Both the position numbers and the translations under genes were made by a program. 64,000 nucleotides of DNA from the IMG/VR virus record IMGVR_UViG_3300048438_000153, positions 211,103 to 275,102 of that record, one strand, 5' to 3'. The number at the start of each line of letters is the position of its first letter. Positions within the stretch are counted from its first letter, which is position 1. This stretch comes from a virus. Below are positions 1 to 64,000 of this stretch, in pieces. Under the pieces are notes generated by a model, which searched no databases, had not been told where the DNA came from, and saw only the letters and a list, made by a program, of their open reading frames with translations.

Positions 1-1701
1 CTTAGTGAACATCACACGATCACCTATGCGTACTTCGTCATTCCCTACCCTAACTGAGCGATGACCGAGCGCGTTCGGGTTAAGCACCGCCCTCAGCTCT
101 CGGTTAAGGTTCGTGACGCCTAGCACACCGTGATGTGTAGGACTCATTACATGGAAATCAATACCGTCGAGCTGAAGCTCTCGGCACTTCTCTAAGATAA
201 AGTCGAGAGTGTCGAACTTGGTGTAGCGATCAACCATCTGATACTCACCCTCTTCCGTCGGTATTTCTCCCGCGTGAATCTTATGAGCCGCTTTTACGAC
301 ACCGCTACCCTCACCCTGCCTAAAGATCGTGGCGAGGTGAATTCTAGGGAGCACATTCGCCTCAATAATCTCTTGTAAGACAAAGCCCGCCCCTACAGGT
401 GGAAGCTGTGCTATATCCCCCACCATAATGACCCGACAAGAGCGCGAAATACCTCTTAAGAGTCGCCACATGAGATGGAGGTCAACCATAGAAGCTTCGT
501 CTATGATTACCACGCTCTCACTACGAGGGTTGTGAGGGTTGAACTTCCAATGCTCTTTGTGGCGGTCTGAATCGGCTTTCGCACTCAAGTCTGAAGACTC
601 CTCATCTCGCTTGACACCCTCGTAGTCAGCCTTCTTTTTCTTATCGTCATCAGGCATACCTGCGCCGAAAGCTCTGTGGATAGTCTGAGCTTCTAACCCT
701 GTTAGTGACGACACCCTCTTCGCGGCTATCCCTGTCGGTGCTACGAGGAGGATCTTCTCTTTCTTTTCTATGAGCGCCTTGCAGAGCGTATTAAGTATTG
801 TCGTCTTTCCTGTCCCTGGAAGACCCGTCACAATGCTCACAGGCTCTATCAGACCTTGTTTGACTGCTCTGATCTGCTCATCGGTCAACTCAAAGCGAGA
901 ATACTTCCTGATATCATCATCTGAGATCTCCTGATAAAGATCTTCAGATTGAGTTCTTCTCTCTTCGCTCTGTAGAGAAGAAGCAACATCGTTTTCCATT
1001 CGGTACATCGAGGGTAGGTAGAGCGCGTTCTTTCCCTCGATCTTATCGACCACAAGGTCGCCGTCTTCTCTTAATGCTTTAACGACATTAGCGATCTCTC
1101 GCACATCGGATAAGCCTGTCAAGATAGATGCATCTCTGAACACCGTCCCTGAGTCAAGAAAGCAGTGACCCTGTTGAGAGGCTTGCTTCACCGACCACAG
1201 AATAGAGGCGGATACGCGCTCTTTTCTAGAGGGATCGAAATCTCCTATGAGCCTTCGGGCGATGTTATCAGCGACCTTGAAAGAAAGACCTTTTTGGACG
1301 AGCACCCAAGGGTTCTGAGCGATAATCTTAGGGTTCGCCGAGATTTCTTTCCATAAAGAGTTAAGGACGGCTACATTAGCCCCACTTTCCGCGAGCGTGG
1401 AAAGTATCTCGATACTCTCTTGGGCGTTAGGGTCAGACCAATCTTTCCATTGGGTCAGTGAGCTACCTTTAAGAAACTTAGGGTTGATAGGAGTCCTATC
1501 TATTTCAATGGCGGGACGACCTTGCTTATCGAAGGTTTTCTTGCCCTTGAAAGTGAAGACAGTACCGCGCCCTACAGGGCCAGCTATCTTACCTTTGACA
1601 ACAGCAGAGGTAGTCTCACCCTCGTAAGAAACGAGACACCTCAAAACATAAAAGGGAGGGTTCGCAAACACCTGCCCTAAGACTTTTGCTACGCAGTACA
1701 C
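1..1701 (-). CDS. recD2: RecD2-like SF1 DNA helicase (3' end off window)
   Basis: The product is a 5'-3' superfamily 1 helicase of the RecD2/TraA type, probably used in replication or repair of phage DNA. The 567 residues visible start with an OB-like segment, then a helix-hairpin-helix region. A Walker A motif GLPGTGKTT follows near residue 290, then IIDEASMVD (Walker B) near 400 and VGDIAQLPPVG near 428, and the reading runs off the window edge at VMFTK. The start is GTG at 1701, preceded by AGAAAGG six bases upstream; no earlier in-frame start has a ribosome site. About 200 C-terminal residues are missing compared with the usual 740-800. A CTGATATG promoter-like box sits about 45 bases upstream. 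Family call is firm, exact role inferred. Confidence 0.87.
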   Translation of the reverse strand, partial: MYCVAKVLGQVFANPPFYVLRCLVSYEGETTSAVVKGKIAGPVGRGTVFTFKGKKTFDKQGRPAIEIDRTPINPKFLKGSSLTQWKDWSDPNAQESIEILSTLAESGANVAVLNSLWKEISANPKIIAQNPWVLVQKGLSFKVADNIARRLIGDFDPSRKERVSASILWSVKQASQQGHCFLDSGTVFRDASILTGLSDVREIANVVKALREDGDLVVDKIEGKNALYLPSMYRMENDVASSLQSEERRTQSEDLYQEISDDDIRKYSRFELTDEQIRAVKQGLIEPVSIVTGLPGTGKTTILNTLCKALIEKKEKILLVAPTGIAAKRVSSLTGLEAQTIHRAFGAGMPDDDKKKKADYEGVKRDEESSDLSAKADSDRHKEHWKFNPHNPRSESVVIIDEASMVDLHLMWRLLRGISRSCRVIMVGDIAQLPPVGAGFVLQEIIEANVLPRIHLATIFRQGEGSGVVKAAHKIHAGEIPTEEGEYQMVDRYTKFDTLDFILEKCRELQLDGIDFHVMSPTHHGVLGVTNLNRELRAVLNPNALGHRSVRVGNDEVRIGDRVMFTK

Positions 1702-1742
1702 AGTATACCTTTCTGTGAGAAGGGGGTTTTACCTGTGTTCTA

Positions 1743-1750
1743 CATATCAG
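1743..1750 (-). promoter_or_regulatory. CTGATATG promoter-like box
   Basis: The minus strand reads CTGATATG about 45 bases before the RecD2 start. The same box, C[TC]GATAT[AG], stands 28-46 bases before five other transcription units (8292, 30888 as a variant, 37965, 42401, 43449). No sigma-70 -35 hexamer lies 16-18 bases upstream, so this may be a phage-specific -10 element. Promoter function is inferred. Confidence 0.4.
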
Positions 1751-1762
1751 AATTTACCGAAA

Positions 1763-2881
1763 CTAGTTTCGATATTGAGCTTCCCATTTCTTTATGTCAT
1801 CTAACTCTTCTGGAGTCAGAGGTTCAGATAAGTTCAACTGATTGATTCCCTTTAAGACTTCCTTTTCTATTATAAGGGTACTAATAGTCATCAGTCTAGA
1901 TCTCATACCCTGTAAGTATTTCCTACCGACCCTAACGATCTCTGCTCTAGTCTCTTCTCCTATTTCTGAAGGAAATAGCCCTTCAAACATGGAAGGGTCT
2001 GCGCTATCCAAGTAAGTCCCCACAATGTCTCGCGCGTAACTCTTAGCTTCAGCCTTAACTCTGTCTCTTAACCGACGCGCTTTAATAGAGCCTCTCACGC
2101 TGAAGTCAACGTATTTCGCAGCCTCTTCAACCATCTCAGCAAGTTCACCATCATCCAAGACTGAAAAGGTTCTGCTTCTGATCTCCGCCTCAATATCTGA
2201 AGCTAGAGGATTGGCGCTAAAGAACTTCTTCACCCTAGCTCTTGGATGAAAACCTCTTCTTACGGGAGTCTCTGCGCTCGACCCTGAATCTTGAGCCTTT
2301 TGCCGAGATATTTCTCTCCGCCTCTCATCCCTAGACGTAACCCTCTTAGAAATGTCGGGCATCTTAGATGCTAAGTACTGAGGAAAGTATCTTCGAGCGA
2401 CCATTGGAAGCACATTTTCTTTAAGAAAGGAAGATGCTCTAGAGTAAGCAGACTCGCCCCCATTCACAGCCTCTTCGAGTACTTCACTTGCATCGACGTA
2501 TGGCGCAACAAGGCTTTTAAGTTTATCGTTTGTCGCTAGTTCTTTCATCTCATCGTAGTCGTAGAATGAGTCTAGAGCCCTAGAAATGTCCTGATTGGTA
2601 ATCTGACTCAAAAGGCGAGTGACGAGGCTATTCTTTCTGCGAATCCTCCTCGCGTTACCTCCAATGAAAGCACCTTCACCCTCAGATCTGTACTGATCTA
2701 CGAGGATCTTCTCAGACTTTCTCCATAGAGGTGTTTGAGTCACGAGATTATAGAGGATCGAAGCCATCTCCTCAGCGAGATTATCCTCAGAAAAACCAAT
2801 AGCATCGACTTTCGTGTAGTCGATATTAGAGGCGATATGGATACTCGCGACCCTACGCGCAAAAGCTCTTTTAGAAATCAT
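1763..2881 (-). CDS. hypothetical protein, helical, 372 aa
   Basis: I do not recognise this protein. It is rich in charged and helical stretches, with a basic middle region (residues around 180-220, many Arg and Lys) and no visible catalytic motif. The ATG at 2881 is chosen because AGGGAG lies eight bases upstream; a GTG at 2890 is in frame but sits inside that ribosome site. The N-terminus (ISKRAFARRVAS) resembles basic amphipathic N-termini of two other proteins here (4005-4838 and 53668-54321). It follows nrdB on the same strand, so it may be co-transcribed with the ribonucleotide reductase genes. Confidence 0.7.
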   Translation of the reverse strand: MISKRAFARRVASIHIASNIDYTKVDAIGFSEDNLAEEMASILYNLVTQTPLWRKSEKILVDQYRSEGEGAFIGGNARRIRRKNSLVTRLLSQITNQDISRALDSFYDYDEMKELATNDKLKSLVAPYVDASEVLEEAVNGGESAYSRASSFLKENVLPMVARRYFPQYLASKMPDISKRVTSRDERRREISRQKAQDSGSSAETPVRRGFHPRARVKKFFSANPLASDIEAEIRSRTFSVLDDGELAEMVEEAAKYVDFSVRGSIKARRLRDRVKAEAKSYARDIVGTYLDSADPSMFEGLFPSEIGEETRAEIVRVGRKYLQGMRSRLMTISTLIIEKEVLKGINQLNLSEPLTPEELDDIKKWEAQYRN

Positions 2882-2941
2882 TGTGATCACTCCCTAAGTG
2901 TTATTTCTTCAACTACCTGAGAGAGCGAGATAAAGACTCTA

Positions 2942-3919
2942 TTAAGAAACCCCTATGACCGACCAATCAAAGTCCCCAACCATCCCATTCGCCGAATAAT
3001 CTGTGACAGTACCCTCAAAGAAATTCTTCATGGAGTCTCCTGAGATGATCCAATCGAGCCAAGAAAGAGGGTTTTCTTTCTGCTTAAAGATCGGCTTCAA
3101 ACCAAGCTGAAGCAGTCTACGATCTGCCAAGTACCTGACGTATGTCTTAATGTCCTGAGAGGTCAGCTCATTAATCGTGTCGTTTGATCCGTAGACGAGA
3201 TCGACAAGCGCGTCCTCAAGCCCTACCGCTTTCGTGTAGTTCGTGTAGATGTAACTCTTGAGCTCATCTGTCACTACTTGAGGGTTCTCAGTGCAGTATG
3301 TGTGAAAGAGCTTAGTCATACCCTCAACGTGTGTCGTCTCGTCACGGATAGACCATTCAACTACCTCACACATACCCTTCATCTTTCCGAATCTCTGAAA
3401 GTTGAGGAGCATCACGAAAGCAGAAAAGAGACTCATGCCCTCGTTACACACCGAGCGCGCCATCTCGAACGCCATGTGAGCTTCATCTGAAAGACCTTTT
3501 GGAGCTTCCATCATGAACTCGATCTTCTCTCTCATAGCATCAAACTCTAAGAAAGCTGAGTATTCTTTCTCTGCAAACCCGAGAGTGTCATTCAAGAGCG
3601 CATACGCCCTTTGATGAGTACCCTCGCGGTTGGCGAAAGAAAGAAGCATATTCCTCACTTCGTTATTCTTGAAGAAAGGAATAAAGACCTCACAGTAGTT
3701 ACCACCAACTGCGACATCACTTTGAGTGAAGATTCTCAAAATCTGAGTAATGTGTTCTTTCTCAGACTTTGAGATTTCACTGCCCTTCCACTGAGAGACA
3801 TCCTCTTGGAGCTTGGCTTCCCAAGTACCCCAATGGATCTTCTCATGGTCTTCCGCAAAGGTCATCGCCCATGCGTACTGAAAGGGCTTATAAGTCTTAC
3901 TGAACTCTGTAAGAGACAT
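2942..3919 (-). CDS. nrdB: Class I ribonucleotide reductase small subunit
   Basis: NrdB houses the diiron-tyrosyl radical cofactor that starts reduction of ribonucleotides to deoxyribonucleotides by NrdA. All metal ligands can be placed by spacing against E. coli NrdB: D68, E99, H102, E160, E194 and H197. The radical tyrosine is Y106, four residues after H102. Length (325 aa) is slightly short for the family (about 375). AGGAGG precedes the ATG by nine bases. The gene ends GTT TCT TAA, which includes one of the over-represented TTTCTTAA octamers. It lies on the same strand as nrdA with a ParB-like gene between them, which suggests one transcript. Confidence 0.95.
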   Translation of the reverse strand: MSLTEFSKTYKPFQYAWAMTFAEDHEKIHWGTWEAKLQEDVSQWKGSEISKSEKEHITQILRIFTQSDVAVGGNYCEVFIPFFKNNEVRNMLLSFANREGTHQRAYALLNDTLGFAEKEYSAFLEFDAMREKIEFMMEAPKGLSDEAHMAFEMARSVCNEGMSLFSAFVMLLNFQRFGKMKGMCEVVEWSIRDETTHVEGMTKLFHTYCTENPQVVTDELKSYIYTNYTKAVGLEDALVDLVYGSNDTINELTSQDIKTYVRYLADRRLLQLGLKPIFKQKENPLSWLDWIISGDSMKNFFEGTVTDYSANGMVGDFDWSVIGVS

Positions 3920-4004
3920 ATTTTATGTCCTCCTGTGTTGAAAGGGATAGCATAGTACCCTCTCGGAGAACATAAAAGAGCTAGTACCTGTTAAAGTACC
4001 GATC

Positions 4005-4838
4005 TTAGAGGTAATCCCTCCGATACCTACGCCTAGCGAGCTTAACTTCCTTGTACGGAGGCTTCCACTCAATCTCACCCTCTTCCATCAGCTTTTGAGC
4101 TCTCGGCACTTCATCAGGGTTAATGACAGGCATATCAACTCGGGCGGGCGCCCAGCCTGGTACTTGCTTGTTCATCGCGCGAACATTTGCACCCATCTGC
4201 TTGATGCCTTCGTTGACAGAACCGAAGCTCTTAATGAGAATGTCCTGAACCTTCTTTGGTGAGGTGAACTCGTTACCGTTGATAGCGAGGTTCTTGATCT
4301 CGTTCATCACATTCTGATCTGTGTAACGAGTGATGTCGCCCTTACCGGGATTCCCATTTCTCGTTGGGAAAAGACCCTTTGTGATGATGTTGAGAACCTT
4401 AAGAAGTGTCTTGCCCTCAAGGTCTGCGACATAACCCCCCACCTTGACATTAGGTCCGAAAGCGATGATGGCTGCTGACCATCTGTGGTGTCCGTCCATA
4501 ATCTGACCGTCATTAGAAATGATCGCACCAAGATCAGTAGTAAGCTTTCCATCAAGCATAGCGAGAGCCATACCCACAGACTTACCGAGAACCATTGTGG
4601 TCTGAGAAGGTTTGAGGTTGCTCGCTTGAGCCTTCGTCTTTCTCACAGAAATCTTATCGCTCTTGTTATCGCCTGAATCAACCAAGTGCTTAGCGAGATC
4701 GGCATCTACGTTTGAAAGACGACCAGCGTTCTGAATCTCTCTATACACCTCTTCAGGCGCTAAGACACGAGCGGTGCGCTCCATACGAGCGACTCTTATT
4801 TCTAAATCTCTAAGGACTTCTGATGCGGTTCTTCTCAT
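4005..4838 (-). CDS. ParB/sulfiredoxin-fold domain protein
   Basis: The middle of this 277-residue protein carries IMDGHHRWSAAI near residue 115-126, the DGHHR signature of the ParB/sulfiredoxin-like fold found in ParB N-domains and phage ParB-like nucleases. The rest (basic N-terminal helix ending RVARMERTA, C-terminal tail with RRRYRRDYL) has no recognised domain. AAGGAG precedes the ATG by six bases. It is inserted between nrdA and nrdB. Whether it binds CTP, nicks DNA or acts in the virion cannot be told from the sequence; the domain call is moderately sure, the function unknown. Confidence 0.65.
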   Translation of the reverse strand: MRRTASEVLRDLEIRVARMERTARVLAPEEVYREIQNAGRLSNVDADLAKHLVDSGDNKSDKISVRKTKAQASNLKPSQTTMVLGKSVGMALAMLDGKLTTDLGAIISNDGQIMDGHHRWSAAIIAFGPNVKVGGYVADLEGKTLLKVLNIITKGLFPTRNGNPGKGDITRYTDQNVMNEIKNLAINGNEFTSPKKVQDILIKSFGSVNEGIKQMGANVRAMNKQVPGWAPARVDMPVINPDEVPRAQKLMEEGEIEWKPPYKEVKLARRRYRRDYL

Positions 4839-4907
4839 TTTTTTCTCCTTACCATAGGTGTATCGAGAAGTTGGTTTACTGCCTACGATAAAGAGATTAA
4901 GAAACTA

Positions 4908-6632
4908 TCAGCCCTGACAACTCATACACTCATCTATTTGAAAGTCTTTGAGTGCCTTTCGCTCTACCTTTTCAGAGACTTTCTCTCCTGTAACACCCGC
5001 ATTTGTCCTCAAATAATAAAGACCCTTGAGCTTCTTCTTATAAGCTGAGAGATGAACCGCGTTGACATAGTTCGCGTCGCTACCCGAAGGGAAAAAGAGG
5101 TTCACACTCTGCCCCTGACAGACCCACTCTTGCCTGACGCCCGCGTGTTCCACTACCCACATCTGATCAAGTTCAAACGCCGTCTTGAACACCTCTTTCT
5201 CAAGATCAGAAAAGTAGTCTAGATGCTGTACGCTCCCCTGATTCAGAATCACGTCAGAAATCTGCTCGTCTACCCAACTATCAGACTCGCCCTTCTCTTC
5301 TTTCTTCTTCTGAATTAGGTTCAGTAGATGTTCGTTCACCTGTAAGAAAGAACCTGCGCGCGTTCTGTAGGTGAAGGCATTAGACTTCCAAGGCTCAATG
5401 CTAGGAGACGTATTCAGAATGATCGCCGAGTTCGCATTCGGAGCAATCGCGAGGAGATGGCTGTTTCTTACTCCGCTACCCTCACCGTCCAAGTACTCCC
5501 CTCTCTTCTCTGCGAGGGATCTCGTGGCGCTCAGAGCTTTCTCTTTGATGGTAGAGTAGATCTTCCTATTAGCAGACACCGCGAAGACCGACTCGAAAGG
5601 AACTCCTTTACTCTGAAGATACGAGTGAAAGCCCATCGTCCCTAAGCCGAGCGATCTCTCTTTCTTGGCGGAGCTGATGGCTCTAGAAAGAGACTCAGGC
5701 GCGTTCTCTATGAAATACTCTAAGACATCATCAAGGAACTCAATCAAGTCCTCTACAATCGTGGTTTCTTTCCAAGCGTCGAAGTGCTCCACATTAAGAC
5801 TAGAAAGACAACAAACCGCTGACCTGTTCTCTCCTGTTGGGAGATGAATTTCGTTACAAAGGTTAGATCCGTTAATCTTCAAGCCTTTCTCTTTGAGGGG
5901 CTCGGGGAGGTGGCGGTTAGCCTCGTCGATGAAGTTAAGATAAGGCTCACCTGTCTTGAAGCGCACCTTCAATATTCTCTGCCATAGGTCGCGAGCGTCG
6001 AAAGTGTCTCTCACTGACCCATCTGAAGGATCAAGCAAGTCCCAAGAGTCACCCTTAAGAACTGCCTCCATAAAGTCATCTGTGATATTGAGCGCGTTGT
6101 TGAGGTTGAAGCACTTTCTGTTAGTGTCTCCACCTGTAGGAAGTCTCATGTTAAGAAACTCAATCACGTCAGGGTGAGAGATGTTGAGGTAGGCTGCGTA
6201 GCTTCCCTTTCTAGTTGACCCTTGTCGATACGCAACCATATCCGCGTCAACGGTCTTAAGAAAAGGGATAGGTCCAGGTGACTTGTCTGAGACTGAGCGC
6301 ACACTCGACCAATGCCCTCCAACACCACCTCCCATCACGCTCATCATTCTGAGCTCTTCTGTATGAGAAATGAGTCCCTTAACTGAGTCAGGAACAAAAG
6401 TGAGGAAGCAACTGATCGGCATACCTTTCCCCCCCGCGTTGGAGAGGATCGGTGAGCTGAACATGAACCACCCTTTGCAAGCGTACTCATAGATTCTTTC
6501 TGCGAGCCCTTCATCTCTCGCGTAAAAATGCGAGGCTCTCTTAAAAGCCTCTTGTGGATTCTCCTCACCTTCTTTCATGTAGTATTTCTTCAGTAGGGAC
6601 TTGGCGTGTGTTGAAAACTCGAAACCTGTCAT
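4908..6632 (-). CDS. nrdA: Class I ribonucleotide reductase large subunit
   Basis: NrdA reduces ribonucleoside diphosphates using the radical from NrdB. Visible active-site pieces are C75 (ISCFLTF), N257-L-C259-N-E261 (the radical cysteine loop), C274 (the redox partner), the tyrosine pair in KGLYYLRTNAG, and a C-terminal C569-M-S-C572 swivel pair that accepts thioredoxin or glutaredoxin electrons. The protein is 574 residues against about 760 in E. coli: the N-terminal ATP-cone is absent, so overall activity is probably not switched off by dATP. GGAGAGAG precedes the ATG. It lies just downstream of a terminator-like hairpin. Confidence 0.95.
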   Translation of the reverse strand: MTGFEFSTHAKSLLKKYYMKEGEENPQEAFKRASHFYARDEGLAERIYEYACKGWFMFSSPILSNAGGKGMPISCFLTFVPDSVKGLISHTEELRMMSVMGGGVGGHWSSVRSVSDKSPGPIPFLKTVDADMVAYRQGSTRKGSYAAYLNISHPDVIEFLNMRLPTGGDTNRKCFNLNNALNITDDFMEAVLKGDSWDLLDPSDGSVRDTFDARDLWQRILKVRFKTGEPYLNFIDEANRHLPEPLKEKGLKINGSNLCNEIHLPTGENRSAVCCLSSLNVEHFDAWKETTIVEDLIEFLDDVLEYFIENAPESLSRAISSAKKERSLGLGTMGFHSYLQSKGVPFESVFAVSANRKIYSTIKEKALSATRSLAEKRGEYLDGEGSGVRNSHLLAIAPNANSAIILNTSPSIEPWKSNAFTYRTRAGSFLQVNEHLLNLIQKKKEEKGESDSWVDEQISDVILNQGSVQHLDYFSDLEKEVFKTAFELDQMWVVEHAGVRQEWVCQGQSVNLFFPSGSDANYVNAVHLSAYKKKLKGLYYLRTNAGVTGEKVSEKVERKALKDFQIDECMSCQG

Positions 6633-6660
6633 CCGTCTCTCTCCATTAAGACTCTAAGTT

Positions 6661-6714
6661 AAAAAGCGACCCTAACCTCCTCCCTCGCAGTTGAGGGGGG
6701 AGAGGGTCAGGGTC
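6661..6714 (-). terminator. Imperfect terminator after clamp-loader genes
   Basis: On the minus strand a G+C-rich imperfect stem (outer arms GACCCT and AGGGTC, at 6709-6714 and 6668-6673) is followed by GCTTTTTAAC. It lies after the holA-like stop (6748) and just before the nrdA ribosome site. It should end or attenuate transcription between the clamp-loader and reductase genes. Only about 30 bases remain to the nrdA start, so attenuation is possible. Confidence 0.5.
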
Positions 6715-6747
6715 TAGCTCGACAAAATAGGTCTAAGTGGAGCGGTA

Positions 6748-7683
6748 TTAAGAAACCATAAGACGGAGCAACCCCGTTTTGAACGCCGAAAACGGCGACA
6801 CAACTCCGCTAATTGCAAGGTTTTCGCAATGATAGAGGACACCTAAGATTTCTCTCAATTTTTTTGTAGTGAACCTACGCGCTCTAGGAACGAGCACATC
6901 ACCCACAAGCCAACTTTGAACGCCTATTTCTTCAGAGATACCTTGCACAGAAGTGACCCCTCTGTCGATACAAAGTCTTACCGATAAGAGCTGAACTATA
7001 TTCTTGTGAAGTAGACCCGCGACCAATCCCATCGTCGGGTCTTTGTCTCTGTTCTTCTCAAAGCGAGCGCAAGTTTTAAGAAAGTTAGTCGGATTCCATG
7101 AGATCACCGCATCAGTCAGAAGCACTCCATCCATTTCTTTCAAGGGCGCAATCACCGACAAGACCTCTATGGGAGTGACCTCACTCCCCTCAGCGACGTA
7201 GCCGATCTTCAGAGCCTCGTAGGTTAAGACTCCAACATCTTGACCTACTCGCTGAACCACACTCTCACAGATAGACAGACTGATCTGCTTCCCCTGATCC
7301 GCCACCATCTTCTGAAAGAACTTCGCATACCACTCCGCGAGCTTCTTCTTACTCTTAGGTATCTCGTAACAGTCTTTCTTTTTGACTCCCATGAGTGCTT
7401 TCGGCACTACGCGGTCTGCTAAATAGAGAACACCGAAGCCCTCTTTCTGAGGGATGTGTGCGAGGTTCTTTAACCCTGTCGGGTTCGAGATCACGATGAG
7501 CTTATCCACCACGTCAAAGAGTCCCAAATCAAAGGCTTCCTCGATCTCACTCTTAGAGGATTTCTTTCCATCTAGGTAGATCACCTCCCATCCGAGCGCA
7601 TAAGCATCGTTGATGATTTCTCTTGAAGCATGAAAGGCGAGGTCTTTGAACGTACCGTAGATGACTCTGTGTTCTTTCTTCAT
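6748..7683 (-). CDS. holA: DNA polymerase III delta subunit-like (clamp loader)
   Basis: The 311-residue protein resembles HolA, the delta subunit that opens the sliding clamp. It shows the delta-like layout: an N-terminal RecA-type fold without Walker motifs (MKKEHRVIYGTFKDLAFHA), the linker helix KLAEWYAKFFQKM, the region VVQRVGQDVGVLTYEALKI typical of delta domain II, and a C-terminal collar-like segment with GLLHKNIVQLLSVRL. It overlaps the upstream delta-prime-like gene by ATGA, so the two are translationally coupled. DnaX (29540) and a clamp (43762) elsewhere in the window complete the set. Call rests on motif reading; an HHpred match to HolA would confirm. Confidence 0.75.
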   Translation of the reverse strand: MKKEHRVIYGTFKDLAFHASREIINDAYALGWEVIYLDGKKSSKSEIEEAFDLGLFDVVDKLIVISNPTGLKNLAHIPQKEGFGVLYLADRVVPKALMGVKKKDCYEIPKSKKKLAEWYAKFFQKMVADQGKQISLSICESVVQRVGQDVGVLTYEALKIGYVAEGSEVTPIEVLSVIAPLKEMDGVLLTDAVISWNPTNFLKTCARFEKNRDKDPTMGLVAGLLHKNIVQLLSVRLCIDRGVTSVQGISEEIGVQSWLVGDVLVPRARRFTTKKLREILGVLYHCENLAISGVVSPFSAFKTGLLRLMVS

Positions 7684-8264
7684 TTGTGGACTCCTAGAAA
7701 GTATCCACTGAGGGCGGAGTGAGAAACCCTCTTCCTCGCTAAGAGTGACCTCAGCTCGTCTGTATACAAGTCGGTGTCCTCCTCTTTGATAAGGACTTCA
7801 AGATAGGCTTCCATAAATGCCCTCTCAGATCCCTTCTCCACCTTCGCAAGTACCTTGAGTCCTCTTAAGAGGTTATCTTCGCTCAGAGCGCCATACAGAG
7901 CCTCTGCGTCTTCATAGAGATCATGCTCCTGTCGGGGCGCGTAATGAAACTTCTCTCCACAGCGAGATCGGATAGTATTAGGAACGCCACCTAAGTCATT
8001 CGCCCATAGGAAAAGGGTTGGGCTGTTGGGCGTAGGCTCTTCGATGCGCTTAAGAAGAATATCAAGGGCTGACGGATCAGCCTCATCGAGTGGACCTGCT
8101 ACTAGACAGGGATTCTTATGGGGGTAAACCTGAGTGAAGAGGCTCATCAATAGCCTCACTCCGTCTACCTTCAGATTTGTGATCGGCTCATGAACAAGCT
8201 CATAGCCCTCTAGCTCTTCAGCGAGGCCGTTCTTAACGCCCCTTCCATGATGAATGAAAATCAT
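7680..8264 (-). CDS. holB: DNA polymerase III delta-prime-like clamp loader subunit
   Basis: This protein carries the clamp-loader segment ALDILLKRIEEPTPNSPTLF, followed by a VPNTIRSRC stretch: the SRC motif by which delta-prime touches the neighbouring ATPase site. No Walker A motif is present, as expected for the non-hydrolysing delta-prime. I start it at ATG 8264, where AGAGGAG lies five bases upstream. The longer open frame to 8327 would run through a CTGATATA promoter-like box at 8292-8299, so the extension is probably untranslated. At 194 residues it is much shorter than bacterial HolB (about 330). It is coupled to the delta-like gene by ATGA. Confidence 0.72.
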   Translation of the reverse strand: MIFIHHGRGVKNGLAEELEGYELVHEPITNLKVDGVRLLMSLFTQVYPHKNPCLVAGPLDEADPSALDILLKRIEEPTPNSPTLFLWANDLGGVPNTIRSRCGEKFHYAPRQEHDLYEDAEALYGALSEDNLLRGLKVLAKVEKGSERAFMEAYLEVLIKEEDTDLYTDELRSLLARKRVSHSALSGYFLGVHK

Positions 8265-8291
8265 GCTGTCTCCTCTCTTGTGACCCTTACC

Positions 8292-8299
8292 TATATCAG
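8292..8299 (-). promoter_or_regulatory. CTGATATA promoter-like box for clamp-loader genes
   Basis: The minus strand reads CTGATATA 28 bases before the chosen holB start. It matches the boxes before recA (37965) and the coiled-coil/clamp genes (43449). Function as a promoter is inferred from recurrence and placement. Confidence 0.4.
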
Positions 8300-8853
8300 A
8301 ACACCCATCAAGGTAAGAGATATCCATACAGGAGGTTATCTTAAGTTTCTGCTTGAACCTCGTCTCTGCCTCCGATATACAGGTTCACGATCTGACTCAA
8401 CAACGGTTTGAGTCTCATGGGCTCTTCCCTCCGACTAGCGAAACTGAGGATAATCTTATCCCGACTAAAAGGAGGCAACCCTACTGAGCTTGAGAAAGCT
8501 CTTAGGGCAGAAACCCTCATGTGACGTAAGTCACTCGGTTGAAAAGCGTACCGATGGATCTCAATCAGTAACGAGACTCGGCAACTACTCTCTCAGAGTA
8601 AGTACCCTGTAGGTTGGTCAACTCCGTTGATAGAACCTGATAAACAGTCTGCTCTTTCTCACTCCCTTGATAGTCTCTTGTGAGCCTCTAGGTTTATTCT
8701 TTCCCTTACCTAGTAGGTTGTCTCAGATAGAAACTATCTTAGTATCTCTCTTTAGTAGAGATAGGAAGTATAGTTACTCTTCTAAGAAGAATATGAATTA
8801 GAAGTAAGTAACTAGAGAAGACTTAGTAAGTCCTCCTAAAAACCAAAAGAAAA

Positions 8854-9017
8854 ACTACTCGTACTACTACAAGTACTCTTACTAATCCTCAACCAACTAC
8901 ACCTACAACTAATAGTCCTACTACTACAACAACACATACAGCTCATACTACAACAACTACTAGTCTTACTACATCTACAAGTAATACTACTCCAACTAGT
9001 ACAGCTACACATACATG
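8854..9017. other. G-depleted ACT/ACA-rich tract
   Basis: The plus strand is almost free of G here (about nine in 164 bases) and consists mostly of ACT, ACA, CTA and AAC triplets. In one plus frame it reads as a Thr-rich string with no start codon and an upstream TAA at 8827; on the minus strand it reads as a Cys/Ser-rich string. Neither looks like a protein. Such strand asymmetry is typical of sequences that favour unwinding or RNA-DNA hybrids. Confidence 0.6.
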
Positions 9018-9056
9018 AACAGATACTATAGATGAACATACACTAAAAAAAGAAAG

Positions 9057-9081
9057 AAGTAGGTTAAGAAAGAACCTACTT
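9057..9081. repeat. 9-bp inverted repeat with TTAAGAAA in the loop
   Basis: Arms AAGTAGGTT (9057-9065) and AACCTACTT (9073-9081) are perfectly complementary, with loop AAGAAAG. The loop and inner stem together contain TTAAGAAA, the octamer over-represented across the window. No T-run follows directly, so it is not a standard terminator. Confidence 0.7.
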
Positions 9082-9189
9082 ATAGAAACTACTTTAGAAA
9101 AAAAAGACTATAGATAAGAAAGTACCTATATAGGTGACTTATAGGCTCCTACCTAGTGGAAGCATGAAAGAACACTAGGGATAAGAATC

Positions 9190-9393
9190 ATGATCGACTT
9201 TTCAGAACAAAATCTAGATGATATGGACTTCGGAGGGATAGACCTATCAGGGTCTATCTTCAACACAAGCTCTCTTAAGAGGGCTAAGTTCATCGGAGGG
9301 ACTTACAGGGACAGCCTGTTTGAAGAACTTCAACCTGATGATCTAGAGGATAATGAGCTTTCCCCATCAGATTTTTCAGGAGCACTTTCGTGA
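9190..9393 (+). CDS. Pentapeptide-repeat small protein
   Basis: The 67 residues include consecutive A(D/N)LXX-like pentapeptides: DFGGI, DLSGS, IFNTS, SLKRA, KFIGG. This pattern folds into a right-handed square beta-helix, and some such proteins mimic DNA to inhibit gyrase. The tail is acidic (ELQPDDLEDNE). It is the first gene rightward of the hairpin-rich region. Its stop overlaps the GTG of the next small frame, which continues pentapeptide-like sequence. Function is not deducible; a DNA-mimic role is only one possibility. Confidence 0.6.
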   Translation: MIDFSEQNLDDMDFGGIDLSGSIFNTSSLKRAKFIGGTYRDSLFEELQPDDLEDNELSPSDFSGALS

Positions 9394-9488
9394 GATTCTC
9401 GATTGCAGATGGGACGACCTTCTATAAGTGTGACTTCAAGTATGTCACGCTGACGCGCTGTATCCGAAACCGCGTCAAAGGGATCTGA
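9390..9488 (+). CDS. Small coupled protein, pentapeptide-like, 32 aa
   Basis: The GTG at 9390 overlaps the preceding TGA, and AGGAG lies seven bases upstream inside the previous gene, a strong coupling signal. The peptide contains TTFYKCDFKYVTL, which again looks like pentapeptide-repeat coils (F at every fifth position). It may therefore be the separated C-terminal coil of the upstream protein or the product of a frameshift. It ends two bases before the next ATG. Too short for a homology call. Confidence 0.5.
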   Translation: MRFSIADGTTFYKCDFKYVTLTRCIRNRVKGI

Positions 9489-9490
9489 TC

Positions 9491-9895
9491 ATGTGGTTAA
9501 GAAAGTTCAGAGCGAACACAGAAAGTAAACCGCCCGAGCTACTCGCTGTAGAGTTTCCGAAGGCTCTAGAGAATCACATCAAAGAGCTTCTCTCTCTGAG
9601 GAATCAGTTCTACAAGACTTTTGATCGGAAAGTAGAGTCGGCGCTGAAAGAACACGCTGTGACAGGGCTGATCAATCTCTATCACTCTTATTTAGAGAGT
9701 ACGCCCCTACACGACTACATAAAGACCTCTCTCAACGGCGTAGTGATTAGCCGAGAAGGAGGCGTCACTCGATACGCCCTCTCAGAAGCCTCATACGCGC
9801 TTCTAAGCAAGGTTGTCGAAGAGAGAGGTGTCAGTGCCTCAGCGAGAGTCTATTTCCTCCCTGAAGGGGTTATAGACGTCGTTGAGAATTCTTAA
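9491..9895 (+). CDS. hypothetical protein, 134 aa
   Basis: I do not recognise it. It reads as a mixed alpha/beta soluble protein with a helical N-terminal half (LENHIKELLSLRNQFYKTF) and a C-terminal strand-rich part (SASARVYFLPEGVIDVV). It follows the small pentapeptide frames directly (TGATCATG) and so belongs to the same rightward unit. Its 3' end overlaps the convergent minus gene by four bases. Confidence 0.7.
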   Translation: MWLRKFRANTESKPPELLAVEFPKALENHIKELLSLRNQFYKTFDRKVESALKEHAVTGLINLYHSYLESTPLHDYIKTSLNGVVISREGGVTRYALSEASYALLSKVVEERGVSASARVYFLPEGVIDVVENS

Positions 9896-10200
9896 CTCTC
9901 TGCGTTGAACTCCGCGATCTTCTCTTTCAGCTCACTATCAGGATTCTCAACCATCGCATTATAGTCAATGTGACAGCCGTCCATTCGAGATGGGACACGC
10001 ATTCCCTCACGGACAAATCTTAGAGCAAAAGCTCGATGGATTGAAGCGAGCGAAGAGGCTTCAAATCCCTCCTCTTTCAACGTGCGAAGGAAAGCATTAG
10101 ATCCCGCCACCCTACTCTGATGGATCAGGTCTTCAGTAGGGATCTCGTCGAGAATATAGCCAACCCACTCTTCAGTGGTTACAGGTGTCGTCATACCCAT
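9892..10200 (-). CDS. hypothetical protein, 102 aa
   Basis: No family is recognised. The sequence is acidic and helical (TTEEWVGYILDEIPTEDLIHQ), without signal peptide or membrane segment. It begins six bases after the stop of the large helicase gene, on the same strand, so the two are likely co-transcribed and may act together. It converges on 9491-9895 with a four-base overlap. Confidence 0.65.
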   Translation of the reverse strand: MGMTTPVTTEEWVGYILDEIPTEDLIHQSRVAGSNAFLRTLKEEGFEASSLASIHRAFALRFVREGMRVPSRMDGCHIDYNAMVENPDSELKEKIAEFNAES

Positions 10201-10205
10201 TTCTA

Positions 10206-13200
10206 TTACTCCTTGTCTTCAAACTCTGAGGCGGTCTGATAGTCGCCCTCGTCCATGAACTTCTCCCTGATGAGGGAGTTTCTTTCTACTGACTTAGCGA
10301 CCGAAAGCCAAGCTTCTTCAAGAATGACGTCGCTCTTTCTCATGAGGTCTGTCAGCGCGTCCCTCTCTCTCTCAGGGCTTAAGAGTTTACTGAAGCCCTT
10401 TGACTTGAGTTTGAGCTTCTCGATAGTGCCAACGTCAGTCATCGAGCGCACATTGTCGTTTGAGTAGTAGGCGATCTTAAACTCGTTAGAGTAGGTCGAA
10501 ATCGCCTCTAGTACGTCCTGTGCAGACCTTCTGCTCATGTAAGACTCCCAACATGAAGCGTCATCTACGTCGAAGGGCTCAGAGGGGCGCTTCAGGTAAT
10601 CTGAAAGACCCATCTCAAACTCGTTGCACTTCATCTTGAAATACACGTTGAGTACGCGCTGTGCTACGTCGCTATCGTTCAGAGAAAGAGACATCCTCTT
10701 GAGCGGAGTCCCATTCGCAGACCACCACCTCTGACCGATGAGCTCAGTCTTGTTATCGTCAGTACAGAGGAAGAGGTCAGACAAGCTAACCTCATTTCCG
10801 TTTCGGATGCGATCATTGTCTACGAGCCAATCTTTAATCGCGATCTCCTCCTTAGAAAGCACCTCATGATCAAGATCGAGGAAGTCAATCTGAATGTCTG
10901 AGCTGAAGCCGAGAGAAGGCAAGGTCATAAGGTCACTGCTGTCCATGTCGGCCTTGATAGAAGACACATTCTTATCTGCTCTCGCGCTCACAATCTGACC
11001 GAAGATGAGCCTCGAAGGAACGTCCGAAGGCAGACACTTAGAGAAAGAAAGAGCCTTATTGTAGATCGTCCTCGTCATGTCGAGATTTTCTTCAACGAAG
11101 ACCTCAAGGTTGATGTCCTCACTCTGAGAAAGAACATGACCCTCTTCAATGATCGCGAAGTCATCGTCTGACGTGAACTGATAAGAAACAATCGAAGAGA
11201 GCCCCGTGAGATCTGAGACTCTCCTAGCTTCAGAGGGGTCTTTTGATTCTTGAATTACAGAAGAGAACAGAGGATCTGACCTGAAGCGAGAGGGGTCGAG
11301 CGCGAGATACTTAAGTGGGTTCTCGTCCTCGTTCTCAAGGGCCTCTGAGACATCTTTGATGTTACTAGCAGAGGGGTCGAGGAGCATCGAGACAAGATTC
11401 TTATTGATCCTGATCGACTCACCTGTAGTCCTCTCAACGCTATCGTAGTCTGCGATCAGATCAGTCTCCATGCCCTTTCTGATGATGTCCATGAAGAAGT
11501 CCTGATCCGCGCCCTGAATCAAGTCTTTCATCTCATCAATGGTCATGTCCATAGCGTCTTTTCCAAAAGCAGATGCTTTGTCTGAGTCGCCATAGCCTGA
11601 AGTCCTATCGCCACCCTTAGCGATCACCGCGTCAAGGTAGATAACCTCTACTTGCTTGTTTTGACCTGTGCGGTATGCGCGCGCTGTCCTCTGCTTAACA
11701 AGCTCAGAGTCAAAACCCTCACCGCGATCAAGGTGAACCACCGTTCCGATGAACTGAAAGTTGAAGCCCTTCGCGTACTCGTCGGTGCAACTGATCGACT
11801 TGATGCTTGGGTTGTCTTTAAAGATCATCTTAGTAGCGGAAATAGCCCACTGCTCGGAAACGAAAGCGAAGACGCCATTAGGGTTGAAGTAAACTTTCTT
11901 AAGAGCGTTCCTTGAAGACTTGACCCTCTTCACATCCTTATCGGTGAGAGCCTTGAAGAGATCGTTGAAAGGAGTCTCAATAACCTCTTTCTCCTCTTCC
12001 TCAAGTACGCTGTCATACTTGTTGAGGTTGAACTCTACGAGCTCGAAAAGATCCTGAACCTCCTCCCTAAACTCTTCTCCCGCTTTTGGGTGAGCATTTA
12101 AGAAAGAATAGTCTACAAGCCTACGCTCAAGTGCAGATAAAGACGCGAACCTACGACTGTCAAGGTTGACCCTAGAAAGCTCAGTCTTCCCTGTGTCTTT
12201 CTTGATCGCGCCGATATTCTTACCCGCTCGATAGAACTCGATGGAGTCCCTACGGAGCGCGACGTGAACACCGCCAACGCCCGACTTACTGCACTTAACT
12301 GCGTTCTGTCTGACGATAGTCTGATCTGCTGAGAAATAACACACCGCCTTCCCCGGCCTGTCCATCAAGATTTTCTCAGCTTGATCGAGCTTCGGGTTAG
12401 GCACTTTCTCATTGAAATACTTTGAGGGGTTCGTGGTCAGGGTGATGAGATCCCTGATCTTGGAGACACTCTTAGCTTGAGCGAAGTCCACGATGTTCTT
12501 GAAAGAGGACTCCTGATACTTGCCCCCTTTCTTAATTACGTCTCTGTACTTCTTGACCATCGCCTTAAGCTCGCGAGCGAGTGCTCCTGAGAGCTTGCGG
12601 TACTCTTTCTCGACGCGCTCGTTGAGCCGAACTGTGATGACTTGTGAAGTGGGCTTCTGAAGCTTAGGGAGTCCGATTTCTTCAAGATTCACGTCCTGTT
12701 TGAAAGCGAAATAAGCGTTCGCCTTGACCCATGTGTTGAACTCTTCGCGAGTTCCTTTCTTAAGGCCGACGAATCGACCGCCGATGACGTTCCCGAATCT
12801 CTCAGCGAAAGCTCTTTCCTTCTCTGCTGAGAACTCCGCGCCCCTCGCGACTGCGACGAACCTGTAAAGGTCGAGTGGATCTCTCTCCATCGCAGAAGCT
12901 GTGAGAAGAATCTTACGAGGGTGCTTCAGGTCAGAGAGAGCCTTTCTCTTAGTTCCTGTGAGCGCCTCATTGACTTCATCAAAGAAACAGATCGCGTATT
13001 TGTCTTTGAAGTACTCAGTAGAGTCAGCGTAGTTGCTACCCATCTCAGGCTTAGAGGGGTCTTTCCAATAGTCTGAAGGGATATCCCTGAGCCTACGCTC
13101 CCTCTTCTTCGGGTCTTTCTCAGCGAGGAACTCCTCAACGCGGTCGATGCCTCTGACAATCTTAGCGAACTTGGTGTAGTTCATCTCGTAGATGCGGTTA

Positions 13201-15419
13201 TCTACGACGCCGTGATCAGTCATGAAGTCTTTCATTTCTCTTGAGAAGTTACCTTGCAGTCTCTTCGGAGAAACGAACAAGAATTGTTTCTCAGATCCAG
13301 GAGCTTCTTTGGTCTTCATGTAGTGGCGCATAGCACCGCCCGCCAAGAGAGTCTTACCCACACCTGTGTCGAGAGCCATTAGACCTGAGTATGCGTTCGC
13401 CTCAAGCCAAGCCATCGCCTCCATCTGCTTGTTGTTGAAACGGAAAGGACGCCCCTTAAACTCTGAGACGAATCCTCCGATAGCATCGGGAGTGAATTTC
13501 TTAAGGTTCTCTTCATTGAGAGCGCGGTCACGAGCTGTGAGCTCACGGTAGTACTCGTCAAGGTAGTCAAGAGCAGGCTTAGAAACAGCGCATGAGCCGA
13601 GCGTGTCTCTAATCGACTCGTAAGCAGATGGGTCGAAGTAATAGAAAGGGTTCAGACCGTTCACAGTGGGAGCGAGTCTAGGGTCTTTCTTCTGCTCGAT
13701 GGAAGGCTTCATAATCTTAGCAAGATCTTTGATCGCGTTGCGGTCTTGCTTGCTCGCGTTAGAGCTAGGGATGCCAAGAACGAGTCTCTTCTTGTTCGCA
13801 GAAAGAGTGATATAGGGCTCTCTTAAGCGGTTATTCACGACCTTCATGTACTTGGCGCGCGCAGAGCCTTCGCCAAGATCAAGGAAGCTAACCTCTTCAC
13901 CGTCAGGTACGAGATCGCCTACCTCATTTCTTACAAAGTCACCCTCGATCATCTCGATCTTCTGAGTTTCTCCATCTGCGGTGCGCGTGTAGAAGCTACC
14001 CTCGATGAGACGGCCTGAAGCATTGACGAGATCTTCTAAGAGAAAGCCTTTATATTGACCCTCAACGATCACGTCAACCATCGTGTCGCCAACGATCATC
14101 TTCTTAACTTTAACTACACGAGTCAGCGCCCTCTTTGAACTACCCTTCGCATCTGTGAGCTGAGCTGTCCTCATATCCCCTGAAAGAGCGGAGACGTCAT
14201 AGCGAGTGAGAGGGAAACTCTCTTCAGCGCCCTCATAGGTAATCTTAGAAAGGTACTCATAGACAGGAGTCTCCTGAAAGACATCCTCGCCCTCATATCC
14301 CTTTGGCTGACGCTTCTTTACTTTCTTAACGCCGACCTGAATACGCTCTTCTTCGATTGTAGGCATCTGATTGAAGAGAGCCATTTCCTTTCCGATTCGG
14401 CTCTCGAACGCCTCCTCGTAATCATCTTTCGAGGAGAACATCTGATAGTCTGAAGTCTCCTCATCCACCAAGTATGGAGAGTAGATTCCCTTGATGAAGG
14501 GCTCAAGCCTCTCCTCATAGGCTTTCATCGCCTTCTCGTACCCACTCGCCTCTACGCGCGCCTCATATGACTCCCGCGACTCTCCTCTTCTCTTAGATGG
14601 TCTGCGAGGTGGCTTACCTAGTGACTTTACTTGAGGGTCATAAGCGACTGTAGCAGTCTTAGCGCCACCGACGCCGAGGTAGTCTCTAGTCTTTCCTACG
14701 ACAAAACCCTGTTGCTCAAGTGTCGTCTCAAGCTCTTTCTGCTGAATGTCGAAAGCTCTCTTAAGAACATCATATTCCTCAGTATCATCTTTCGAGGACT
14801 TGTTGAGCGCGCTCTCAAGGCTTGAGGGAAGAGCGAACTGAATATAGGGGAGATTGACGGAGCTGTTTCTTTTCTGCTTCGTAGACACCTCAATCCCCAT
14901 CAGTTTGAAGACACGTCCAAGGAGATCAGAGTAATTCTCAACAAGGCGGTTCTTGTAGGTCGCTTTTCTGACATACTTTCTGATGCGCCTGATGCGGTCA
15001 TCTACAGGAGTGTTGATCTCTGAGGTTTCACGGATGAATTTCTCGAAGTCCTCGATCTCAGCTCTCATTCTCTGAGTGTCTTGGATGAAAGACTCCGACA
15101 TCTCGCTTGCGAACTTTCTACGGAGGTACTTAGTACCCTCATCGAACTTATCCACGAGAAGGATATTGTAGTTCTTAAACCTGTCGGCTTTCGCCAAGAT
15201 TTTAAGCATGAACTCGTTAGGCGTGATGAGGTGAGTATATACCGTAAAGAGCGCGTCGATCTCTTTGCGACGAACGGCGATAAACACTCGATCCTCAAGA
15301 CCTTTTTCCTTTCTCTCTAAGATTTCCTCCTCAGAGAGCTTACGCCTCTTACCATAACGCCTCTTAACAACATCTGTAAGGCGACCCCTAAAAGGGATGA
15401 CTGTCTGCCTGTTCTTCAT
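10206..15419 (-). CDS. Very large SNF2-like helicase/translocase, 1737 aa
   Basis: Helicase motifs occupy the middle third. FNNKQMEAMAWLEANAYSGL leads to Walker A DTGVGKTLLAGGAM near residue 686; Walker B is FFDEVNEAL near 815 (DEVN, not DEAH), and motif III is KILLTASAMERD. Motifs V-VI are HLDRGEGFDS and QRTARAYRTGQNKQVEVI near 1250, the Q..TARA.RTGQ..V form of SNF2 enzymes. The first 650 and last 450 residues carry no recognised motif; residues 240-340 are basic. Large phage SNF2 proteins can be virion-injected defence-evasion factors (DarB type), but no methylase domain is visible here. Motor assignment is firm, role open. Confidence 0.82.
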   Translation of the reverse strand: MKNRQTVIPFRGRLTDVVKRRYGKRRKLSEEEILERKEKGLEDRVFIAVRRKEIDALFTVYTHLITPNEFMLKILAKADRFKNYNILLVDKFDEGTKYLRRKFASEMSESFIQDTQRMRAEIEDFEKFIRETSEINTPVDDRIRRIRKYVRKATYKNRLVENYSDLLGRVFKLMGIEVSTKQKRNSSVNLPYIQFALPSSLESALNKSSKDDTEEYDVLKRAFDIQQKELETTLEQQGFVVGKTRDYLGVGGAKTATVAYDPQVKSLGKPPRRPSKRRGESRESYEARVEASGYEKAMKAYEERLEPFIKGIYSPYLVDEETSDYQMFSSKDDYEEAFESRIGKEMALFNQMPTIEEERIQVGVKKVKKRQPKGYEGEDVFQETPVYEYLSKITYEGAEESFPLTRYDVSALSGDMRTAQLTDAKGSSKRALTRVVKVKKMIVGDTMVDVIVEGQYKGFLLEDLVNASGRLIEGSFYTRTADGETQKIEMIEGDFVRNEVGDLVPDGEEVSFLDLGEGSARAKYMKVVNNRLREPYITLSANKKRLVLGIPSSNASKQDRNAIKDLAKIMKPSIEQKKDPRLAPTVNGLNPFYYFDPSAYESIRDTLGSCAVSKPALDYLDEYYRELTARDRALNEENLKKFTPDAIGGFVSEFKGRPFRFNNKQMEAMAWLEANAYSGLMALDTGVGKTLLAGGAMRHYMKTKEAPGSEKQFLFVSPKRLQGNFSREMKDFMTDHGVVDNRIYEMNYTKFAKIVRGIDRVEEFLAEKDPKKRERRLRDIPSDYWKDPSKPEMGSNYADSTEYFKDKYAICFFDEVNEALTGTKRKALSDLKHPRKILLTASAMERDPLDLYRFVAVARGAEFSAEKERAFAERFGNVIGGRFVGLKKGTREEFNTWVKANAYFAFKQDVNLEEIGLPKLQKPTSQVITVRLNERVEKEYRKLSGALARELKAMVKKYRDVIKKGGKYQESSFKNIVDFAQAKSVSKIRDLITLTTNPSKYFNEKVPNPKLDQAEKILMDRPGKAVCYFSADQTIVRQNAVKCSKSGVGGVHVALRRDSIEFYRAGKNIGAIKKDTGKTELSRVNLDSRRFASLSALERRLVDYSFLNAHPKAGEEFREEVQDLFELVEFNLNKYDSVLEEEEKEVIETPFNDLFKALTDKDVKRVKSSRNALKKVYFNPNGVFAFVSEQWAISATKMIFKDNPSIKSISCTDEYAKGFNFQFIGTVVHLDRGEGFDSELVKQRTARAYRTGQNKQVEVIYLDAVIAKGGDRTSGYGDSDKASAFGKDAMDMTIDEMKDLIQGADQDFFMDIIRKGMETDLIADYDSVERTTGESIRINKNLVSMLLDPSASNIKDVSEALENEDENPLKYLALDPSRFRSDPLFSSVIQESKDPSEARRVSDLTGLSSIVSYQFTSDDDFAIIEEGHVLSQSEDINLEVFVEENLDMTRTIYNKALSFSKCLPSDVPSRLIFGQIVSARADKNVSSIKADMDSSDLMTLPSLGFSSDIQIDFLDLDHEVLSKEEIAIKDWLVDNDRIRNGNEVSLSDLFLCTDDNKTELIGQRWWSANGTPLKRMSLSLNDSDVAQRVLNVYFKMKCNEFEMGLSDYLKRPSEPFDVDDASCWESYMSRRSAQDVLEAISTYSNEFKIAYYSNDNVRSMTDVGTIEKLKLKSKGFSKLLSPERERDALTDLMRKSDVILEEAWLSVAKSVERNSLIREKFMDEGDYQTASEFEDKE

Positions 15420-15502
15420 ATATGTACCCCTTGTGACAAGTGAGGTTATTTCTCTTAAACCAATAGAGCTGAGTAGATAAAACTACTATCGAGGAGAAAG
15501 AG

Positions 15503-15958
15503 ATGTGGTTGACATACCTAATCTTATCTGTTTTTCTAACCACATTAGCCCACGAGTACAGTCATGTCGGTATGGCTCAACTCTTAGTAGGTGTAGATCA
15601 ATACTCCATCAAACCCTTCATCCATAAACACAAAGAATTAGGGCTTGTAGGAGGATCTGTCTCAATCACTTATAAGAGAGCAAGAACAAAGTCAGAAGAA
15701 GCTTGGATTGCCTTCGCCCCACGCCTCACTAATGCTCTCTTCTTAATACTCCTACCGTTCACTGTCGATAAAGGATCTCTAGTGATCATCTTAGTAGCTA
15801 CATTAGGATGCTACGATATGCTCAGGGGATCACTCCCCAATGACTCTGACTGTAAAGTCTATTGCAGTCATTGGAGGGTGAGTCCTTACCTAGTCAGGTA
15901 CTATCAGCTCACTCTTTCTTATGTGAGCTTCCTCACCTTTCTACTCAGGCTTTCTTAG
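15503..15958 (+). CDS. Site-2-protease-like membrane metallopeptidase
   Basis: This 151-residue protein has several hydrophobic segments and an N-terminal H17-E18-Y-S-H21 zinc motif inside a membrane helix (TLAHEYSHVGMAQ), as in intramembrane M50 peptidases. A later GSLPNDSDCK could supply the third (Asp) ligand, as in small site-2-protease relatives. GAGGAG precedes the ATG. It is a lone plus-strand gene between two long minus genes and overlaps the fibre gene 3' end by four bases. A substrate such as a host anti-sigma or signal peptide is conceivable but not shown. Confidence 0.6.
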   Translation: MWLTYLILSVFLTTLAHEYSHVGMAQLLVGVDQYSIKPFIHKHKELGLVGGSVSITYKRARTKSEEAWIAFAPRLTNALFLILLPFTVDKGSLVIILVATLGCYDMLRGSLPNDSDCKVYCSHWRVSPYLVRYYQLTLSYVSFLTFLLRLS

Positions 15959-18900
15959 AGGATCACAAAGTTGATCGTGATCACACTGTCTGCGTTAATC
16001 TGAGAACCTATCCTGTTGACAAGGCTGAACTCGAAGCTCGTAGCGTTCGTGATCGAATGCGCGTATACCTCGATACCGCCCTCAGCGAGAATGTCTCCTC
16101 CATTATCAGCAGAGGCCACTGTAGCCATGATGACGCTTGTAGATAACACTGAAGTGTTATTGACCACAAATCCGATTGAGTGAGCATCATCTGCTATCGC
16201 GGTATCGGTTGTCACCGCGACTTGGAAAGCCTTAGTGTTGGTGCTAAAGAGAGGCGCGTTAGTCACGCCCTCGTCACCTGTAAGACCTGTAGTCTTAGCG
16301 ACTGTAAGACCACCGTTCTTGACATTCAAGCTACCTACGTCAAGGGGAGCGAGATCTGAGTCAGGAACGGAATAAGATGCAGCCGGCTCAGTTATGTCAG
16401 CTCGACCATGAAAAATCTTAAACGCGCCTGACTTACCGCCTACGGTGTTGTCTACCTCATATACGACACCCATAAGGAAGTCAGCAAAGTTAGAATCACC
16501 GTAAGCACCTACAAAACCGAGATCGCGAGTTGATGCTGTATTAGTGTAGCCCACATATAGGGTAGGGTCTTTGAATCTTAAAGACCCTGAAACCGCGCTG
16601 TTTCCTGTGATCACACCTGTGACATCAAGATCGCCCGAGAGAGTCACTTTCTGATCTGCTGTCAGAGTGATCGTAGTCTCTCCGTCTGAGTTCTGAATGA
16701 CGTTATTCCCAAGAATAAGGTTACTGCCTGTCTCTACCTCGCCCGTAAACGTAGCCTTGTTTGCAGAGCTAAGAGTCAGAACAGTTGAAAGAGCACCCGC
16801 ATTATCTCCACCTGTCTGAAAGATAACCGAACCGCCTGTGCCTGTCCCATTACCAACACCCGAGGAAATAGTGAGGTTCTCACCTACGGTGTCTTCGTCA
16901 GTCTGAGTAGTCACAGAAATAGAGGTCGCGTTGCTTCCATCACCTAGAGCTACACCTCCACCGCTAACAGTAAGACTGTTCGATGTGAGTGACCCTGTAG
17001 TTGAAAGGTTCTCATCTCCGAAAGAAATAACCCCCCCCGAGTCGGTAATAGAACCGTCAGCAAGAGTAAGAGTTCCAACAGATGAGCCTGAGACTCCCTC
17101 AGACACTTTCCCGAAGACTACTTTCTCACCTTCATTCGTGGTGACGAACTTGAGGTAAGAGTTAGCTCCCTCTGCGATGTCGAGAGCAGTCGCCTGAGCA
17201 TCCGTAAGACTGATAGAAATGGTATTTCCATCGGCGGAGATACTATCTAGGGAGATATCGCCTACGTTAGTGATGTCTCCATCAGCAACACTTAACGAGG
17301 TAACAGTGGTTGCGCCCGCTCCGAGAGTTCCCGTAGTTGAGAGGTTCTCATCTCCAAAGGAAATAGCTCCGCTTGAGTCAGTAATAGAGCCGTCAGCGAG
17401 AGTAAGAGTTCCAACTGTCGAGCCTGAGACTCCCTCAGAAACCTTTCCGAAGACTACCTTCTCACCAGCGTCAGTTGTTACGAACTTGAGGTAAGAGTTA
17501 ACACCCTCTGTGATATCAAGTGATGATGCTTGGTTATCAGTGAGGTTAAGGGTGATCGCGTTTCCGTCAGCAGAAATACTATCGAGAGCAATATCCCCTA
17601 CGTTAGTGATGTCCCCATCAGTAACACTTAACGAGGTAACAGTGGCAGACCCCGCCCCGAGAGTACCTGTAGTAGAAAGGTTCTCGTTCCCAAAGGAAAT
17701 CGCGCCCCCTGAGTCGGTGATCGACCCGTCAGCGAGAGTAAGAGTTCCAACTGTCGAGCCTGAGACTCCCTCAGAAACCTTCCCGAAGACTACCTTCTCA
17801 TCAGCGTCAGTGGTGACGAACTTGAGGTAAGAGTTAGCTCCCTCAGTAATGTCGAGTGAAGACGCTTGGTTATCAGTGAGGTTAAGGGTGATCGAGTTCC
17901 CGTCAGCAGAAATACTATCGAGAGCAATATCCCCTACGTTGCTGATGTCTCCATCAGCAACACTTAATGAAGTGACAGTGGTTGCGCCCGCCCCGAGAGT
18001 ACCTGTAGTAGAAAGGTTTTCGTCCCCAAAGGAAACAGCGCCCCCTGAGTCAGTAATCGAGCCATCAGCGAGAGTAAGAGTTCCAACAGACGATCCTGAG
18101 ACTCCCTCAGACACCTTCCCGAAAACTACCTTCTCATCAGCGTCTGTAGTTACGAACTTGAGGTAAGAGTTAGCTCCCTCAGTAATGTCGAGTGAAGACG
18201 CTTGGTTATCAGTGAGACTGATGGAAATGGTATTTCCGTCAGCAGAAATACTATCTAGGGCGATGTCCCCTACGTTGGAGATGTCCCCATCAGTAACACT
18301 TAATGAAGTGACAGTGGTAGCTCCCGCGCCGAGAGTACCTGTTGTCGAGAGGTTCTCGTCCCCGAAAGAAATAGCTCCACTTGAGTCAGTGATCGACCCA
18401 TCAGCAAGAGTAAGATCTCCAAAGGTAGATCCTGTTGCTCCCGAGACTGTGCCTGTAGCCTCAAGAGTGCTGACAAGTAAACCAGCCTTAGAAAGACCCA
18501 CAACACCTGAGAAGTCGGTAGTAGTTCCATTTACCGCACCGCTGTGAGTGCCTAGTAAGAATTTACCTTCACCCTCATCCCAAATGATAAGAGCATCGTC
18601 CTCAAGACCTCTATTCAGGAAGATCCCGATATCAGAGTTATTGTTATTATCCCCAATGTCCTTGTTGAGCTCAATCACTTGATCTGCAACAGAAAGGTTG
18701 GTTGTACTGATGATAGTCTGAGTGCCGTTTACGGTAATGTTCGTACAGGTGATAGAACCTGTAGTGGTCAGGTTCTCATCATCAAAAGTGATTGTCCCAC
18801 CTGTGGAGGTAATAGAACCGTCAGCGAGAGTAAGAGTCCCTACGGTAGACCCTGAAGCAAGTGTAGCCACCCCCGCTCCGAGAGTACCTGTGGTAGAAAG

Positions 18901-21369
18901 GTTCTCATCCCCGAAAGAAATCGAACCACCTGAGTCAGTGATCGAACCATCGGCAATAGTAAGAGTTCCAACAGACGATCCTGAGACTCCCTCAGAAACC
19001 TTCCCGAAGACTACCTTCTCATCAGCGTCAGTTGTTACGAACTTGAGGTAAGAGTTAGCTCCCTCAGTGATGTCGAGAGCAGTCGCCTGAGCATCTGTTA
19101 AAGAGATGGTGAGGGTGTCTCCATCGGCGGAGATACTATCGAGGGCGATATCCCCTACATTCGTGATGTCCCCATCAGTAACACTTAACGAGGTAACAGT
19201 GGTTGCGCCCGATCCGAGAGTTCCCGTAGTTGAGAGGTTCTCATCTCCAAAGGAAATCGCGCCCCCTGAGTCAGTAATCGAGCCATCAGCGAGAGTAAGA
19301 TTTCCAACAGACGATCCTGAGACTCCCTCAGAAACCTTCCCGAAGACTACCTTCTCATCAGCGTCAGTTGTTACGAACTTGAGGTAAGAGTTAACACCCT
19401 CAGTGATGTCGAGAGCCGTTGCTTGAGCATCCGTAAGACTGATAGAAATGGTATTCCCATCAGCAGAAATACTATCAAGGGCGACATCACCTACGTTAGT
19501 GATATTTCCGTCAGTAACACTTAATGAAGTGACAGTGGCAGACCCCACTCCGAGAGTTCCCGTAGTTGAGAGGTTCTCGTTCCCGAAAGAAATAGCTCCA
19601 CCTGAGTCAGTAATAGAGCCGTCAGCGAGAGTGAGAGTTCCTACGGTAGACCCTGAGACTCCCTCAGACACTTTCCCGAAGACTACCTTCTCACCTTCAT
19701 TCGTGGTGACGAAGTTAAGGTAAGAGTTACCCGCTTCTGTGATATTGAGCGCGGTAGCTTCGTTATCCGTCAAAGTGATGGTGAGGGCACTGCCGTCAGC
19801 AGAAATGCTGTCGAGGGCGATATCCCCTACGTTAGTGATATTTCCGTCAGTAACACTTAATGAAGTGACAGTGGTAGCCCCCGCGCCGAGAGTACCTGTT
19901 GTCGAGAGGTTCTCGTTCCCAAAGGAAATAGCGCCCCCTGAGTCGGTAATCGACCCGTCAGCGAGAGTAAGAGTTCCTACGGTAGATCCTGAAGCAAGTG
20001 TGGCTACCCCCGCGCCGAGAGTTCCCGTAGTTGAGAGGTTTTCGTTCCCGAAAGAAATAGCTCCACCTGAGTCAGTAATCGACCCGTCAGCGAGAGTAAG
20101 AGTTCCTACGGTAGACCCTGAGACTCCCTCAGAAACCTTTCCGAAGACCACTTTCTCACCTGCGTCAGTTGTTACGAACTTGAGGTAAGAGTTAACACCC
20201 TCAGTAATGTCGAGTGAAGACTCTTGGTTGTCTGTAAGGCTGATAGAAATGGCATTTCCGTCAGCAGAAATGCTATCTAGGGAGATATCGCCTACATTCG
20301 TGATATTTCCGTCAGTAACACTTAATGAAGTGACAGTGGTTGCTCCAGCTCCGAGAGTACCTGAAGTTGAGAGGTTCTCATCCCCGAAAGAAATCGAACC
20401 GCCTGAGTCAGTAATCGAGCCATCAGCGAGAGTAAGAGTTCCAACTGTCGAGCCTGAAGCAAGTGTAGCCACACCCGCTCCGAGAGTTCCCGTAGTTGAG
20501 AGGTTCTCATCCCCGAAAGAAATCGCCCCACCTGAGTCAGTGATCGACCCGTCAGCGAGAGTAAGAGTCCCTACGGCAGACCCTGAGACACTCTCAAATA
20601 CTTTCCCGAAGACCACTTTCTCACCCTCGTCAGTTGTTACGAACTTGAGGTAAGAGTTAGCTCCCTCAGTAATGTCAAGAGACGACGCTTGATTGTCCGT
20701 AAGACTAATAGAAATGGTGTTGTTATCGGCGGAGATACTATCTAGGGCGATGTCCCCCACGTTAGTGATGTTTCCTTCGTTAACATTAAGAGATCCAAGA
20801 GAGAGAGTCCCTGATGTAAAGTCAGCGTTCCAAGAGTTGTCATTCTCGGTCACGTCAGCAGTACCTAGAGCGAAATAGTTGTTCTCTTCATCGAAATAGA
20901 AAACGCCAGGGTTCTGAGCCCCACCACCCTCTCCATCAGTCTGAAGTGGTCGTGTGAAGATGATGCCGATGGAGTCTCCGTTTGTTCCATTCGCATCGTG
21001 GGCGTTACCCTCACTCCCATCAGCCAAGACGATAACTCTATCCTGAACGAGAAGATCATTCGTAGTATTCTGAGTGGTTACGTTAAGTGTCCCAGGAATA
21101 GAAATGATCGAGTTGGCTTGACCTAATGTGATCGTGTTGGCTCCAAGAGTAGGACCAATCACGATTGATCCTGTCACCCCTATGTTTGAGGTGATTGAAG
21201 CATTGTTAGACATATCGGCGCGAAGAAGGTCTGCGCCTCCCGCATCTGCGCCGTTGTGGACGCGGATAGACTCAGTAGTGGTATCTACCGTGACCTCACC
21301 GATTGCGCCCGTAAAGGCATTGTTCTCAGCAGTAGTGCCTCTGCGTAATTGTACTCTTCTTACAGCCAT
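15955..21369 (-). CDS. Giant repeat-built tail fibre protein, 1804 aa
   Basis: The N-terminus (RRGTTAENNAFTGAIGEV, then RVHNGADAGG) is the attachment-type domain common in phage receptor-binding fibres. Most of the protein is about 12 near-copies of a roughly 112-residue unit containing VGDIALDSISADGN, LKFVTTD.GEKVVFGKVSEG and LADGSITDSGGAISFG.ENL, interrupted by a different block around 18400-18840. The C-terminal part (DVTGVITGNSAV onward) is unique and probably binds the receptor. Long homologous repeats allow length change by recombination. AGGAG precedes the ATG. The six or more plus-strand open frames inside it are shadows of the repeat. Confidence 0.85.
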   Translation of the reverse strand: MAVRRVQLRRGTTAENNAFTGAIGEVTVDTTTESIRVHNGADAGGADLLRADMSNNASITSNIGVTGSIVIGPTLGANTITLGQANSIISIPGTLNVTTQNTTNDLLVQDRVIVLADGSEGNAHDANGTNGDSIGIIFTRPLQTDGEGGGAQNPGVFYFDEENNYFALGTADVTENDNSWNADFTSGTLSLGSLNVNEGNITNVGDIALDSISADNNTISISLTDNQASSLDITEGANSYLKFVTTDEGEKVVFGKVFESVSGSAVGTLTLADGSITDSGGAISFGDENLSTTGTLGAGVATLASGSTVGTLTLADGSITDSGGSISFGDENLSTSGTLGAGATTVTSLSVTDGNITNVGDISLDSISADGNAISISLTDNQESSLDITEGVNSYLKFVTTDAGEKVVFGKVSEGVSGSTVGTLTLADGSITDSGGAISFGNENLSTTGTLGAGVATLASGSTVGTLTLADGSITDSGGAISFGNENLSTTGTLGAGATTVTSLSVTDGNITNVGDIALDSISADGSALTITLTDNEATALNITEAGNSYLNFVTTNEGEKVVFGKVSEGVSGSTVGTLTLADGSITDSGGAISFGNENLSTTGTLGVGSATVTSLSVTDGNITNVGDVALDSISADGNTISISLTDAQATALDITEGVNSYLKFVTTDADEKVVFGKVSEGVSGSSVGNLTLADGSITDSGGAISFGDENLSTTGTLGSGATTVTSLSVTDGDITNVGDIALDSISADGDTLTISLTDAQATALDITEGANSYLKFVTTDADEKVVFGKVSEGVSGSSVGTLTIADGSITDSGGSISFGDENLSTTGTLGAGVATLASGSTVGTLTLADGSITSTGGTITFDDENLTTTGSITCTNITVNGTQTIISTTNLSVADQVIELNKDIGDNNNNSDIGIFLNRGLEDDALIIWDEGEGKFLLGTHSGAVNGTTTDFSGVVGLSKAGLLVSTLEATGTVSGATGSTFGDLTLADGSITDSSGAISFGDENLSTTGTLGAGATTVTSLSVTDGDISNVGDIALDSISADGNTISISLTDNQASSLDITEGANSYLKFVTTDADEKVVFGKVSEGVSGSSVGTLTLADGSITDSGGAVSFGDENLSTTGTLGAGATTVTSLSVADGDISNVGDIALDSISADGNSITLNLTDNQASSLDITEGANSYLKFVTTDADEKVVFGKVSEGVSGSTVGTLTLADGSITDSGGAISFGNENLSTTGTLGAGSATVTSLSVTDGDITNVGDIALDSISADGNAITLNLTDNQASSLDITEGVNSYLKFVTTDAGEKVVFGKVSEGVSGSTVGTLTLADGSITDSSGAISFGDENLSTTGTLGAGATTVTSLSVADGDITNVGDISLDSISADGNTISISLTDAQATALDIAEGANSYLKFVTTNEGEKVVFGKVSEGVSGSSVGTLTLADGSITDSGGVISFGDENLSTTGSLTSNSLTVSGGGVALGDGSNATSISVTTQTDEDTVGENLTISSGVGNGTGTGGSVIFQTGGDNAGALSTVLTLSSANKATFTGEVETGSNLILGNNVIQNSDGETTITLTADQKVTLSGDLDVTGVITGNSAVSGSLRFKDPTLYVGYTNTASTRDLGFVGAYGDSNFADFLMGVVYEVDNTVGGKSGAFKIFHGRADITEPAASYSVPDSDLAPLDVGSLNVKNGGLTVAKTTGLTGDEGVTNAPLFSTNTKAFQVAVTTDTAIADDAHSIGFVVNNTSVLSTSVIMATVASADNGGDILAEGGIEVYAHSITNATSFEFSLVNRIGSQINADSVITINFVIL
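16980..20760. repeat. Tandem 336-342 bp coding repeats in fibre gene
   Basis: Units recur with spacing of about 336-342 bases, for example starting near 17510, 17849 and 18185. They code for the VGDIALDSISADG... / GSITDSGGAISFG module. Shorter half-units (the TLADGSITDSGG block alone) appear doubled near 19990-20060 and 20390-20520, which suggests unequal crossing-over within the array. Confidence 0.75.
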
Positions 21370-21430
21370 TTCTTGTTCTCCTAGAAAGATGGGAGGGTTC
21401 TCTATTCTTACGTTTTATATAAACACTCTA

Positions 21431-24400
21431 CTAAACCACTAAGACCCCGTAGTCGTCAGCGCAGTAGAGTACCGTGTCAGCCACCGAGCCGAAATCAATG
21501 TTAAAGTCACCCTCCCCGAAAGCGTCGGCTACCGAGCCGTAGTCGATGACTTCCATGACTCGACCATAGATTACGAGGTCGCCTCCAACGAGAGCGTTCG
21601 GGTTCAGAGAAATACTCTGAGACGTAATCACAGGACTCTCGTTAACGTCTGTACCTATAGTTGGAACAGTACCCGGCTCAAATCTACTGTTGTTGGCGTT
21701 GTAGACAAGACCCTGACCATCGGCCAAATCAGTCAAGTCAACATCGGAGTGCGTTTCAACTGAGCCCAAGACGGTAAGATTTGAGCCATCTAACGCCCCT
21801 AACTTACCTTCTCCATCTGTAACAACCGCCTTGCCGTTCTCACCACCTCCGCCATTAATAGTAGTGTCGAGTGTAGAAGCAGAGCCGAGTCCTAAGTTGC
21901 CTCTCGCTACCGCTTCATTTCCCCCATCAGAAATCTCAGAAAGACTGTTGCCGACCTGAAGCAAGTCTGAAATGTCTGTAGTCGCTGTTGAAGTAAGACC
22001 GAGAGTAGACCTAGCTGTCGCGGAATCCGCGTCATCCAAAAGTGTTCTCGCAAAGGCTGTTACATCAGCCTCAGCCCAAGTATCTACTCCTGTAGTATAT
22101 ATGAGCTTATCAGCGCCCGTCCCGAGATCAGAAATAGCACTCAAGGTGGCGTCAAAAGCTTGGACGTCAGTGTCGATCTCTAACCCAAGAGTAGTTCGAG
22201 CCGTCGCTGAGTCAGCGTCATCTAAGAGTGTCCTAGAGAAAGCAGAAAGGGTGGCTTCAGCCCAAGTATCTACTCCCGTAGTATATATGAGCTTGTTAGC
22301 GCCTGTCCCGAGATCAGAAATACTCTGAAGAGTAGCATCGTAGGCTTGGACGTCAGTGTCGATCTCTAACCCAAGAGTAGTTCGAGCCGTCGCTGAGTTA
22401 GCGTCATCTAAGAGAGATCTAGCGAACGCCGTAAAGATGGTGATTGAGAAAGTATCTACGCCACTTGCATAAATGAGTCTATCAGCGCCCGTATTAACAC
22501 CAGCTAAAGCTTGTAATGTAGCATCATAAGCCTGAACATCAGAGCCGATCTCAACACCTAAGTTACCCCTCGCATTCGCGACGTTATCTAAGTCATTAAG
22601 ATTATTAGCTGACTGAAGAAGATTGCCAATGTCTGTTGTGGCTGTCGAAGTGAGGCCGAGGGTAGTTCTCGCTGTGTTAGCATCAGCATCGTCTAAGAGT
22701 GTTCTAGAGAAAGCAGAAAGGGTGGCCTCAGCCCAAGTGTCTACTCCCGTAGTGTAAGCGAGCTTATCAGCCCCCGTTCCGAGCGCGGAGAGAGAAGCTA
22801 ACGTCGCATCGTAGGCTTGAATATCAGTGTCGATCTCTAACCCAAGAGTAGTTCGAGCGGTCGCTGAGTTAGCATCGTCTAAGAGTGTCCTAGAGAAAGC
22901 AGAAAGGGTGGCTTCAGCCCAAGTGTCTACTCCCGTAGTATATATGAGCTTATCAGCTCCCGTCCCGAGATCAGAAATAGCACTCAAGGTGGCGTCAAAA
23001 GCTTGAACGTCAGACCCGATAGCGACACCGAGATTAGCCCTCGCATTCGCGACGTTATCTAAGTCATTAAGATTGTTAGCTGACAGAAGAAGATCAGCGA
23101 GGTCTGTTGTCGCAGTAGGGGTAAGACCGAGGGTCGCTCTAGCATCTGCTGAGTTAGCGTCATCTAAGATTGTTCTAGCGAAAGCAGAAAGAGTTGCTTC
23201 AGCCCAAGTATCCAATCCCGTAGTATATATGAGCTTATCAGCTCCCGTTCCGAGATCAGAAATAGCACTCAAGGTGCTGTCGAGAGGCTGATAAGTGTTT
23301 GCGAGATCCAAGTCTGTGATCTCTGCTTGAACATAAGCAGTAGTGGCGACGAGAGTTGAATCATCACCGAGATCAGGGCTTTCCACTCTTAATGGAGAAA
23401 GAGTCAGGTTGGCGTCATTAAACTCTGTGGCGGTGTGGGCATCAGTGGTCGTGCCTAGCTTGAACGTGTCTGTGCTCTCGTCAAAAAAGAACACCGCGTC
23501 ATTTCCCGTAGTCCCACGCTCGAAGAAAAGACCGATGTCATTGGGGTTAGCTCCGCCATCAACGCCTTTATTAAGTCTGACAATCGTATCTTCTACATCT
23601 AGTGTAGAAGTGTTGACTGTTGTCGTGTCGCCCTGAACTTGAAGATCACCACTTACGATAACCTTCGACCCAACACCTCCGAGCGTTAAGACTGAAGGGT
23701 TGCCATTATTGGTAGTCATCGTCGCGCCGATTGTTGCATCTGCGTTGGTGAAGTCGATTCCTGTCATGCCACTAAGAGTTGTGGAAGCCCCTCCCAAAGA
23801 AATGGATGTTGAACCTACAGTCAAAGAGCTGTTCGCGAGCTTATCGTTCGTGACGTCTCCATCAACAATCTTAGCAGTCGTAACAGAGTCGGCATCGAGC
23901 TTCGCCTCAGTGACGTTCCCATCTACGATTTTAGCCGTAGTAACGGAGTCAGCGTCGAGCTTCGCTTCAGTGATGTTGCCGTTCAAAATCTTAGCGGTGG
24001 TTACAGCATCGTTACTTATGGTAGCCAAGCCCTCGTTGGAGATAGAAACATCACCCGAGAGAGATACGTTCTTCCATTGATTGTCGTCCGCACCCCCATC
24101 GGAGTCGTAGACGATAATCTGAGCGTCTGCGACGTCGGCGAGGAGGACATCGTTGAGGTCATCGAGGCTAGAGACGTTGCCTGCTGCTTGCATGACGTCA
24201 TTGACCCACTCAGTAGTCGCTACTGTAGTGTCATCAGAGGCGAGGTCAGGAGTTGCTGAAGTAAGAGTACCCACCTCAAAGTTATATGCGAAAGCCCCGA
24301 AAGTAGTAGCTCTTGTGGTGAGCGCGATGCTTGCGTTGTCTGAGAGGTTAGACGTAGAAATCGTCTGATTCGCAAAACCACCATTTCCTGTACTCACTAA

Positions 24401-26929
24401 GAAATGGTTAGCGTTGACGAGTTCATCTCCATCCAAAGACACATCAGAAAGAGCGTCGATCCTCGCAGTGCTTCTCAAGAAGTTCTCTACTCCAAGCTGA
24501 ATGCTGACCTTCTCGAAAGAATCAGCTCCATTACCTAAGAGTAAATCACCGTCAGCGATCCCTGTAATGGTATCGAGAGAAGCATCTTTGGCTTGGTATG
24601 TGTTGGCGAGGTCGAGCGCAGTTATGTCTGCATCAATCGCGTCATCTACGTATTTCTTAGTGGAGGCGTGGGCATCAAGAGTAGGATCTTGGACACTGAC
24701 AGTAGAAAGCGTGAAATCGTAAGCGAAAGCCCCGAAGGTAGCTCCCACGCTCGTCTGAACTACATTACCTGTGTTAGAGAGGTCGCCGAAAGAAAGAATG
24801 CTGTTCTCAAAGGTTGAGTCATCCGCTCCGATTCTTAGGACCTGACCCTCGGCCTTCACACCGATTGTAGTGTCAGAAAGATTGTCTGAAGCTCCCACGC
24901 TCTTGAGGAAAGACTCTACGCCCTCTGTGACACTGACCTTCTCGAAAGAGTCAACGCCATTACCTAAGAGTAAATCACCGTCAGCGATCCCTGTGATGCC
25001 ATCAAGAGAAGCATCTTTAGCTTGATACGTATTGGCGAGGTCGAGCGCAGTTATGTCTGTGTCAATCTGAGCGTCTACATAGGCCGTAGTAGCGAGCTTC
25101 GTTGAGTTGTCGCTTGCGTTCTGAGTGGTAGCCGTAGCGTTCGCGCCTGTAAGGTCTACATCAGCAGTAAAGGTGTTATTCGCGGAGAAAGTCTGAACGG
25201 CATTGAGCCGAGCGACATTAGCGGTGTCTGTGAGGTCTGTAGAAGCAATGCTCACTGTCGCTGTGACTGTGCCGTCATTCACCCCCTCTGTGTCGTCATA
25301 AGAGAAAGTGATCCCTGTGTTACCCACGTTGTTTGCGGTGAACATTGGGCCGACTATATCTTGGACTTGCTCATCAGAAAGCTGAGTATCCGTATCTGTT
25401 TCGTCAGCGACCTCGAAAGACCCATTGTTATACTTAAGAATCTTTCCGTCAACGACACCTACGAGATCGACATCAGAAAGATCACCAGCAGAGAACCCCC
25501 CAAGACTTACAGTTGCGTCTATCGTGTCTGCGTTATCGTTAGGGGAGAAAGAAACACCTGTGTGAGCTCCACCTTGTAGAGCTGTGCCAACAGCGTCCCT
25601 TGCCATTTCGTCTGTGTAAGTCTGAGTAGGAGCTGTAAACTCAAATCGGTTGTTCCCCGCCACCCAAGCGAGGACGTTTCCGTCTTGAATGTTCGCAATC
25701 GAGTTGACGTCAGAAAGATCAGAGATGGAAGCACCTGAAGCGAGAAAGTCCCCTACATTACTCTGAGAAGCAGTGCCAAGAGCGAGCGCGAGGATGTCTG
25801 TGTCAATCTGAGCGTCTACATAAGCAGTGGTGGCGAGTTTCGTTGAGTTGTCGCTTGCGTTCTGAGTGGTGGCTAATACTGTTCCTGTGAAAGTCTGATT
25901 GGCGCTGAGGAGAGCGACATCTCCTGTCCCTGACAGCTCAGAGAAATCAAGATCTTCGTTAATCCAAGCGCCGTTCTCGTACTTCAAGACTTGGCTATTA
26001 GCGAGCCCCACTCCGCCAAGTGTGACGTTAGAAAGGTTTCCGATCTCAGCGTCAGTGCTTAAGAAAGACTCTAAGTCAGCACTGATGTTGATGACGCCAA
26101 AAGTGTCGTTTCCTGTAGCGATGATCAGGTCATTGTCTACAGGAGCGAGCGCGGATAAACCTGTCAAAGTCGCGTCGAGAGACTGTTTTGTAGCCACCTC
26201 GTCATCAACGTATTTCTTAGTCGATGCGTGGGCATCAAGAGTAGGATCTTGAACACTCACTGTAGAAAGAGTGAAGTCGTAAGCGAAAGCGCCGAAAGTA
26301 GACCCTGAGCTAGTCAAGACAACATCGGCGGAGTCTGAAAGCTCGGATGTTGATATCGTCTGATTCGCGAAGTTGTTTCCGTCAAAAACAAGGAACTCAT
26401 TGAGCGCGGGGTTCGCGACAGAAGCATCTCCGAGATCATTCAGATTAGCTGCGCCACCACCGCCACCTTGACCTGGTACCCACTGACCCACGTTCGCATC
26501 ATAGACTAAGGCGTTTCCGTCAACTAGACCTACTAGATTTACGTCAGAAATCAAGCTCAGAGTAAGGGTCGCGTTTTCCCATTTCCCAGCTCCCACGTTG
26601 TACTGAAGAAACTGATCATCAGCGAGTCCCGCTATCGTCACGTCAGATAGCTGAGCGAGTTGAGCGTTCCCCCCTAAGACTGCGTTTCCTACAACATCTT
26701 GGACGAACTCTGTGGTGGCGATGCGACCTGAACTCTCATTAAGTGGGATGCCACCTAAGATACTTAAAGTCCAATCACCTCCTGACCCTAGAATATAGCC
26801 TGATTGGTTGATGGAGGGTCCGGGTACAAGCCCGTCAGTACCCGCTTGCGCTCCATCTGTTCCTGTGAAAGCGGTCAAAACAATCGAAGAACCGCCCGTT
26901 GTGGTCGTGCCTGTGCCGAAAGAACTCAT
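21431..26929 (-). CDS. Second giant tail fibre protein, 1832 aa
   Basis: This is a second long fibre. Its middle is rich in phage fibre modules of the types ATTQNASDNSTKLATTAYVD and DPTLDAHASTKKYVDD. The C-terminal half repeats a unit of TGADKLIYTTGVDTWAEATL and SRTLLDDANSATARTTLGL about eight times, a trimeric-fibre repeat common in tail proteins. The ATG at 26929 follows AGGAG by six bases; the longer frame starting at 26965 (TTG) runs through a hairpin. It lies directly upstream of the first fibre gene on the same strand, so both probably form one late unit. Confidence 0.85.
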   Translation of the reverse strand: MSSFGTGTTTTGGSSIVLTAFTGTDGAQAGTDGLVPGPSINQSGYILGSGGDWTLSILGGIPLNESSGRIATTEFVQDVVGNAVLGGNAQLAQLSDVTIAGLADDQFLQYNVGAGKWENATLTLSLISDVNLVGLVDGNALVYDANVGQWVPGQGGGGGAANLNDLGDASVANPALNEFLVFDGNNFANQTISTSELSDSADVVLTSSGSTFGAFAYDFTLSTVSVQDPTLDAHASTKKYVDDEVATKQSLDATLTGLSALAPVDNDLIIATGNDTFGVINISADLESFLSTDAEIGNLSNVTLGGVGLANSQVLKYENGAWINEDLDFSELSGTGDVALLSANQTFTGTVLATTQNASDNSTKLATTAYVDAQIDTDILALALGTASQSNVGDFLASGASISDLSDVNSIANIQDGNVLAWVAGNNRFEFTAPTQTYTDEMARDAVGTALQGGAHTGVSFSPNDNADTIDATVSLGGFSAGDLSDVDLVGVVDGKILKYNNGSFEVADETDTDTQLSDEQVQDIVGPMFTANNVGNTGITFSYDDTEGVNDGTVTATVSIASTDLTDTANVARLNAVQTFSANNTFTADVDLTGANATATTQNASDNSTKLATTAYVDAQIDTDITALDLANTYQAKDASLDGITGIADGDLLLGNGVDSFEKVSVTEGVESFLKSVGASDNLSDTTIGVKAEGQVLRIGADDSTFENSILSFGDLSNTGNVVQTSVGATFGAFAYDFTLSTVSVQDPTLDAHASTKKYVDDAIDADITALDLANTYQAKDASLDTITGIADGDLLLGNGADSFEKVSIQLGVENFLRSTARIDALSDVSLDGDELVNANHFLVSTGNGGFANQTISTSNLSDNASIALTTRATTFGAFAYNFEVGTLTSATPDLASDDTTVATTEWVNDVMQAAGNVSSLDDLNDVLLADVADAQIIVYDSDGGADDNQWKNVSLSGDVSISNEGLATISNDAVTTAKILNGNITEAKLDADSVTTAKIVDGNVTEAKLDADSVTTAKIVDGDVTNDKLANSSLTVGSTSISLGGASTTLSGMTGIDFTNADATIGATMTTNNGNPSVLTLGGVGSKVIVSGDLQVQGDTTTVNTSTLDVEDTIVRLNKGVDGGANPNDIGLFFERGTTGNDAVFFFDESTDTFKLGTTTDAHTATEFNDANLTLSPLRVESPDLGDDSTLVATTAYVQAEITDLDLANTYQPLDSTLSAISDLGTGADKLIYTTGLDTWAEATLSAFARTILDDANSADARATLGLTPTATTDLADLLLSANNLNDLDNVANARANLGVAIGSDVQAFDATLSAISDLGTGADKLIYTTGVDTWAEATLSAFSRTLLDDANSATARTTLGLEIDTDIQAYDATLASLSALGTGADKLAYTTGVDTWAEATLSAFSRTLLDDADANTARTTLGLTSTATTDIGNLLQSANNLNDLDNVANARGNLGVEIGSDVQAYDATLQALAGVNTGADRLIYASGVDTFSITIFTAFARSLLDDANSATARTTLGLEIDTDVQAYDATLQSISDLGTGANKLIYTTGVDTWAEATLSAFSRTLLDDADSATARTTLGLEIDTDVQAFDATLSAISDLGTGADKLIYTTGVDTWAEADVTAFARTLLDDADSATARSTLGLTSTATTDISDLLQVGNSLSEISDGGNEAVARGNLGLGSASTLDTTINGGGGENGKAVVTDGEGKLGALDGSNLTVLGSVETHSDVDLTDLADGQGLVYNANNSRFEPGTVPTIGTDVNESPVITSQSISLNPNALVGGDLVIYGRVMEVIDYGSVADAFGEGDFNIDFGSVADTVLYCADDYGVLVV
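21970..23300. repeat. Repeated fibre module (ADKLIYTTGVDTW / TTLGL)
   Basis: About eight diverged copies, roughly 150-300 bases apart, code for the GTGADKLIYTTGVDTWAEAT...LLDDA..ATARTTLGL module. Some neighbouring copies are nearly identical in DNA (for example around 22060-22140 and 22960-22990), so recent duplication or gene conversion is likely. Confidence 0.6.
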
Positions 26930-27235
26930 ATCGAACTCCTTTATATGTCTCTCTTCTTTCTCCAAGAGACATATAAAGACTTAATCAACCAAGACCGAGA
27001 AGGAGAAGACTACAAAGTGGATAAGGTTATCTGTGTGATAGACCGCACCGATGCTTTGAAAGAGGTTCTTTCTTCTGAAGGCATAGGCTATGAGAGCTTG
27101 ATTAAAGCCTCCCCGTTTCCTCGCGCAAAGAGAAAGGGTGAAAACCTTTACGCTACGAACGGTATTACGCCCCCAAAACTCGCTGACACCCTTCTTCTTC
27201 GCTTTTTTAAGAGAATGGGGGGACGAGGGAGAGGG
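26930..27235. other. Ambiguous 306-base gap with open frames on both strands
   Basis: Apart from the fibre leader hairpin, no gene is assigned here. On the minus strand the frame of the upstream gene stays open for about 85 codons after its TGA at 27236. On the plus strand a frame starting GTG near 27016, with AAGGAG 11 bases upstream, reads VICVIDRTDALKEVLSSEG, but it would overlap the minus gene beyond 27236. A G6 run lies near 27216. Neither is convincing enough to call. Confidence 0.4.
26939..26978 (-). promoter_or_regulatory. Perfect 14-bp hairpin overlapping fibre-2 ribosome site
   Basis: Plus-strand arms 26939-26952 and 26965-26978 are perfect reverse complements of 14 bases around a 12-base loop. 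In the minus-strand transcript the second arm ends in AAAG, the first half of the AAAGGAG ribosome site of the 1832-residue fibre gene. The hairpin could hide that site and control translation, or the DNA dyad could be an operator. No T-run follows. Confidence 0.55.
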
Positions 27236-27739
27236 TCACACCTTTACGAAGAAAGAAAGATTACCTGTGTTTCGGTCGGACTCTTTGTGGAAAGAGTTAC
27301 CCTTAGCCAAGAGACCTCTATCTACGCAGACCTTAAAAGATTTCTTAAAGTCCTCGATAGCGGAGGCTCGTTCCTCTTTCATGCGCTCTTTGAGAGAGAT
27401 GTCAAAGTTAAAGGCTTCGATCTCTAGGCACTCTTTGGTCGCTTTAGAAACCGAGTGGAGCGATGTCTTTCTTAAGTAATGGCGAACTTCTACAGAAGAG
27501 AAACCAACTACAGTCAGACAGATCAAGCCCTTATTGACAGTAAGGGTTTCGATATCCAAAGTGAGCGCCGACAAGCACTTGCGAAGGTACTTCTCCGCTT
27601 CAACACTAGCTATCTCTACGCACTGTTCTCTTAAGTCACCGAAAAAGTCGATGCGTAAGCTCTCTTCACTAGGAAGGTAAGTCGAAGAGAGTCCTCTTTT
27701 AGAAAACTCTTTCTTAACTTGAGTTATTGTGGGATTCAT
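27236..27739 (-). CDS. hypothetical protein, 167 aa
   Basis: No family is recognised. The protein is soluble and mixed alpha/beta, with a strand-rich centre (LTVNKGLICLTVVGFSSVEV) and a charged helical C-terminal half (SLKERMKEERASAIEDFKK). ATG 27739 is preferred over the frame start at 27775 because AAAGGA lies seven bases upstream. Plus-strand open frames overlap its 3' half but have no ribosome site at their ATGs. It sits between fibre genes and a small structural-type gene, so a tail role is possible. Confidence 0.65.
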   Translation of the reverse strand: MNPTITQVKKEFSKRGLSSTYLPSEESLRIDFFGDLREQCVEIASVEAEKYLRKCLSALTLDIETLTVNKGLICLTVVGFSSVEVRHYLRKTSLHSVSKATKECLEIEAFNFDISLKERMKEERASAIEDFKKSFKVCVDRGLLAKGNSFHKESDRNTGNLSFFVKV

Positions 27740-27842
27740 TTCTATGTCCTTTTCTCTGAAGTTCATCTCACACACAGTGTTAGATAAATAAACTATCCCT
27801 AAGAAGAAAGAGGTCTTTGATCATAGGGAATGAGAGCGACGC

Positions 27843-28256
27843 CTACACGATAACATCGTACTTGACGTCTCCTGTAAAAGCCGTCGATAACTCAACTACA
27901 AACCCTGTGGTAGACTTACTCTTGGCTCGCGCAAAAACGAAGTCTCCCACGAAAAAGAGGACTCGATAGTTAATGTTGGGCATAGGGGAGTCAAAGAAAA
28001 CGCTAGCTTCAGATTGGTTCGCAAAAGTAACCGTACCGCTCAGGGTAGAAATGTTAGACATGATAACCTCCAAGTTTGAAATAGCATCACTGATCGCTCT
28101 TTGAACCTCTACAGGGTAAGACCCTAAGAAAGCTATATTGTCTTTAGTGACGCTTGATACGGAAATAGACCCGTACTTGTTAGCCGACACAGAGAACTTG
28201 AATAGCCCCTGAGTAGACGGGTAAGAGTAAGAAAGAGTAGTTTCTTGCAGTATCAT
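27843..28256 (-). CDS. Putative tail-associated structural protein, 137 aa
   Basis: The C-terminal half (GTVTFANQSEASVFFDSPMP, then NYRVLFFVGDFVFARAKSKS and TTGFVVELSTAFTGDVKYDV) has the beta-sandwich pattern often seen at the ends of phage tail or baseplate proteins. No enzyme motif or signal peptide is present. AGGAG precedes the ATG by seven bases and lies at the 3' end of the upstream gene. Structural role is inferred from pattern and from nearby fibre genes. Confidence 0.55.
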   Translation of the reverse strand: MILQETTLSYSYPSTQGLFKFSVSANKYGSISVSSVTKDNIAFLGSYPVEVQRAISDAISNLEVIMSNISTLSGTVTFANQSEASVFFDSPMPNINYRVLFFVGDFVFARAKSKSTTGFVVELSTAFTGDVKYDVIV

Positions 28257-28257
28257 T

Positions 28258-28506
28258 TCAGCACTCCTCTACAAAGTAACCTTTGCTCTTGAGATAAGCC
28301 ATTAAAGAGACAATCTTATAGGGGTCATTTGACGTGACTACGAGCTTGTTCTCTTTGAGCGAACACTCCCACTCCTCTTTCTCTTTAAGGGTTCTAAGAA
28401 ACCTCTCAGAGAACTCTCCATACTGAGGGTGGACGGTCACAGAGTATTCTTTCTTAATAATTCTCTCTAACCACTTATCTGCTACTTTCTTGCTGATAAT
28501 GCTCAC
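28258..28506 (-). CDS. hypothetical protein, 82 aa
   Basis: The GTG at 28506 overlaps the stop of the sigma-like gene as GTGA, the coupling pattern used repeatedly in this genome. The open frame extends to an ATG at 28632, but that would add a Pro/Lys-rich N-terminus fully inside the sigma-like gene and has no ribosome site. The protein is charged and alpha/beta (VADKWLERIIKKEYSVTV, ending AYLKSKGYFVEEC). No family is recognised. Coupling suggests it could partner the sigma-like factor. Confidence 0.6.
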   Translation of the reverse strand: MSIISKKVADKWLERIIKKEYSVTVHPQYGEFSERFLRTLKEKEEWECSLKENKLVVTSNDPYKIVSLMAYLKSKGYFVEEC

Positions 28507-29072
28507 AGAAGAACTCGCCTTACTTCCTGACCCCCCCCTGTCTTTCTTAGGAGGGTGAGGTTTGAGTTGACTGTGCTTAGAGCTAGGTGGATCTCTTTCA
28601 AGTCCTCGATCTTTTCTAGTGCGCTGAGACATCTTAGAAACCTATACCTTACTTTCCCTTGAGACTCTCCGATTTCCCTAGCCGCATGGCTTTGACTAGA
28701 GTAGAGATAAAGAAGTATCATTACTCTTATATCCTTCTTATCAGAAAAGTACCGAGAAAGATTATCTTGTAAGTATGCTTCTGTGAAGACAGGTATCGTG
28801 AGCAATACTCTGAGTCTATCCATAGCCCGATTCACACGATAGTGTATGTTCGGCTGAGTGTACCCGAATATCTTACCGAGAGATGATTGAGGCACACCTT
28901 TCAAGACGTGAAGCTCGATCATATCAGCCTCCACAGGGCTAATCCGACCCATGTGGTCGAGGACACACTCAAGCCTCTCTAAAGTCTCCTCGCTTGATTC
29001 TTCTGAGTACGTTGGGAAGTTCGACATTGAGTGCTCATTAGAGAAGATTCTCTCCATGATGTGGCTATCCAT
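28503..29072 (-). CDS. Sigma-like transcription factor with two HTH segments
   Basis: Residues 40-90 (RISPVEADMIELHVLKGVPQ, then SLGKIFGYTQPNIHYRVNRA) resemble sigma-70 region 4, the -35 recognising helix-turn-helix. A second, weaker HTH (SHAAREIGESQGKVRYRFLR) follows near 135-155. No region 2 is visible, so it may be a minimal sigma factor or an adaptor for host RNA polymerase. AGGAG precedes the ATG by six bases. It lies in a block with NusG and DnaX and could recognise the CTGATAT-type boxes seen before replication genes; that link is inference. Confidence 0.6.
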   Translation of the reverse strand: MDSHIMERIFSNEHSMSNFPTYSEESSEETLERLECVLDHMGRISPVEADMIELHVLKGVPQSSLGKIFGYTQPNIHYRVNRAMDRLRVLLTIPVFTEAYLQDNLSRYFSDKKDIRVMILLYLYSSQSHAAREIGESQGKVRYRFLRCLSALEKIEDLKEIHLALSTVNSNLTLLRKTGGGQEVRRVLL

Positions 29073-29601
29073 TAGAATCTCCTACTGAGAAAGAATCCAC
29101 TGTGAGAATCACTTCCGCGCTCCTCAGAGTGATCAATATCGAGTACCGTCCACCCTCAAACTCGCTTTCTTTTTCCAAGATATCGAGGACAATCCCTACG
29201 CACCCTTTAAAGTCACCCCCCGTGATTTCAACCTCATCCCCCAATCGGTAGTTCCCACCACGACTGTAAGCCTCAGAGATCATCTTTCTTAAGTCGGACT
29301 CGCTTATCGTTCCTTGAGATATCATGTCGCTTCGGGTGTCGTATTGACTGATCATGCTGTCTATGTAAACAGACCTCGCTAAGTCATAATACTTAGCTGA
29401 GGGATAGCCAGACTTGACGAAGATATACCCTTCTATAAGAAAGGTCGCTTTTGAAGAACCTCCTCTTAAGATCGGTATGTAGATGTCTTCAAGGCTTACC
29501 TCAGCTAAGTCTTTCAGCCGTTGCGCTAAAAGTCCTAGCTTAGCTTCTTCCTCCCCCTTCGGCGATGTTTGCATCACCACCCAAGTCGATCTCTTTCTCA
29601 T
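29065..29601 (-). CDS. nusG: NusG-like transcription elongation factor
   Basis: The N-terminal NGN-like domain reads WVVMQTSPKGEEEAK and later FLIEGYIFVK, the beta-strand that contacts RNA polymerase. The C-terminal KOW domain is GDEVEITGGDFKGCVGIVLD. At 178 residues the length equals bacterial NusG. GAGGGAG precedes the ATG by five bases, inside the 3' end of dnaX (62-base overlap), and its end overlaps the sigma-like gene. A phage NusG/RfaH homologue probably adjusts pausing or termination on phage transcripts. Confidence 0.78.
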   Translation of the reverse strand: MRKRSTWVVMQTSPKGEEEAKLGLLAQRLKDLAEVSLEDIYIPILRGGSSKATFLIEGYIFVKSGYPSAKYYDLARSVYIDSMISQYDTRSDMISQGTISESDLRKMISEAYSRGGNYRLGDEVEITGGDFKGCVGIVLDILEKESEFEGGRYSILITLRSAEVILTVDSFSVGDSNG

Positions 29602-30850
29602 CTACACTCCCTCTGTAAGAGTTTGATCTCTCTATTATTCTCTTTACCCATTTCGAGAATAACATCAATGAAACTTCCTCTTCTTTCTCGCTAGTTTCTT
29701 TATCCGAAGGTGCGTTTTTTGCGTTTTCGGGGGCTGTGTCCAAAGAAGCGACCGCAGACTCTTCCGTAGAAGGGGCGACCGCCTCTATCTTAACTCCCCT
29801 AAATCGAAGCCACTTCAAGAGTTCACACTTGAACAGCGCCTCTGTAGAACGGCGCGGTTTTGAAGAGATTGCTTCTGCTAAGAAAATGAGCTTGTCTCCA
29901 TTCTTCTCCCAAGCCTGAGAAAGAACATCTTTGTTCCAATAAGGAGGAGGGTTGCCCACGCCCATACCCAAGCTGATCGCAAGCATCGTGGCTGATAAGA
30001 GCCTGTCGAAAGCCACCCCCACAGGAGTGCTCGAAAGAACCTCATCGGATATTCTTAGAGCTTCTTTTTCATCGCTCACCAAGAGCTTGCAGATGAGGTC
30101 ATTCCTGTCTACATGAAGATAAGAGCGAACCGCCTCTAGTGACACACTCTTAGAGTTCGATGAAGCAACTCCCTCAACTCCCTTGAGCGCGTCTCGGATG
30201 TGACCCTCAGTGAAGTCTGCGATGAGTATGAGAGCTTCTCTTTCGTATGAGAAACCCTCCTGATCACAGACCACAGCAAGCCTACTTGCGATCTCTTCAG
30301 AATCGACATGGTGGATGATAAAGGCGGGAGCGCATCGAGAAAGAACTGTGGCTCTCATCTTCTCGGGCTCTGTAGTACAGAAGATGCAAACGAGCCTCTT
30401 CTCTTCAGACCCTTTGCGATTGTCCTCCATAGGCTTTAAGAGAGCGTCGAGGGCGCTAGGGGAGAGCTGATGCGACTCGTCAAAGAGGTAGAGCTTACGC
30501 CTACCTGAGAAAGCACTGTAGTCCAACTCTTCGAGGATTTTCTTAACGTCAGCTTTACCGCTGTTGGTGGCTGCGTCCACTTCGACAAAAGCGTCACTCC
30601 CTCCCTCAAGCATACCCTTGCAAGATGAACACTCGTCACAGGGGTTTCCCTCGCTTGGGTTCTCACATAAAAGAGCGCGAGCTAGGATTCTCCCTAGCGT
30701 CGTTTTCCCTGATCCGAACGGGCCTGCGAACAGGTAAGACTGCTTCCACCCCGCTCCTTCCGAGACGATTCCTCTTAAGGTCTTGACCGCACCTGATTGA
30801 CCCAACACATCTTCATAGGTGCGAGGTCTATACTTTGTATCTAAGCTCAT
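29540..30850 (-). CDS. dnaX: DNA polymerase III gamma/tau clamp-loader ATPase
   Basis: DnaX drives ATP-dependent loading of the sliding clamp. The start MSLDTKYRPRTYEDVLGQ is the family signature, Walker A is GPFGSGKT at residues 43-50, and the zinc cysteines are C62, C71, C74 and C77. Walker B-like LYLFDESHQLS and the sensor/SRC segment TVLSRCAP follow. The C-terminal 100 residues are low-complexity and acidic (a tau-like tail without an obvious polymerase-binding domain). Length is 436 residues, between bacterial gamma (about 430) and tau. A CTATATG box lies 37 bases upstream. Confidence 0.93.
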   Translation of the reverse strand: MSLDTKYRPRTYEDVLGQSGAVKTLRGIVSEGAGWKQSYLFAGPFGSGKTTLGRILARALLCENPSEGNPCDECSSCKGMLEGGSDAFVEVDAATNSGKADVKKILEELDYSAFSGRRKLYLFDESHQLSPSALDALLKPMEDNRKGSEEKRLVCIFCTTEPEKMRATVLSRCAPAFIIHHVDSEEIASRLAVVCDQEGFSYEREALILIADFTEGHIRDALKGVEGVASSNSKSVSLEAVRSYLHVDRNDLICKLLVSDEKEALRISDEVLSSTPVGVAFDRLLSATMLAISLGMGVGNPPPYWNKDVLSQAWEKNGDKLIFLAEAISSKPRRSTEALFKCELLKWLRFRGVKIEAVAPSTEESAVASLDTAPENAKNAPSDKETSEKEEEVSLMLFSKWVKRIIERSNSYRGSVDEKEIDLGGDANIAEGGGRS

Positions 30851-30887
30851 CTCTTCCTCTTAACAGCATAGGTTTAACACCCCTACT

Positions 30888-30895
30888 CATATAGG
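30888..30895 (-). promoter_or_regulatory. CCTATATG promoter-like box before dnaX
   Basis: The minus strand reads CCTATATGAGTAG 37 bases before the dnaX start. It is a variant of the CCGATATGAGTAG box before the Cas4-like gene (42401). The shared ATATGAGTAG supports common recognition; promoter function is inferred. Confidence 0.35.
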
Positions 30896-30896
30896 A

Positions 30897-31874
30897 TTAG
30901 GAGAGAGCTGACCACCTTATCGTCTCGTCAATCGGATTCCCGTAGGTCAACGTGAATCCCTGATTAGTCTGATTAGATATTGAAGGCATAACACCTTGTG
31001 ATGAGGGCTGTACTGAGATCGTGTACTCCGCGCCCTCCAAAGGACATGGGAGAGAGATTTCTTTCTCCGCTTCATTGTCAAAGTCTGAAGATCCGCTCAC
31101 GACACTCTGCTTCAGCGTGCTTCCGACATCGCCAACACAAGTATTGGCGTTCCCACTCAAGTAGAGATTAGAGTTAGTCAGCGCCACATCAAGAACGCTC
31201 GACACAGAAACGAAACTCTGACTGATCATATCGACGAGAGTGATGTCGGGCGCGCGAGCGCCTACTACCTCTAAATGACTCGCCTCAGAAACAGAGATAG
31301 AACCTTGCCCTGAGAAAGAACATCCTGACGCGAGTACGCTCACCTTAGACGAGCTTAAGAAAGAAGAATCGGGGTGATCAGTCGTGTCAAGAGAACAGCC
31401 GACAAGCTCGATGGATTGCGTTGTGTCTTGCGCGGTAACTTCAATGATCGAAGGGTTATTGTTACCGACGAGATCCCTGATCACAAGACTCAGATTATAA
31501 CCTTTCAACGAAGCATCTGAGAGGGTGATACAGGGCGCGTCCGTTGAGTCTATAACCACCTCTCCCCTTGAGAACATCACCACAGGCTTAGAGATAGAGA
31601 GTGACTCAGAGTAAGTGCCTTGATAAACGACAACCACGCCCCCACTTTGAGGGAGGAAGTCAATGGCTTCCTGTACGCTATTGAAGTCAGCTCCCTGATT
31701 ACTCTTAGAGACAGAAACCACGTCATCGACGGCTCTTTCCCCTACAAGAGCCTTAAGCGAAATGCTCCCGACACTTGTGTCGTAAAACACTAGGCTAGAG
31801 GTTGTGTCTCTTTGGATGTTGGGATGGCTCGCTAGACTACCGAACTGAATCTTATCTGCTTTTATAGGGTTCAT
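30897..31874 (-). CDS. Beta-helix tail fibre/tailspike-like protein
   Basis: The segment SVQEAIDFLPQSGGVVVVYQ followed by GTYSESLSI is the entry of a pectate-lyase-like right-handed beta-helix, as in tailspikes. The rest is a run of short strands and Ser/Val-rich turns (about residues 90-260). The C-terminal domain (GFTLTYGNPIDETIRWSA) looks like a small beta-sandwich found at tail protein ends. No catalytic residues can be assigned, so it may bind rather than cut polysaccharide. AAAGGAG precedes the ATG. 325 residues is short for an active tailspike. Confidence 0.62.
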   Translation of the reverse strand: MNPIKADKIQFGSLASHPNIQRDTTSSLVFYDTSVGSISLKALVGERAVDDVVSVSKSNQGADFNSVQEAIDFLPQSGGVVVVYQGTYSESLSISKPVVMFSRGEVVIDSTDAPCITLSDASLKGYNLSLVIRDLVGNNNPSIIEVTAQDTTQSIELVGCSLDTTDHPDSSFLSSSKVSVLASGCSFSGQGSISVSEASHLEVVGARAPDITLVDMISQSFVSVSSVLDVALTNSNLYLSGNANTCVGDVGSTLKQSVVSGSSDFDNEAEKEISLPCPLEGAEYTISVQPSSQGVMPSISNQTNQGFTLTYGNPIDETIRWSALS

Positions 31875-31922
31875 AACCGTTCTCCTTTAGCTCTTCAGAA
31901 AGAGCTGACTATAAACGAGGTA

Positions 31923-32375
31923 CTACTCTTCAAGTCTCTTTCTATGTCTCTTGACAGCGCGGTAACAGTTAGACCTGTCAGTAAAGCCCGCTATTTTGGC
32001 GATCTTTTCATAAGACCAGCCATTTTTCTTTCTTAACTTGTAAGCGAACTCCGCTCTCTTGTCTATGAAAGGGTTAGGTAGGCTCTTGTCCTCACAATAT
32101 CTTCTGATTCGATAGTAAACCTTGTCTTTGTGAAGCCCTACAAGCTGAGAAATATCCCGAACGCTCATGCCGTTCATAAAAAGCGCATGAAGGTAGTCTC
32201 CGTTGTATTTTCTAGTAGGCAAAGGATAGGGTGCGCTCGTCTTTCTCGCGTACTTGACGACCTGATACCTCACTCTTTCTTTCTTAATGCCCAAAGCATA
32301 CGCGATCTCTCGGTATGTCATGCCCTGAGAATAGAGGCTGTAAGCCTCGAAAGAAAGGGTGTCTAGTCCTCCCAA
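31923..32375 (-). CDS. Triple helix-turn-helix DNA-binding protein
   Basis: Three HTH units follow with a period near 49 residues: MTYREIAYALGIKKERVRYQ, MSVRDISQLVGLHKDKVYYR and WSYEKIAKIAGFTDRSNCYR. The recognition helices share a V-x-Y-R pattern with the sigma-like protein at 28503. The start is uncertain: a TTG at 32375 has GGTGGAG six bases upstream; a GTG at 32405 in the same frame has none. The 5' end overlaps the amidase stop. It is probably a transcriptional regulator of phage genes; target unknown. Confidence 0.65.
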   Translation of the reverse strand: MGGLDTLSFEAYSLYSQGMTYREIAYALGIKKERVRYQVVKYARKTSAPYPLPTRKYNGDYLHALFMNGMSVRDISQLVGLHKDKVYYRIRRYCEDKSLPNPFIDKRAEFAYKLRKKNGWSYEKIAKIAGFTDRSNCYRAVKRHRKRLEE

Positions 32376-33313
32376 ATCTGACTCCACCAACAGGCACAAT
32401 CCCACTTGTTAGCGGTGATATGGTGATGTCCTACAACGCCTGTAAAAGAACTCGTCATGTAACTCTTATCCATGACTCCATGATAGAAATCTCCCTCGTA
32501 GGACTGACCGTCCACACCGCGAGGACACTGATAAGGGATGTCGAGCACGTCGCAGAGAGACTTAATCGCCTCACGAACTGCGAGCGCGACTCTTGGGTCA
32601 AGCGTCAAGACCTTCTTGTCTCCGCGCCCTGTTGTGTTCTCTTCCACTGAAAGATTGTAGCCTTTTTTAGTGTAGTGGTCTTTCCACTTCAGGCTAGGTT
32701 GCTGACAGATGTCGATCCCTACTGAATAAGAGTTTGACCAACCTCCATGCCACGACTTGTGGTTGAGGTCGAGATACTGATAAATCGTAGGATCTCCGCT
32801 AGGGCTAAGTCCGATACCCGCATGACTAGAAACCTTTCTGTCAGGGTTTGAGAATATCCTATGACAGTGTGTGGGGTCGAGCCCTCCCCAATGCACGACG
32901 ATGAACGTAGGCTTTCTGCCGTTTCTAGAAGAGAAGTGACCAAAGCGGTGGAGATCAAGACCACCACTCTGATCGAAGTTGATAGTATGAACGTCTCCAT
33001 CAATCTCTACGTTGATGCGCCTGTCGTTCAGTGTCCAAAAGGGTTGGGTATCGTCAACGTGATCGAATTTCTTAAGGAGAACTGACCATGTTCCGCGCCC
33101 CATCTTACCATCTACTTGACTACCTGAGCCGTAGGTGTCTTCTTGGAAAGACTCAACCGCTAAAGCGAACTCTACTGAGTCATAAGGCGCGTCGAGATTC
33201 GGATATGCTTCTATAGCACCACAGGGGATAGAACCGCCCCAACCGACACTTGAAGATGCTTTCAGATTGTAAGTGCAAGCACTCTTTTTCGTCTGTGTGA
33301 TCAAACTTGACAT
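32363..33313 (-). CDS. N-acetylmuramoyl-L-alanine amidase (endolysin-like)
   Basis: This enzyme should cut the bond between muramic acid and the stem peptide. Residues about 45-85 form a peptidoglycan-binding domain (FQEDTYG, QVDGKMGRGTWSVL). The amidase domain shows FIVVHWGGLDP, then KSWHGGWSNSYSVGIDICQ and GHHHITANKWDC, which hold the zinc histidines and the third ligand. There is no signal peptide, so release would need a holin, or the enzyme may be virion-borne. AAAGAGG precedes the ATG. It is divergent from the chaperonin gene across 49 bases. Confidence 0.85.
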   Translation of the reverse strand: MSSLITQTKKSACTYNLKASSSVGWGGSIPCGAIEAYPNLDAPYDSVEFALAVESFQEDTYGSGSQVDGKMGRGTWSVLLKKFDHVDDTQPFWTLNDRRINVEIDGDVHTINFDQSGGLDLHRFGHFSSRNGRKPTFIVVHWGGLDPTHCHRIFSNPDRKVSSHAGIGLSPSGDPTIYQYLDLNHKSWHGGWSNSYSVGIDICQQPSLKWKDHYTKKGYNLSVEENTTGRGDKKVLTLDPRVALAVREAIKSLCDVLDIPYQCPRGVDGQSYEGDFYHGVMDKSYMTSSFTGVVGHHHITANKWDCACWWSQIWED

Positions 33314-33362
33314 AAAATGACCTCTTTTCTTTCTTAAAGAAGGTTATTGAGAGAGGAAAGCA

Positions 33363-34730
33363 ATGAGCTTCCGTTTATTTATACCCGACATTGAAGAAAT
33401 ATCAGCTCTCCTAGTCTGCTCCCACGCCTCTAGTGGGAAAACTGTCGCGATCTGTAGAAATGGGCAAGTTTTCACTAACTTATCAGCCAAGTCTACAGTC
33501 AATCAATGGACTCCTCGACACCATTTCGTACAAAAAGCATTCTTAGAGATCATTGGCGAGGGTGATGGAGGGAAGCTAGGTTGCTTTCTCGCTATTTCTC
33601 TCATCAGAAGTTTAGCCAAACACAAACATGGTGGGCATCCTGATCTTACGAGGGAAGTGCTCAGCCACCTCCCTGAAATAGAAGCTCAGATTATCTCAAG
33701 ATCGAGGGGCGCAGGAAGAAATGATCTCGTCAGCCTAGCTCAAGACTTGCCCTTTGCTGAGAGACTCGCCGATGCGGTTTTTCTATCAGGAGCGGAGTCT
33801 CATATATCCCTTGAGAAATACGAAGGTATTGGGTGTGAAGTCGTTGAGTCCGAGAGTCTATACTCTGAAGTGCGCTCAATGGGCGTGTCAGAGCAAGTCT
33901 CTCTCAAGGGCGCTATGGTAGCTCTAATCCCTAAGAGGCTATCTTCTTTCCAAGATATAGCTGAGCCCTTAGAGCTCATGGGTTCTTTCCCAAATAGACC
34001 TCTTCTGATTGTTGCCCCGATGATCAGGGGGGAAGCACTCGCCACTATTAAGAAGAACAGAGATGGTGGTGTCGTTGAAGTATACGGTGTTGAAGCCCCT
34101 CTAGTCTCATGGGGGCGCGGTTGGTTAGAGGATATCGCCTCTTTCACAGGAGGGACGCTCTACGACCCTATGGTATACTCTGAATACGGCTTAGAGATGT
34201 ACGGCTCAGCGAGAGAAGTAACTCTCAAGCCTAATGAGATCATCATAGAACCTTATGATGATCACGCTGAATGCACCGCGCAGAGAATCAGTCAGCTTCT
34301 ACATGAGGCGAGTCAGTCACCTCACGCGCACACAAGGGACTTGTGGAGAAAGAGGGCGTCCATGCTCGGAGGAACTCTTATTCGCTTGAAAGTGGGAGGG
34401 GTGACTGAAGCAGAGGGGCGCGTGAATAGGAATAAGGCAGAAAAGGCGATCACCTCTATGGGTATGATGTTACAAGGAGGTTGCGTGGAGGGTGTTATCC
34501 CAATTCTTTCAGAAATACAGGGGGTACACCCTATTGTTGACCGAGCTTTGTTAGCTCCGCTTAGAGTAGTCGCGCTCAACAACAACATCGCTAACCTAGA
34601 GAGTGCTAAATCTCTTTCTCCTCGATTAAGAGATCCATTCCCGACAGAAAGAGCTCTCTCGTTGGTTCGGAAAAGCTTTTCAGTAGCCACCACGCTTTGT
34701 TCAGTTGCTAAGATTATTAAGGGGAAGTAA
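33363..34730 (+). CDS. groL: Divergent GroEL-like chaperonin, 455 aa
   Basis: Several blocks align with GroEL: RPLLIVAPMIRGEALATI (212-229) and WLEDIASFTGGTL (254-266) in the apical domain, and RASMLGGTLIRLKVGGVTEA (331-350) with QGGCVEGVIPIL (371-382) after it. It is about 90 residues shorter than GroEL, with a cut N-terminus. The nucleotide loop GDGTTT is changed to G67-D-G-G-K-L, and the catalytic Asp of the R-V-E-D-A helix is not apparent (RNKAEKA). No GroES-like gene is seen. It may fold phage virion proteins with altered ATP chemistry, as reported for some large-phage chaperonins. Confidence 0.82.
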   Translation: MSFRLFIPDIEEISALLVCSHASSGKTVAICRNGQVFTNLSAKSTVNQWTPRHHFVQKAFLEIIGEGDGGKLGCFLAISLIRSLAKHKHGGHPDLTREVLSHLPEIEAQIISRSRGAGRNDLVSLAQDLPFAERLADAVFLSGAESHISLEKYEGIGCEVVESESLYSEVRSMGVSEQVSLKGAMVALIPKRLSSFQDIAEPLELMGSFPNRPLLIVAPMIRGEALATIKKNRDGGVVEVYGVEAPLVSWGRGWLEDIASFTGGTLYDPMVYSEYGLEMYGSAREVTLKPNEIIIEPYDDHAECTAQRISQLLHEASQSPHAHTRDLWRKRASMLGGTLIRLKVGGVTEAEGRVNRNKAEKAITSMGMMLQGGCVEGVIPILSEIQGVHPIVDRALLAPLRVVALNNNIANLESAKSLSPRLRDPFPTERALSLVRKSFSVATTLCSVAKIIKGK

Positions 34731-34838
34731 ATGATAGAAATAAAGATAGATAACGGCACAGAAAGACTCAAGGGTCTAGAGGATAACTCTGTGGGCGCAA
34801 TCATCTGTGATCCTCTATGTATAAGGATTAAGAAATGA
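34731..34838 (+). pseudogene. Remnant copy of methyltransferase N-piece, 35 codons
   Basis: The reading MIEIKIDNGTERLKGLEDNS...GAIICDP repeats the start of the methyltransferase at 35152 (MIEIKIGDCVDRLKDLEDNS...DAIICDP), then jumps to LCIRIKK, which matches that protein's end (VCVGIKK). DNA identity is evident at both ends. It is therefore a copy with an internal deletion of about 160 codons; the catalytic Tyr of DPPY is lost. Its TGA overlaps the ATG of the next piece, so it is still coupled, perhaps only as a leader peptide. Confidence 0.7.
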
Positions 34839-35155
34839 TCATCACATTACTTAGAAAACCCTTAGAGGGGACAGTAGCTGAAAACACCCTTAAACATGGA
34901 TGTGGGGCGATTAATATAGATGCCACTAGAGTTTCTTTTGATGATAACGAAAGCATCAATTTCAAAGCCCGACAAAGACAGCAAACAGCTTCCTACAAAG
35001 AGAGCGGGTGGTCTGGTCATGTCGCGCAAGTTGGTTCTGACATACAGATGTATAAAGAAAAGGGCAGATGGCCTGCTAACTTCTTCTTAACTAGTAATAT
35101 CAAATGTGAAGGGTCAAATTTTTTTAAGCAGTTCAAGAAAGATAATGACCAATGA
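34835..35155 (+). CDS. DNA methyltransferase middle piece, 106 aa
   Basis: RKPLEGTVAENTLKHGCGAI followed by NIDATRVS and KGRWPANFFL is the block that, in undivided phage DNA methyltransferases, lies after the N-terminal catalytic half. Here it stands alone and comes before the catalytic half, so the order is permuted. It overlaps the remnant upstream and the N-piece downstream by ATGA, so the three frames are translationally coupled. It may join the other pieces as a subunit or be decaying. Piece identity is fairly sure; activity is unknown. Confidence 0.65.
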   Translation: MIITLLRKPLEGTVAENTLKHGCGAINIDATRVSFDDNESINFKARQRQQTASYKESGWSGHVAQVGSDIQMYKEKGRWPANFFLTSNIKCEGSNFFKQFKKDNDQ

Positions 35156-35733
35156 TAGAAATAAAGATAGGTGATTGTGTAGATCGCCTCAAAGACCTAG
35201 AAGATAACTCAGTTGACGCAATCATCTGCGACCCTCCTTATGGACTTAAGTTTATGTCTAAAGGATGGGATGACATCGGTGACGGTAGTCAGCAGAGAGA
35301 ATGGCATAGAGCTTGGCTAACTGAAGCCCACAGAGTTCTTAAGTCAAGTGGAGTCCTCAAGGCTTTCTCAGGCACAAGGACTTTCCATCATCTGATAGCG
35401 ATGATGGAAGAAATAGGCTTCTCAGAGTTACGGGTAGAAGCATGGACTTACGGATCAGGCTTCCCAAAGTCACATAGCCTCTCGAAACAGTTTGAAAAGA
35501 GAGCGGGTGTAGAAGGTGATATAGTCGGTTACTCTAAGGGGGTTTCAGTGGAAGACTCTCAAGGCTACGGAGGGATCGGAAGAGGCGCTGTGGGTATTGT
35601 TCAGAAAGTAGTAGACTTACCTGTGAGAGCTCTCGTCACAGAAGAGGCAAAGACTTGGGAAGGTTGGGGGACTGCGCTCAAACCCTCATGGGAGCCTGTG
35701 TGTGTAGGGATTAAGAAAGAAAAACATGAGTAA
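35152..35733 (+). CDS. DNA methyltransferase N-terminal piece (DPPY)
   Basis: The protein has the catalytic motif IICDPPYGLKF near residue 25-35 and the family's EIGFSELRVEAWTYGSGFPK and GWGTALKPSWEPV blocks. It then stops, where single-chain relatives continue into the RKPL...GRWPAN and HPTVKP...DPF.GSGTT parts. The AdoMet-binding motif is supplied by 36414-37115. DPPY fits N6-adenine or N4-cytosine methylation. It starts by ATGA overlap with the middle piece. Likely one subunit of a split enzyme protecting phage DNA. Confidence 0.75.
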   Translation: MIEIKIGDCVDRLKDLEDNSVDAIICDPPYGLKFMSKGWDDIGDGSQQREWHRAWLTEAHRVLKSSGVLKAFSGTRTFHHLIAMMEEIGFSELRVEAWTYGSGFPKSHSLSKQFEKRAGVEGDIVGYSKGVSVEDSQGYGGIGRGAVGIVQKVVDLPVRALVTEEAKTWEGWGTALKPSWEPVCVGIKKEKHE

Positions 35734-35944
35734 AGAGTACGAGAAAGTAGACCACCCTGACCACTATCAGAGTGAGCGCATCGAAGCCATCGACGTGATA
35801 GAGGCTTTCCGCCTCAACTTTTCTTTAGGGTCTGCGGTCAAGTACATCTTGAGAGCGGGAAAGAAACCTTCAGAGAAAGCCACTGAAGACCTCAGTAAAG
35901 CCGTTTGGTATCTACAGAGAGAAATTGAGCGCAGAAAACAATGA
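35726..35944 (+). CDS. DUF3310-like small phage protein
   Basis: KVDHPDHYQSERIEAIDVIE followed by FSLGSAVKYILRAGKKPSEK and DLSKAVWYLQREIE is the compact helical pattern of the DUF3310 family, common in phage nucleotide-metabolism regions. It overlaps the methyltransferase piece by eight bases and the dCMP deaminase by ATGA. The biochemical role is not established; its placement next to a deaminase suggests nucleotide handling. Confidence 0.75.
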   Translation: MSKEYEKVDHPDHYQSERIEAIDVIEAFRLNFSLGSAVKYILRAGKKPSEKATEDLSKAVWYLQREIERRKQ

Positions 35945-36417
35945 ACCCTAAGCATCTTAGAGTAAGAGTCGCTCAGTGCGATTTGATATCCTCAAACTCT
36001 CCATGCCCTCGTAGGAAAGTGGGTGCTCTTATCATTGACCCTCAGACTAATGTGGTAATCAGCGAGGGTTACAACGGCACTCCTAGAGGATCAGACAAAA
36101 GATACTGCGGTGGGGAGTATCTCTGTGAACGCGAAGAGATGGCTATCCCGAGCGGGACGAGAAACGATGTCGGATGTCACCACGCAGAAATGAACGCAAT
36201 ACTTAATGCTTCAAGGGTAGGGCAATCTACACTTGGAAAATGGCTTATCGCCAACTGCGACCCATGCCTGATGTGCGCGAAAGCGATACATCATGCTGGT
36301 ATTGAGAAACTATTCGCCCCCAACCTATCTTCGGGAGATCACATAGAGGGTCTTGAATATCTCAAGAATAATGGCATCTCACTCGAAGCACTGCCTACCA
36401 CAGAGGAAGACCCATGA
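35941..36417 (+). CDS. dCMP deaminase
   Basis: The enzyme deaminates dCMP to dUMP to feed dTMP synthesis. The zinc site is complete: H81-A-E83 and P108-C109-x-x-C112. Extra cysteines at 56 and 62 resemble the second zinc site of T4-type dCMP deaminases. Length (158 aa) is normal. It is joined to its neighbours by ATGA on both sides, lying inside the split methyltransferase cluster. A co-role in making a modified base cannot be excluded but nothing here shows it. Confidence 0.88.
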   Translation: MNPKHLRVRVAQCDLISSNSPCPRRKVGALIIDPQTNVVISEGYNGTPRGSDKRYCGGEYLCEREEMAIPSGTRNDVGCHHAEMNAILNASRVGQSTLGKWLIANCDPCLMCAKAIHHAGIEKLFAPNLSSGDHIEGLEYLKNNGISLEALPTTEEDP

Positions 36418-37115
36418 AAGAAATGATCGACTATTTCCTAGCGATGATAACCCCTCCGATTGAGGACGCTTTAGTTCTCGTCTCAAAGCCTTCAGAAATA
36501 GACTATGATAAGTATCTAGACAACAGTGGGATAATCCCAACCTATAAGCCCTCTGTTCATGGATTAATATTACTTTCCGAACCCACTGAGAAAGAGGCGG
36601 AGCTTATTTTCTCAATACTTAAACCTGGCGCCCACATCGTGCTAATCCCAAGCGAAGACACCCTAATCGGACATAAGGGTGTCATAGAGTTAGAGGACAT
36701 TGGATGTGAGGTTCGAGATGCAATCTTTGTAGCAGAAGACGCTGAGAGCTTTTATTACACGTCAAAAGCGAGCCGTTCAGAAAGAGAATCGGGATTAACA
36801 CCTGAGAAAGAGGGGGCGCGAGCTAACACACATCCTACAGTGAAGCCCATTTCTATCATGGAGTGGTGCGCTAGAGACACCCCACCCAACTCCACTGTTG
36901 TAGACCCATTCTTAGGCTCGGGTACGACAGGCATTGCGATGTCTCGTTTAGGGCATTGCTTTGTGGGGATAGAGCTTCAGCCTGAGTACGCTAAAATCTG
37001 CGAGGCGCGTATTCGGTATTGGATGCCCATAGGCACTGAGGTTAACTCTGAAGCAGAGGTAGGAAAGACCGAAGAGAAAGAGGGGAGGACTCTTTCCATC
37101 TTCGACCTCTTCTAA
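36414..37115 (+). CDS. DNA methyltransferase C-terminal piece (AdoMet site)
   Basis: The C-terminal half has HPTVKPISIMEWCA and VVDPFLGSGTTGIAMSRLG, which is methyltransferase motif X plus motif I binding AdoMet, then CFVGIELQPEYAKICEARI. The N-terminal half resembles a worn methyltransferase core (KPGAHIVLIP..., ELEDIGCEVRDAIF), but its DPPY motif is gone. Together with 35152-35733 it would make a complete enzyme in two chains. Two unrelated genes separate the pieces. It ends within four bases of a convergent small membrane gene. Confidence 0.75.
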   Translation: MKEMIDYFLAMITPPIEDALVLVSKPSEIDYDKYLDNSGIIPTYKPSVHGLILLSEPTEKEAELIFSILKPGAHIVLIPSEDTLIGHKGVIELEDIGCEVRDAIFVAEDAESFYYTSKASRSERESGLTPEKEGARANTHPTVKPISIMEWCARDTPPNSTVVDPFLGSGTTGIAMSRLGHCFVGIELQPEYAKICEARIRYWMPIGTEVNSEAEVGKTEEKEGRTLSIFDLF

Positions 37116-37216
37116 TATCTCTCGTACCATCGCTCTGCTTTGTACTCAGGACTCTCTATTTTCACTGAGAAGAACAGAGGGAGCAGAGAGATAAAAAGTA
37201 AGAATAAAAAACACAT
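37112..37216 (-). CDS. Small single-span membrane protein, 34 aa
   Basis: On the minus strand an ATG at 37216 is preceded by TAAGGAGG seven bases upstream, a near-perfect ribosome site. The peptide starts MCFLFLLFISLLPLFFSV, a membrane helix or uncleaved signal, and ends with a charged aromatic tail (EYKAERWYERY). It overlaps the convergent methyltransferase stop by four bases. It is the only minus-strand gene within a 14-kb plus-strand block. Function unknown; a host envelope target is likely from the hydrophobic segment. Confidence 0.65.
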   Translation of the reverse strand: MCFLFLLFISLLPLFFSVKIESPEYKAERWYERY

Positions 37217-37283
37217 CAAATAGCCTCCTTAGTTAGTATACACACAGTATGTGGATGTAAGACTTATCGAAAGGAGATTACAT

Positions 37284-37934
37284 ATGATACTTGGATTAGA
37301 CCCCTCTCTCCGAAACTTCGGATGGGTTCTCATGGAAGATGACGGCATCTTCTTAGACAAAGGAATGATGTCTACAGAAGCGAGCATGGTCTTCGTTGAG
37401 AGGTATGTCTTTCTCAGAGAAGGTCTGCGAGAAGTCGTTCAGAAAGTACGAGCAGATCACCCTGATAAGACGCTCAGAGTAGGTATCGAGTCACCCATCT
37501 TCAACGACCTTTACTCTGAGGGTATGTACGGACTCTTTCTCTACTCTAACGAAGCTCTCATGCTAGAGAAGTGTGACACGGTGTACTTGTCGCCCAATCA
37601 AGTCAAAGCTCACGCCGCTTCTTTCTTAAATCGACCGAAAGGGTGGAAGATGCAGAAAGGAGACATGGTGGACGCGGTTAAGGAAGCCACTGAGGGTCAG
37701 GGCGCGAAGAGGTGGAATCACCACCAAGCAGACGCTTATTGGGTCGGGCGCACTGCGGGTCGGTTTTGGCAACTGACCGAGGGTACGATCACCCGAGATG
37801 ATCTCTCAGACTTAGAGCGTAGGCAATTCACTGATTATGAGAAATATGTGCGCGGAAAGAAGGCGGGCAAGACCAAAAGGAAAGGCATAACCTACAAGGA
37901 AAACGACAGATATTTCCGTTGGTCTGAAGATTAA
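37284..37934 (+). CDS. RuvC-like Holliday junction resolvase
   Basis: The RNase H-like resolvase fold is indicated by ILGLDPSLRNFGW with catalytic D6, VGIESP with E69, and HHQADAYWVGR with D150. ATG 37284 has AAAGGAG seven bases upstream; the open frame to 37251 has no ribosome site. The C-terminus is basic (KKAGKTKRKG), suited to DNA binding. It heads the recombination block with recA just downstream and should resolve branched DNA before packaging. Confidence 0.8.
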   Translation: MILGLDPSLRNFGWVLMEDDGIFLDKGMMSTEASMVFVERYVFLREGLREVVQKVRADHPDKTLRVGIESPIFNDLYSEGMYGLFLYSNEALMLEKCDTVYLSPNQVKAHAASFLNRPKGWKMQKGDMVDAVKEATEGQGAKRWNHHQADAYWVGRTAGRFWQLTEGTITRDDLSDLERRQFTDYEKYVRGKKAGKTKRKGITYKENDRYFRWSED

Positions 37935-37964
37935 GTTTTTTATTCGGTGTGCGCCCTCACGACT

Positions 37965-37972
37965 CTGATATA
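37965..37972 (+). promoter_or_regulatory. CTGATATA promoter-like box before recA
   Basis: CTGATATA lies 46 bases before the recA ATG in an 83-base gap. The stretch around it, GGTGTG at 37946-37951 and CACC at 37982-37985, is partly self-complementary. The box matches those at 8292 and 43449. No -35 hexamer is apparent. Confidence 0.4.
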
Positions 37973-38017
37973 AGGGTGTGTCACCTTTGATCCCTAAGAG
38001 GAAAGGAAGCCGAGAAC

Positions 38018-39181
38018 ATGGCTAAAGGAAAGAGAAAGACAGATTTAATGGCGGCGGCAAAAGTCGTAGCAGGCGTTTTGAAAGAGGATCATGTTGTTTC
38101 TCTCGACCCAAACAGTCTTAAAGAAAGCAGACCTCACGTTTCAACAGGGTCAGTAGCTCTCGATTATCTCATCGGGGGGAAAGAGAACGAACATGGAGTG
38201 CGCCCATGTCCAGGAATACCGAAAGGAAATATCACAAACCTTTACGGCTTGGCGGGTGCGGGAAAGACTACAATCGCGCTTCAGACTGCCGCTCAGGTGT
38301 GCGCGGAGGGCGGTACTTGTGTTTATATTGATTGGGAGCACGAAGTTGACCATAGATACGCCTCAGTCTTAGGTGTTCCTGTTTCTGACCCCTCCAAGTT
38401 TCTCCTGATTCAGCCTGATACTCTTGAGGCGGGACTGCGCTACATCTTTACCATGACTGATGCGGGAGTAGACCTCATCGTCATCGACTCTGTGGGCGCG
38501 GCTGTTCCGAAAGCCGTCTTTGAAAAGAATGACGATGGCCCTACGCCCGTAGGTCTTAACGCTCGTCTTTGGAGCACCTACCTCCCTAAGATCAAGAGTA
38601 AGATCAAATCCTCTGAGACTGCAATAATAGGCATTTCTCAGCTCCGTGAGTCCATCGGGGGAATGTCCTTCGCAGGCCCTAAGAAGATCCCTCAAGGTGG
38701 TAAGGCTTGGACGTTCTACTCGACCCTTCAGATTATGCTTCGCGTAGTCGGAAAAGAGAAAGGAAAACAGTGGGACGGTATGCAAGGAAAGGTCGTGGAA
38801 ACCGTACTCGGTACTGCGGTGAGGGCGAAGCTCGACAAGTGCAAGGTTTCTGACTCGGCGCACAAGGAAGTTGATTTCTATCTGATGTCGGGAGAAGGTG
38901 TCGATAACGTCCGTACTGTCCTTGAGCTTGGCGTTAAGACAGGCGTGGTAAGCAAGAAGGGATCTTGGTTCTCTTGGACGGGGAGTGAGGGTGAGGTTCG
39001 AGGTCAAGGTCTTAACTCTTTCAAGGATATGCTCACCGACGATCACGTCTCTCAGATTTTCGCTCAAGTTAAGCCGTTCCTCGCTGACCCGAAGAAAGCG
39101 AAGAGCGAAGAAGCGCCGAGCCTTGAGGATCTCGCAAATCTCGGAGGCGATGAGGATGACGATCTTCTAGGGGATTTGTGA
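38018..39181 (+). CDS. recA: RecA/UvsX recombinase
   Basis: RecA-type strand exchange ATPase. Walker A is GLAGAGKT (77-84), followed by CVYIDWEHEVDHRYA (the catalytic Glu region) and LIVIDSVGAAVPKAVFE (Walker B and loop L1). The ISQLRESIGGMSFAGPKKIP stretch is loop L2-like, with the family's IPQGGKAW form. The C-terminal region from about 340 is acidic (GGDEDDDLLGDL), like bacterial RecA tails. Length 387. AGGAAAGGA precedes the start. It heads the recA-sbcC-sbcD block and overlaps the next gene by GTGA. Confidence 0.93.
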   Translation: MAKGKRKTDLMAAAKVVAGVLKEDHVVSLDPNSLKESRPHVSTGSVALDYLIGGKENEHGVRPCPGIPKGNITNLYGLAGAGKTTIALQTAAQVCAEGGTCVYIDWEHEVDHRYASVLGVPVSDPSKFLLIQPDTLEAGLRYIFTMTDAGVDLIVIDSVGAAVPKAVFEKNDDGPTPVGLNARLWSTYLPKIKSKIKSSETAIIGISQLRESIGGMSFAGPKKIPQGGKAWTFYSTLQIMLRVVGKEKGKQWDGMQGKVVETVLGTAVRAKLDKCKVSDSAHKEVDFYLMSGEGVDNVRTVLELGVKTGVVSKKGSWFSWTGSEGEVRGQGLNSFKDMLTDDHVSQIFAQVKPFLADPKKAKSEEAPSLEDLANLGGDEDDDLLGDL

Positions 39182-39438
39182 AAGCGTATTTCTTATTGAT
39201 CCTTCTCATCTTCACGATGATCGTTAATGCGTATAAAGCGAAGCCTGATGAAAAGGTAACTTTGTATGCATGTAGAGACAGCCGTGAGCGCCTTTTTTTC
39301 GTGGGCGAGAAAGAACACTACCGAGACTTTCTGAAGAGAGGTGTATTTTCTAAGTCCTCTTGCAGATCGGCTGATATTAGTGTTCATAAGTGGATGAGCT
39401 TAAGAAGAAGGCGTCGCAAGTTGCCTCACCCACTCTAA
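39178..39438 (+). CDS. Small exported or anchored protein, 86 aa
   Basis: The GTG at 39178 overlaps the recA stop. The N-terminus MKAYFLLILLIFTMIVNAYK is a clear signal peptide or membrane anchor. The rest is basic with cysteines in YACRD and KSSCRS, which could form one disulphide in the periplasm, and ends in an Arg-rich stretch. No family recognised. It is odd for an exported protein to be coupled between recA and sbcC. Confidence 0.6.
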   Translation: MKAYFLLILLIFTMIVNAYKAKPDEKVTLYACRDSRERLFFVGEKEHYRDFLKRGVFSKSSCRSADISVHKWMSLRRRRRKLPHPL

Positions 39439-39452
39439 GAAAGAGAGAAACC

Positions 39453-40583
39453 ATGAAGATCAAAGTAGAGAACTTTCAGTCTATCAAGAACACAGAGATA
39501 GAGGTTAAAGGACTCACTGTGATCACAGGTGAGAACAGCATCGGAAAGTCGGCTCTCGCTCGCGCTTTCAATGGGGTGTTCACGAATCTTAGAGGTAATG
39601 CTCATGTGAGGAATGGCGAGTCTCATTCTTCTGTGTGCGTCTCCTTTGAAGATGGGAATGAAGTCCTATGGGAGAAGGGCAAGAAGGTCAATCGGTATGT
39701 TGTAAATGGGAAAGAGATCGCTAAGGTTGGATCGGGTGTCCCTGACGAAGTTAAGAGTCTAGGTGTCAGCGGTGTAGAGGTCGATGGGAAAGAGCTGTAC
39801 CCTCAGATCGCGAAGCAGTTTCAAAACATCTTTCTCTTAGACCTCCCTCCAAGCGCACTGTCCTCTGCGCTCTCTGATGTTAATGTGATCCAACAGCTTG
39901 AGAAAGCATCTGCAAAAGCGCGATCAGAAGTCCGAGATATCAAGTCGAGAATGAAGGTCAAGAGAGAAGACCTAACGCAAGCTCAGAGTAACCTCAATGC
40001 CTATGTGGGTTTTGACTACTCCAAAGTCCTTTCTTACGAGCAAGCTGAGCAGAGAAAGAACGAGACTGAGGCTCTTCTTCTTAAAGCGGAGAAGCTCGCA
40101 GAAAAAAGAGCCAAGATCACCTCGATCATCGACGCTCTTTCTGAAGCAGATCGCGTGACTTTACCTAAGCTCGACCAATCGAAGTTCAGTCACCTAGATG
40201 AAGCCGTAACCGCGAGAAGAAAGAAAAACAAGATAGAGAACCTTATCTTAATCATTGAGGTCGGACTCGATAGTTACTCCGCTCCTGTGACTCCAAACGT
40301 GAGAGACACCTCAGAGATAGAGAGGCTAAGGGCTCGAAGGGTCAAGCTCAGTCGCGCAGTAGGGGTGCTTTCCGATATAGCAAAAGCACCTGAGCTGATC
40401 CCGATGGAGGACCACTCTGAGACGATCAATATGCTAGAGAGAAAGAAGAAGCTCGGTTGGGGTATCGTCCTCGTTGAGAAAGAGATTCGGACTCTCGGAA
40501 AGGAAAGAACAATGGTTCAGAAGAAGATTACAGAGGGCATCTGCCCTGTCTGTCTGAGAGAGGGAGACTCATGCCTAAGCTAG
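39453..40583 (+). CDS. sbcC: SbcC/Rad50 N-terminal half with zinc-hook end
   Basis: MKIKVENFQSIKNTEIEVKG leads into Walker A GENSIGKS (26-33), as in Rad50/SbcC N-lobes, and NIFLLDLPPSALSSALSD is the following family block. A coiled coil runs from about 160 to 350. The protein then ends, nine residues after C364-P-V-C367, the CXXC zinc hook that normally sits at the middle of SbcC. The signature and Walker B lobe is missing here and appears as a separate gene at 45026. ATG 39453 is chosen as the first codon of the conserved start. Overlaps sbcD by 13 bases. Confidence 0.82.
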   Translation: MKIKVENFQSIKNTEIEVKGLTVITGENSIGKSALARAFNGVFTNLRGNAHVRNGESHSSVCVSFEDGNEVLWEKGKKVNRYVVNGKEIAKVGSGVPDEVKSLGVSGVEVDGKELYPQIAKQFQNIFLLDLPPSALSSALSDVNVIQQLEKASAKARSEVRDIKSRMKVKREDLTQAQSNLNAYVGFDYSKVLSYEQAEQRKNETEALLLKAEKLAEKRAKITSIIDALSEADRVTLPKLDQSKFSHLDEAVTARRKKNKIENLILIIEVGLDSYSAPVTPNVRDTSEIERLRARRVKLSRAVGVLSDIAKAPELIPMEDHSETINMLERKKKLGWGIVLVEKEIRTLGKERTMVQKKITEGICPVCLREGDSCLS

Positions 40584-41545
40584 TGTGGCGAACAGATGTT
40601 CATATGGGAGATAGGACACCGCGCCGACGCACAGGAGATTGGTGCGCCGATGTGGTTAAGAAACTCAAATGGGTTGGAGAGAAAGCGAAAGAGATAGGAG
40701 CTGACGCTGTGATTGATGGGGGCGATTTCTTCGACGTTAAGTCGCCCGCTAAAAACTCCCACAACCTTGTTAGAAAGAGCTGTGAGACTCACTCAGAATA
40801 CCCCTGTCCTGTCTATGCGCTCGTTGGGAATCATGATGTTAAGTATGGCAACATCGACTACCTACCTGAGCAACCTCTAGGTGTCCTCTTCTCTTCGGGT
40901 GTGTTCAAGCAGTTCGGAGACGAGAAAGAAATAATCTTAGAGGGTGATGGAGTCAAAGTCAGAGTGGTCGGAATCCCTTATCATGGGGTGGAGTATGACT
41001 TCGATAGGCTCTCATCTATCACTAAGAAAGATGAGGACTACTTGCTCGTGGCTTGTCATCTTCTAGCGAGGCGCGGAAAGACAGGCTCGATGTTTGAGGG
41101 TGAGGATATCATCGGGTATGACTTTCTGAACTCCATACAGGGAGTTGATGGTTGGTTCTTTGGTCATTGGCATAAGGATCAGGGCATAAAGACTCTTAAG
41201 AACGGCTCTACAGTAGTCAATGTGGGTTCTTTAACGAGAGGGTCGCTCCACCTAGACGACTTAGATCGGAAGCCTTGTGTAGTAGAGGTTGAAGCCACGA
41301 AAGAAGGGATCAGATTCACGCGCCACAACGTACCCGTGAGGGATACAAAGGATGCTTTTAAGATAGAGGAAGCGGTGAGAGAGAATGAGGACTCAGATCG
41401 CATGATAGAGATTGTTGAGAAGATGAAGGCTGTAGCTACATCAGGTTGGTCGGGCATGACGCTCATTGATAAGGTCAGCGGAATGTCTCTCTCAAATGAA
41501 GTGAGGGAGAAGGTCATATCTTACTTGGAGGAGACAGCGAAATGA
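40571..41545 (+). CDS. sbcD: SbcD/Mre11-type nuclease
   Basis: This is a calcineurin-like phosphoesterase that processes DNA ends with SbcC. All metal motifs are present: D9-x-H11, G51-D52, G-N87-H88-D89, H163 in VACHLL, and G198-H199-W-H201. Length 324 is normal for phage members. It overlaps the SbcC N-half and is joined by ATGA to the next gene, so the nuclease and N-lobe should be made in matched amounts. Confidence 0.88.
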   Translation: MPKLVWRTDVHMGDRTPRRRTGDWCADVVKKLKWVGEKAKEIGADAVIDGGDFFDVKSPAKNSHNLVRKSCETHSEYPCPVYALVGNHDVKYGNIDYLPEQPLGVLFSSGVFKQFGDEKEIILEGDGVKVRVVGIPYHGVEYDFDRLSSITKKDEDYLLVACHLLARRGKTGSMFEGEDIIGYDFLNSIQGVDGWFFGHWHKDQGIKTLKNGSTVVNVGSLTRGSLHLDDLDRKPCVVEVEATKEGIRFTRHNVPVRDTKDAFKIEEAVRENEDSDRMIEIVEKMKAVATSGWSGMTLIDKVSGMSLSNEVREKVISYLEETAK

Positions 41546-42384
41546 AGAATCTATTTACTTTCTTAATATTGGTTTCTATCCCTTTGAACGCCCATGCTTT
41601 TGAGAAGAGGCTCGAAGAGTGCAAGGCGAGCTATCAGAGGTTCTTTCCCAAGTGCATCAGCTCCTTTAATCAGAAGAGATGCTTGTGGGAAGGTCTAGAG
41701 GCACTAAGAAATAGTGATGTCTTCAGTTACAAGCCTCAAGACAATGACCCCATTACTGAGGTCAGCAGAGCTCGATACAAGACCACTCGCGAGTATAAGG
41801 TTCGCCTGAAAGCCTTAAAGAGAGACAGGGCAAGCCTACCTCTCAAAACCTTCTGCTTCTTAGAGCCGAATCTAGTTGACTACACCGATGACATCAGAGC
41901 GTGGCGCTATGACAGAAAGAAAAAAAAGCTAAGGGCTTTGCTCAGAGGAGTTAATCAGCAAGTGGACACCGCGTCCTCAGAGTTATCAGGCTTCGTCGCT
42001 ACGAACCTTATGCCTGTAGCAGACCTCGACGAGCCTGTTTTCTTTTCGGTGGGTCGCTTTATTGGAGGCGGTCTTGAAGGACTGTTTCTCACGCACACTA
42101 AGATCTTCTTATTCTTCAAGATCAAGTCGGTACGTCTCAAGTCTCACCCCAACTACGAACACCCTCGCTATTTGTCTAAGAATGAGCTAAAGGAAGAAGC
42201 ACTACGGGTGGGCATCTCTGTCAAAGAGATGAGAGACTTTCTTGGGAAAGAACACAGCCCCACTACGAAGCACATTGAAGTCAGAGTAACTGACCTCCTC
42301 CTATGTGAAGATCTGTACCACTCAGACCAAGACTGCTTTGATCCTTTCCCACTCCTAGTCAGCTCAAGAGGGAGGATTTACTGA
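41542..42384 (+). CDS. Exported protein with Sec signal peptide, 280 aa
   Basis: The N-terminus MKNLFTFLILVSIPLNAHAF is a textbook signal peptide with an A-H-A cleavage site. The mature part has several cysteines (C28, C38, C47, then CEDLYHSDQDCF near the end) and a central hydrophobic stretch (FIGGGLEGLFLTHTKIFLFF). No family is recognised. It is coupled to sbcD by ATGA, although SbcD is cytosolic. Possible roles are envelope modification or superinfection exclusion; nothing in the sequence decides. Confidence 0.65.
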   Translation: MKNLFTFLILVSIPLNAHAFEKRLEECKASYQRFFPKCISSFNQKRCLWEGLEALRNSDVFSYKPQDNDPITEVSRARYKTTREYKVRLKALKRDRASLPLKTFCFLEPNLVDYTDDIRAWRYDRKKKKLRALLRGVNQQVDTASSELSGFVATNLMPVADLDEPVFFSVGRFIGGGLEGLFLTHTKIFLFFKIKSVRLKSHPNYEHPRYLSKNELKEEALRVGISVKEMRDFLGKEHSPTTKHIEVRVTDLLLCEDLYHSDQDCFDPFPLLVSSRGRIY

Positions 42385-42400
42385 TCTGTCTTACCTTGTT

Positions 42401-42408
42401 CCGATATG
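42401..42408 (+). promoter_or_regulatory. CCGATATG promoter-like box
   Basis: CCGATATGAGTAG lies about 40 bases before the nuclease gene start, in the only gap between the exported protein and that gene. It matches the dnaX upstream box at 30888 over ATATGAGTAG. Confidence 0.4.
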
Positions 42409-42445
42409 AGTAGTCCTAGATTCGGTATTGTAGGAGGTAACAGAT

Positions 42446-43429
42446 TTGAATCAGGACGACGAGATGAAGAACCTATATTGGTCACACGTTAAGATGATGA
42501 GGGAATGTCCTCAGAAGTTCCTTTGGCATAAGGGTCACCCACTCCATGATCTCGGAGCTGGACAAGGAAAGCGAAAGCCACTCCCCCCTGAAGATCAGAG
42601 ACAGTCTGAGCATCACCTATTGATGGGTAGTGTGCTTTCTAAGGTGGTTGAAGACCTTTATAACCATGAGCTTTGGAAAGAACCTAAGAATCTCCCTCAA
42701 AAGGTTGAGGAGATCGCTCGGAAAGAGTTCGTTTTTGAGGAACAGAGGCGCTACTGTCTGTGGACGTACATGACGCGAGAAGACTGCATCGACATCTGCG
42801 TGAAAGGTGCGCTCAACTACCTCAGAATAATGAAAGAGAACCGCTTGCTCGGAGTGTGGAACAAGTCAGAGCTTAAGATGACACCCTCAGTGAACAAGTA
42901 TTTCAATGCGTCAGGGATCGCGGATCTTGTGTATCGAGACAAACAAGATCAAATCCATATTCTTGATGGAAAGAACGCCTCAACGCCAGGGAAATATGAG
43001 GATGAGGATCAGCTCAGGTGGTATGCGCTCTGTTTCCGTTTACAGTATGGTCAGATGCCTCATCGTCTCGGTTTCTTTTACTTTCGATATCCTTCAGACA
43101 ATCCACCTGGAAACCTCAGCCACGTTGATGAGAAATACAGAGAGGATTGGACAGGGTTCATTGAGGTAGACTGCGATATCAGCGACATTAAGAGACTCGC
43201 GAAAGAAGCGGTAGAGACAAGCAAGGCGATCCACAGAGGTGTGTTCGAGCCCAACCCTGTCCCGAAGCACTGCACAATGTGTGTCTACGAGTCTGTATGC
43301 GAAGAGCGCCAAGCCCAAAAGCAAAGAAACGCAGCCAAGAGAGGGTTAAGAAGAACAAGCACACCCGACCCACTTAAAGACAGGGGAGAAACAGGATTCT
43401 TAGATCTGTCTTTTGGTGTGAAAAAATAA
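42446..43429 (+). CDS. Cas4/RecB-like PD-(D/E)XK nuclease with 4 Cys
   Basis: Core nuclease motifs are G-I-A-D in NASGIADLVYRD and D-G-K in HILDGKNAS, followed by a Q-x-x-x-Y-like DQLRWYALCF. Four cysteines, C21 near the start and C276, C279, C285 near the end, are placed as in the iron-sulphur Cas4/AddB family. The TTG at 42446 is favoured by AGGAGG eight bases upstream; an ATG at 42464 is an alternative. Surrounding genes are recombination factors, so it probably makes single-stranded ends for RecA. No Cas genes or CRISPR array accompany it. Confidence 0.78.
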   Translation: MNQDDEMKNLYWSHVKMMRECPQKFLWHKGHPLHDLGAGQGKRKPLPPEDQRQSEHHLLMGSVLSKVVEDLYNHELWKEPKNLPQKVEEIARKEFVFEEQRRYCLWTYMTREDCIDICVKGALNYLRIMKENRLLGVWNKSELKMTPSVNKYFNASGIADLVYRDKQDQIHILDGKNASTPGKYEDEDQLRWYALCFRLQYGQMPHRLGFFYFRYPSDNPPGNLSHVDEKYREDWTGFIEVDCDISDIKRLAKEAVETSKAIHRGVFEPNPVPKHCTMCVYESVCEERQAQKQRNAAKRGLRRTSTPDPLKDRGETGFLDLSFGVKK

Positions 43430-43448
43430 GCTCAGCCCTCCTTATTTT

Positions 43449-43456
43449 CTGATATA
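43449..43456 (+). promoter_or_regulatory. CTGATATA promoter-like box before clamp unit
   Basis: CTGATATA lies 37 bases before the coiled-coil gene that starts the clamp/SbcC C-half unit. It is identical to the boxes at 8292 and 37965. Confidence 0.42.
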
Positions 43457-43492
43457 TCCTAGCTCCCCTAATCTCGGAGAAAGGAAAGACTT

Positions 43493-43765
43493 ATGTCTGA
43501 ACCTACAGTCCAAGACCTAGTAGAAAGACGAGACGAAATCGAGAGCCGTAAAGCCAAACTCAGCGGTAAGCTAGAGTCTGCCAAATCTGCTCTCGGAGAG
43601 ATCGACACTCGCCTTTCTGAAATGGGTCTTGACCCCTCAGACCTAGACGCTGAAATAGAGCGCCTGAGATCAGAGCGCGACCTCGCACTCGCTAAATTTA
43701 AACAAGAGCTTGAAGAAGCTGAAGAAATCATCACCACCATAGAAGACAGGATTAGAAACCTATGA
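43493..43765 (+). CDS. Coiled-coil protein, 90 aa
   Basis: Nearly the whole protein is heptad-patterned helix (VQDLVERRDEIESRKAKLSG ... LEEAEEIITTIEDRIRNL) with a short break at GLDPSD. No family can be assigned. It lies between the SbcC N-half with its hook and the SbcC C-half, and its length with the C-half's 75-residue coil roughly equals the N-half's coil. It might be a third SbcC piece completing the return arm; this is speculative. It overlaps dnaN by ATGA. Confidence 0.6.
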   Translation: MSEPTVQDLVERRDEIESRKAKLSGKLESAKSALGEIDTRLSEMGLDPSDLDAEIERLRSERDLALAKFKQELEEAEEIITTIEDRIRNL

Positions 43766-45021
43766 TGAAGATATCTAAGAATGACTTGAAGGAAACTCTT
43801 TCAATCGCACAGGCGACGCTCGGAAGCGGGCCTGACATCACCTCACATTTCTTATTTGAAAGCGTGAGTGGCGAAGTTTTCGTTTCTGCGTGTAACCCAC
43901 CGCGCATTTACTCCTCTATTCCGCTCAAGGGAGCAAAAGTCGATGAGGTTGAGAATGACGATGGTGAGACAGAGAGCGCCTTTCAAGCATTTACTATTGA
44001 AGGTAAGCGCGTGCTTCAAGCGATTGATGCAGTAGAAGGTCTTCTTTCTATCTCTATTTCAGAGGGTCAGGTTTCTATCGTCTCCGACAAGGGAACTGTC
44101 GATCTGTCTAGTCTCGATCCTACAGTGTTTCCCCCTTGGAGAGATATGCTCAAGGACGCTCAGAAGCAGTCTGAAGTCCCTTCAGGTGTGCTCCATGACA
44201 CTCTCCTCATCTCTAAGCCTTTCGCGTCTACCGATGAGGCTCGACGCCCTGAGCTCGCTCAGGTCTACGTCAAAGATGGTATGGCTTTCTCGTGTGATGG
44301 GTTTGGTCTTTCTATGGCTAAGTCTGAGGGCTTCAAAGACCTAGAAGTCAAGTTCCACCTCAAGGACGTGTCTCCCGCAGTCAAGTTCTTAAAGGCTCAT
44401 GAGGGTCACTCTGTTGAGGTTTCTAAGTCAGACAAGGCAGTGTTTCTCAAAGCTGAGGACGGGGCAATCTTCGGTCTTATGGATGTACCATTTGATATGC
44501 CTACAGTTATCACTCAGAAATACATGGATGCGTTTGATTGGACACCTCGCCGTGTATGGCGTATTAAGAAGGCTGACTTCTCCAACGCGCTTAAGTTTCT
44601 TTCTTCGGGCGCTGATGGTTCCAACATGAAAGTAAAGCTCATTGACGCGGAGGCCGAGACTCTTTCTCCCCCTCGCCTAGAGATGGATGCCTACAACGGA
44701 CGCAGTGTAATCTCGTATAACCTCGACCCTGTTAGTCTGAGCGTGGAGCTTACAGATGACTTTGACCTCAACACGATTGAAGACATCGAGGAGCGCCTGT
44801 ATGCCTCACGTCTGCTTGAGGATAAGAAAGGCGAGACAGAGGGAGAGGACATTGACTCTTTCCACTTTAATCTGAGCTACATGAAGCGAAGCCTAGATGT
44901 GACTTCCGATATAATCACATTCGGCTGTAACCGAGAGGGAGAGAAGCGCGGTTATATGCTCTTCAAGCAATCGACCTCTAGCGGTGTCGAAATCGTGTCA
45001 ATCTTAGGTTGGATGTTATAA
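43762..45021 (+). CDS. dnaN: Beta sliding clamp-like processivity factor
   Basis: The sequence resembles DnaN rather than the T4-type clamp. Domain 2 starts with LHDTLLISKPFASTDEARRP and ELAQVYVKDGMAFSCDGFGL, matching the bacterial pattern of F-A-x-S-x-D-E-x-R-P followed by a ligand strand. Repeated strand-helix elements (ISKNDLKETLSIAQATL at the start and KKADFSNALKFLSSG in domain 3) fit three similar domains. Length 419 is a little above bacterial 366. With DnaX, HolA-like and HolB-like genes it completes a clamp system. Confidence 0.72.
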   Translation: MMKISKNDLKETLSIAQATLGSGPDITSHFLFESVSGEVFVSACNPPRIYSSIPLKGAKVDEVENDDGETESAFQAFTIEGKRVLQAIDAVEGLLSISISEGQVSIVSDKGTVDLSSLDPTVFPPWRDMLKDAQKQSEVPSGVLHDTLLISKPFASTDEARRPELAQVYVKDGMAFSCDGFGLSMAKSEGFKDLEVKFHLKDVSPAVKFLKAHEGHSVEVSKSDKAVFLKAEDGAIFGLMDVPFDMPTVITQKYMDAFDWTPRRVWRIKKADFSNALKFLSSGADGSNMKVKLIDAEAETLSPPRLEMDAYNGRSVISYNLDPVSLSVELTDDFDLNTIEDIEERLYASRLLEDKKGETEGEDIDSFHFNLSYMKRSLDVTSDIITFGCNREGEKRGYMLFKQSTSSGVEIVSILGWML

Positions 45022-45025
45022 GCTA

Positions 45026-45643
45026 ATGTATACACTCAAGGAACGCTTTCTTAAGGTAAAGACCCTTCAAGAAACAGAGCAGAAGAAAGTCAATAACCTC
45101 GATCTTGAGATCGCGATCCTTGAGTCAGACTTAGATGTCAAACAACAAGCACAGGGAGTGCTTGACCTCCTCGCAGAGAAAGAAGTCGAGGAGGGTGTTA
45201 AGACGTATATCGCACTACTTGATGAGGGGTTGAAAGCAATCTTCCCTGAGCAAGATATCAGTCAGGTAGCTGAGATCACAAAGATCAGAGGAAAAGTCTC
45301 TGTCCGTCTTAAAACGGTCGTTAAGGGCAAGGATGGTATCGAAGTAGAGGGAGAGGGGCTTGACACATTTGGAGGCGCTGTGAGTACAGTACAGAGCCTC
45401 CTGTTGCGCGTCTCGCTCTTACTTAAGAGAGGTCTTAGACCTGTCCTCGTTCTCGATGAGACTTTCCCCGCCGTAGATGAGAATCGCGTGGAACTCCTCG
45501 TCGATTTCTTAAAGGCTCTATGTTCAAGATTGGACATGGATATATTATGTGTTTCCCACAACACCTCTCTAGCCGATAGTGCTGACCGATCATACAAGGT
45601 CAAAGCTACGAAAAACGGAGCGGTGTTCACCGAGATGAGTTGA
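45026..45643 (+). CDS. SbcC/Rad50 C-terminal half (signature and Walker B)
   Basis: After a 75-residue coiled coil, the protein shows a degenerate ABC signature TFGGAVSTVQ (114-123), then Walker B VLVLDETFPAVDENR with D144-E145, the D-loop, and H178 in LCVSHNT (H-loop). No Walker A is present. It is therefore the C-lobe that should pair with the Walker A half at 39453 to form a working Rad50/SbcC ATPase. It follows dnaN by four bases. Confidence 0.8.
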   Translation: MYTLKERFLKVKTLQETEQKKVNNLDLEIAILESDLDVKQQAQGVLDLLAEKEVEEGVKTYIALLDEGLKAIFPEQDISQVAEITKIRGKVSVRLKTVVKGKDGIEVEGEGLDTFGGAVSTVQSLLLRVSLLLKRGLRPVLVLDETFPAVDENRVELLVDFLKALCSRLDMDILCVSHNTSLADSADRSYKVKATKNGAVFTEMS

Positions 45644-45646
45644 GCT

Positions 45647-46081
45647 ATGAAATCTGAAGGAAAGATCAAACACAAGCTCAAGCAAGTGAAACACCGCATC
45701 ACTCAGAAAGAGATGCGGAAAGCTACCTCAAAGAAGCCCTGTAACTGTAAGCACAGTGGTGTCGTGAGAGGTAGTGCTTCCGAACCTCTTTTCCATGTGT
45801 GCCTCATGGATTCAGATAAACCCGATGAGTGGGAGGGGATGATCTGTGACGCGAGCGTTCCGAACACCTGTCCGTTCTTTCAACCTAGAAAGAGCAAGGG
45901 TGAAGTTCAGGCAGAGGTCGATGAACTCTTAAATAGTGGTGACATGGGTATCATAGCATCGAAGTATCCTGATATCGCTGCCCTTCTTTGGGTTCTCGCG
46001 GGTGTTGACATAAACTCTGAAGAAAGAAATGAAGATGATGAACCCTCAGATCCTAGAGATCATACAGATGAAGAAAGATAA
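45647..46081 (+). CDS. Cysteine-rich hypothetical protein, 144 aa
   Basis: A basic N-terminus is followed by C-N-C (KPCNCKHSGVV), HVCLMD, MICDAS and NTCPFFQP, five cysteines that could bind zinc. The tail is acidic. Similar small Cys proteins occur in phages, but I cannot name a family. It starts three bases after the SbcC C-half stop and is likely in the same transcript. Confidence 0.6.
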   Translation: MKSEGKIKHKLKQVKHRITQKEMRKATSKKPCNCKHSGVVRGSASEPLFHVCLMDSDKPDEWEGMICDASVPNTCPFFQPRKSKGEVQAEVDELLNSGDMGIIASKYPDIAALLWVLAGVDINSEERNEDDEPSDPRDHTDEER

Positions 46082-46505
46082 GACTCCCCTCATGCTCGAA
46101 ATGCCTGTGCCTGAAAAGTCTTTCCCTTACCTCGTGGGAAACCCCAAAGAAGGGTCTGATCTTCTTAAGTGGGTAGAAGCACCTTCAGTCAGAGGTACGA
46201 TTCTTTCTTGGGGGATTGAGTGCTCCGTAGAGGATATTCTTTCAGAGATGGAGCGCATGATAAAAAATCGAGGAACTGAAGAGCAGTGGGGCATCATTCA
46301 GATATGTAGTAACACAGCGGGGCAAAGGATGCTTTCTCTAGGTATCTCTGAAACCCGAAAAGTTGGCAACGCTGTCGTACCTAAAAACCCTAGCTTACTA
46401 GGGTGCATCATTATCATCGGGGGAAAGAAATACCCCCTCATCCATAACCCATCGAGAGGTATCACCTACCTCTCAGAAAATCAGGAGAGCCATCACAATG
46501 GATAG
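46029..46505 (+). CDS. hypothetical protein, up to 158 aa
   Basis: A soluble alpha/beta protein with no recognised family (GIECSVEDILSEMERMIKNR, LLGCIIIIGGKKYPL). The start is unclear: ATG 46029 overlaps the upstream gene by 53 bases, and an ATG at 46071 is also in frame; neither has a strong ribosome site. It overlaps the next gene by eight bases. Confidence 0.6.
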   Translation: MKMMNPQILEIIQMKKDKTPLMLEMPVPEKSFPYLVGNPKEGSDLLKWVEAPSVRGTILSWGIECSVEDILSEMERMIKNRGTEEQWGIIQICSNTAGQRMLSLGISETRKVGNAVVPKNPSLLGCIIIIGGKKYPLIHNPSRGITYLSENQESHHNG

Positions 46506-46953
46506 ATGGAAAGCGGGCGATCAAGTCCAAGAGCAAATCAGAAATCTTATCGGTCAAGCACACCCTCATCTCGTAGATATCTGCGACGACATCATCGTGA
46601 TCTTCAAAGAGAAAGCGTCCCGAAAGGGCGGTCAGCCCGTACTCGGTAAGACCTCCAAAGCACCTTCCCTTATTTCTCTTCTCGGTGAGCGCGAGTATCA
46701 GTTCGTGATTGAGCTTGCCGCTGACACTTGGAATCAGCTTGACGACGTTCAGAAAAACTCCCTCCTCGACCATCAGCTCTGCTTTATCGGAGGCGAGGAA
46801 GATCAGAAGTCGGGCGAGATGAAATATCACCTCACGACTCCTGATATCTCTTATTTCTCTTCTGAGGTTGAGCGTAACGGACATTGGCGTCCCGACCTCT
46901 CAGAGAAAGACGAAGAGAGCGAAGACGAGGGTCTGTTAGAGGATCTTGTATGA
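46498..46953 (+). CDS. Phage metallopeptidase-family protein, catalytic site lost
   Basis: The layout matches the family called putative phage metallopeptidase: HPHLVDICDDIIVIFKEKAS, FVIELAADTWNQLDD, LLDHQLCFIGG and DISYFSSEVERNGHWRPDL. In active-looking members the third block reads D-H-E-L-C-H. Here the Glu is Gln and the second His is Phe, so zinc catalysis is unlikely. It may be a binding protein or decoy. It is coupled to the next gene by ATGA. Confidence 0.65.
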   Translation: MDRWKAGDQVQEQIRNLIGQAHPHLVDICDDIIVIFKEKASRKGGQPVLGKTSKAPSLISLLGEREYQFVIELAADTWNQLDDVQKNSLLDHQLCFIGGEEDQKSGEMKYHLTTPDISYFSSEVERNGHWRPDLSEKDEESEDEGLLEDLV

Positions 46954-47132
46954 GATATTGGCTCGGCTCTGTGATCCATAACTGCATCGCACACCCACTC
47001 ATCCCTTTCTTACCCGATTCATGGGGAGATCGCTTCCATGATTGGACTGCTCAGTTCATGGACGGATCGCCTTACTACGAGACTGAAGATGAGTGTGTAC
47101 TCACTAAGATTGAGAAAGAAGATTCGCTTTGA
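46950..47132 (+). CDS. Small conserved-type phage protein, 60 aa
   Basis: The ATG overlaps the previous TGA, with AGAGGA six bases upstream. The peptide WLGSVIHNCIAHPLIPFLPD followed by DRFHDWTAQ has the H-N-x-x-A-H-P and H-D-W-T pattern of a small protein seen in many phages. The longer frame from 46884 is rejected because it lies inside the previous gene without a ribosome site. Function unknown. Confidence 0.7.
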   Translation: MRYWLGSVIHNCIAHPLIPFLPDSWGDRFHDWTAQFMDGSPYYETEDECVLTKIEKEDSL

Positions 47133-47608
47133 AGTACGCCTTTAATGAGGATGGGAAAACGATCATCGTCTCTAGGGAAGAGATCGAGTTTCTCGTCACT
47201 AAGAATGACATGACAGAAGAAGAGAAAGAGCGCGCCGTCTTTGACTATCTCAACGAAGTCAACGCCTCCGTCTACTCAGATATTACTTTCAATGAGTATC
47301 AAGATTTCACTAAGCAAACCGCTATCTACCCTCAAAGCAGAGCCCTTGAGTATCTGTGTTTAGGGCTCGCATCTGAAGCGGGTGAAGTAGCGGGGAAACT
47401 TAAGAAGATCATCCGAGATGAAGACGGTCAAGTGAGCCCCACAACCCGATCTCAAATGGTAAAGGAAATCGGTGATGTCCTTTGGTACTGCGCTCGCTTC
47501 GTAGATGAGCTCGGCGGTTCTCTTTCTGAAGTAGCGGAGCTGAACATGGATAAGCTCATCAGCCGAAAGAACAGGGAAGTTCTAGGTGGCTCAGGAGACG
47601 ACCGATAA
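47129..47608 (+). CDS. mazG: MazG-like nucleotide pyrophosphohydrolase
   Basis: The C-terminal 110 residues form a MazG fold: EYQDFTKQTAIYP, then GLASEAGEVAGKLKKIIRD (the E-x-x-E metal site) and KEIGDVLWYCARFVDELG (the second E-x-x-D). It would cleave NTPs to NMP and PPi. The TTG start overlaps the upstream TGA (TTGA). The first 50 residues are extra and not recognised. It ends the plus-strand unit just before a terminator. Confidence 0.82.
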   Translation: MKYAFNEDGKTIIVSREEIEFLVTKNDMTEEEKERAVFDYLNEVNASVYSDITFNEYQDFTKQTAIYPQSRALEYLCLGLASEAGEVAGKLKKIIRDEDGQVSPTTRSQMVKEIGDVLWYCARFVDELGGSLSEVAELNMDKLISRKNREVLGGSGDDR

Positions 47609-47614
47609 AACGAG

Positions 47615-47666
47615 AAAGGGGGGCTTGCTAGGCATTTCTAAAAGACCACCCAACAAGCCCCCCTTT
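47615..47666. terminator. Bidirectional terminator between mazG and uvrD-like
   Basis: Arms 47615-47627 and 47654-47666 pair perfectly over 13 bases (AAAGGGGGGCTTG and its complement) around a 26-base loop. The A-rich ends give T-runs in both directions. It lies between two convergent genes. Confidence 0.75.
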
Positions 47667-47702
47667 AGAGCTTAAGAAAAGCTCCTGTCAGAGACAATGA
47701 TC

Positions 47703-50700
47703 TCAGTAGAGGCTGAGCGCCTCGTCGATCTCTGCGTCAGTCATATCGTCATCCTCGATGGTGACATCCTCTGAAAGAATCTCAAGGGCTGTCGCGAGCT
47801 TCGTTGAACCCGTCTTAGAGCCACAATCAAGACCCATCTTCCCGATGAACTCTGAAGGCTCAAGCTCCTCTCCCTTTTCATTCTGCTCGTAAGAAAGAAC
47901 CGTGACGCTCTTCATACCGCGAGTGACTGCGACGTAGGCGAGCTTCTGCTCTTGTTCTGCTTTATCAGCCTGAGCCTGAGCTTCGTTAGCGTGGATGATA
48001 GGGTCGAAATCCACTTTGTCTGAGGGGAACTTGCCTTCGATCATCGGGACGTAAAGGTTCGGAACTTCAAGACCCTTCCAACCGTGAACGGTGTCGAGGA
48101 CAACAGCATCCTCATCGCTCTTGGCGAACCCTCTCTTAGCCTTGCTCTTCATGACCTTAATCTTATCAAGAGCTTCTTGGACGCTCTCATGCTTATTGAA
48201 GAGAGATCGCAGAGAAGGGAGAGGAGCAAGGTTGTACTCTTCAGGGTCGCCTTGACTGTCGCCTTCAGATTCGACGCTCGGCTCAATTTCACCGCCTCCG
48301 TCAGAAACCATCTTGCTAAGGTACTCCGTGTCAGAAGCCTTCACCTTTGAAGCGAGGATTTCATGGAGTTTCTTTCCATTAGGTCCTTCTACATAGAAGT
48401 CTTCGTCTCCCTCATAGATGGGCTTATATCCGAGAGCGATGTCGAAAGCCTCTTTAGGTCTAGCCGTACCCTCACCACCCCAATGAGCAAGCATCTCCAA
48501 ATACTTAAAAATCTCGTTCTTCTTCTTATCTTTAGAATCAATGCCAAGAGCTTCTAAAAGGGTGTAGAAGTTATCTTCTTGACCCTCGTCAACTTGATCC
48601 ATGATATGATCAGGCAGATCTTCAACTTTTACTTTAAAAGAGTCAGCCACTTTTCCGAGCGTCTTTCCGTTGAAAGAGCTTGGGAAGTCGTACCCGAAAT
48701 CTCTCCATGAGTTGAAGAGAGCACTCATTCTGAGAGAAACGTCTGAGCTTGACGCGCCCATTACTCTGATGATTGACTTTGTAGAGGTGTGGTTGAAGGG
48801 ATCTACGCCTGATACGAAAGGGATGTCTTGCTCAAGTAAAGCGAGGGCGTATGGGATGACCTCAGCGTTGGTTCGGCAAGCGATACCGAAATCGCTAGGT
48901 GTGCTCGTCTGAACACTACTAGTGATAGCTGTCTTAATGTCTGAAGCGAGGCTACGAGCAGACTCATTCGCGTTCTTCTTTCTTTCGTGCTTAATAGAGT
49001 CTTGACTACCCTTGAAAGAAGCGACGCAAGAAAGCCCTAGACCCTTACTCGCGAGTCGGTTGGCTGCGCTGACAATGTTCTCACCTGAGCGGAAGTTAAG
49101 CCCGATAGACATAAGATCGAAAGAGCCTTGATTAGTCTTAGACTTACTCGTGAACTCTTGTGAGGTCGCGCCTCGGAAGCCGTAGATACTCTGATTCTCA
49201 TCGCCGATGAGAGTGAAGCTCGTACCCTGAGTCGCTACAGGGGCTTTCACAGGAACAGGCTTAGAGTTAGAACCCTTAGCTGAGTATGTTCCCGCAATCA
49301 TGCCGAAGAAAGCGTGCTGGACAAGGTTCAAGTCTTGAGCTTCGTCAACAATGATGTGCTTGTATTGAGCGCGGATCTCATCAAGGTTTTTCTTATAAGA
49401 AAGAAGCCTCGTAGCTTTGATCAGAACATCGTCGAAGTCCATTCGGTCGTCAATGTTTAAGAGATGCTGATAAGCACCATAGACTCTCGCTTGCATCTCA
49501 AAGAGATCACCCTTACCTGAGACTTTTACCCAAGCCTCAGAAGGGGATAGCATACGCGCCTTACATTTAGTAATGAAGAGCTGACATTTCTTAGCTGAAG
49601 GGATCTTAATCTCAGCCCCTTGACTTCCCATCCCCATGATGCCCCACCAAGCAGACTCAGTAGATGCTTTCTTTCCTTTCTTCTCCACTGCACTAGGGAA
49701 AGAATAAGAGTCGATTTTCTCTTGGTTTCCGCCGAAAGCTCTCGCCAAGATTTTCTCGCCTCTCGACGTTTTCAAGATAGAGTCAATGAGGCTGACGTTC
49801 TCGGTAGTTACGCTCCCTACTCCGTTTTTCTTATAGCTCTCTCTAATACCCAAGACGACAGAAGACACGTTTTCTTTCTCGTATCCTTTCTCCTCACGCC
49901 AATTCTCAACGGTGTAGATCATAGAAAGAACACGGATGTCGTCTCTTTCTGCACTCGCACTCATTGGAGTCATCTTCTCAGACCAAAAGCTATCACTCTT
50001 AGGTCTTGAGCCTGAATTGGGCGTGTCTTTCGCGAGCTTAACTGCTCTCTGTACGAAAGAAAGAAGATCGTACTCATCAACTATTTTCTTAACTCCCGCA
50101 GAAGGGTCAAAGCGGTTGATAAACTCAATCGCAATTGAGTGAGTGGTGCGCCCAATCGTAGTGTACTCAATGTTCTTGAGTGATCTACCTACGGCGTCCT
50201 CGATCTTTTTCTTAAGGTCACTAGCAGACTTCCTAGAGAAAGAACAAGCAAGGATAGAGTAAGGGTCTGCTCCCTTGTCTTTGATGAGGTGAGCTACCTT
50301 ACCTGAGAGAACACGGGTCTTACCTGATCCCGCGCCCGCAGAAATGATAGTCATCCCGTCAGAAAGCATCGCGTCCTCTTGCTCTCTCGTAAGACCTAGA
50401 TCGCCACCGATATCAGTTTTATGCTCAGCGTCTGTGACGAGAACCTTAGCCTCATTCAAGACCTTGATAACCTCTACGATAGAGCTATCTAGATTGCCCT
50501 CAGTCTGCGCCTCTTCGATAAGGTTGTTCTGCTCTCTAAGAATCTCGGGGAGAGAAGCTCCGCTTTCCCTATTCTCTTTGAGAGACTTAAGTAGACCCCG
50601 AACCTCGGCAGATTCGCTCGCAGTCTTCGCAGGAGAGCCATACGCTTCGGCTACTTTCTGCATGGACTTGATTAAGGCTTTAGACCTTCCATCGGGAGGA

Positions 50701-51353
50701 GTCTTAGTGCTGACGTTAACGATATCTGTTAAAGTTGGCGCATCGGTCAATGAGCGAAGCTCTTTCACCCTAGCGTTGTCGAAAACGTCTTTGACCTCTT
50801 GAAGATCAGTGTTTTTAATCTTATTGAGCGTCACATGAGTTGCCCTCGCAGCGTATGCGATTTCTCTCACATTGTTCAGATTTCCTCTGACGGTCTTGAG
50901 GAGGCGACTGATCTGTGTTCTCGCGCTGTTGTTACTAATGGCGCTGATGAGGTCTCTTTGAACATCGAAAAACACGTTGTGCTGTACGTCGAGCTTCTTA
51001 ATGCTATCTTGAAGATCAGAAACCGCCTCAGAAAGAGATGGGTCAGGGTTGTTGTGTGAAGCAACAATCGCATCGTAGTAAACTTTAAGAGACTTGACGA
51101 TAAGCACCATTCTCTTCTGCTGATTCTGATCAACTTTGGTAGGCTTGGGCATACTCTTGAGAGATTTGATCTGAGCCTTGTTCAGACCAACCTCTAATCT
51201 AAGAGTGTTTTCGCCTGTGACACCTTTCTCAAGGAGAGCGTATGCCGACTCGATTGAGTCAATCATGCGGTATTCAATGGCATCTTCGATCAACCTAATG
51301 GCGGTTATGTAGTTTTCGCGGTTCGTAGCCGCTTCTTTCTTAAGATTGGACAT
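47703..51353 (-). CDS. UvrD/PcrA-like SF1 helicase with long N-terminus
   Basis: Motifs appear in order: LTREQEDAM (Q motif), SAGAGSGKTRVL (Walker A near 341), ACSFSRKSASDLKKKI (Ia), IIVDEAQDLNLVQ (II), FTLIGDENQSIYGFRG (III), SIGLNFRSGENIV (IV), VHGWKGLEVPNLYVPMIEG (V) and LAYVAVTRGMKSV (VI). The first 330 residues are predicted helical and not found in standard UvrD. Total 1216 residues against about 720. It may couple unwinding to a phage-specific partner. GAGGGG precedes the ATG. Confidence 0.9.
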   Translation of the reverse strand: MSNLKKEAATNRENYITAIRLIEDAIEYRMIDSIESAYALLEKGVTGENTLRLEVGLNKAQIKSLKSMPKPTKVDQNQQKRMVLIVKSLKVYYDAIVASHNNPDPSLSEAVSDLQDSIKKLDVQHNVFFDVQRDLISAISNNSARTQISRLLKTVRGNLNNVREIAYAARATHVTLNKIKNTDLQEVKDVFDNARVKELRSLTDAPTLTDIVNVSTKTPPDGRSKALIKSMQKVAEAYGSPAKTASESAEVRGLLKSLKENRESGASLPEILREQNNLIEEAQTEGNLDSSIVEVIKVLNEAKVLVTDAEHKTDIGGDLGLTREQEDAMLSDGMTIISAGAGSGKTRVLSGKVAHLIKDKGADPYSILACSFSRKSASDLKKKIEDAVGRSLKNIEYTTIGRTTHSIAIEFINRFDPSAGVKKIVDEYDLLSFVQRAVKLAKDTPNSGSRPKSDSFWSEKMTPMSASAERDDIRVLSMIYTVENWREEKGYEKENVSSVVLGIRESYKKNGVGSVTTENVSLIDSILKTSRGEKILARAFGGNQEKIDSYSFPSAVEKKGKKASTESAWWGIMGMGSQGAEIKIPSAKKCQLFITKCKARMLSPSEAWVKVSGKGDLFEMQARVYGAYQHLLNIDDRMDFDDVLIKATRLLSYKKNLDEIRAQYKHIIVDEAQDLNLVQHAFFGMIAGTYSAKGSNSKPVPVKAPVATQGTSFTLIGDENQSIYGFRGATSQEFTSKSKTNQGSFDLMSIGLNFRSGENIVSAANRLASKGLGLSCVASFKGSQDSIKHERKKNANESARSLASDIKTAITSSVQTSTPSDFGIACRTNAEVIPYALALLEQDIPFVSGVDPFNHTSTKSIIRVMGASSSDVSLRMSALFNSWRDFGYDFPSSFNGKTLGKVADSFKVKVEDLPDHIMDQVDEGQEDNFYTLLEALGIDSKDKKKNEIFKYLEMLAHWGGEGTARPKEAFDIALGYKPIYEGDEDFYVEGPNGKKLHEILASKVKASDTEYLSKMVSDGGGEIEPSVESEGDSQGDPEEYNLAPLPSLRSLFNKHESVQEALDKIKVMKSKAKRGFAKSDEDAVVLDTVHGWKGLEVPNLYVPMIEGKFPSDKVDFDPIIHANEAQAQADKAEQEQKLAYVAVTRGMKSVTVLSYEQNEKGEELEPSEFIGKMGLDCGSKTGSTKLATALEILSEDVTIEDDDMTDAEIDEALSLY

Positions 51354-51499
51354 ACAGCGCCCCTCGCTTTCTTATTTCAAGATAGGTTCTATTCAACCAA
51401 CTCCATAAAGAGACTATCACCACTTCAAACGCGGATAAGAATCGGTAAAGTGGTTATAGTGCTCTTAGAGAAAACTCCCCAACAAAGAGGACTATGATC

Positions 51500-51739
51500 A
51501 TGAATGAGAAAGACATTGAAGAGGCGAGCCTGGTGTTTCTCGTCATAGACGAAGAAGGCAACCTCATCTCCGTTCAGAATGAGATCCATAAAATGACTGA
51601 AAAACAGCACGAAATGTTTACGAGAGTAATCGCCGTACACAAACCCTCTTTCGTCCTGTTTTTCTTTCTCAAAGTAGAGCTTCTCTTCGACATCTTATCG
51701 GAAAAAATCTTAAACATTTTCGAGGACAGATTTAAATGA
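51500..51739 (+). CDS. hypothetical protein, 79 aa
   Basis: ATG 51500 is preferred because AGAGGA lies eight bases upstream; the ATG at 51494 is too close to it. The N-terminal half is soluble (VFLVIDEEGNLISVQ) and the C-terminal part is hydrophobic (SFVLFFFLKVELLFDIL), perhaps membrane-associating. No family. It overlaps the kinase by ATGA. Confidence 0.55.
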   Translation: MNEKDIEEASLVFLVIDEEGNLISVQNEIHKMTEKQHEMFTRVIAVHKPSFVLFFFLKVELLFDILSEKILNIFEDRFK

Positions 51740-52290
51740 AACAAGTGATTCTAATCAGAGGCTTATCAGGGTCGGGAAAGACGACTCTAGCTGAGACAAT
51801 CGTTTCGGGTAATGACAACTCAGGCGAGGTGTGCGCCGACGATTTCTTTCTAGACGAAGAGGGCAACTATCACTTCGACTTTAAGAAGATCAAGGAATCC
51901 CACGCTTGGTGTCAGTCAGAAACGAGAGAGATGATGGAAGATGGCCTTGAGGTCATTGTCGTACACAACACCTTTAAACAACAGTGGGAAGCAACGCCCT
52001 ACTTTGATCTCGCGAAAGAATACTCTTACGAGGTTCAAGTTGTCTCTCTTTATGATGGAGGACTAAGCAATGGAGATCTCGCGAAGAGGTGTGTTCATGG
52101 TCTGAATCCGCGTCAGATTAACGATCAAAGAGGGAAGTGGGATCTCAACGTCCACCCTCACAGAAAGAACCGACCTCGCGCTCCGAAGAATATGTTCATG
52201 TATGGGTGGAATATGCCTCCATATCCGCATTTCCCTCCTCATCAGAATGACCCGAGACAATGGCGATCAAAGTCGGGCAGAGACTACTGA
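51736..52290 (+). CDS. P-loop kinase, NEDD4-binding-protein-2-like
   Basis: Walker A is G9-L-S-G-S-G-K-T-T. VCADDFFLDEEGNYHFDFKK and ESHAWCQ, then VIVVHNTFKQQWEATPYFDL, match the AAA_33/N4BP2L1 kinase group, related to polynucleotide kinases. The C-terminal 50 residues are Pro/His/Asn-rich (MPPYPHFPPHQND) and probably disordered. Substrate unknown; 5'-end phosphorylation of nucleic acid is the likeliest guess. Confidence 0.72.
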   Translation: MKQVILIRGLSGSGKTTLAETIVSGNDNSGEVCADDFFLDEEGNYHFDFKKIKESHAWCQSETREMMEDGLEVIVVHNTFKQQWEATPYFDLAKEYSYEVQVVSLYDGGLSNGDLAKRCVHGLNPRQINDQRGKWDLNVHPHRKNRPRAPKNMFMYGWNMPPYPHFPPHQNDPRQWRSKSGRDY

Positions 52291-52691
52291 CCTCATCTTT
52301 AGAGGAAGTCTTAGTCTTACAAGTGGAAGAAAGAAACTTTCTCGTGTCCTGTAAGAAAAGAGCTTTTCCTCTAAGCCCGTATGAAATCTATGGGGTAATC
52401 TTAGACGTGAACGCGCCCGAGACAGAAGATGTGGGTCATGTTCAGTTGAGCGTGGGGGAAACAAAAAAAGCCCACACCACTTTCCGAAAAAGTGGTGTGG
52501 GCTTATTTCGTTTTGGGGCTAGAGCCTCTTGGACTGTTGACGTAGGTGGGGCTGAGCTTAATATCAGAGGCTTTGTCTTAAGGGACAACCCCTACCTCAC
52601 GCTACTCTCGGAGCTAGGGGTGAGTAAGCCCGAGAGAACGTGGGTTGTCCCTACACACCTATTAGAACCCTGTCTTAATGTTGACGACTAG
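52260..52691 (+). CDS. hypothetical protein containing a terminator hairpin
   Basis: The frame starts inside the kinase 3' end (31-base overlap) and codes for 143 residues with a beta-rich look (GQRLLTSSLEEVLVLQVEER). A 16-bp perfect stem sits within codons 70-82 (52468-52504), yet the frame stays open beyond it with sensible sequence (GGAELNIRGFVLRDNP, TWVVPTHLLEPC). Its end overlaps the convergent gene by 17 bases. Either the hairpin is tolerated in a coding region, or only the first 70 codons are normally expressed. Confidence 0.5.
   Translation: MAIKVGQRLLTSSLEEVLVLQVEERNFLVSCKKRAFPLSPYEIYGVILDVNAPETEDVGHVQLSVGETKKAHTTFRKSGVGLFRFGARASWTVDVGGAELNIRGFVLRDNPYLTLLSELGVSKPERTWVVPTHLLEPCLNVDD
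52463..52508. terminator. Strong 16-bp terminator hairpin
   Basis: Arms 52468-52483 and 52489-52504 pair perfectly around CCGAA. Read on the minus strand it is followed by a seven-T run, a classic intrinsic terminator for the leftward gene at 52675-53607. On the plus strand ATTTCGTTTT follows, a weaker run. It lies inside the 143-residue plus-strand frame. Confidence 0.85.
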
Positions 52692-53607
52692 GCTCGTAGA
52701 GACAAGGAATCAGGCGGTCGGTGAAGTAGCTCACAGCTTGGTAAAACTGCTCCTCGCTCATAGGGATTCCACGCGGAGAACCTGCAATACCCTGATGGCC
52801 TCCTGCCTCATCTCCCCAAAGCTCTTGAACAATTTCTCTACATGAGAAACCCTCAATGGGTTCGGCGAGACTTACAGAGATTGATCTCCATTTCTCATTG
52901 TAAGTGACAACTGCGATACCTCTTACTCCATCAGGGTCAGAGTATAAGTGGTTGCAGAAGTCTCCATCAGGCGATCTTCGGATCACCACCGAGAGGGGTG
53001 TCATGTACTGAAAGGTCTTAAGATTCAGATCTCGCTCACCCTGAACAAACCCTAAACCCTTTTCATAGTTGCTTCCCTCAAAGGGAGAAGAAAGGGCGTC
53101 AGAAATGTAGTTAGAAATAGAACTGACGAAAGAACTGACCTCAAGGTTGTGGTCTTTAGGGAACTGAGGGCGTGTGTCCTTGATTTCTTTCTGAATGCCC
53201 ATCAAGCAGAAATAGTAAGGGTCTTTCTCATCGAGAGAGTGTACTCCATCAACATCGCATTTCTCAGCCAAGTCCCAAAAATCACTGTGATCAGAGAAAG
53301 ACGAGTTGTAGAGACCTGTCGCTCTCATCAGACCGCCGATAGTGTCGAGGTCGAGGTGGGAAATCAAAGCGACCTCATCGTCCGAGAGAACAGGAATATT
53401 CTTATCATTACAGGGCGCGGGTCGGCCTTCGGGGTGGAGGTGTCTCCCCACATAGTCTGAACCCACAGGCTGATGGTGGGCAGCGGTATAGCGAGTTCCC
53501 TCGCACACGAACGCGCCGTACTCAGCTTCTACAGTCAAAGAGGGAGGTTTATCGAGGCTCAGGGTGTCTGATGCGAGTTGAGCAGTGGGTGAGAGAATGA
53601 CGATCAT
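52675..53607 (-). CDS. DHH-superfamily-like phosphoesterase
   Basis: The segment LISHLDLDTIGGLMRATGLY resembles the H-x-D-x-D-A-x-G catalytic start of DHH phosphoesterases (NrnA, GdpP, RecJ). DEAGGHQGIAGSPRG near 270-285 resembles the G-G-H-x-x-A-A-G of DHHA1 domains. The residues between them are not clearly aligned. Such enzymes degrade short oligonucleotides or cyclic dinucleotides, so nucleotide recycling or blunting a cyclic-nucleotide defence are both possible. It stands alone with its own terminator. The call is tentative. Confidence 0.5.
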   Translation of the reverse strand: MIVILSPTAQLASDTLSLDKPPSLTVEAEYGAFVCEGTRYTAAHHQPVGSDYVGRHLHPEGRPAPCNDKNIPVLSDDEVALISHLDLDTIGGLMRATGLYNSSFSDHSDFWDLAEKCDVDGVHSLDEKDPYYFCLMGIQKEIKDTRPQFPKDHNLEVSSFVSSISNYISDALSSPFEGSNYEKGLGFVQGERDLNLKTFQYMTPLSVVIRRSPDGDFCNHLYSDPDGVRGIAVVTYNEKWRSISVSLAEPIEGFSCREIVQELWGDEAGGHQGIAGSPRGIPMSEEQFYQAVSYFTDRLIPCLYEPSRQH

Positions 53608-53667
53608 TATTCAATAACCTTTCTATAAAATCGGTGGGTTAGTCTTATATCGTAAAAGGAGTTTCGC

Positions 53668-54321
53668 ATGAACAGAAATCAAATGATAAGAATCGCTCAT
53701 CAAAACCCCCACATGAGGGAGCAGGTTCTTCGTATTATTCAAGCTACAGACAGAGTTGCATCAGCGATAGATCGAGCTGAAGGGCTTCTTATGAAAGAAG
53801 CATCCAAGGGGTTACCGATCTCTAAGCTTTTAAGATATGCTCAGTCAGGTATCTTCATCGTCTCAGCTTACCGCAATCAGTTCTCACGCAAGCAGAACAA
53901 AGAAAGAAACGAAGAGCTCAGGCAGATGATTCTTTCTCTCGGCGTCCCTGTCAGTAAGATTGTTAAGCTCAAGTCTCAATGGCTTGAGGAAAACTCGGAC
54001 GTACCGACTCAGGAGCAGAGCTTTGCAATCCTCGCCCCTGTCTCATGGGCAGACGCGCTCAGAATCTCAAACCACTTCGAGCAAGACGGCTTCATTTGGT
54101 CTAGCTCAACAAACCCTCTCGCTATGTATGAGCAGACAGGGAAAGTCACTTTCGCTGTAGATAAAGATATGGCAACTCAGATTAGTCTGAGCAGTGCGAA
54201 AGACCTCTATTCTAGAGGTCGAGGTGGCTCTTTCGACATCGGCTTCAATTGGAACAACCCTCTTGATTGGAATCGCACAAGCCCTATCAAGACCTCAGAC
54301 ATCTTGGCGGTTGCTAGTTAA
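53668..54321 (+). CDS. hypothetical protein, DUF3293-like segment
   Basis: The centre (VSAYRNQFSRKQNKERNEEL, then VKLKSQWLEE and EQSFAILAP) resembles the short DUF3293 pattern of conserved N, R and E residues. A basic helical N-terminus precedes it (MIRIAHQNPHMREQVLRII). Function unknown. AAAGGAG lies ahead of the ATG, and TTATAT at 53645-53650 is a possible -10. It is a single-gene plus unit whose end overlaps a convergent gene by eight bases. Confidence 0.55.
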   Translation: MNRNQMIRIAHQNPHMREQVLRIIQATDRVASAIDRAEGLLMKEASKGLPISKLLRYAQSGIFIVSAYRNQFSRKQNKERNEELRQMILSLGVPVSKIVKLKSQWLEENSDVPTQEQSFAILAPVSWADALRISNHFEQDGFIWSSSTNPLAMYEQTGKVTFAVDKDMATQISLSSAKDLYSRGRGGSFDIGFNWNNPLDWNRTSPIKTSDILAVAS

Positions 54322-54637
54322 TCTGAGGCTTCGCCCAACCACTGTGGTCAAGAGATTCAACGCCCTCTCTCCATTTGTCGTTGCGAAAGAACTCTTTGCG
54401 AAGCTCTGCTTTCTTCTTCATTAAGATATTGTCGAACTTAAGTGGGTCGGTAGCTTCAGAGAGCCTTGCGCTCGCCTCCTCCCGACCGTACTTGAGCGCG
54501 ATCATGTTGAGCATGAGAGCTGTGGGCGTAGTGCCTCTCTCGGGGAACTTAGTGTTAAAGTCAGCCTTAGCTTGGCGTAAAGCCTCTAGGCGCTCTTTAC
54601 GGTTCTTTCTTCTTGCTCTGCTGTTTCGTCTACTCAT
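54314..54637 (-). CDS. Basic hypothetical protein, 107 aa
   Basis: The first 25 residues are mostly Arg and Lys (MSRRNSRARRKNRKERLEAL) and suit nucleic-acid binding; the rest is helical. CAGGAGG precedes the ATG by five bases. It is the last gene of the leftward unit headed by the repeat element at 55715. No family recognised. Confidence 0.65.
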   Translation of the reverse strand: MSRRNSRARRKNRKERLEALRQAKADFNTKFPERGTTPTALMLNMIALKYGREEASARLSEATDPLKFDNILMKKKAELRKEFFRNDKWREGVESLDHSGWAKPQIN

Positions 54638-54653
54638 CGTTTCCTCCTGATTC

Positions 54654-54809
54654 TTAAAGCTGTATCTCGATCACTCGCTTTGGTTCGCGCTTGGTTTCTT
54701 TCTTCGGGCGCTCTATCGGTGGCGGTGGTATTTCAAGGTAAACCCTGTGATCCTCCTCCACCTCTCTCTGTTGACGCTCCTCCACTCTTTCAATGATAGA
54801 GATGCCCAT
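54654..54809 (-). CDS. Small charged protein, 51 aa
   Basis: The ATG at 54809 has AGGAG seven bases upstream. The peptide is MGISIIERVEERQQREVEED, then a Pro run (EIPPPPIERP) and a basic tail ending VIEIQL. It fills the gap between two genes of the same strand. Probably partly disordered; function unknown. Confidence 0.6.
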   Translation of the reverse strand: MGISIIERVEERQQREVEEDHRVYLEIPPPPIERPKKETKREPKRVIEIQL

Positions 54810-54867
54810 CTTCTTTCTCCTATAGGTGGTCGGTTTCTTAAAGTGTAACTGTCCGAAACGGATTCGG

Positions 54868-55227
54868 TCAAACTTGAAGCTCGGGGGATCTGTTTAAACT
54901 ATTCTTTCTCAGAGTCTGCGTAGCTTTCTCTTTCCAGCCCCACACGTCTTCTATCTTGAGGTTCTTGAGCTTCTCCGCCGACTTGTCCCCTAAGTAAGAC
55001 TTGATATCCTTGTTTCTATGCGCTCGAAAGTAAGAGAAGCTCAGTCCATAGGTGACCCCCTGACCCTCAATGTCATGGACAAAAACCGCTAGATATTCTT
55101 GATAATCAGGGTACTCCCACCAACTTCCTTCAGGCTTGACCCACAAAGAAACGCCTTGCGGTAAGTCTTTAGCGTAGGGGATGCGGAAGTAGCCTCCTCT
55201 GTAGAGATCTTTCTTAACATCTATCAT
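54868..55227 (-). CDS. hypothetical protein, 119 aa
   Basis: A soluble, strand-rich protein with many aromatic residues (GSWWEYPDYQEYLAVFVHD, YGLSFSYFRAHRN). The ATG at 55227 follows AGGGGGG by eight bases and is preferred over the TTG at 55245, which overlaps the upstream gene. Second gene of its unit. No family recognised. Confidence 0.65.
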   Translation of the reverse strand: MIDVKKDLYRGGYFRIPYAKDLPQGVSLWVKPEGSWWEYPDYQEYLAVFVHDIEGQGVTYGLSFSYFRAHRNKDIKSYLGDKSAEKLKNLKIEDVWGWKEKATQTLRKNSLNRSPELQV

Positions 55228-55241
55228 CACGGCCACCCCCC

Positions 55242-55691
55242 TCAAGTACAGTCCAACTCAAGTTGATCTCTCTTAAAGGCTTTCCAAAGAGCCTCCTCGA
55301 TGCCCTTGATGTAGGGCGCGGAGTCGTTAAGAGTCGATTTAACCCACTTAGTGCGGATACGGACTCGACCCTCTCCCTCAAGGATTGCTCTGATCTTCAA
55401 GATCTCGCTCTCGACGTCCATGCGAACCTCAGAAAACAAGGTGTACTTGACCGTCTCTTTCCGACCTACGAACATCACCTCTTTCTTTGTGAGCGTAACC
55501 ATCCGACCACCTTTTGACGGGTTCTGACGATACTCTGAAGTCGAGTAAACCTCGTCGTATCCGAACTCGTTGAGTAGTGGGTCGGCTACTCCGTTAAGTA
55601 GCCTAAAGCAGTGCTCTTGTTTCTGTGTAAGGTTGTTCATGCTTACTCTCCTAAAAGGGGAATCGACCCCCCTCTCTTCAAATGCCTTCAT
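55242..55691 (-). CDS. hypothetical protein with two in-frame starts, 149 aa
   Basis: The protein is alpha/beta and basic (REYRQNPSK-like centre, RIRTKWVKSTLND). Two starts each have a good ribosome site: ATG 55691 after AGGAGG, and ATG 55640 (Met18) after AGGAGA six bases upstream. Both forms may be made. It is the first gene after the repeat element at 55715-55745, which ends 24 bases upstream. No family recognised. Confidence 0.65.
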   Translation of the reverse strand: MKAFEERGVDSPFRRVSMNNLTQKQEHCFRLLNGVADPLLNEFGYDEVYSTSEYRQNPSKGGRMVTLTKKEVMFVGRKETVKYTLFSEVRMDVESEILKIRAILEGEGRVRIRTKWVKSTLNDSAPYIKGIEEALWKAFKRDQLELDCT

Positions 55692-55714
55692 CTTTACCTC
55701 CTTCTAACACATAT

Positions 55715-55745
55715 CCCAAACCCGATACCTCACCAATACCTCAAC
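55715..55745 (-). promoter_or_regulatory. CTCACCAATAC-type upstream element, copy A
   Basis: The plus strand holds CCCAAACCCGATAC then CTCACCAATACCTCAAC. Copies stand upstream of four other leftward units (58687, 59391, 62270, 63027). Here it fills the whole gap between the J-domain-like gene stop and the next start, so it must act in cis on the 55691 gene. Confidence 0.7.
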
Positions 55746-55747
55746 TC

Positions 55748-56149
55748 CTACTTTTGTCTCATTTTTAATAGTTCCCGAGTGATTTCAAGAGCTTGGTCTT
55801 CTTTATTAGGGTTCTTGTCGGGATGACAGAAGCTAATCAGCTTCTTTAAGAAGGATGGGCTCAAGATGATCTGACTCATCGCCTCCTCTACGTTACTCTG
55901 AGACTCTAGCAAGTCCATCTTGAGCCTGTGAGCCTCTTCTTCAAGGTCTTTCACTCTCTCCCTCAAGTGAGTCATCTCTGATGAAGATCCCTCAATCAGA
56001 AGACCCTGTATGATCTTCTGAAGCTCGAAGTATTTCTCGTCACTCTTATTCCTCTCCCAACCGTTGATCTCTTTCCAACAGTCGTAACAGTGGGCGTAAG
56101 GTGAACTCTCCATCGGGTAGGCGCACCGATCACAGTGTTGTATCTCCAT
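55748..56149 (-). CDS. J-domain-like co-chaperone fragment with zinc ribbon
   Basis: The N-terminus has C-D-R-C and C-Y-D-C pairs (residues 6-9 and 21-24), a small zinc site. A coiled coil covers about 50-90. The C-terminus LKKLISFCHPDKNPNKEDQA followed by ITRELLKMR contains the H-P-D motif and flanking helices of DnaJ J-domains. It could recruit host DnaK, for example for replication or assembly. Last gene of the unit from the element at 58687. The J-domain reading is short but distinctive. Confidence 0.6.
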   Translation of the reverse strand: MEIQHCDRCAYPMESSPYAHCYDCWKEINGWERNKSDEKYFELQKIIQGLLIEGSSSEMTHLRERVKDLEEEAHRLKMDLLESQSNVEEAMSQIILSPSFLKKLISFCHPDKNPNKEDQALEITRELLKMRQK

Positions 56150-56161
56150 CAGGTTTCTTTC

Positions 56162-56299
56162 TTAATACAAAGCTAGGATCGTCTCAACTACCGCGCAAAC
56201 CACTAAAATAAATTTCACTAATAGTGAGAGATCATACTTTCCCACCTTATGGAAATGAAACGAGAGAAAGATGATGAACACAAGCGTGAGATAAAGCAT
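56162..56299 (-). CDS. Small two-span membrane protein, 45 aa
   Basis: The peptide MLYLTLVFIIFLSFHFHKVG and LLVKFILVVCAVVETILALY holds two hydrophobic helices separated by a short charged loop. It lies between two same-strand genes, 11 bases after a stop, with a weak AAGAGTG ribosome site. It is the third of three consecutive small membrane proteins. A holin-like or anti-superinfection role is possible. Confidence 0.55.
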   Translation of the reverse strand: MLYLTLVFIIFLSFHFHKVGKYDLSLLVKFILVVCAVVETILALY

Positions 56300-56310
56300 A
56301 GCGATCACTC

Positions 56311-56646
56311 TTAAAGAGGGAGAGAGAAAGCGAGACAGATGACCGCTAGGTAGAAAGATATCATCTTCATGTTGCCCATGCGATCAGACTCTAAGACTAA
56401 CATACAAGACTCAGGGTCACTGAAGATCACCTCTTTCCTGAAGACCTGACCTGTCTCAGAAATCACGAGCAACTCTTCACCTTCCTCAACCGCGCTCTCG
56501 AAGACCTCTTGAGTTAGGTAAGTCTTGGAATCGGGCTTACTCTTGATGACCTCCTGTATGCGGAGGATTAGGTTATGGAGCGCCTTCTTCTCTTTCTGTC
56601 TGAAGAAAATAGAGGCGCAGAACAGAAACAGAGTTAAGTAGTACAT
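56311..56646 (-). CDS. Membrane protein with N- and C-terminal spans, 111 aa
   Basis: The first 15 residues (MYYLTLFLFCASIFF) and the last 20 (MISFYLAVICLAFSLPL) are hydrophobic; the 75 between them are charged and strand-rich (VFESAVEEGEELLVI), probably one soluble domain anchored at both ends. No family is recognised. Ribosome site weak. Middle gene of the small-membrane trio. Confidence 0.6.
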   Translation of the reverse strand: MYYLTLFLFCASIFFRQKEKKALHNLILRIQEVIKSKPDSKTYLTQEVFESAVEEGEELLVISETGQVFRKEVIFSDPESCMLVLESDRMGNMKMISFYLAVICLAFSLPL

Positions 56647-56659
56647 GATTTAACCACTC

Positions 56660-56974
56660 TTAAATAGTATAGGACAGGAGCACTAGAGAGGATTGTGCAA
56701 TCACCATAGCCCTCTGATAGTTTAACATCAAAGAAGCATCATGAAGATGATCCCAAAACTCTCTCTCAGAGAAAGGCAGAATCCCACCTCGCTCCTTAAA
56801 GACATACAGAGCCTCCGCTTTAAGAAGAGAAAGCGTCTCTAAGTCTTTGAGGTAAAACGACGCGATAATCGAGAGTAGGAGGAGCACTGAGATTGTGAGA
56901 CTGCTATTCACGACACAGCAGAAAGCAAAACCGTACTGCGCCCACAAGATCCAACTGTTCTTATCATTGTTCAT
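56660..56974 (-). CDS. Membrane protein, 104 aa
   Basis: Residues 8-42 contain one or two spans (WILWAQYGFAFCCVV, SVLLLLSIIASFYL) and the C-terminus is again hydrophobic (VIAQSSLVLLSYTI). The middle is helical and soluble. AAAGAG precedes the ATG. No family recognised. It is the first of three adjacent small membrane proteins. Confidence 0.6.
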   Translation of the reverse strand: MNNDKNSWILWAQYGFAFCCVVNSSLTISVLLLLSIIASFYLKDLETLSLLKAEALYVFKERGGILPFSEREFWDHLHDASLMLNYQRAMVIAQSSLVLLSYTI

Positions 56975-56987
56975 TGTATTTTCTCTT

Positions 56988-57491
56988 TCAAGCCAAAGCT
57001 AAGATTTTAATCTCTTCGTTATCCCAAAGAACCTTCCCTCCCGAAACCTTCTCATAAGCCTCTCTCAAGAAAGGATTAGAGGGGTAAGAGGATGATCCGC
57101 TGATGATCCCACACCACTTGAACTTGTAAGACTCTCGATCCGAGATCTTCTCGTAGAAAGAAGTCTTGGAAGAATACTCTCCCATCCAATGATGAATCCC
57201 CGCAGACCAAGTAGATCGCCAATTTTTAGTGCGCTTGAAGTGCTTCCTATCCCGCGCCTTTCTGTTAAGAGTCCATCCGTTCAGACGCGATACAAGACGG
57301 AGGTTCATGCTCGCGTTCCCATGACCCATCGACTTATCATCCCGCGTCTGCGTAGAAGAAAGAAGAATCGCCACATTGTCTGAAAGGAGGATGTGGTAAA
57401 TCCCCGCTCGACCATCAACGCGCTCCCAATCAAAGTTCTCAGAAGTTAACCAACCCTCTAGATCGTCTCGGGTGATATTAACGTAACTCAT
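56988..57491 (-). CDS. hypothetical protein, 167 aa
   Basis: A soluble protein rich in Trp, Arg and Ser (RTKNWRSTWSAGIHHWMGEY), with AAGGAG five bases before its ATG. No membrane segment or catalytic motif is visible. It follows a small intercistronic hairpin at 57513. No family recognised. Confidence 0.65.
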   Translation of the reverse strand: MSYVNITRDDLEGWLTSENFDWERVDGRAGIYHILLSDNVAILLSSTQTRDDKSMGHGNASMNLRLVSRLNGWTLNRKARDRKHFKRTKNWRSTWSAGIHHWMGEYSSKTSFYEKISDRESYKFKWCGIISGSSSYPSNPFLREAYEKVSGGKVLWDNEEIKILALA

Positions 57492-57512
57492 CTGATCTCC
57501 TTAGTGTGTGTG

Positions 57513-57539
57513 AAGCATCAGTTCTTAAGGCTGATGCTT
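57513..57539. repeat. Intercistronic 9-bp hairpin
   Basis: AAGCATCAG (57513-57521) and CTGATGCTT (57531-57539) pair perfectly around a nine-base loop containing TTCTTAAG. No T-run follows on the minus strand, so it may be an RNA stability or processing site rather than a terminator. Confidence 0.5.
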
Positions 57540-57548
57540 TAAGTGGTT

Positions 57549-58136
57549 TTATTTATATGGGTTTAAACCCTTCAAACCGCTCCAATTGGTGAAGACTCTC
57601 TCGTGGGTTCCCACGCCATGTAAGAGATGCCCCGATATTCCATAAGCAGAGATATAGTCAACCACCATTTCTTTTATTTCTCCTGAAAGACAGAGCCTCT
57701 TTACTCCTATGAAATAGGGGTGGCTGACTCTCTTAAAATGACCAATGTCAGCTAAGATAATGTCGGACTTCTCTACTTCTTTCTTGTGGGCAAAAACACT
57801 CCCCTTCTCTACTTCTGTGACCCAATCAACTAGAGTCTCACAAAGACACTCAAGAGCACAATAATCAAGGGTATTGTCCTCGCCCACATGATCATTACAA
57901 ACTAGAACATTCTTAGCATGAGTTCTGTTGTCGTCTACAGCCATGTTCTTGTGTTCAAAGTCGATTCTCAGAGAGTCAGGTCTTTTCATTACTCTGACTG
58001 AAAGGTGAGAGTCAGATCCGATAAATCCATTTTTCCTTAGCAGGATGCCCGCCACCACTGAAAACTCTTTACCTTCACAGAAAGTATCGACGCCGATAAC
58101 TTTGACCATCTCGCGTACAAAGTTGCTTCTGCTCAT
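57549..58136 (-). CDS. hypothetical protein, 195 aa
   Basis: ATG 58136 follows AGGAG by six bases; the frame start at 58160 does not. The protein is alpha/beta with several Cys and His residues (ALECLCETLVDWV, GHLLHGVGTHERV), but no clear zinc motif. A pattern such as VIGVDTFCEGKEFSVVAGIL might hint at an RNase H-like fold, with Asp early on a strand; this is weak. Function unknown. Confidence 0.6.
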   Translation of the reverse strand: MSRSNFVREMVKVIGVDTFCEGKEFSVVAGILLRKNGFIGSDSHLSVRVMKRPDSLRIDFEHKNMAVDDNRTHAKNVLVCNDHVGEDNTLDYCALECLCETLVDWVTEVEKGSVFAHKKEVEKSDIILADIGHFKRVSHPYFIGVKRLCLSGEIKEMVVDYISAYGISGHLLHGVGTHERVFTNWSGLKGLNPYK

Positions 58137-58146
58137 TTCTTTCTCC

Positions 58147-58641
58147 TTAAGATAATACACCTGTGATTGAAGCCCAAGACACCCACTCTTTGGTCATTTC
58201 GTTAAAGTCACCGAAAACCGCGAGAGGCGTCACAACATTGACACGAAAAATACCCTCTGCCCCCTCGTCTACGATCAGTTCAGACCCAACTTTGAGATCG
58301 AAGCTCTTATAGCTCTCCACGCTCGATTGGAAAGCCTTCCTGATCTCAACATCTGACGACCCCCTCTCGACATACACAGGTAAGAATGGAATCCACTCAG
58401 TGGAAGTGGGGGACGAAGGATCAGGCTCAAAGCGAACTCCTACCTCAAAGAGATCGAAGCCCTCTTTCTCAGGGTAGTCGTGGTAAGCCATAAGACAGCT
58501 CGTGTAGCTCTCCATCACACACCCACCCCCATAGATCTTTCTTAAGCAGACTAAAGTATGTGATACGAATCCTGTCGCTAAGTCATGGCGAAACATCGCA
58601 TCCACTAAAGTATTGTTGACTCGTTCGTTGTAGGCAGTCAT
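58147..58641 (-). CDS. hypothetical protein, 164 aa
   Basis: No family recognised. It reads as a soluble protein with strand-rich parts (FDLFEVGVRFEPDPSSP, EGIFRVNVVTPLAVFG) and a Cys-containing N-terminal helix region. It is the first gene of the leftward unit after the repeat element at 58687-58732 and is followed closely by 57549-58136. Confidence 0.65.
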   Translation of the reverse strand: MTAYNERVNNTLVDAMFRHDLATGFVSHTLVCLRKIYGGGCVMESYTSCLMAYHDYPEKEGFDLFEVGVRFEPDPSSPTSTEWIPFLPVYVERGSSDVEIRKAFQSSVESYKSFDLKVGSELIVDEGAEGIFRVNVVTPLAVFGDFNEMTKEWVSWASITGVLS

Positions 58642-58686
58642 ATAAATCTCTTTCTCTAGAAGCCCTCGTATGGATCTTGATCTAGT

Positions 58687-58732
58687 CGTTACTCTTAGTT
58701 ACCTAATCCTGATACCTCACCAATACCTCAAC
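58687..58732 (-). promoter_or_regulatory. CTCACCAATAC-type upstream element, copy B
   Basis: The plus strand carries TTACTCTTAGTTACC, then GATACCTCACCAATACCTCA. It shares a 15-base left block and the core with copy D (62270). It ends 46 bases before the 58641 start. Confidence 0.7.
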
Positions 58733-58772
58733 AATTCGACGCGCCACTATGTGTCAGAAAACCCCCTCAATC

Positions 58773-58898
58773 TCACACTACCCGATCAGAGTAGGCTTGC
58801 CATTGTGTGAAAACTTCGCTCCAAAAGGGAAGACCTCTAATACTTCGTGAGCCTCCGCGTTCTTCTGAATCATCTTAAAGAACTTTTCGTCTGTCATT
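58773..58898 (-). CDS. Small hypothetical protein, 41 aa
   Basis: An open frame of 41 codons (MTDEKFFKMIQKKRGGSRSI ... FTQWQAYSDRVV) begins three bases after the HNH gene stop. The only ribosome site is a weak AGAAAG. It lies in the same unit as the HNH gene. Function unknown; the call rests on position and amino-acid make-up. Confidence 0.4.
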
Positions 58899-58901
58899 TA
58901 C

Positions 58902-59369
58902 TTATCTTTCTGACTCAAGCCAACTCAAGTCCAATGTCCATTGATGCTGTGACCTCTCAGCGTGTTTCTGAAAGACCTCTACGATGTAAGCCTCAAGCTC
59001 ATCTACGGTCATCTCATTCTGCTCAAGAATATGGATCAACACTTTCTCTCTCGCTTGAGGCTTCTCTACAGAAAGAGTGCGTCCAAGATGCTTCGCCTTG
59101 TGACAAGTAGGGCAGAGCGCGATCAGACCCTTTAAAGTCTGCTCTTTCTTTCTGTCATCGTATGACCAAATCTCGTGACACTCGACAATACTCTTAGGCT
59201 TTCCGTTGTATCTCCTCCAGCCTACTCCGCCACAGATCTCACATTTGTGACCCGCGCTCTCATAACAAGCCTTCCTTAACTTATCCCACTCTTTCTTAGA
59301 GAGGTTCGCCTCAGAACGTAGGTTGTCCCCCCATGAGGAACTAGGCACAAGCTCAATACTCAACTTCAT
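58902..59369 (-). CDS. HNH endonuclease
   Basis: The zinc-bound beta-beta-alpha nuclease is evident: C-E-I-C near 42-45, ECHEIWSYDD with the catalytic His, and LIALCPTCHKAKH with the second Cys pair and the last His. A helical tail follows (ILEQNEMTVDELEAYIVEVF). At 155 residues it could be a free homing-type nuclease or cut host DNA. It starts a unit 22 bases after element copy C. Confidence 0.82.
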   Translation of the reverse strand: MKLSIELVPSSSWGDNLRSEANLSKKEWDKLRKACYESAGHKCEICGGVGWRRYNGKPKSIVECHEIWSYDDRKKEQTLKGLIALCPTCHKAKHLGRTLSVEKPQAREKVLIHILEQNEMTVDELEAYIVEVFQKHAERSQHQWTLDLSWLESER

Positions 59370-59390
59370 AGTCTCTTCCTTTCGTTGTGA

Positions 59391-59434
59391 TTACTCTTAC
59401 TCTCCCAAACCTGTTGACTCACCAATACTTCAAG
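59391..59434 (-). promoter_or_regulatory. CTCACCAATAC-type upstream element, copy C
   Basis: The plus strand reads TTACTCTTACTCTCCC, AAACCTGTTGA and CTCACCAATACTTCAAG. The element stands between the terminator at 59446 and the HNH start, as expected of a promoter or operator of the next unit. Confidence 0.7.
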
Positions 59435-59445
59435 TCACCAAACGC

Positions 59446-59493
59446 AAAAAAGCGCGGTGTAAAGTGCCGAATATCAACACTTTACACCGCGCT
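59446..59493 (-). terminator. Intrinsic terminator, 16-bp stem
   Basis: Arms 59451-59466 and 59478-59493 are perfect complements (AGCGCGGTGTAAAGTG) around an 11-base loop. On the minus strand a T-run (TTTTTT) follows. It ends the unit of the nuclease/methylase and the small zinc protein. Confidence 0.85.
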
Positions 59494-59519
59494 CCTCACT
59501 TCAAACTCCGCTCGATCTG

Positions 59520-59696
59520 TCAGGCGATCTTCTTAGACTCCCTCTCCTCTCGTCTCTTGCCCTCTTCACATGAACAGTAAGGTGAGTCATTCAGGTGGTG
59601 GTCTAAGTTTGCCCTGAAAGAGAAATCAAAGAAGCCTCTCTTCTTCAATCCACCCTCGCACAAACCACATTCTTTCTTAATGTTTTCTTTCTTCAT
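59520..59696 (-). CDS. Small zinc-binding protein, 58 aa
   Basis: C-G-L-C (near 10-13) and C-S-C (near 41-43), with His-His between, give a likely zinc site. GAGGAT precedes the ATG at 59696. It starts eight bases after the restriction-like gene and precedes a terminator, so it is the last gene of that unit. It could be a partner or regulator of the restriction-like enzyme; no family recognised. Confidence 0.6.
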   Translation of the reverse strand: MKKENIKKECGLCEGGLKKRGFFDFSFRANLDHHLNDSPYCSCEEGKRREERESKKIA

Positions 59697-59704
59697 ATCT
59701 ATCC

Positions 59705-62221
59705 TCACTTCTTAAGGAATCCATAGCTGTAAACTCCATGCTCAAGACTCTTTCCTAGACGACTGTGCTTCTCTCTTAAAGCATCCCACTTCGCTTTCAA
59801 CACAGGGTCGGTGTACCACATCTTCTTGTGCTGATAGATACCCGCATCCCACGCGCCTAAGTGAAGGTCAATGCTCTTTCCCCTCTCTACCACATGGTCA
59901 GTCTTAGACCTCAAGGCAAAGCTCTCAACGAATAACTCTCTCAAGTCAGTCATGATCTCTTTAGCCAAGTCAGAGAGATTAAGAGTCGGAAGCACATGAG
60001 AGAAGTAAGGGTCGCCGTTCTTTCTCCACTCAGGTGTCACATCCTCTCCTAACTCAATCCCTTTCTCGTAAGGAATCGGATTACTCTTAGCATCTCGGTA
60101 AAGAGCGCGAGCTTGCTTGTGTGATCCGTAAAGATCAAGAGCCTCTTTCCGAGTCATCCAAAAGAAATGGTTGTGGATGTTGTGAGTCTGACCCTTGTAC
60201 TCAACTCCTCTCATCGCGCTCATGTTATTAGAGATATGTAGGAGAGCATAAACGTGACAGTCATCAACCCACTGCTCATAGCCTTCTTTCTCAGTCTGAG
60301 GAGCTAGATACTCGTCCTTGTTGTTGATCCAAGTGTCTGTTGAGAGCTTGCGAGCAGAGTAAAGGGCGATAGCTCGTCTAAACCCTTCACCTGCAAGAAT
60401 GGGGATAGAGCGATTGTTTGAGTAAGGGGGCAAGGGGGCAAAGTAAACAAGCTGATTTTGGTAAGGGGAGTTGGAGTCGTTTACAAAGTAAACTAGTCCT
60501 TTTGGATCATGCTTTATTTTTTCACCTGAAACCATGAGTCCACTTCGACAGGTCAGATACGCAGACTTTTTAGCGGTGCTGTTCTTTAACCCTACCCATT
60601 TAGAAGCCTCTCTTTCAGTTGCCGAATACAAGTTTTTTCTCCTTAGAGAAACAACGCTTTCTTCTGCTATATCTTTCAGAGTGAGGGGAAGGTCTTGATT
60701 AGCTTCAGTAGTACCCTCGTTCCATAAAGTGAAGCTAATCGCCCAAGACCCTTTCACATCAGCGAAATGAGAGGCTTGGAACATGAAGCCCGACTGATAA
60801 GAATAACGCTCGTACCAATAGGGGCGAAACTTAGCGAAAGAGCCACTCACCATGTAAAGGATAGGCGAGAACACTCCCACACTCTTATCCTTGAACCCAT
60901 ACTCAGACGCTACCTGCTCACATTGAAATAAGAACTGAGCATAGAGCTGTTGAGAGCAAGCCCCTAACTTAGCCCCCTTCATCTCTTGGTTTACAATGGT
61001 ACTCGCTACTCCCTTTCGAGATTCTGCACTCTTTACCCCTGCTGTGGCATAAGGGGGGTTGATCAGAAACACCAATCGCTTCCCACTCTCCGCGCCCTTT
61101 CTCAGCATCTTCTTAACTGAAAGAGGTAACACGTTCTCGCGCTCCGAAAAGAAAGGGCTATCAGACTCAGGGTTCAAGAAATCATACTGAAAGACCTCCG
61201 CGCCCTCATTGTAACCCTCTCTAACAATCGCCTTCACGTCAGGTGCTTCCGCCGTAGAAAGAATAAGATTCTCGAAGTCAAAGTCGCGAGTCAAGTTCCC
61301 CGTCCCCGCGCAACAATCCCACACAATACACTCATCTCTCCAACCCTCCCCCAACACCTTGTCCATCTCAGAATGTGCCTCGTTTACCCATAACGTAGGC
61401 GTGTAGAAAGCACCCTGACGACGACGTGTGTCATCCTCAATGATCCTGTCTCTCATCGACACAAGCTCATCAATCTCTTTCGCGGATAAACCACGCTCTC
61501 GGCGCTCAAAGAAAGCCTCCATCGCCTTGAGATTCAGACGGTACTCCTTGCCCCCCATAACGAGCGTTTCTTTCTTCGAGGGATGCGCGTAAGCAAAGTG
61601 ATCATCTTCCTCAGAGTAAAACACACAACCAAAGAAAATGTCCGTCATCTCAACAGCCTCATAAAGATCTTCAGGGATGATGTGCTCCACCCAATACTGA
61701 TACATCGCTGAGATGTTCTTCTTAGATGGTTTCACCTTCAAAAGACAACCCTCTGATAACTGCTCGCAGAGACTCTTCAAGTGATGACCGTCAACTCCCA
61801 ACGTAGGCTCAAGATGAGCTGAGTGAGACACCTTAAGAGATGCGTCAGGACTCGATGGACGACGACTCCAATCAACCTCCGCGTTCAAGAACTCTTTCAC
61901 GCTCTCGAAAGAAATCGCGAAACAATGCGACTCGTCTCCAATAAAGATCACATTAGGAAGATCGTCTCCGCGCTCCTCAAATCGCTTGCAATAGTAAAGC
62001 GCCTGAGCCAACACCGATGAACGCACCTCTTCTTTCTTAAGGTCTGTGCCAAACTTCGTCTCAAGCAAAACACGCACCGAAGACTTCGTAGGTGACTCCC
62101 AAGAAAGAACTCCGTCCGTTGCCCAACCCGATCCCTTAAGACTCTTAAAGTGCTCGTCCGTTGCCTCCTCAAGAAGCCTACGGAAATGTGTAGTTACGTC
62201 CATCTCTGAATGGAATCTCAT
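59705..62221 (-). CDS. Fused nuclease/N6-adenine methylase (type IIG-like)
   Basis: The N-terminal 100 residues look like a PD-(D/E)XK nuclease: WATDGVLSWES with the Asp, then RVLLETKFGTD with E-x-K near residue 54, and a QALYYCKRFEERG helix. The methylase core has motif I WDCCAGTGNLT near 303 and motif IV INPPYAT near 390, which marks N6-adenine methylation. About 350 more residues may recognise the target. ATG 62221 has AAAGAG upstream; a GTG at 62242 is possible. It could restrict competing phages or host DNA while marking its own. Confidence 0.75.
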   Translation of the reverse strand: MRFHSEMDVTTHFRRLLEEATDEHFKSLKGSGWATDGVLSWESPTKSSVRVLLETKFGTDLKKEEVRSSVLAQALYYCKRFEERGDDLPNVIFIGDESHCFAISFESVKEFLNAEVDWSRRPSSPDASLKVSHSAHLEPTLGVDGHHLKSLCEQLSEGCLLKVKPSKKNISAMYQYWVEHIIPEDLYEAVEMTDIFFGCVFYSEEDDHFAYAHPSKKETLVMGGKEYRLNLKAMEAFFERRERGLSAKEIDELVSMRDRIIEDDTRRRQGAFYTPTLWVNEAHSEMDKVLGEGWRDECIVWDCCAGTGNLTRDFDFENLILSTAEAPDVKAIVREGYNEGAEVFQYDFLNPESDSPFFSERENVLPLSVKKMLRKGAESGKRLVFLINPPYATAGVKSAESRKGVASTIVNQEMKGAKLGACSQQLYAQFLFQCEQVASEYGFKDKSVGVFSPILYMVSGSFAKFRPYWYERYSYQSGFMFQASHFADVKGSWAISFTLWNEGTTEANQDLPLTLKDIAEESVVSLRRKNLYSATEREASKWVGLKNSTAKKSAYLTCRSGLMVSGEKIKHDPKGLVYFVNDSNSPYQNQLVYFAPLPPYSNNRSIPILAGEGFRRAIALYSARKLSTDTWINNKDEYLAPQTEKEGYEQWVDDCHVYALLHISNNMSAMRGVEYKGQTHNIHNHFFWMTRKEALDLYGSHKQARALYRDAKSNPIPYEKGIELGEDVTPEWRKNGDPYFSHVLPTLNLSDLAKEIMTDLRELFVESFALRSKTDHVVERGKSIDLHLGAWDAGIYQHKKMWYTDPVLKAKWDALREKHSRLGKSLEHGVYSYGFLKK

Positions 62222-62269
62222 ACTCAATCTCTTTCTCGACACACCCTCTTATGAGCGCGCCTGTTTAAT

Positions 62270-62315
62270 CGTTACTCTTAGTTACCCAACTCTGTCACCT
62301 CACCAATACCTCAAC
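62270..62315 (-). promoter_or_regulatory. CTCACCAATAC-type upstream element, copy D
   Basis: The plus strand reads CGTTACTCTTAGTTACCC, then TCACCTCACCAATACCTCAA. It lies 49 bases before the type IIG-like start and matches copy B almost throughout. Confidence 0.7.
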
Positions 62316-62336
62316 CCCAACTAACCCCTAAACAAC

Positions 62337-62960
62337 CTAAACCACTCGGTAAAATCCCCTCGAAACACGCTCAATCAAACCGAGATCACACAACGCTCCC
62401 AAACCACCTCCAACCCGACCATACGACATACCCTCAATAGTAATGTCCCTCCTGAAAAAAGTAGCTCCCTTACCCAAAGATTCAAGCTCAGACCACACAA
62501 CATCTCTGCCCCTTCTCTTCGCCCCCATATCCTTAAGAAATGCATAGACTGTCGTTGTAGACTTACCACACTCATTCGCCAAATCTTGTACCCTCTCGCC
62601 CGATAAATACCTCTCTATTAAACCTTCACTCAATAAAGCCTCATGCCTAATCTTCTTATTCAGACCCTTTATGTCCCTCTTGCCCTCTCTCAAAGCCCCA
62701 TACACTAAAGAGGGACGCACACCAAAATGTGAGGACAAGTCAGCTACGCCCATACCCAAATCAAAAGCCTCGACAATCTGCGCCCTCAATGCCTTCTTAT
62801 TCTTGTAAACACCATGACGCTTCAAGACATTTAAGACTGTCCTATACGATACTCCATAATCCCGCGAAATGTCCTTTGCACCTTTACCCCCCGAGTAAGA
62901 CCGACAAACATTCTTCTCTTGCTTCTCCGTAAAAGCCCTACGGTTATCTCCCAATTTCAT
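62337..62960 (-). CDS. Multi-helix-turn-helix regulator, 207 aa
   Basis: At least three HTH units are visible: GKGAKDISRDYGVSYRTVLN, MGVADLSSHFGVRPSLVYGA and ERVQDLANECGKSTTTVYAF, followed by a winged-helix-like C-terminus (GGLGALCDLGLIERVSRGFY). ATG 62960 follows AGGAGG by six bases; the longer frame to 63029 has none. It is the outermost gene of the early-type region and sits 67 bases after element copy E. It may control the five element-headed units. Confidence 0.7.
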   Translation of the reverse strand: MKLGDNRRAFTEKQEKNVCRSYSGGKGAKDISRDYGVSYRTVLNVLKRHGVYKNKKALRAQIVEAFDLGMGVADLSSHFGVRPSLVYGALREGKRDIKGLNKKIRHEALLSEGLIERYLSGERVQDLANECGKSTTTVYAFLKDMGAKRRGRDVVWSELESLGKGATFFRRDITIEGMSYGRVGGGLGALCDLGLIERVSRGFYRVV

Positions 62961-63026
62961 GTGACACCTCCTGAATGTGTTTTGAGCTAATGAGTGAGAA
63001 TATATGAAAACTCCCTCCCTGATGAC

Positions 63027-63066
63027 CACTTTCCCAAACCTGTTACCTCACCAATACCCCCACTCA
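63027..63066 (-). promoter_or_regulatory. CTCACCAATAC-type upstream element, copy E
   Basis: The plus strand reads CCCAAACCTGTTAC then CTCACCAATACCCCCACTC. It keeps the core and the CCCAAACCTG block of copy C but lacks the TTACTCTTA block. It lies ahead of the multi-HTH gene. Confidence 0.65.
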
Positions 63067-63431
63067 AAATCAAACACGAAAAATCCAAAACCAAATAATA
63101 TATGGCTGACGCTTTATAAGAAAAACAATCCTAAAAATCTCTCGTGTAAGACCCCCCCTCTCTGAGAGGAAATACTAAGGAAGTCTATCCGCACAAGAGA
63201 AAAGGAAGGTGAGAAAGAAACAGGGTTCAAACATGGTTCAGAATCAGGCTTCTCATTTTCAATGCGTTTTCAATATGGCTTTTCGGGGGTCCCGACCCAC
63301 TCCGCCCACTTTTTGGCGCGAATCTGTGAGGTCGAAAGCGTGAACTCAAGGATCGCGCCGAGCCACACGCCTAGTTAGAGAGGGTTACGCCCCTATATAG
63401 ACCCTGACCCCCCCTCATCCCCTGAGCGCGC

Positions 63432-63563
63432 GCCGAACACTCCTTCTAGCCTGACCTCACCCTTGAACGAGCCGAACACTCCTTCTAGCCTGACCTCACC
63501 CTTGAACGAACCGAGCCTCAAGCTGACCCCGCCCTTGAACGAGCCGAGCCTCAAGCTGACCCC
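63432..63563. repeat. Tandem repeats, 39 bp x2 then 33 bp
   Basis: Two perfect 39-base copies (63432-63470 and 63471-63509) start GCCGAACACTCC and end CCCTTGAACGA. A 33-base variant follows (63511-63543), then its first 20 bases again (63544-63563). All share the CCCTTGAACGA ending or the CCGA start. They resemble iterons. Confidence 0.8.
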
Positions 63564-63610
63564 AACCACCCCACATGACCTCCGAGCGCCAACCTGAGCC
63601 GACCTCTAGT

Positions 63611-63655
63611 CATCAGCTAGAGGAGAGGTCAGCTCAACCCCTCCTCTAGCTGATG
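63611..63655. repeat. 15-bp perfect inverted repeat
   Basis: CATCAGCTAGAGGAG (63611-63625) and its complement (63641-63655) flank a 15-base loop. No T-run follows on either strand. It lies next to the tandem repeats and could be a protein-binding dyad or extruding hairpin. Confidence 0.75.
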
Positions 63656-63903
63656 GCTGAGCTAACCCCGAGCTGACCTGATTACTCCCTCACTCAACCC
63701 CTAGCCCTGATCCGACCTTGACCCCCTCCCCTGACAGAAAGGAGCGCCCCTCCCTCTCGCTTCTTTCTGTTGATCCCCTAGCTCGCCTGATCCTCTACGA
63801 GAAATAGGAATCTGTAGGTAACTAAGGGGAGTGAACTCATAAGGGAAGGGGCGCGTCAGCGACCCAACCTCGACCCTCAGCCTACCACGCCCTATCCGAT
63901 CCC

Positions 63904-64000
63904 TCAGTGAGTCCCAACCGCGCCATAGAACGCGAGCAGATGCTCCACGTCCTCGATGAGTGCCTCCCTTGCACTCATCACTGTAGGTAGCTTCGAGAGG
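63904..64000 (-). CDS. Partial CDS, C-terminal 32 codons
   Basis: A minus frame enters from the window edge and reads LSKLPTVMSAREALIEDVEH then LLAFYGAVGTH before TGA at 63904. It looks like a helical C-terminus but is too short to identify. The true gene, if any, starts beyond 64000. Confidence 0.35.
   Translation of the reverse strand, partial: LSKLPTVMSAREALIEDVEHLLAFYGAVGTH

Follow-up and report, generated by a model that had tools for sequence, protein, structure and literature searches.

The window analysed here is a stretch of 64,000 nucleotides and forms part of a virus record of 275,102 bases, which may be incomplete. On the plus strand it contains, in this order, genes for a RuvC-like resolvase, a RecA/UvsX recombinase, the N-terminal half of SbcC (N-half), SbcD, a PD-(D/E)XK exonuclease, a small coiled-coil protein (coil), a sliding clamp, and the C-terminal half of SbcC (C-half) (Table 1). 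The start of the SbcD gene overlaps the stop of the N-half by 13 bases (the overlap itself had been noticed in the initial annotation of this DNA), and the coil gene overlaps the start of the clamp gene. The ATG at 39453, common to all homologues, was taken as the start of the N-half, the reading frame being open from a GTG at 39390.

Table 1. Genes and motifs of the split SbcC region (positions in the window)
Feature	Positions	Strand	Description
RuvC-like resolvase	37251..37934	+	phrog_159, E 2.3e-14; context
RecA/UvsX recombinase	38018..39181	+	phrog_97, E 1.9e-55; context
SbcC N-half, 376 aa	39453..40583	+	Lobe I of Rad50 type (Walker A), helical arm, zinc-hook motif at the C-terminus
Walker A GENSIGKS, residues 26-33	39528..39551	+	No variation at G26, G31, K32 and S33 among 50 homologues
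Zinc-hook motif CPVC, residues 364-367	40542..40553	+	Both cysteines (C364, C367) conserved in all 50 homologues
SbcD/Mre11-like nuclease, 324 aa	40571..41545	+	Metallophos, E 2.3e-11; SbcD-like phrog_100, E 4e-11
PD-(D/E)XK exonuclease	42446..43429	+	Upstream of the coil; PF12705, E 1.1e-15; context
Coil, 90 aa	43493..43765	+	Small two-helix coiled-coil subunit, central G-L-D-P break
Sliding clamp	43762..45021	+	Between coil and C-half; phrog_947, E 1.7e-14; context, not a proposed subunit
SbcC C-half, 205 aa	45026..45643	+	Helix of ~70 residues, then Rad50-type lobe II
Degenerate ABC signature LDTFGGAV	45359..45382	+	F in place of the serine of SGG
Walker B VLVLDETF	45443..45466	+	D144 and E145 in 50/50 homologues
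H-loop histidine H178	45557..45559	+	50/50 homologues

The N-half has a match to AAA_23 in the domain search (E 3.6e-9), and its matches in the PDB are to lobe I of Rad50, SMC and RecF proteins. GxNNxGKS and NFQS (the N-F-x-S start motif), which characterise lobe I of Rad50/SbcC, are conserved among the N-halves, and the family phrog_16465, labelled “exonuclease”, matches all 54 homologues that were collected. Nine residues remain between C364-P-V-C367 and the stop, exactly as initially reported. Fifty-three of the 54 diverse N-halves end 2-22 residues past a CxxC motif, which is CPxC in 51 of these; the single hook-less N-half is that of Microbacterium phage Magritte. A profile of the 54 N-halves was aligned with the solved hook of P. 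furiosus Rad50 (1l8d, residues 4-62 of 112, E 5e-5) and with the hook structure 6zff (7-80 of 140, E 3e-5). Both matches span the ascending helix and the hook and little beyond, which places the cut in SbcC at the hook, i.e. where the initial annotation had located it. The motif and the match to solved hooks are indicative of a Rad50-type hook that would lie at the tip of the arm and bind zinc. That the hook resides on one chain only had been seen as a potential problem for the bridging of dimers, but it is no departure, since canonical Rad50 likewise has one CxxC per protomer. A match of the N-half arm to leucine-rich-repeat proteins was judged to be an artefact of leucine spacing.

The C-half was predicted with AlphaFold2 at a mean pLDDT of 86.4, with a single helix at residues 3-72 followed by a lobe II fold, and Foldseek pairs this fold with SMC and Rad50 heads. 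C-lobe chains of P. furiosus Rad50 rank first in a search with the single sequence. With a profile of 50 C-half homologues, the top 11 PDB matches are all Rad50 (3qkr_B, E 1.1e-14), and ABC transporters follow from 1.8e-8. The identification of the 205-residue protein as Rad50 lobe II is therefore upheld against membership in another ABC family, and Walker B and the H-loop are both present, as in lobe II of Rad50/SbcC. All 50 homologues are matched by phrog_15167, labelled “ATPase”, so that PHROGs keeps the two halves as separate families. Neither half alone carries a full ATP site. With regard to the continuous antiparallel coiled-coil arm of Rad50/SbcC, the arm of the N-half is predicted as five helices with breaks (monomer prediction, pTM 0.35), the C-half has about 70 residues, and the coil is a separate protein.

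A point missed by the initial annotation is the loss of the signature serine, which is replaced in 50/50 C-halves (F 34, R 13, M 2, H 1; S never). Rad50/SbcC proteins typically have SGG or SEG at this position, and the fused SbcC proteins of T4 and EP_H11 keep the serine. In P. furiosus Rad50, the serine is needed for ATP-driven dimerisation, S793R leads to the loss of ATP binding and dimerisation, and in T4 the replacements S471A/R/M alter the coupling between DNA and ATP (PMC7247530). Both the replacements by F, R, M or H and these mutant phenotypes would be compatible with the split ATPase being a degenerate, non-cycling scaffold, which binds nucleotides weakly and tethers DNA ends without ATP-gated cleavage. 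However, Walker A, the H-loop and the D/E pair of Walker B do not vary, arguing for hydrolysis under selection. We consider the scaffold unlikely and, because of these invariant motifs, favour a changed but working ATP cycle over a dead one. Without the signature serine in every member, head engagement may differ from that of canonical Rad50.

For comparison, we searched for fused forms and for the same arrangement in related genomes. No full-length SbcC was found elsewhere in the 275-kb record (perhaps incomplete), in which the N-half is the only AAA_23 protein, and no fused SbcC was found in the complete genomes of Tunturi_5 and Magritte. The N-half, SbcD and the C-half are separate genes in 11 of 12 related records, the twelfth being a 56-kb fragment. 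All 50 diverse C-halves are standalone proteins, and in all split homologues two chains are found instead of the single polypeptide of Rad50/SbcC (N-lobe, arm, hook, arm, C-lobe). A profile scan of genome contigs with an alignment of the actinophage-type C-half confirmed no member. Dozens of independent contigs show the same arrangement, as do the complete genomes of isolates, and no support was found for an assembly or annotation artefact (a frameshift or a rearranged contig), to which we give practically no credence. The split SbcC is thus confirmed as a real and conserved arrangement.

The spacing between the two halves in jumbo phages ranges from a few kb to more than 100 kb. In this record it is 4.4 kb and not the five kilobases initially given, while the position of the C-half at 45026 was correct. 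Such distances could mean that the halves are functionally unrelated ABC fragments, i.e. a RecF/OLD-like ATPase and a separate lobe, a reading that is very improbable: in addition to the lack of a full ATP site on either half, both are present wherever the record is long enough, they are adjacent in Bacillota, and they are fused in megaplasmids of Pseudomonadota, which has already largely refuted it.

A survey of relatives for fused genes revealed no N-to-C fusion within the split family, whereas two other kinds of fusion were found. Three Bacillota megaplasmids encode SbcD-N-half fusions of 801-937 aa, followed by the coil and then the C-half. In the Pseudomonas megaplasmids pMPPla107 and FeN3W, a fusion protein of 625-635 aa has the C-half ahead of the N-half, and CPTC stands at its very C-terminal end. 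Relatives with this permuted C-N order were found in 21 plasmid records of Pseudomonadota, among them records from Variovorax, Vibrio, Alteromonas, Bosea, and Methylorubrum; a metallophosphoesterase gene lies downstream of the C-N gene in Variovorax. The fusions show that the N-half, the C-half and SbcD are likely to act together. They also show that, even where N and C are joined, the chain does not lead from the hook to lobe II. A tree was built from 26 lobe pairs. The SbcD-N fusions fall into one clade (100/100), which groups with split members of Bacillota (96/95), and both fused outgroups sit at the end of very long branches. The tree is informative on these groupings rather than on its deep root or on where the permuted clade belongs. 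Rad50/SbcC is an ATPase that processes DNA breaks and is universal in repair. Its split version is a stable form, the parts of which recur across many phages and megaplasmids, be it scattered, fused or in a changed order.

The 90-residue coil had been tentatively linked to the same system, and its distribution bears this out. An orthologue is present in 41 of the 42 contigs with an N-half (the exception has little flanking sequence), and distant members have a helix-break-helix plan in common. It lies directly between N and C in loci of Sutcliffiella, Brevibacillus and two Paenibacillus, where N (465-494 aa), coil (75-77 aa) and C (about 213 aa) are colinear and followed by SbcD, and likewise between N and C in phage vB_BboS-125 (gp34) and in a linear plasmid of B. 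velezensis, which again has SbcD downstream. The Microcystis phage Mvi-JY20 has overlapping genes in the order N, SbcD, coil, C, with a weak coil match (E 0.04). Directly 3′ of the Tunturi_5 N-half lies a coil-like gene (weak match, E 0.002), ~110 kb from the clamp and the C-half. A small helix-break-helix ORF also lies just upstream of the C-N gene in the six permuted members examined; it is matched by the coil HMM in Methylorubrum (E 1e-4), and the other five were recognised by architecture only.

In jumbo phages, the order coil-clamp-C is conserved, with the coil downstream of the exonuclease and upstream of the clamp, and the coil of Magritte abuts the nuclease gp244. This position counts against the coil as a piece of the arm, since it could serve the exonuclease or the clamp. 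Comparison with solved structures yielded generic coiled coils only, with no detectable Rad50 homology. A profile match suggesting a copy of the base of the N-half arm was not significant and this origin was rejected, and a weak profile match to the N-terminal helix of the C-half (62%) may reflect coiled-coil bias. The overlap with the clamp gene, the neighbouring nucleases and the missing Rad50 similarity would agree with N, C and SbcD forming the machine and the coil being an accessory of the clamp or of the PD-(D/E)XK exonuclease, kept in place by operon structure. We regard this as quite unlikely, because the coil is found with N, SbcD or C in the Bacillota loci, the B. velezensis plasmid, Tunturi_5 and Mvi-JY20, with no clamp or exonuclease annotated or recognised beside it, and because a coil-like gene lies directly ahead of the C-N gene in the permuted systems. 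On the basis of the Bacillota, Mvi-JY20 and Tunturi_5 gene placements, the coil thus keeps company with the SbcCD genes rather than with the clamp.

The lengths of the three proteins were compared to evaluate the initial proposal of a three-part return arm, according to which the coil and the coil of the C-half add up to nearly the coil of the N-half. This is roughly the case in this genome (~160 versus 219 residues), but it is not conserved. Among the contigs of the 42-contig set, N-halves range from 362 to 500 aa in steps of ~41 residues within a repeated stretch of the arm, i.e. by ~140 residues. In contrast, the coil (longest open frames of 78-129 aa, mostly 84-109) and the C-half (mostly 203-238 aa) are constant, and N-half length correlates neither with coil length (r = 0.07) nor with C-half length (r = 0.07). 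A length-matched return arm was therefore rejected, together with the length argument for it. That the coil lengths nearly add up in this genome is coincidental, and the ~41-residue repeats need no length-matched partner in trans.

Taking together the gene structure, the family identities, the conservation of the four pieces and the SbcD-N and C-N fusions, we think it probable that the locus encodes a four-subunit phage SbcCD (Mre11-Rad50), composed of N-half, C-half, coil, and SbcD, for recombination-dependent replication. One ABC head would be formed in trans by the N-half, with lobe I and the arm that ends in the hook, and the C-half, with lobe II and its ~70-residue helix. SbcD would dock at the root of the arm as in Mre11-Rad50, and the coil would pack on the arm, where it would replace some or all of the absent descending strand. 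Two protomers would pair via their CPxC hooks and via ATP-dependent head engagement, which would gate the SbcD nuclease on DNA ends during recombination-dependent replication. The complex would work beside the phage RecA/UvsX, RuvC, the PD-(D/E)XK exonuclease, and the clamp. Several observations count against such a machine, i.e. a coil that lacks detectable Rad50 homology and does not follow the arm in length, the absence of the signature serine throughout, and the hook-less N-half of Magritte.

A role in recombination-dependent replication, to which the neighbouring genes point, is most likely. SbcC is an essential gene in SPN3US, and mutations in gp46/gp47 of T4 cause deficiencies in both recombination and replication (PMC5105663). 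The PADLOC models of the defence systems Lamassu, Gabija and Mads gave weak hits (best 2.6e-9) that are generic to ABC ATPases, and none for SbcD; an anti-phage SMC/ATPase defence function was dropped.

Judged by its sequences, the system is related to Mre11-Rad50 and departs from it in the single chain and the signature serine. It shares both ABC lobes, the CPxC hook, a putative coiled arm, the SbcD/Mre11 partner, and the recombination context with SbcCD/Mre11-Rad50 of E. coli, P. furiosus, and T4 (gp46-gp47). In contrast, SbcC is here present as two chains cut at the hook, with an additional coil subunit and no signature serine, while T4 gp46 is a single chain of 560 aa with its hook at 288 and an SEGE signature. 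Rad50 structures from laboratory work (1f2t, 1ii8, 3qkr) likewise have the two lobes on separate chains, A and B, which form one head. These are engineered truncations that lack most of the arm and the hook, whereas the split described here is natural and both are kept.

Natural fusions of Mre11 and Rad50, e.g. Mimivirus R555, have SbcD ahead of the SbcC N-lobe like the Bacillota megaplasmid members; unlike these, R555 has SbcD joined to SbcC, and the parts of the source consulted give no separate C-half and no coil (PMC3175470). In the same source, the SbcD-SbcC fusions of Bacillus phage 0305phi8-36 and Anaerostipes are described as missing one SbcC P-loop segment, and these may be the same split, noticed but not explained. 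In jumbo phages, DNA polymerase III alpha and RNA polymerase subunits are likewise split, i.e. core enzymes are cut into chains with distant genes, although the enzyme is a different one; SbcC is described there as practically universal, and the portion consulted mentions no split SbcC (PMC7824862). The split form is apparently undescribed, as no description was found in the open-access full-text literature.

Tentatively, we propose that these proteins represent a distinct branch of Rad50/SbcC. No chain would lead from the hook to the head, and any link of lobe II to lobe I would be at the front of the latter. An arm of variable ~41-residue repeats would end in the hook as a free C-terminus, the arm would be completed by a separate small coil subunit, and the heads would work without the signature serine, so that arm and hook reach the head by a route unlike that in canonical Rad50. 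Models of Rad50 assume a single uninterrupted hairpin arm that relays the ATP state between the head and the hook. In phages of very different hosts, this hairpin is naturally cut at the hook and part of it would have moved to another protein, and plasmids have permuted the chain. The return strand, the hook, head engagement, and the signature serine could each be studied separately or removed in natural proteins, and these separable parts would make the control of the nuclease by arm and hook directly testable. The four-subunit SbcCD would also assign a function to many genes of phages and plasmids that are now annotated as “exonuclease”, “ATPase” or hypothetical.

Megaplasmids of Pseudomonadota carry a circularly permuted SbcC, in which the C-lobe precedes the N-lobe and the hook forms the C-terminus. 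Matches were obtained in 21 plasmid records; existing annotation goes no further than "AAA family ATPase" or "hypothetical" for these genes. For the gene on the 3′ side in the Pseudomonas megaplasmids no Pfam match was found; GD-like motifs discerned by eye make it look like a degenerate SbcD. At the same position, Variovorax has an annotated metallophosphoesterase.

Coordinates of permuted SbcC genes and other features (L-numbers, compared records)
Feature	Record	Position	Strand
Permuted SbcC	L242	6842-8749	
Permuted SbcC	L243	6809-8686	
Permuted SbcC	L246	3507-5477	
Permuted SbcC	L247	3492-5132	
Permuted SbcC	L248	3330-5243	
Permuted SbcC	L249	3501-5399	
Gene 3′ of permuted SbcC	L242	8742-9650	
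Gene 3′ of permuted SbcC	L243	8679-9575	
N-half, Cetobacterium	L245	5442-6537	
N-half, Magritte	L037	4989-6041	
N-half arm repeats	window	40140-40412	
PD-(D/E)XK exonuclease	window	42446-43429	
1216-aa protein	window	47703-51353	-

Two other genes of the window bear further features. The PD-(D/E)XK exonuclease terminates in a C-x2-C-x5-C-like pattern (CTMCVYESVC), a candidate site that could hold an iron-sulphur cluster by analogy with Cas4/AddB-type nucleases. Directly past the module, on the opposite strand, the 1216-aa protein reads as a UvrD-like SF1 helicase, as judged by eye.

One region of the N-half arm (residues ~230-320) is built of ~41-residue repeats, each a helix plus a V.VPD-like break, and so is the arm region of longer homologues such as those in L230 and L191; the repeat number varies between about two and five. 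AlphaFold2 leaves this region unresolved (pLDDT about 50-86).

On Cetobacterium somerae plasmid p3, the N-half is spread over two overlapping frames (252 + 123 aa); an IscB gene separates C-half and SbcD there. Magritte is a naturally occurring hook-less member: the CPxC hook is gone from its N-half, with coil, SbcD and C-half all retained.
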